From the NCBI GenBank assembly GCA_009694165.1, contig SHVP01000057.1, forward strand, positions 1 to 15,481: a stretch of 15,481 nucleotides of DNA, in the 5' to 3' direction. The translations under genes and the position numbers were made by a program. The notes under the pieces were generated by a model, which saw only the letters and a list, made by a program, of their open reading frames with translations, did not search any database and had not been told where the DNA came from. Of this stretch, positions 1-15,481 are shown in pieces. The stretch is from Alphaproteobacteria bacterium (GTDB lineage Bacteria; Pseudomonadota; Alphaproteobacteria; SHVP01). Within the stretch, counting starts at the first letter, position 1. Every line of letters starts with the position of its first letter.

Positions 1-27
1 CATATCGCCGAAAGCCTGGTCCCCGGC

Positions 28-109
28 TCCTCATCCTGAGCCGCGCGCCTCTCCTTCGAGACGCAGCCAAGTGGCTGCTCCTCAGGATGAGGGCGCGCGA
101 GTCGAAGGA
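28..109. repeat. nested palindromic intergenic repeat, rhizobial type
   Basis: Perfect 12-bp inverted arms CCTCATCCTGAG (29-40) and CTCAGGATGAGG (81-92) enclose an inner hairpin GCAGCC-AAGT-GGCTGC (63-78). A further inverted pair, TCCTTCGA (52-59) and TCGAAGGA (102-109), crosses the outer arms, so alternative folds are possible. From memory, sequences of the form CTCATCCTGAGGAGC...TCTCGAAGGATG are dispersed in many copies in Bradyrhizobium/Rhodopseudomonas-type genomes between genes. Here it lies about 125 bp beyond the stop codon of the multicopper oxidase gene. The palindrome is seen directly; the family assignment is from memory. Confidence 0.7.
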
Positions 110-233
110 CGCTTCGCTCGGCCGGGGTGACGATTGAGGAATACGAGGGACTCATCTGTTGGCGTCGATCCACTAGGGATCGGACCCGAGTCGTCGTCCG
201 TTTGGGTGCGCGGAAGGCCTTGGCGGCGGCGCG

Positions 234-1826
234 TCAGACGTATTGGACCGACGTCATCATGCCCGCTTCCTGGTGGTAGGAATTGTGGCAGTGGAAGGCC
301 CAACTTCCGGAATTATCCGCGTCGAAGGCAACGGTGACCGACGTTTGCGGCGGGACCATCACCGTATCGCGCCGTGCGCCATTGATTCGCTTGCCGGCGA
401 TCTCCACGACCTGAAAGACGGTACCGTGCAGGTGCATCGGGTGCGCCATGCCGGTGTCGTTGCGCATGACGATCTCGACGCGCTCGCCGAGGGCGACCAG
501 AAGGGGCCGATCCTTGCCAAAGACGGCCCCATTCATGGTCCAGATGTATTTTGCCATATCGCCGCCGAGCGCGACGGTGTGCGTGCGGTCGACGGGACGA
601 AGCCGCAGCGGAGCGAGCGGCTGGAGCCGCGGCTCGAGGTCGAGGCCGACCACGCCGGCCTTGGCCGCCGCCTGATCCGAAACCCGGTCGATCCGGCCTC
701 CCTTGGACGCGAGGATGATCCCGGTGCGCACGGTGTCCCCCTCGCGCTGGGCGAGGATCGGATACGCACCCGCGCCCGCGGGCAGGCGGAGGCGCACGTC
801 GGCGCGCTGTGCCATCGCCAGCGGGAACTGCCGGCCCTTGACCGGAAGGATCGCCTGCCCGTCGACGGCGATCAGCTCGCCCTCCAGCGCGCCGAGGTCG
901 ACAAAAAAGTTGGTCGACGCGCTGGCGGCGATGATGCGCAATCGGACGCGCCCGCCCGCCTCCACCTGAACCACCTCCGGATCGTCGAGCGTGCGGTCGT
1001 TGGCAAGATAGGCGTCGAAGTCGATGTCATTGAGGTCCATCTGCATGCCGGCCATCGCATCGTCCGTCTTCGGTGGGGGTGCCCCAGGGGCTGCGGACAT
1101 ACCGGGCATGGCGGGCATCCCGGCCATCCCCGACATCCCGGCCATCCCCGACATTCCGGCCATTCCCGACATTCCGGCCATCCCGGTCATCCCCGCCATT
1201 CCGGCCGGCTTACTCTCGCCGGCTGCGCCCGCATGGTGACCGCCGCCCGCTGAAGTGGCTTCGGGCGAGCCCTTTTGCCCGAGTTCGGCCAAGATCTCGT
1301 CGGGATTGCGGAAGGTGAAATCATTGAGCATCACCACGACCTCCTGCTCATCGAGGTGCCGCTCGGCGGGATCGCGGATGATCAGCGGCGCGGCCAACAG
1401 CCGCTGCATTTGCGACAGGCTGAAATGGGTGTGCATCCAATAGGTGCCGGGCTCGGTCAGGCGAAAGTCGTAGACATACGATGTCCCCGCCGGGATGGGG
1501 TCCTGCGACAGCCCCGGCACGCCGTCCTGATGGCTCGGCGGAGTGAGGCCATGCCAATGGACAAGCGTCGGCTCGGCAATCTTGTTGGAAAGGCGGACAT
1601 AGAAGGATTCGCCGGCGACAAACTGCGCGCCGCGCCGGCCGTCCGACCCAACCAGCCCGTAGACGGTGGCGGCCTTGCCCTTCACGTCGATGACGCGCGT
1701 CACCACATCGATGGCCCGCAACGCGGGGGCACCCGCCGCCCAGGCCGCGGGAGTGCGAAACGCCGCCACCGACGCGGTTGCCGCGGCGCGGGTGAGAAAC
1801 TGTCGCCTCGATGCCATGTCGACCAT
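234..1826 (-). CDS. Tat-exported multicopper oxidase with Met-rich linker (CopA/FtsP-like)
   Basis: A 530-aa three-cupredoxin copper oxidase, probably periplasmic, of the kind that oxidises Cu(I) or organic substrates. The start at 1826 is preferred because GGGGG lies 5 nt upstream and it is followed by a twin-arginine signal, SRRQFL at residues 6-11. The reading frame is open further upstream without a better site. All copper-ligand motifs are present: HWHG (90-93), HTH (132-134), HPMHLHG (462-468), and HCHNSYHQEAGM near the C-terminus (512-523), giving the T1 Cys, His and axial Met plus the trinuclear histidines. Residues 210-243 are a run with Met at every third position (GMAGMS-type), preceded by a Gly/His-rich patch, as in copper-tolerance oxidases. 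Length is slightly below that of CopA/PcoA. No copper exporter or regulator gene is adjacent. The exact subfamily is uncertain because the HWHG and HTH contexts differ from classical CopA. Confidence 0.93.
   Translation of the reverse strand: MVDMASRRQFLTRAAATASVAAFRTPAAWAAGAPALRAIDVVTRVIDVKGKAATVYGLVGSDGRRGAQFVAGESFYVRLSNKIAEPTLVHWHGLTPPSHQDGVPGLSQDPIPAGTSYVYDFRLTEPGTYWMHTHFSLSQMQRLLAAPLIIRDPAERHLDEQEVVVMLNDFTFRNPDEILAELGQKGSPEATSAGGGHHAGAAGESKPAGMAGMTGMAGMSGMAGMSGMAGMSGMAGMPAMPGMSAAPGAPPPKTDDAMAGMQMDLNDIDFDAYLANDRTLDDPEVVQVEAGGRVRLRIIAASASTNFFVDLGALEGELIAVDGQAILPVKGRQFPLAMAQRADVRLRLPAGAGAYPILAQREGDTVRTGIILASKGGRIDRVSDQAAAKAGVVGLDLEPRLQPLAPLRLRPVDRTHTVALGGDMAKYIWTMNGAVFGKDRPLLVALGERVEIVMRNDTGMAHPMHLHGTVFQVVEIAGKRINGARRDTVMVPPQTSVTVAFDADNSGSWAFHCHNSYHQEAGMMTSVQYV
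1098..1199 (-). repeat. 18-bp tandem repeat encoding the Met-rich linker
   Basis: Read on the minus strand, this part of the oxidase gene repeats an 18-bp unit coding for GMAGMS about four to five times, with small variants (GMT, PAM, PGM) at the ends. It gives 12 methionines at every third residue. The copies differ only at a few third-codon positions, so length change by slippage is plausible. Confidence 0.85.
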
Positions 1827-1883
1827 ATTTGCCCCCGAAGCCCTGTTGATGAAGGTGCGAGGCGTGGGCCTCGTCGGACAAAA

Positions 1884-1892
1884 TAGTAGCAA
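1884..1892 (-). promoter_or_regulatory. candidate extended -10 promoter of the multicopper oxidase gene
   Basis: On the minus strand the sequence reads TGC-TACTAT: a TGn extension followed by a hexamer matching TATAAT at 4 of 6 positions. It lies about 58 nt upstream of the chosen start at 1826. No good -35 hexamer is found at the usual spacing, which an extended -10 can tolerate. If this is the promoter, it rules out the longer open frame beginning at 1892. Confidence 0.3.
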
Positions 1893-2013
1893 GATCGAGG
1901 AGCGTTGCGGAAGGATTTAGGCGGCTCGTCGTCCTGCGCGGCGACGGCGCGGCCGCGACCCCTCTTCCGGCGGCTCGCAGCCGGGAGCCGCGCGGGCGGC
2001 GTTCGCGGCGCGG

Positions 2014-2799
2014 CTAGCCGGACGATGACTGCGCAAAATCGAAGTAGGCGTACGGAAGAATTCCGTACTCGCCGTCAAACGGATAGCTCAGTTTGAGAAT
2101 AACCAGGAACACGGACATCGTGACGGAGCCGACAAGCGCCGACATGAGCAGCGGCACATAGACGTTGGGACCGCCAAAGAACCACGGAAAGATCATCGAG
2201 ATGACCGTTCCAACCACGGCGACGGCCCAGAGAAGGGGGGTAAGAGCGCCGAAGCTCAACCGGATGCGGTTGCCGCGCTGATCCCGAACGACCTGGAGCA
2301 GCTGCAGCGAATACTGGAATGCCGAGAGCTCCTTGTCCGTCTGGGGTTCGACCGCCAAATACGTGTAATAGACGTTGTCCAGGATCGGCGAGTTGCCGAA
2401 GTTGAGCGTGCGCCGGCGCATCTGCGGCCATTCGACCTCGGCGACATTTTGCGCGTATTCCCGGAGCTCCTTCCGGATCTCGGTCCGCGTCGCTTGGGGA
2501 AAGGCCGCGGCAACACGGTCGAGCGACGTAAGGGCATTGATCTCGACGATGATGTCCGAGCGAACGTCGTCGTATTTCTGGTAGACGCCAAACAGCAACA
2601 ACCCGATGTAGCCCGCGTAGACCGAGGAAAGGAACGCGTACGTAAATCCGCCGACGATATTGTTGACGATGAGTTGGGCCGGGGTGAAATAATAGTTCAC
2701 GATCAACGTTCCGAGCATCGCAATGAAGATGCCGCCGCCGACCGTCAGGAGAATCCCGGTGCCGACAGGCAGATCGTTGATCCATTGAATGAGTTCCAT
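2014..2799 (-). CDS. DUF4239 (bestrophin-like) membrane protein, copy 1
   Basis: A 261-aa polytopic inner-membrane protein. Hydrophobic segments lie near residues 13-35, 43-72, 185-206 and 214-236: two pairs separated by a soluble, mostly helical middle domain. That middle domain carries the family-like pattern E-x-N-A-L-x-x-L-D-R (86-95) and EWPQM (123-127). The C-terminus has LKLSYPFDG (235-243), repeated almost exactly in copy 2 (3239-4072). The architecture fits the DUF4239 family, described as bestrophin-related; a channel role is inference from that relationship. The ATG at 2799 has GGGAG 10 nt upstream and gives the same N-terminal start of homology (INDLP) as copy 2. Confidence 0.85.
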   Translation of the reverse strand: MELIQWINDLPVGTGILLTVGGGIFIAMLGTLIVNYYFTPAQLIVNNIVGGFTYAFLSSVYAGYIGLLLFGVYQKYDDVRSDIIVEINALTSLDRVAAAFPQATRTEIRKELREYAQNVAEVEWPQMRRRTLNFGNSPILDNVYYTYLAVEPQTDKELSAFQYSLQLLQVVRDQRGNRIRLSFGALTPLLWAVAVVGTVISMIFPWFFGGPNVYVPLLMSALVGSVTMSVFLVILKLSYPFDGEYGILPYAYFDFAQSSSG

Positions 2800-2990
2800 C
2801 AGTCTCTAACTCCCGTTCCGCCAGGCAACCCGCCTCAAGAAGGTGTCTGACCCGGCGTTCGCTCGCGTCGAACACTACGAATGTGCCGACCGCTTAGCAA
2901 TGCGATGGATTTCCCCTCGATGCGCGTCTCCTTTGCGCACGCCGCGCGCGCCGTGCTAGCTTGCGCCCGATATCCTCGTTCGAGCGGATC

Positions 2991-3182
2991 ATGCTCCATC
3001 CCACCCTGCAATGTCCCCAGTGCGCGCAGCGCGCCTTCATCGTCCCGAACGATCCGGCCGGGCTGGACAACGTTCACGGCGCGATCTGCCATTGTTGCGG
3101 CCATTACATGGACACGCAGGCGATCCGCCGCGGGCTGGAAGCGCTCGCCGCCGAAGAAGCACGGAAGGCGCGGCCCCGTTAG
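2991..3182 (+). CDS. small zinc-ribbon protein
   Basis: A 63-aa protein with CPQC at residues 7-10 and CHCCGH near residues 32-37, a spacing suited to one zinc site of the zinc-ribbon type. It ends with a helix rich in Ala, Glu, Arg and Lys. The ATG at 2991 places the first Cys pair close to the N-terminus, as is usual for small ribbons; an in-frame TTG at 2961 would add ten residues. The Shine-Dalgarno site is weak (GAGCGG, 3 nt upstream). A longer frame on the opposite strand overlaps it but shows no recognisable domain. It lies between, and on the opposite strand from, the two DUF4239 genes. Its function is unknown. Confidence 0.62.
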   Translation: MLHPTLQCPQCAQRAFIVPNDPAGLDNVHGAICHCCGHYMDTQAIRRGLEALAAEEARKARPR

Positions 3183-3238
3183 GCGCTGCATCGGCGGTCT
3201 CCTCGCGGCGCGACACTCCATATGTCGCCGCCTGGCCC

Positions 3239-4072
3239 CTAAGACGCGAACTCGATAAAGGGGGTCGGGGCAATGCCCTCGCCGCCCCCAAACGGATAGC
3301 TCAGCTTAAGCACGACCAGCACAACCGACGTCACCATGACGATCGAAAGCATCGACATGATCACGGCCGCATTGACATTGGGCGCACCGAACGTCCAGGG
3401 AAAGACGATCACGACGATCGTGGTCAGGATGGTGACCGACCAAAGCAGAACCGGCAGCGAGGTGTTGCTGCGCAAGATTCGGATTCCGCGATCGTTCCCG
3501 ATCCTGGTCACGAGTTTATGCGATATCTTCAGGATCTCCCGTTGCTTCTTGCTGGTGGCATCGACGGCGGCATAGACATAGTTCAAGTCGTCCAGCGCGG
3601 GGGTGGTCAGGGGATCTCCGCTGCGGGCCCGCATCTGCGGCCAATCGATCTCGATCACCTCGCGCGCGTAGCTCCGAAGGCTCTTGTGGACCTGGGCCCG
3701 CGTGCCCTCCGGCAGCGCACCGGCCAGACGGTCAAGCGCATAAAGGGCATTCGCCTCGCTTACGATCGTCGCGCGCACCTGATCATAGGTTTCGTACACA
3801 CCGAACAATAGAAAACCGATGAAGCCGGCATAGATATGCGACACGAACATGTACGAGAAGCCGCCGATCACATTGTTCAGGCCTAATTGCTGCGCCGGAA
3901 CGAGGCGCCGCACGATCGCGGTGCCGACGAGGGACACGACGGATGCGCCGCCCATCACGATCAGGGCCGATTGCCAGAGCGGCAGGTCGTTGAACCACAA
4001 CAGGACTGGCACGGGGGATCGAGCCCTTTCTTGAGCCTTCGCCGGGGAATCGGGCTGTGTGGCGGCAGCCAT
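3239..4072 (-). CDS. DUF4239 (bestrophin-like) membrane protein, copy 2
   Basis: A 277-aa paralogue of the 2014-2799 product, alignable along its whole length with an extra 20-residue N-terminus. Shared blocks include FNDLP (27-31; INDLP in copy 1), NNVIGGF (66-72), IYAGFIG (80-86), FLLFGVY (87-93), E-x-N-A-L-x-x-L-D-R (106-115), DWPQM (143-147), FPW (224-226), APNV and LKLSYPFGG (255-263). Hydrophobic pairs lie around 35-55/67-92 and 205-226/235-256, with the soluble middle domain between. The start at 4072 has only a very close GGGA; a GTG at 4012 would give an N-terminus matching copy 1, so the start is not settled. Two diverged copies in 2 kb suggest an old duplication or a two-subunit assembly; neither can be decided from sequence. 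Confidence 0.85.
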   Translation of the reverse strand: MAAATQPDSPAKAQERARSPVPVLLWFNDLPLWQSALIVMGGASVVSLVGTAIVRRLVPAQQLGLNNVIGGFSYMFVSHIYAGFIGFLLFGVYETYDQVRATIVSEANALYALDRLAGALPEGTRAQVHKSLRSYAREVIEIDWPQMRARSGDPLTTPALDDLNYVYAAVDATSKKQREILKISHKLVTRIGNDRGIRILRSNTSLPVLLWSVTILTTIVVIVFPWTFGAPNVNAAVIMSMLSIVMVTSVVLVVLKLSYPFGGGEGIAPTPFIEFAS

Positions 4073-4168
4073 CGTCCCGAGGGTGCCGGGCCGGCAGGCG
4101 ATTGTCTCGGTTATCCTAGGTCAGTCCCGCCCAATTTCAAATTCCAACGTTGGCGCCGGCCTGCCGTG

Positions 4169-4516
4169 CTAATTCCGGATGGCAATAACGGGCGGTTGGG
4201 CGTGCCTCAAAGCGTCCGCGGAGACCGTCGGGTGCAGCATCGCCCGAACTTGCTCGTCGTTACGGTGCCGATACCACCAAGCGGCGAGGTAACCGCCGGC
4301 AACGCCGCCGACGAGATAGGCGAAGTCGCCCGGAACGACGAAATGCAGGACAATCGCACCGACGATGACTCCTGCGCCGATCGTTGCCGCCTCTTCAGCA
4401 CTCATGCCGAAGAGAGAGGCCGTTGGGTTCGCATCGGGCGCCGCCGTTTGTGCAAGCGCCGGGATCGGGAGGGCGAGACATCCGGCCAGCAAGCCTACGA
4501 AAATCAGGTTTCGCAT
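4169..4516 (-). CDS. small exported glycine-zipper protein, W-W-Y family, copy A
   Basis: A 115-aa protein: signal peptide (1-22, cleavage after ALA), a short polar linker, then a hydrophobic hairpin. The hairpin comprises GAGVIVGAIVL (47-57) and VGGVAGGYLAAWWY (69-82), followed by a charged tail. Glycines recur every three to four residues, as in glycine-zipper membrane segments. The same layout and the ending A/N-W-W-Y recur in the genes at 11656-12009 and 13919-14233, so this is a paralogous family. I do not recognise a named Pfam family with certainty; glycine-zipper 2TM proteins are the nearest known type. ACGAGAGACG precedes the ATG. Single gene, facing away from its right-hand neighbour. 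Confidence 0.8.
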   Translation of the reverse strand: MRNLIFVGLLAGCLALPIPALAQTAAPDANPTASLFGMSAEEAATIGAGVIVGAIVLHFVVPGDFAYLVGGVAGGYLAAWWYRHRNDEQVRAMLHPTVSADALRHAQPPVIAIRN

Positions 4517-4770
4517 CGTCTCTCGTCCTTGGCTATGGCAACGAGCCGAATCGGGTCGCGCAGGCCACGAACGTCATCCGTCGCACGGGAGCCCCTTTGG
4601 TCTCCCGAGAGAAACACTTCCCACGAAGCCAACGGACCCAGGATCGCGCTCACCATACCGATAGTCGGGACGGCCTGCCATCGAATTCCAGGGCCCGGGC
4701 GTGGGTGCGCGCCCGGATCGGCACCCAGGTCCGCAAAGGCGCGAGCCCCTTCCCGATGACTCAAACATGC

Positions 4771-4799
4771 TTGACCCGACATGCCGGCGTTTGTCTTAT
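4771..4799 (+). promoter_or_regulatory. candidate sigma-70-type promoter
   Basis: TTGACC (4771-4776, 5 of 6 matches to TTGACA) is separated by 17 nt from TCTTAT (4794-4799, 4 of 6 matches to TATAAT). Transcription would begin near 4806, giving a leader of about 130 nt for the gene at 4934. The -10 lies inside the dyad at 4790-4805, so a protein bound there would block this promoter. Confidence 0.38.
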
Positions 4800-4805
4800 G
4801 TCAAA
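4790..4805 (+). promoter_or_regulatory. TTG-N8-CAA dyad, possible CRP/FNR-family operator
   Basis: TTTGTCTTATGTCAAA matches its own reverse complement at 12 of 16 positions. The TTG-N8-CAA spacing is that of CRP/FNR-family sites (FNR/FixK: TTGAT-N4-ATCAA). The first half is TTGT rather than TTGA or TTGC, one base off the FixK consensus. A TAACAT hexamer at 4828-4833 would put the dyad centre near -42, the class II activator position. Binding is inference. Confidence 0.3.
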
Positions 4806-4933
4806 GCGCGCGGTGGCTTATTCTGCGTAACATTCGGACCGCCGATCGAATGCAGCCACGGGTCGAGCAACGAGCCTGCGTCGTGGGGACCCATCCTGTT
4901 TCCTCGGCGCGCGACGATTCGGTGGAGGAGGCG

Positions 4934-5602
4934 ATGGACGTCATTGGACCGTTTGAACACGTCGCCCGCCGGCTTCTCCTTGGCCTTCTCGCGGTGACTG
5001 CGGCGGCCTCCGTCTGGCTGGGGGCGAGCATGCCCGCGAAGGCCCAGATGATGGGAGTGACGATGGCCCAGATCGCCGGGCCTTTCGCGGGTCGGATGGG
5101 ACCCGGCGCCCCCGGCATGACGGCGCCCTACGGCTCCCAGGCCGGCGCCTTCGCCCATCTCATGCAGGGGACCCAGATGATCATGCCTTCGATGCCGCGT
5201 ACGATCGCGGGCTTGAGCGGCATGAGCATGGCCAGCTCCACCCAGACCGCCGCGGCGCCCGGCCCCATGCTCGGCCCCGGCATGGAGAGCATGGGAACCA
5301 TGGCGCCGCATCCGCGGATTCGGACGGGCGATGCCGGCGAGGCGGGCGACGTGGAAAAACCCGAAGCCGGAGAAATCGGCGACAGCTTTTGGGAGATCAT
5401 GATTGGCGCCTGCACGGGCGGCGCCTTCATCGGCGCCTATGCCATCGCCAATGCCCCCGCCCCCGTGGCGGCGGCGGGCGTTGCCGCGCCCGCGGCGGCA
5501 ACCGCGATCGTCTCGGCGATGGCGGTGGGCTGTGGCCTCGGCGTGGCCACCGCCGGCGTCAGCCTGGGCGCCGTCATGGGCTGGCGCCGGTTGCGCCGCT
5601 AA
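4934..5602 (+). CDS. Met-rich exported protein with C-terminal membrane hairpin
   Basis: A 222-aa protein starting at the ATG behind a strong GGAGG (4924-4928, 5-nt spacing); the upstream open frame lacks such a site. Residues 1-38 form a long signal peptide or anchor ending in A-K-A. Residues 39-123 hold 15 methionines (MMG, GMT, MIM, SMP, GMSM, GMESM), with few Cys or His, a composition seen in copper-handling proteins. An acidic stretch (133-149) leads to two glycine/alanine-rich hydrophobic segments (about 153-173 and 192-216), then a basic WRRLRR end that should stay cytoplasmic. The C-terminal hairpin resembles, in type, the glycine-zipper proteins elsewhere in the window. Function is unknown; a copper link is inference from methionine content only. 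Confidence 0.8.
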   Translation: MDVIGPFEHVARRLLLGLLAVTAAASVWLGASMPAKAQMMGVTMAQIAGPFAGRMGPGAPGMTAPYGSQAGAFAHLMQGTQMIMPSMPRTIAGLSGMSMASSTQTAAAPGPMLGPGMESMGTMAPHPRIRTGDAGEAGDVEKPEAGEIGDSFWEIMIGACTGGAFIGAYAIANAPAPVAAAGVAAPAAATAIVSAMAVGCGLGVATAGVSLGAVMGWRRLRR

Positions 5603-5647
5603 CGGGAGCACGGCCGCGGCGTCGCTGGCATTTCGCCGGCGGGCAGG

Positions 5648-5664
5648 GCTGCCGCTACGGCAGC
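5648..5664. terminator. hairpin between convergent genes
   Basis: Perfect 7-bp stem GCTGCCG-CTA-CGGCAGC with a 3-nt loop, located where the plus gene ending at 5602 meets the minus gene ending at 5655. The loop is the minus gene's stop codon. There is no T-tract on either side, so intrinsic termination is only possible, not shown. Confidence 0.3.
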
Positions 5665-6095
5665 GTGACGTCGTTCGTATCGGCCTGCCCCGAGAGCCGG
5701 GCCCGGATATACGACCAGGAAAGACCGACGGCGAACACGTTGGCGAGCACGACCAGCACGATGGTGATGATCGTCCCCAGGCTCAGGTGCTCGATCAATC
5801 CGATGTCGATCGTGAGCCAAACGAACGTGGCGAAAAACAACAGCCAAACCGCGATCCCGAGGGCGCCGAGCGAGCGGTACGTCGCGAGAACGAAGGTGGC
5901 GTAAAGGATCGCGAGGAGGATGCCGATCAGGATCTTGAAGATCCAGTTGCCGGAGGTCGAGCCGATGACCCAATGGACGTAGGAGTAGCCGCTCGGATTG
6001 TAGGTGGCCAAGACCATCAGCATGGCGGACAGCCAACGCGCGACAATTCCCGGAAAACCGAAGGAATCAGGCATCGCCAAGGAATCTGGGGCCAT
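5655..6095 (-). CDS. DUF6524 family membrane protein, copy 1
   Basis: A 146-aa protein with four hydrophobic segments (about 18-30, 52-72, 79-102, 106-126). It has the conserved first-segment motif LATYNPSGYSYVHW (29-42) and the C-terminal motif GLSWSYIRARLSGQ (124-137), followed by an acidic D-x-x-D-V tail. This is the pattern I associate with DUF6524. The ATG at 6095 has GGGG 7 nt upstream; an internal ATG at 6074 is less well placed. It follows the Mic60-like gene by 55 bp on the same strand, so the two are probably co-transcribed. A paralogue is encoded at 7247-7684. The biochemical function of the family is not known to me. Confidence 0.87.
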   Translation of the reverse strand: MAPDSLAMPDSFGFPGIVARWLSAMLMVLATYNPSGYSYVHWVIGSTSGNWIFKILIGILLAILYATFVLATYRSLGALGIAVWLLFFATFVWLTIDIGLIEHLSLGTIITIVLVVLANVFAVGLSWSYIRARLSGQADTNDVTLP

Positions 6096-6150
6096 GAGCT
6101 TGCCCCACCCCTCGGCGCCGCCCGAGCGAGCAGGCGGACGCCGTCACGGG

Positions 6151-6963
6151 TCAGTAGCTGGCCATGAACACGGAGCGATTACGCGACAGTCGCGTGGTGG
6201 CCAACTTGTCCAGCAACGTCAACATTCGGACTGCGGCAATGCGGGCAGTTGCCGCCTTGATCCAGGGCTTCGCCAGCTCCGCCGGCCGGCCGGATAGCTT
6301 GCTGAGGGCTGCAATGGCACCGGCGAGGTCGCTCGAATTGAGGGCAGTGTGCGCCTCCAATACGGTCTGCCCGGTGGGATCCTTGACTTCCAGCCGATGC
6401 ACAAAGGCATGCAGTTGCAAGGTCGACGCGGCGGACAACATCAGGCGGTCGAACCAGCTCCTGTTCGGATCCACGATCTCACGCAGCATGATCTCGTTGG
6501 CCAGGCGGGAGAAGCTGGCCCGCAACTGGGGCACCGTTGGCACGCCGGTTTCGCTAAATGACGCGATCGCTTCAAGGGATTTCCTCATGTCGGGATCGTC
6601 GGACACGACACCGCGGAGCGTCGCCAGTTGAAGGCCGAACGGCGCATCGGATTCGAGGGCGGGCCGCAGTTGCGCGACGCTCAAGACAAGAACTCGGGCC
6701 GAGACCGCATCGCCGTAGATCTTTGGCGACCAGATCGGCCCAGTCAATGCGACGACGATGCCGACGATCGAGAGGAAGACTGCGGCGGTTGCCTTGTTGA
6801 GCGGCCGCTTGGCGTGCCGATCGCGTCCGGCCGCGGCTTCGTCAGTTGCGCGGGACGGCAAGGGCTCCTTGTCGGCGTCGACCGCCGCCCGATCGCCTTT
6901 CCCGGACGGCACTGATTCAGCCGGCTCGCCTTTCTTTGGATCTTTGGGATCTTTGGTCACCAC
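6151..6963 (-). CDS. Mic60/mitofilin-like inner-membrane protein, short form without coiled coil
   Basis: A 270-aa protein. The GTG at 6963 is chosen because GAGGAGG lies 6 nt upstream; the frame runs on to 7044 without such a site. Residues 1-55 are charged and cytoplasmic, 59-76 form one transmembrane helix, and the rest should be periplasmic. LSVAQLRPALESDAPF (from about residue 91), GVPT-x-x-x-L-R-x-x-F (about 140), W-F-D-R-L (about 170) and the terminal block LAGAIAALSKL...PWIKAA-x-A-R-I-A-A resemble the C-terminal part of alphaproteobacterial Mic60-like proteins (COG4223). Those proteins act in cristae or intracytoplasmic-membrane shaping. They normally carry a long coiled coil after the membrane helix; here only about a dozen residues separate helix and core. 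They also usually neighbour heme-biosynthesis genes, absent here. Probably co-transcribed with the DUF6524 gene downstream. Confidence 0.68.
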   Translation of the reverse strand: MVTKDPKDPKKGEPAESVPSGKGDRAAVDADKEPLPSRATDEAAAGRDRHAKRPLNKATAAVFLSIVGIVVALTGPIWSPKIYGDAVSARVLVLSVAQLRPALESDAPFGLQLATLRGVVSDDPDMRKSLEAIASFSETGVPTVPQLRASFSRLANEIMLREIVDPNRSWFDRLMLSAASTLQLHAFVHRLEVKDPTGQTVLEAHTALNSSDLAGAIAALSKLSGRPAELAKPWIKAATARIAAVRMLTLLDKLATTRLSRNRSVFMASY

Positions 6964-7129
6964 TGTGTGCCTCCTCGAGTGCCTGGCCGGTGCCGCCTCG
7001 CACCGCCCCCCGACACCCGTATCACCCGCGAATCCGCAGATCAACGGGCAAGATCAAGAAGTCGACAATATTCGCATGATCGCACAGTCGGACCGTCCTT
7101 TCCTAGTGCAATCCCGCCCCGCCACGGCG

Positions 7130-7158
7130 ATGACGAAGCGCCGGACTTGGCATACAAT
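7130..7158 (+). promoter_or_regulatory. candidate promoter of the DUF6524/PH-domain pair
   Basis: ATGACG (7130-7135, 4 of 6 to TTGACA), a 17-nt spacer, then TACAAT (7153-7158, 5 of 6 to TATAAT). Transcription would start near 7165, about 80 nt before the ATG at 7247. It lies in the divergent region shared with the Mic60-like gene. Confidence 0.42.
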
Positions 7159-7246
7159 CCTGCGACCGGCGCGAATGTGAGAGGCCGAACGCGGCTGATT
7201 TCCGTTCGGCTCGCGCGACGATGGCGATCAAGCGAGACCCTGCCCC

Positions 7247-7684
7247 ATGGCGACCAAGCAGCCTTTCAATCTATCGGGCCTGCCGAGCCGATTCGTATTC
7301 AGTCTGCTGGTGGTGTTCGCGACCTACAATCCGAGCGGCTACTCCTTCTATCACTGGCTGATCGACGTCAATAGCGCTTTGATTTCGTTGAAAATATTTA
7401 CATCTCTCCTGGTGATCATCCTCTATTACGCGATGTTCCGGGTCTTGTACGCCGCGTTTCGCCTTTCCGGGCTGGTCGCCGCGAGCTTGGCGGCCCTTCT
7501 TTTCAGCTTCCTCTTGATCACGCATAGTCTGTCCCAGGGCTCGGGATCTGAATGGTCCTTCTATTTCTTGCTGGCGCAGTATGTTGTCTTGTTTTCGTTG
7601 GCGATTGTTTTGGCGTTCGGCCTGTCCTGGTCGCACCTGATCCAACGGCTCACCGGGCAGCAGCAAAAGCGCTATGTTCGATGA
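7247..7684 (+). CDS. DUF6524 family membrane protein, copy 2
   Basis: A 145-aa paralogue of the 5655-6095 product. It shares FATYNPSGYSFYHW (24-37) and GLSWSHLIQRLTGQ (125-138) and has the same four hydrophobic segments (about 14-28, 44-66, 74-93, 106-127). It lacks the acidic tail of copy 1 and ends in KRYVR instead. The middle of the gene (about 7370-7660) is visibly richer in A and T than its neighbours. The ribosome site is weak (GCGAGA). Its stop overlaps the start of the next gene as ATGA (7681-7684), which indicates translational coupling. Confidence 0.85.
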   Translation: MATKQPFNLSGLPSRFVFSLLVVFATYNPSGYSFYHWLIDVNSALISLKIFTSLLVIILYYAMFRVLYAAFRLSGLVAASLAALLFSFLLITHSLSQGSGSEWSFYFLLAQYVVLFSLAIVLAFGLSWSHLIQRLTGQQQKRYVR

Positions 7685-8130
7685 TCGGGATTCGGTATCG
7701 GGAACATGTCATGAGGGGCCGCCACCACTCCAAAGAAGACGGCCGGGCCGCCGCCACCGCGGAACAACCCCTCGTCGCGGTCGGCCTCGGGGGTCGCCTC
7801 GAGCTGACGGATGGAAGTCTCCGGATCGTCAAGGGCGGCGTCATCGGCCACCTCGTCACTTTTCTCTGGCTCCAACACGGCATGATGGAAAAACGGATTG
7901 CGCTCGCCAGCGTGACCTCGGTCGAGATCGTGACGCCGACGTTTCTTCCAGACTTCATCCGCGTGACCTACGCCGGGAGCCCGCCTCAGACGGGTCGATA
8001 CCTCGCGGACAGTCTCGCCGAGAACGCGCTGGTGATGAACGTCGTCGACAACCGGGCCTTTCACGAAATCGCCAAGCGCATCGAGCAGGCGATCGCCATT
8101 CCCGTTCGATCCGGAACTTCGAAGACCTGA
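7681..8130 (+). CDS. small bacterial PH-like domain protein
   Basis: A 149-aa soluble protein. The start is set by the ATGA overlap with the DUF6524 gene; an internal ATG at 7711 is an alternative. From about residue 37 the sequence runs GGRLELTDGSLRIVKGG, then a hydrophobic turn, EKRIALASVTSVEI, a strand with IRVTYAG, ALVMNVVDN, and a final amphipathic helix FHEIAKRIEQAI. This beta-rich order with a closing helix, and the phrases 'L-x-I-T-S-V-x-I' and 'N-R-x-F-x-x-I', fit short bacterial PH-like domains (DUF4429 type). Such domains are often membrane-associated by partner binding. It has no signal peptide, so it probably acts on the cytoplasmic side next to the coupled membrane protein. The fold call is by pattern only. 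Confidence 0.7.
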   Translation: MIGIRYREHVMRGRHHSKEDGRAAATAEQPLVAVGLGGRLELTDGSLRIVKGGVIGHLVTFLWLQHGMMEKRIALASVTSVEIVTPTFLPDFIRVTYAGSPPQTGRYLADSLAENALVMNVVDNRAFHEIAKRIEQAIAIPVRSGTSKT

Positions 8131-8228
8131 GTCTGCCCAGTCGCGTTCGTCGGTCGCGTGCGCCGGGAAGCCGGCATCCGATGGCCCGGCGATGAATGAC
8201 GCCTGGAGAATTGGGGCCGATGCGGGAC

Positions 8229-8259
8229 TCGACATCGTAAGGCGCTTGATCTCTATATA
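8229..8259 (+). promoter_or_regulatory. AT-rich candidate promoter upstream of the MlaA-like gene
   Basis: TCGACA (8229-8234, 5 of 6 to TTGACA) is followed after 19 nt by TATATA (8254-8259, 4 of 6 to TATAAT). It lies in the only strongly AT-rich patch here (CTATATATTTAAAC), 33 nt before the ATG at 8292. The spacing is long, so this is tentative. Confidence 0.3.
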
Positions 8260-8291
8260 TTTAAACGTAGCGAGACTACCCACGGGACGGA

Positions 8292-9545
8292 ATGCCTTCA
8301 GCCTTTCCCAGCATCAGTCGCGCGCGCGCATGCGCCGCACGTCTGCGATCCCCGTGTCGCGGCCGGCGCCGGCTCATGGTGCCGCTCGGTGTGGCGGCGG
8401 CGCTGTTGGCGGCCGTCTCAGCATCGGAAACTCGGGCCGCCGAGTTGTTCGAGCCACCCACGGGCCAGCAGGAGCCGCGCCCCTTGTTCGGTCCCGGCGT
8501 GCAAGGCCTCTACGAGGACGCTCGCACCCGGATATTCGAACCCGCCAGGATTGCAGCGGCTCAGATGCTCGGGAATCCGGCGACCCAGGCGGCGATCGAT
8601 CGGGCCTCCGGCACGATTCGGCAGTTCGCCGAGACGGTGAATGCCGACCTGGCCCGCACGGCGGAAGCCATCGAAAGTTTTCTGTCACGGCCGGAGGTCG
8701 ACCATTCCATCAAGGCGGCCGAGGCATCGGCTCGTCGCCTCCGGGTCGCGTTGCGGCGACGGGTCGTGGAACCATGGATGCGGGCGGCCGAGGAAACGCT
8801 CGTCGCCCCCGAGGGCGCAACGGCTCACGTTGACGCCGAAGGGGCACTCAGCCCGGCCGCGCCGATCTTCATGGCCGCGCCGCCGCGCGTGCCGGGCGGC
8901 GACGGCACCGGCGGCTTCGAGGACAATGACCCGCTCGAACCCATCAACCGCGCGATGTTCAGCCTCAACAACGGGCTGCAAATGACAGTGATGGAGCCGG
9001 TTTCGAATTTTTATATCCGGTCGACAACGCCCCCGGTGCGTAACGGCATGCGCAATTTCTTCGCAAATCTGCGCGAGCCGGTGACGGTCGTCAGCAACCT
9101 GATCGAGGGCAGGTTGGACGGCGCCGGCAACGCGACGGCGCGGTTCGGAATCAACACGGTCCTGGGTATCGCGGGCGTCCTCGATCCGGCCGCCCAGATG
9201 GGCTTCTCCGCAGCTCCGCGCAATCTCGAGCACACGTTGTGCGCCTTCGGCCTGGCACCCGGTCCGTACGTCGTTCTGCCGATCCTCGGTCCGGCGACCG
9301 TACGTGACTCCGTCGGCAGGATCGCGACGGTCGTCGCCTATTTCCAGGTGATGGGCGCGACCATCTATATCCCGTACCGCCTCACGGACATCACTCTACA
9401 ATATGCGGATCGGCGCGATCGGATGAGGTCCGTGAGCGCGATGTCGATCGATCCTTACGTGGCCCACAGGGCGCTCTACCTGGCCACAAGGACCCTGACG
9501 TGCGGCGATCAGGCCAAGGCGGACCAAGAATTGTTCACGCGGTGA
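8292..9545 (+). CDS. mlaA: MlaA/VacJ-like outer-membrane lipid transport protein with long N-terminal extension
   Basis: A 417-aa protein. Residues about 211-400 carry the MlaA pattern: DPLEPINRAMFSLN (213-226), RNGMRNFFANLREPVT, the stretch RFGINTVLGIAGVLDPA, FGLAPGPYVVLPILGP, and RDSVGRI. MlaA removes mislocalised phospholipid from the outer leaflet of the outer membrane and passes it to MlaC. Unusual points: a signal peptide with a basic n-region and hydrophobic core at 29-43 ends in TRAA without a lipobox Cys, whereas classical MlaA is a lipoprotein. About 160 extra residues (50-210), mainly amphipathic helix, also precede the domain. No mlaBCDEF genes are nearby. The ATG at 8292 is used; an ATG at 8376 would give a shorter signal peptide. 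Convergent with the next gene, 6 bp apart. Confidence 0.88.
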   Translation: MPSAFPSISRARACAARLRSPCRGRRRLMVPLGVAAALLAAVSASETRAAELFEPPTGQQEPRPLFGPGVQGLYEDARTRIFEPARIAAAQMLGNPATQAAIDRASGTIRQFAETVNADLARTAEAIESFLSRPEVDHSIKAAEASARRLRVALRRRVVEPWMRAAEETLVAPEGATAHVDAEGALSPAAPIFMAAPPRVPGGDGTGGFEDNDPLEPINRAMFSLNNGLQMTVMEPVSNFYIRSTTPPVRNGMRNFFANLREPVTVVSNLIEGRLDGAGNATARFGINTVLGIAGVLDPAAQMGFSAAPRNLEHTLCAFGLAPGPYVVLPILGPATVRDSVGRIATVVAYFQVMGATIYIPYRLTDITLQYADRRDRMRSVSAMSIDPYVAHRALYLATRTLTCGDQAKADQELFTR

Positions 9546-9551
9546 GGGGCG

Positions 9552-9974
9552 TTAGATTTTTCTGAACCACCTTCGCGAGCCGATCAGCCAACGGCTCTTC
9601 CTGGCCTTCCATCCGTGCTCCAAAACAATATGCTTTACGCGCTTGCGGATTTGGTCGTCGGGGATCCGCCCCTTGGTCAACCTGCGGTAAACGGCGACCG
9701 CCTCGGAGAACAATTTCCGCGCCACACGATTTTTTTTGACGGAATGCTCCAGCAGCATGCTGACGTGGTTTTCGACAGCGCTGACCAAGGTAATGTCGTG
9801 GTCGTCCGCGATCCCGAAGAGAACCCCCCGCGCCTCGTCAAGATCCAAGCCGAACCGCGCGATCCCCTCCTTGAGCACGGCCGTCTCGTCTTCACGCGAG
9901 ATGATTTCGCCATCGACCGCGTGAATCCGGGCGTAGTCTCCGAATTTCTTTTTTTCGTGAGGAGAAACGGACAT
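9552..9974 (-). CDS. small helical protein of unknown function
   Basis: A 140-aa protein, acidic in the middle and strongly basic at the end (KARKSRWLIGSRRWFRKI). It is predicted all-helical and soluble, with no signal peptide. It carries GIARFGLDLDEARGVLFGIAD and, further on, LFSEAVAVYRRLTKGRIPDDQIRKR. This layout of paired acidic helices recalls TerB-like domains, but I cannot assign it. The ATG at 9974 starts the conserved-looking part (MSVSPHEKKKFGD). The frame is open up to an ATG at 10100, just 2 nt after the stop of the upstream TAXI-like gene, which would suit coupled translation but adds 42 residues without evident structure. It is probably in the same transcript as that gene. Confidence 0.6.
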   Translation of the reverse strand: MSVSPHEKKKFGDYARIHAVDGEIISREDETAVLKEGIARFGLDLDEARGVLFGIADDHDITLVSAVENHVSMLLEHSVKKNRVARKLFSEAVAVYRRLTKGRIPDDQIRKRVKHIVLEHGWKARKSRWLIGSRRWFRKI

Positions 9975-10102
9975 ATCCAATTCCGTATTGCTGACTGCCT
10001 TGTGGGGGATCACGACACCTGGATCATGGAGCGCCGCCTGCAGGCCACTCGCCTTCGGATGACGGCGATTATGGCCCCGGCGGGGCGAAATCAACGACAT
10101 TA

Positions 10103-11266
10103 TCAGTCATTTGCGCCTTTGATCGGCTTCTCCTTCTGCAACAACCGCACAAAAAGGCCGCTGGATGAAGAGGCGTCCTCCGCGCGGTTGAGGGTGCGCG
10201 CCATCGTCGGGTTTCCGGCCTCGATCCCTCGCAACCGGGCGTCACCGCCCGACGCCGGGACGCCGGCCGCATGTTCCACGTCTCCAAAGACCCGTGCGCT
10301 GACGAATTGGGTCAGGTCGACGAGAAACCGCCAGACCTCGCCCAGAGCGGCAACAACGACGGTCATCGATTCCCTGATTGAGAAGCCTCGCTCGGCGCTC
10401 GTGTTGCCTTGCAGCATGGCGTGAGCCACCGCCTCCGACAAACGAACATCGGCCTTCTCGCTCACGACCACACCAAGCGACGTGCAGGTCGTGTGATACT
10501 TGCGGCTACCGTACAGCCAGCCGCCGTCGGCAAGGGTGATCTCGCGCAGCGTGTAGGGAGCGTTTTCATTGAGCGCAGCCAAGGCAATCGGACGGGAGAT
10601 GACAGGAACGAGATCGACCTCCTCTCGCTCAAGCAGAGCATTGAGGTCGTCGTTGCGGAATGGCTGATAGGCGATGAAAAGAGCGGCATCGGTCTCGCCG
10701 GAAGCGACCCGGCTCAATGCCCGCGATCCGCCGAAATGCTTCCGATCCACATTGTCGAGCGCCGGATCCAGGGCGCGCAGAATCGCGAACGTCTCGGCCA
10801 CGCGGCCCGATTCGGGGCCGATGTCCAAGGTTACAGGGCGGGAACGCCGAGGCGAGACCAGATCGTCGTAAGTCTGAATTGGCGATCCCTTGCGCACGAC
10901 CGCCACCAGACAGGCGGGAATGCCGCCATAGAATTCCAGCCGGTCGAAATTCTCCGGGTCCCGGCGCAGGCGGTCGACGAAGAGGTCCCTTTGAACGAAG
11001 CCCACGCTGCGGGCATCGATCCGCACACGTCTCAAGACGTCGATATCGCCGTTCGTTTGGGTCAAATCGTATTGGAATCGGTCGGACAACTGCTGGCGGA
11101 GGTTCGGCCCGAATGTCTCGAAACTCGTCGCCTGCCAGGCGCTGACGAGGATCGTCCCCTCGCCCGCGGCACCCGGCCAAGCCAAGGCGCCGACGCAACC
11201 GCCGACGAGCACACCAAGAACGTGGGCGCGGAAACCTTTTCCGTCCGTCGTCGCAGACCACCGCAT
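10103..11266 (-). CDS. TAXI-type periplasmic substrate-binding protein, orphan
   Basis: A 387-aa exported protein. The start at 11266 is chosen because a promoter at 11294-11323 would begin transcription about 20 nt upstream, excluding the longer frame (to 11341), and because it gives a clean signal peptide (core about 17-30, cut near AAG). The mature part opens with a substrate-binding-like beginning (GTILVSAWQATSFETFG). It also has VGFVQRDLFVDRL, FYGGIPACLVAVVRKGSPI, YDDL, DIGPESGRVAETF and SGETDAALFI, typical of the two-lobed TAXI/TRAP or ABC binding-protein fold. After the fold come about 80 residues including a predicted helix (ESMTVVVAALGEVWRFLVDLT) and a low-complexity Ser-rich tail. 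No transporter permease is adjacent, so it may serve a distant transporter or act as a sensor. Ligand unknown. Confidence 0.75.
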   Translation of the reverse strand: MRWSATTDGKGFRAHVLGVLVGGCVGALAWPGAAGEGTILVSAWQATSFETFGPNLRQQLSDRFQYDLTQTNGDIDVLRRVRIDARSVGFVQRDLFVDRLRRDPENFDRLEFYGGIPACLVAVVRKGSPIQTYDDLVSPRRSRPVTLDIGPESGRVAETFAILRALDPALDNVDRKHFGGSRALSRVASGETDAALFIAYQPFRNDDLNALLEREEVDLVPVISRPIALAALNENAPYTLREITLADGGWLYGSRKYHTTCTSLGVVVSEKADVRLSEAVAHAMLQGNTSAERGFSIRESMTVVVAALGEVWRFLVDLTQFVSARVFGDVEHAAGVPASGGDARLRGIEAGNPTMARTLNRAEDASSSSGLFVRLLQKEKPIKGAND

Positions 11267-11293
11267 GGAATTCCCCGGCCGGCTGAACGGGCG

Positions 11294-11323
11294 ACTATAC
11301 ACAATGCCGATCTCGGTTGTCAC
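11294..11323 (-). promoter_or_regulatory. promoter of the TAXI-like gene
   Basis: On the minus strand GTGACA (11323-11318, 5 of 6 to TTGACA) is separated by 18 nt from TATAGT (11299-11294, 5 of 6 to TATAAT). The expected transcription start near 11286 leaves a leader of about 20 nt before the ATG at 11266. Confidence 0.55.
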
Positions 11324-11655
11324 CATAGGGTCTGAACTCACCTCGGAGCCAGAGGGACATCAAAGCATGATCTTTCCGGATTGAACCGGCTGCCCCGGGG
11401 GCATTTTGCGGCGCGGGCAGGAGCGGGGCGCAGCGCGCAGCGAGGCCTATGGGCAAGCCCCGCAACATTGGGCGCCATGCGGGGATCCCATCCTGGCTCG
11501 CGCCCCCGGACCGGCTATTGTCGGCAGGATATCTCTAGAATTCACCGCCGGTGCGTTGTAGCATCGCACGACCGGTTGATGGGATGAGCTTGCGGATGGA
11601 TGCCCTTGGAACAGGGCTGAAGTCTTCGACATCGCGGTAGCTGGGGAGAAATATC
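11324..11655 (+). other. 332-bp divergent intergenic region
   Basis: No gene is supported here. It holds a 7-bp inverted repeat CCCCGCA/TGCGGGG (11458-11484, 13-nt loop) and a short GC palindrome followed by TTTT (11393-11407). The ribosome site of the next gene is GGGGAG at 11643-11648. No convincing plus-strand promoter was found. Confidence 0.5.
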
Positions 11656-12009
11656 ATGCGAGCATTTGCACTGGTTGCGGCTTTCGTCCTTGTCGTCATG
11701 CTGCCCTTTGGCGCCGCGGCACAGCAGCGCGCACCGGGGCCGCAGCCGCAGCCCCAACTGCAGGACGCGATTCAAGGCGTGACCGCCGGTAAGATCCTGG
11801 CGATCGGCGTGGGCGTGATCGTTGGAGCCGTGGTCCTGGACGCCCTCCTGGCGGCCAATGCTGCACCGCTCGTGGGCGGGATCGTGGGCGGCTTTGCCGG
11901 AGCCTGGTGGTACAACAACAGCGGCGATTCGACGCCCCGGGTGAATATCCGTCAACCGACCCACGTCGCCGTGGCGTTGCGCCAAGCGCCTCTGGATCGG
12001 ACGTTCTAG
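11656..12009 (+). CDS. small exported glycine-zipper protein, W-W-Y family, copy B
   Basis: A 117-aa paralogue of the 4169-4516 and 13919-14233 products. Signal peptide 1-22 (cut after AAA), a Pro/Gln-rich linker (PQPQPQ, 29-35), then KILAIGVGVIVGAVVL (46-61) and LVGGIVGGFAGAWWYNN (72-88), followed by a short polar tail. GVIVGA-I/V-VL and W-W-Y are shared with copy A; the Q-Q start of the mature part and W-W-Y-N are shared with copy C. The ATG is supported by GGGGAG 7 nt upstream. The two glycine-patterned segments should form a membrane hairpin or oligomer. Function unknown. Confidence 0.82.
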   Translation: MRAFALVAAFVLVVMLPFGAAAQQRAPGPQPQPQLQDAIQGVTAGKILAIGVGVIVGAVVLDALLAANAAPLVGGIVGGFAGAWWYNNSGDSTPRVNIRQPTHVAVALRQAPLDRTF

Positions 12010-12208
12010 CTTCCGAGGCCGGGCTCGGCGGCGGTCATCGTGCCGTCGCCAAGGGAACGGGCAATGCCGGGCGACCACGAGGTCGTCTTGCGCCAGGGGA
12101 TCGGTTTGCGGAAGGCGACCGGGTCGTATCGCGAACCTCGACCAGCTCCAGGCCCGCGTGAGCGTCTCGCGCTTGAAATCGAGCGAAAAGTTCGCGGATC
12201 GGGCCGAA

Positions 12209-12856
12209 ATGATGTCGATCAGACGCATACTTGTCGCGCTTGCCCTGCTGATCGCTTGGGTCGGACCGGCCGATGCCGGACTTGACGAGAGTTGGGATGC
12301 AGCGCGCAGCGGCGATTATTCGCGCGCGCTCAAAGAGGTCGTCACGCCGATCAGACAGACACTCAACTCCCTGATCGAACAAGCCGGCCCCACGCTGGAG
12401 CGCAGCGTCGGCACGTTCGAAGCTCTGATCGGCGACGCTTACTACTATGGTCATGGCGTATCGCGGGACTATGTCGCGGCGGTGGGCTGGTACCGTCGGG
12501 CCGCGGCGAAGGGGAACGCCATGGCACAGAGCACGCTCGGCGACGTGTACTACTACGGCCGCGGCATGCCGCAAAACTTTGTTGCCGCCGCGACGTGGTG
12601 GCAATTGGCGGCCGACAGCGGAGTCGCCATCGCCCAGCTGAACCTGAGCGTCGTCTGCGCAAACGGGGACGGCGTACCCCAGGACTACGTCAAGGCTCAC
12701 ACGTACGCCAATCTGGCGGCCGCGCGTCTCCCCGAGGGCGAGGATCGCAATACCGCGATCAAGAACCGCGATATCGTCGCCAAGCTGATGACCCCGAGCC
12801 AACTCGCCGAGGCGCAGCAGCTGGCCCAGGAGTGGCGGCCGAGGAAGCTCGACTGA
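12209..12856 (+). CDS. exported Sel1-repeat protein
   Basis: A 215-aa protein with a signal peptide (residues 1-22, cut after ADA), a short helical lead, and three Sel1-like repeats of about 36 residues. These run LIGDAYYYGHGVSRDYVAAVGW, STLGDVYYYGRGMPQNFVAAATWW and LNLSVVCANGDGVPQDYVKAHTY, each followed by a helix ending in A-A-x-x-G or similar. Sel1 repeats are TPR-like helical pairs used for protein-protein contacts, often in envelope or signalling scaffolds. The third repeat has V-C-A-N in place of the Y-Y-Y-G tyrosines and is diverged. The adjacent ATGs at 12209 and 12212 begin the signal peptide; a GTG at 12158 is in frame but adds residues that spoil it. Ribosome site weak. Confidence 0.85.
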   Translation: MMSIRRILVALALLIAWVGPADAGLDESWDAARSGDYSRALKEVVTPIRQTLNSLIEQAGPTLERSVGTFEALIGDAYYYGHGVSRDYVAAVGWYRRAAAKGNAMAQSTLGDVYYYGRGMPQNFVAAATWWQLAADSGVAIAQLNLSVVCANGDGVPQDYVKAHTYANLAAARLPEGEDRNTAIKNRDIVAKLMTPSQLAEAQQLAQEWRPRKLD

Positions 12857-12945
12857 CACGACGGGACGCCTTGGTGTCGGCGCAAAGAGCATACGCCGCG
12901 GGTGGAATGGCGTCGTCAAATTCGCCGTGCCCAAATGTGCTTCTG

Positions 12946-12954
12946 TGATATGAT
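12946..12954 (+). promoter_or_regulatory. candidate extended -10 promoter
   Basis: TGA-TATGAT: a TGn extension plus a hexamer with 5 of 6 matches to TATAAT, lying about 100 nt upstream of the ATG at 13056 in an AT-richer patch. No good -35 at 17 nt. The leader would contain a 6-bp inverted repeat GCCAAG/CTTGGC (12986-13014). Confidence 0.35.
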
Positions 12955-13055
12955 TTGGCTCTGTAATATATCGATGATGCTTGCTGCCAAGCCCTGCCGA
13001 CGCTGCTTCTTGGCTTCGGTGTAAGAATAGCCAGATGGAATAGGGGGTCCGCGTC

Positions 13056-13742
13056 ATGCGAAAGCTCTTGTGCGTCGCCGTTATCGGGGCGATGACGGTC
13101 GTCCCTGCTGCCAGCCGGGCGCAGCAACCGGCGCCGCCTCCTGTCTCGAGCGGGTTGACCGGGGGAGAGATCGTTGCACTCACGATCGTCGCCGCCGCCG
13201 TCGCGGCCGCGGCTTGGTATGCGCTGGCCGGAACTACCATGGTCGTCAACGGCGGTCGCGCCGCGATGGCCGGGGCTGGCGGGGCTGGCGCGGCTGACGG
13301 CGCCGCGGCAGCCGGAGGCGGGATGGCGATGGAAGCGGCGGCCGCGCGTGCGGCGGTGGCCGAGGCGGCTGTGCCCGCGGGTGGGCGAGCCATGGCGGCC
13401 GAGGCGGCTGTGCCCGCGGGCGGGCGGGCCGTGGCGGCCGAGGCGGCTGTGCCCGCGGCCGAGGGAGCCATGGTGGCCGAGGCGGCCGCGCCGGTAGAGG
13501 CGGCGGCAGCGGCTGCGCCGGCGGCTGAGGCTGCGGCAGGTGGGGGCATGGCTGGCGGCGCGGCCGGGGCCGGCAACGGGGCCATGGCCGGCAACATGAT
13601 GGGGCAAATGCGTGCCGCGGGCATGCGAATGGCGCCGCGCGGCGCCGCAATGGATGGCGCCGCGATGCCCATGGTCATGGGCCAGCATATGGCTCGCATG
13701 GGCAACGCGGGCATGGGCGCTGCCGCCGGCGTGGCGCCCTGA
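13056..13742 (+). CDS. exported Ala/Gly/Met-rich low-complexity repeat protein
   Basis: A 228-aa protein with a start supported by GGGGG 8 nt upstream. Signal peptide 1-22 (cut near R-A-Q), a Pro-rich linker, and one hydrophobic segment (38-60). A long low-complexity region follows, including three 13-residue repeats beginning AEAAVPAGG (102-140), and then a Met-rich C-terminus (GNMMGQMRAAGMRM, MPMVMGQHMARMG). The signal peptide and Q-Q-P start of the mature part resemble the W-W-Y family copies B and C, but the second glycine segment is replaced by the repeat region. Large open frames on the opposite strand here are shadows caused by the GC-rich repeat. Function unknown; methionine clusters suggest possible copper contact, which is inference. 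Confidence 0.75.
   Translation: MRKLLCVAVIGAMTVVPAASRAQQPAPPPVSSGLTGGEIVALTIVAAAVAAAAWYALAGTTMVVNGGRAAMAGAGGAGAADGAAAAGGGMAMEAAAARAAVAEAAVPAGGRAMAAEAAVPAGGRAVAAEAAVPAAEGAMVAEAAAPVEAAAAAAPAAEAAAGGGMAGGAAGAGNGAMAGNMMGQMRAAGMRMAPRGAAMDGAAMPMVMGQHMARMGNAGMGAAAGVAP
13359..13487 (+). repeat. 39-bp tandem repeat inside a coding region
   Basis: GCCGAGGCGGCT starts at 13359, 13398 and 13437, exactly 39 bp apart, and a near-copy follows at 13476. Each unit codes for 13 residues (AEAAVPAGGRAMA type). The first two units are nearly identical at DNA level, pointing to recent duplication. Confidence 0.88.
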
Positions 13743-13918
13743 AGGCGCGTCCCCGGCGGCGCCTCGTGGTCGAGGGCCGCATAAGTTATAACGGGACCGA
13801 CATCGCCGAGAGGTCCGCCGGGTAACACGGGTGCGGCGCGCGACGGTCATCTGCAGTCGCCTCCGCGGCACGTCGATCGCGGTGGCGTTGCGGGCTCCGC
13901 AGGAAGGTCCCTCAGCAA

Positions 13919-14233
13919 ATGAGAAACGCGATGCCAAAGTTGCTTGCGGCTCTCGTGATTTTGGCCACGGCCATCCTGCCGCTTTCGGCGGAGGCGCAAC
14001 AGCCCACCGATCCGCCCAGTCTCCGGGGTGCTCCGATGAGCGAAAACAAAGACGGCGCCCGGGCAATGGCAATCGGTGCGGGGCTCGCGATCGGAGCGAT
14101 CATCGGCAGCTCGTTGACATCGATTCGCGCAACGACCACCCTCGGCGCGATTGCCGGCGGGTTGATCGGAAACTGGTGGTATAACGAGAGCCTCGGGGCG
14201 CCCGCGCTCAAACCCGGCAAGCCGACCCCGTGA
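13919..14233 (+). CDS. small exported glycine-zipper protein, W-W-Y family, copy C
   Basis: A 104-aa paralogue of copies A and B. Signal peptide 1-26 (cut after AEA), a polar Pro-containing linker, then AMAIGAGLAIGAIIG (49-63) and LGAIAGGLIGNWWYNE (75-90), and a Pro/Lys tail. The A-I-G-x-G-x-x-I/A-G-A segment and the G-x-W-W-Y-N ending match copy B closely. The ATG at 13919 has AGGAAGG 11 nt upstream; an ATG at 13931 is also possible and would still give a signal peptide. Its stop overlaps the GTG of the next gene as GTGA (14230-14233), so the two are translationally coupled. Confidence 0.8.
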   Translation: MRNAMPKLLAALVILATAILPLSAEAQQPTDPPSLRGAPMSENKDGARAMAIGAGLAIGAIIGSSLTSIRATTTLGAIAGGLIGNWWYNESLGAPALKPGKPTP

Positions 14234-14763
14234 CGATCGTGCGCACGTTTCTCCGCGGAAATCACGCATCCGGCGACCGGCGATTGCGGCCGGGGTGCCG
14301 AGCGGACCGCCATGGGGGTCCGCTCAGGGCGATCGATCCCGTTCCGAGGGCGATCGGCCGCAACCGGTCCTTCGTCGCAGCCGCGCTGTTGTTGGTGACG
14401 GTCCTGTTCTGTCCGACGGACCCTTGGGCGGCGGAATCCGCCGCGGACAAGGAGCGGCACACCGTGATCCTCGGGCTCACCGCGACGCAGTTGGCAATAG
14501 CCGCAGCCGTCGGAGCCGGGCTCGGGGTGACGGCCGCGGTCGTGTCCGGCAACGCCGCCGTGGGTACCGGTGCCAGCCTGCTTGCGGCCGTCTATATCGC
14601 CCATCTGGCCGCCGAGGCTGCCATCGTCGGGGGAGTCTATTTCTTCTGGCCCTGGGGGGCGGAGCCGAAGCAGCAACCGGAACCGGCCCTTGCGCACAGG
14701 GCTGCCGAGCCACGCCTGGTTGGCCTCGAGTTCGCCGGAAGGACGCGACAGGTCCTCCCCTGA
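14230..14763 (+). CDS. membrane protein with glycine/alanine-rich helices, coupled to copy C
   Basis: A 177-aa protein starting at the GTG of the GTGA overlap. An unusual Arg-rich N-terminus (1-46) precedes a hydrophobic signal or anchor (47-61) ending near WAAES. A second part (about 78-140) has Gly/Ala-patterned hydrophobic segments: LGLTATQLAIAAAVGAGLGV, then ASLLAAVYIAHLAAEA and IVGGVYFFWPW. A short polar tail follows. The order signal, linker, glycine-zipper segment, and an aromatic ending (Y-F-F-W-P-W) makes it a distant relative or partner of the W-W-Y proteins. No Met, GTG or TTG start just before the hydrophobic core is available, so the long basic n-region appears to be real unless the gene starts elsewhere. 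Confidence 0.65.
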   Translation: MTIVRTFLRGNHASGDRRLRPGCRADRHGGPLRAIDPVPRAIGRNRSFVAAALLLVTVLFCPTDPWAAESAADKERHTVILGLTATQLAIAAAVGAGLGVTAAVVSGNAAVGTGASLLAAVYIAHLAAEAAIVGGVYFFWPWGAEPKQQPEPALAHRAAEPRLVGLEFAGRTRQVLP

Positions 14764-14924
14764 CCTCGCGCAAGCGCATCGCGCTCGGAGTTCGGACGGG
14801 TGCACGTGACTGCAGTGGAGGTTTCGTATCTTGATTTTCGCCGCGTGCTTTTTCGCGGTCTTTCCGGCGGGCGTCGCCGATGCCGATGACCGAACAACTG
14901 CCAGGGTCTCGTCGCCGACCTGAG

Positions 14925-14944
14925 CATTGCTAGGCCATTGCTAG
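14925..14944. repeat. direct repeat CATTGCTAG x2
   Basis: CATTGCTAG occurs at 14925-14933 and 14936-14944, one helical turn (11 bp) apart, about 75 bp left of the tRNA fragment. Paired short repeats at this distance from an attachment core are typical of integrase-arm or excisionase sites. The role is inferred. Confidence 0.5.
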
Positions 14945-14970
14945 ACGCTTCCCCGCCGTGAAATTCCTTT

Positions 14971-14994
14971 TACCTATTAATACCTATTAATAAG
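14971..14994. repeat. AT-rich direct repeat TACCTATTAA x2
   Basis: TACCTATTAA is repeated back to back (14971-14980, 14981-14990) and followed by TAAGG. This is an abrupt AT-rich island in GC-rich DNA, lying immediately left of the tRNA fragment. Confidence 0.6.
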
Positions 14995-15015
14995 GTGTGC
15001 AAAATTTCCTCGGGT

Positions 15016-15060
15016 TTCCTAATCCTGGGGTCGTGGGTTCAAATCCCGCCGGGCGCGCCA
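15016..15060 (+). pseudogene. 3' fragment of tRNA-Arg(CCT): putative integration-site junction
   Basis: The sequence begins in an anticodon loop TTCCTAA (anticodon CCT), continues with the 3' anticodon stem TCCTG and variable loop GGGTC, then a T arm GTGGG-TTCAAAT-CCCGC, and ends with acceptor strand CGGGCGC, discriminator G and CCA (15058-15060). The expected 5' acceptor GCGCCCG, D arm and 5' anticodon stem CAGGA are absent. Upstream is unrelated AT-rich DNA; CGGGT there pairs only partly with the 3' stem. A break in the anticodon loop with an intact 3' half is the usual footprint of tyrosine-recombinase integration into a tRNA gene. The element then lies to the left and chromosome to the right. 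An intact copy would be expected outside the window on the left. Confidence 0.75.
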
Positions 15061-15380
15061 TTGGTGTGCTGTTCTCTGTCAAGGTTTACGCCCTCTCAAA
15101 CTGAGACACTACCCGGCCGCCCGGCATGGAAGCCATCCCTGAACCGGGACGCTGCGGCGCCCAATCTCCCCTCCAACACAGCCCATCGGTGGAATGCACG
15201 CCCCCAAAGCGCCGGCATATTGCCTGCCGGGCGGTATTGGGGCACGGTCAACCCCGTTGAAGGAACTCAAACGGGGAATTCCAGCTCAAATAATCTGCGG
15301 ACGGACTTGGCCGGCCACGCTGGTAAAAAGCTCCCTCTCAAACTTACATTCAATCTGGACCACCCCATGGAGGCCGATCA
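15061..15380 (+). other. 320-bp region between tRNA fragment and carbonic anhydrase
   Basis: No gene is supported. It includes a small inverted repeat TCTCA-AAC-TGAGA (15094-15106), CCGGCA/TGCCGG (15212-15230), and the dyad at 15253-15274 described separately. The ribosome site of the following gene is at its right end. Confidence 0.5.
15252..15276 (+). promoter_or_regulatory. dyad CCCCGTTGA-N6-TCAAACGGGG, hairpin or FixK/FNR-like operator
   Basis: The arms CCCCGTTGA and TCAAACGGGG are complementary apart from one bulged base, enclosing AGGAAC. The core TTGA-N6-TCAA (15257-15270) fits the FixK2/FNR half-site rule TTG(A/C)-N6-(T/G)CAA. AATAAT at 15289-15294 (5 of 6 to TATAAT) would put the dyad centre near -38 to -40, slightly closer than the usual -41.5. 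It could equally be an RNA hairpin; no T-tract follows it. Confidence 0.33.
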
Positions 15381-15481
15381 ATGGCTGGATTTAACGACGA
15401 CGAACGCGTCCTTGCCCGTTTCCTCGACAACAACAAGGAGTGGGCGGAACGCGTCCAACTCGAACGCCCCGGCTTCTTCGA
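15381..15481 (+). CDS. beta-class carbonic anhydrase, N-terminal fragment
   Basis: The first 33 codons of a gene cut by the window edge. GGAGG at 15369-15373, 7 nt before the ATG, is a strong ribosome site. The translation contains RFLDNNKEWAERVQLERPGFF, which fits the N-terminal helix of bacterial beta-carbonic anhydrases (pattern N-x-x-W-A-x-x-x-x-x-x-x-P-x-F-F). The zinc ligands (CSDSR and H-x-x-C) lie beyond the edge, so catalytic competence cannot be seen. The enzyme interconverts CO2 and bicarbonate in the cytoplasm. It sits on the presumed chromosomal side of the tRNA junction. Confidence 0.72.
   Translation, partial: MAGFNDDERVLARFLDNNKEWAERVQLERPGFF

Follow-up and report, generated by a model that had tools for sequence, protein, structure and literature searches.

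Insertion into tRNA genes is a well-known route by which genomic islands enter bacterial chromosomes. The scheme of tDNA subsites that is cited in the island papers is said to originate with Williams 2002. One target gene relevant here, argW, we take to be a tRNA-Arg(CCT) gene. In the part of the Islander paper available to us (PMC4383910), an island consists of an intact tDNA, a displaced fragment of it 2-200 kb away on the same replicon and in the same orientation, and an integrase within the candidate island; among the 3919 candidates, 3760 had 3' fragments and 2083 used anticodon-centred sites. Partial tRNA genes arise from such insertions, according to an excerpt of PMC9897764. The KplE1 prophage lies in the E. 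coli argW tRNA gene, and its integrase has core and arm sites (PMC2951348, in the available part). Excisionase sites are described in the excerpted text of PMC7498355 as direct repeats one helical turn apart. The portion of text on Sinorhizobium hot spots that was available (PMC11476347) makes no mention of tRNA-Arg CCT.

We analyzed a contig of 15,481 nt (the whole stretch is referred to here as the window). Close to its right end, the 45 nt at 15016-15060 (TTCCTAATCCTGGGGTCGTGGGTTCAAATCCCGCCGGGCGCGCCA) form the 3' half of a tRNA-Arg(CCT) gene; they start with the first anticodon-loop base and extend through the encoded CCA. We conclude that these 45 nt are very probably an attR, the displaced end left when an integrative element inserted into a tRNA-Arg(CCT) gene by way of the anticodon loop. 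The features considered below are as follows.

14925-14944, + strand: tandem repeat CATTGCTAG, spacing 11; candidate arm site
14950-15015, + strand: AT-rich stretch (GC 0.39) abutting the half-tRNA; probable attP arm
14971-14992, + strand: tandem repeat TACCTATTAATA, spacing 10; candidate integrase/excisionase arm site
15016-15060, + strand: displaced tRNA-Arg(CCT) 3' half, identical at 43/43 bases to an intact gene (L010) and lacking the 5' half; probable attR core plus chromosomal half
15016-15022, + strand: anticodon loop TTCCTAA; predicted overlap region of strand exchange, contiguous identity starting 2-7 bases 5' of the anticodon in the seven displaced halves compared (window included)
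15381-15481, + strand: start of a cut ORF (34 aa), perhaps encoding a beta carbonic anhydrase; putative chromosomal side

The properties that Islander looks for in a displaced tDNA fragment (PMC4383910, as far as the available text describes them) are found in the window: the half-tRNA reaches the gene end (45 nt to the encoded CCA), it is covered by no listed ORF of at least 80 aa and overlaps no conserved coding domain (Pfam, 18 ORFs), and identity begins at the anticodon loop, the crossover being expected there or in the T region. The window thus shares with the anticodon-centred islands of that text a displaced 3' tDNA fragment running to the gene end, outside ORFs of at least 80 aa and cut at the anticodon loop, whereas the intact tDNA, the integrase, and the other end would be located beyond the window or have been lost. 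KplE1 is similar in that the element lies in a tRNA gene (argW); it differs in its duplicated core of 16 nt (CTGCAGGGGACACCAT), which, in the available part of PMC2951348, reads as the gene 3' end and not as the anticodon loop. Given this difference in the core, KplE1/argW was dropped as an anticodon-loop parallel.

Read by eye, 15016-15060 corresponds to tRNA positions 32-76 and comprises the anticodon loop TTCCTAA, the 3' strand of the anticodon stem, the variable loop, the T arm, the 3' strand of the acceptor stem, the discriminator, and CCA. The T arm has five pairs, one of them G-U (GTGGG/CCCGC). Scanning the genome contig collection with a 43-nt pattern (CCTAATCCTGGGGTCGYGGGTTCRAATCCCGCCGGGCGCGCCA) matched 12 stretches, all of which lay inside intact tRNA-Arg(CCT) genes as called by ARAGORN. 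The gene in L010, from a Proteobacteria metagenome-assembled genome, equals the window over 43/43 bases, and the remaining 11 intact genes differ by a single base (G for A in the T loop), so the half-tRNA is not a chance resemblance. By title, the 12 genomes are Rhodospirillales/Rhodospirillaceae (5), Defluviicoccus (1), Alphaproteobacteria (2), Proteobacteria (3), and Armatimonadetes (1); the last is perhaps a binning error. Together with the organisms of the multicopper oxidase matches described below, these titles suggest that the window is alphaproteobacterial. The identification of a tRNA-Arg(CCT) 3' half with a base-paired T arm, made in the initial annotation, is thereby confirmed.

That annotation had also described the 5' half as missing and replaced by AT-rich sequence, and both statements hold. 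ARAGORN called zero tRNAs in the whole window, a 32-letter pattern for the tRNA 5' half (up to 3 mismatches) matched nowhere in it, and of the 34 nt on the left side of the anticodon, 9 coincide with those of an intact gene. Rfam returned nothing in the window at gathering scores; at a lax threshold, the sole match was a weak one of the tmRNA model to the T arm (15032-15049; E = 0.043). The folding energy of the 45 nt was unremarkable compared with shuffles (z = +1.27), and a terminator-like match at 15052-15070 was at the shuffle level (1 versus a mean of 1.0). The 65 nt to the left have a GC content of 0.40, compared with 0.64 for the whole window. By eye, the seven bases GGTGTGC occur on both sides of the half-tRNA in the same orientation (14994-15000 and 15063-15069), which may be chance.

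The left flank also contains direct repeats at about the spacing of a helical turn. The window has five exact tandem repeats (at least 9 nt, spacing 9-13), two of which fall within the 91 nt left of the half-tRNA, at -91 (CATTGCTAG) and -45 (TACCTATTAATA). When the 120 nt were shuffled 20,000 times in dinucleotide blocks (a procedure that is not strictly dinucleotide preserving, applied to repeats noticed before the test), 0.1% of the shuffles had at least one such repeat and none had two. Real 200-nt pieces contained at least one at a rate of 3.6% (window) or 2.3% (fetched loci). Such a repeat was also present in 6/25 of the 200-nt flanks that follow the CCA in intact tRNA-Arg(CCT) genes (L014, L017, L022, L047, L050, and L057), a count in which L014 and L017 are near-copies and from which a 3-nt flank, a 74-nt flank, and one tRNA-Lys were left out. 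The window repeats are predicted to bind Int or Xis. On the element side of the six displaced halves found in relatives (described below), a repeat of at least 9 nt within 200 nt was present in one (L027); the longest were 8 nt in L046 and 7 nt in L058, and three had none. The 65-nt GC content was no lower than that of the locus in 3/6 (L054, L058, and L059). Low GC beside a displaced half is therefore not general.

The 3' half was searched for (up to 3 mismatches) in the 12 pattern-matched genomes, in 17 genomes of the order of Rhodospirillaceae bacterium SYSU D60014 (G012), and in 385 members of the class to which G009 belongs. In the class, 19/385 genomes matched, including three (G006, G007, and G009) already among the 12, and in the order the half was present in G012 alone (16/17 genomes lacked it), giving 28 genomes with this 3' half. 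Displaced copies without the 5' half occurred in 4/28 genomes, in a survey limited to genomes that match the pattern with at most 3 mismatches. There were six such copies (one each in G012, G252, and G084 and three in G270). In all six, the resemblance to a tRNA broke off in the 5' part of the anticodon stem-loop: contiguous identity started 3-7 bases 5' of the anticodon, and 2 bases 5' of it in the window, the references used for L046 and L054 being approximations. The minimum shared by the displaced halves is TTCCTAA, the anticodon loop, which we infer to be the overlap region in which strands were exchanged. No integrase was found on the same contig for 5/6 of the displaced halves in relatives (G252, G084, and G270). 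In G252 and G084, the displaced copy was the sole match, with no match to an intact gene. Such cases support the cut site and not a live island. Two of the G270 halves (L058 and L059, on contig C242) stand in tandem, ~3.1 kb apart, on a contig without an integrase match; they are separated by a PemK/MazF-like ORF and an AAA/DUF4143 ORF.

A complete arrangement is present in SYSU D60014. On contig C11 of this genome, an intact tRNA (33410) and a displaced half (1889-1931) lie on the same strand, ~31.5 kb apart. An integrase of 427 aa (Arm-DNA-bind_3, Phage_int_SAM_3, and Phage_integrase domains) is located ~160 bp from the displaced half, and the ~31.5 kb carry, at one end, this integrase and defence-like genes. 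Repeats spaced by 11 bp (AGCAACCA) are found near both ends. This 31.5-kb island (represented by L013, L061, and L062) agrees with the window in the target gene, the stem-loop, and the orientation, and, like the window, it has 11-bp-spaced repeats on the element side.

For the window, the corresponding events would be as follows. The element would bring an attP that includes a copy of the tRNA 3' half. A tyrosine integrase would align this attP with the tRNA gene of the chromosome and exchange strands within the anticodon loop of seven bases. At the far end, left of the window, a working tRNA would be restored from the 5' half of the chromosome and the 3' half of the element, while the original chromosomal 3' half would be displaced to the opposite end and have the attP arm as its left neighbour. 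Both the integrase and the far end of the element are presumed in this scheme.

On the right side of the half-tRNA, the cut ORF from 15381 plausibly encodes the beginning of a carbonic anhydrase, as judged from its 34 residues. It had no Pfam match. Searches against the PDB gave a designed NTF2-fold protein (E = 0.059) and carbonic anhydrase 5bq1 (E = 1.7, in N-terminal register). The best tblastn match among the fetched loci was to a carbonic anhydrase in L028, in its N-terminal part (E = 0.18; 36% over 28 residues), and six records of the plasmid collection matched at E = 0.1-8, one of them annotated can. The carbonic anhydrase is a plausible candidate for the chromosomal neighbour. Carbonic anhydrase occurred at 15 places in 9/12 relatives, and 0/14 fetched loci (of the 15 places), from genomes too distant from that of the window to reveal an empty site, had a tRNA-Arg in their flanks (up to 1.5 kb). 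Regarding the window flanks, blastn against the fetched loci gave solely short matches of 14-33 nt, at best with E = 0.005. To the right of the half-tRNA, a gap of 320 nt contains CCCTCTCAAACT twice (15091-15102 and 15333-15344), and these copies surround an imperfect inverted repeat (15117-15131/15220-15234).

The DNA directly left of an attR is, by geometry, element DNA. How far this extends into the genes on the left is less clear, and the nearest of them are about equally likely to lie inside the element as outside it. The genes in question form an outer-membrane maintenance set that is usually regarded as housekeeping; its members are MlaA, a periplasmic binding-protein-like gene, the paired bestrophin-like and DUF6524 genes, and glycine-zipper-like proteins. 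The bestrophin-like genes (44% identity) and the DUF6524 genes (34%) constitute two paralogous pairs at 2014-4072 and 5655-7684; DUF6524 was detected in 26/385 genomes of the class of G009, 21 of them above the cut-off. No integrase or other mobility family was identified by Pfam among the 18 main ORFs (the window lists 77 ORFs of at least 80 aa), and the G012 integrase gave nothing better than E = 1.1 against the window by tblastn. PHROGs assigned only two families to 10 ORFs, both of unknown function, and the 177-aa protein had no match in viral contigs. An alanine-rich ORF (13056-13742) contains a tandem repeat with a spacing of 39 bp (13299-13571), with six in-register copies that resemble the reference copy at 63-86% and a GC content of up to 0.81.

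MlaA (8292-9545) and the binding-protein-like gene (10103-11341) both have homologues in other assemblies on contigs whose lengths agree between the two genes: 350613 and 14432 at 49-61% identity, and 5369 at 100% identity, the latter being the same species. A metagenomic protein of the same species (P0008, source ena) is 100% identical over 99% of the window protein, and P0014 and P0028 come from the contig of 350,613 bp. On the sole basis of the equal contig sizes, the two homologues very probably sit together in other assemblies, which suggests an old pair. Their old neighbourhood may be chromosomal backbone or an old island. The binding-protein-like protein had no Pfam match of its own; it had 17 matches in the protein collection, one of which (P0011) carries PF12974. 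Its alignment found no match in the genome contig collection, in 385 genomes (the class of G009), or in 9 genomes (the order of G003), sets containing no known positive, and the gene had no plasmid match. Positions 1-8000 of the window matched 99 plasmid records, 26 of them conjugative. Among the plasmid matches listed (20 of 99), all were over the multicopper oxidase gene (65-71% identity), indicating that the family of this gene, and not the gene set, occurs on plasmids. The initial annotation had proposed a probable genomic-island end, with envelope genes that would be mobile or once mobile. The island end is supported, as the displaced half fits an anticodon-loop integrase and the complete arrangement with an integrase exists in G012; the cargo part fared less well, no mobility gene having been found and the homologue pair looking old. 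We consider it doubtful that an integrative island at tRNA-Arg(CCT) carries the outer-membrane maintenance set as cargo in this uncultivated lineage, which is probably alphaproteobacterial.

One variant of the attR interpretation, which does not exclude it, is that of an old attR: a later deletion or rearrangement would have removed most of the element, so that native envelope genes now adjoin what is left, perhaps just ~250 bp (14764-15015). We regard this as a real possibility that falls somewhat short of probable. It agrees with the 15 kb in which no mobility gene was found, with the apparent age of the MlaA/binding-protein pair (homologues on equal-sized contigs), and with the displaced halves in G252, G084, and G270, which have no integrase on the contig. 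However, no rearrangement junction was seen, an old island can also carry a conserved cluster, and GC3 of the window genes (0.68-0.86) has no step near 14763.

The other explanations depart from the attR interpretation itself. The half-tRNA might be a tRNA pseudogene still in its original place, having lost its 5' half to an insertion or deletion that had nothing to do with site-specific integration. The half does stand alone in the window, with no intact copy there, but the cut lies at the anticodon loop, as in the six other displaced copies, and there are helical-turn repeats on the element side; we consider this origin unlikely. An attP inside an element (a phage, plasmid, or island integrated elsewhere), with element DNA on both sides, would likewise carry a tRNA fragment, as noted in the available part of the Islander paper (PMC4383910). 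The tRNA 3' half was unmatched in viral contigs (two patterns), though, 14000-15481 was unmatched in plasmids, and no phage-type gene or integrase was found beside the half-tRNA, which together make such an attP very unlikely. Finally, the sequence at 14994-15060 could be a gene for a tRNA-like RNA that lacks a D arm and has a shifted acceptor stem. The 77 nt at 14984-15060 fold into an outer stem of 7 bp plus a middle stem and the T arm (z = -2.09; 7/200 shuffles were as stable). In this fold, however, the CC of CCA is paired in the outer stem, leaving the 3' end not free, and for this reason it was rejected. The 5' part also matches tRNA at just 9/34 positions, ARAGORN reported nothing, and Rfam gave just the weak T-arm match to tmRNA; such a gene is extremely unlikely.

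The probable attR at 15016-15060 is of an ordinary kind, the textbook signature of tRNA-targeting islands. It provides a precise, probable island end point in an uncultivated lineage. With displaced copies in 4/28 genomes, tRNA-Arg(CCT), cut at the anticodon stem-loop, is a landing site that has been used repeatedly. Should the envelope genes prove to be part of the island, membrane-lipid upkeep would count among the exchangeable traits.
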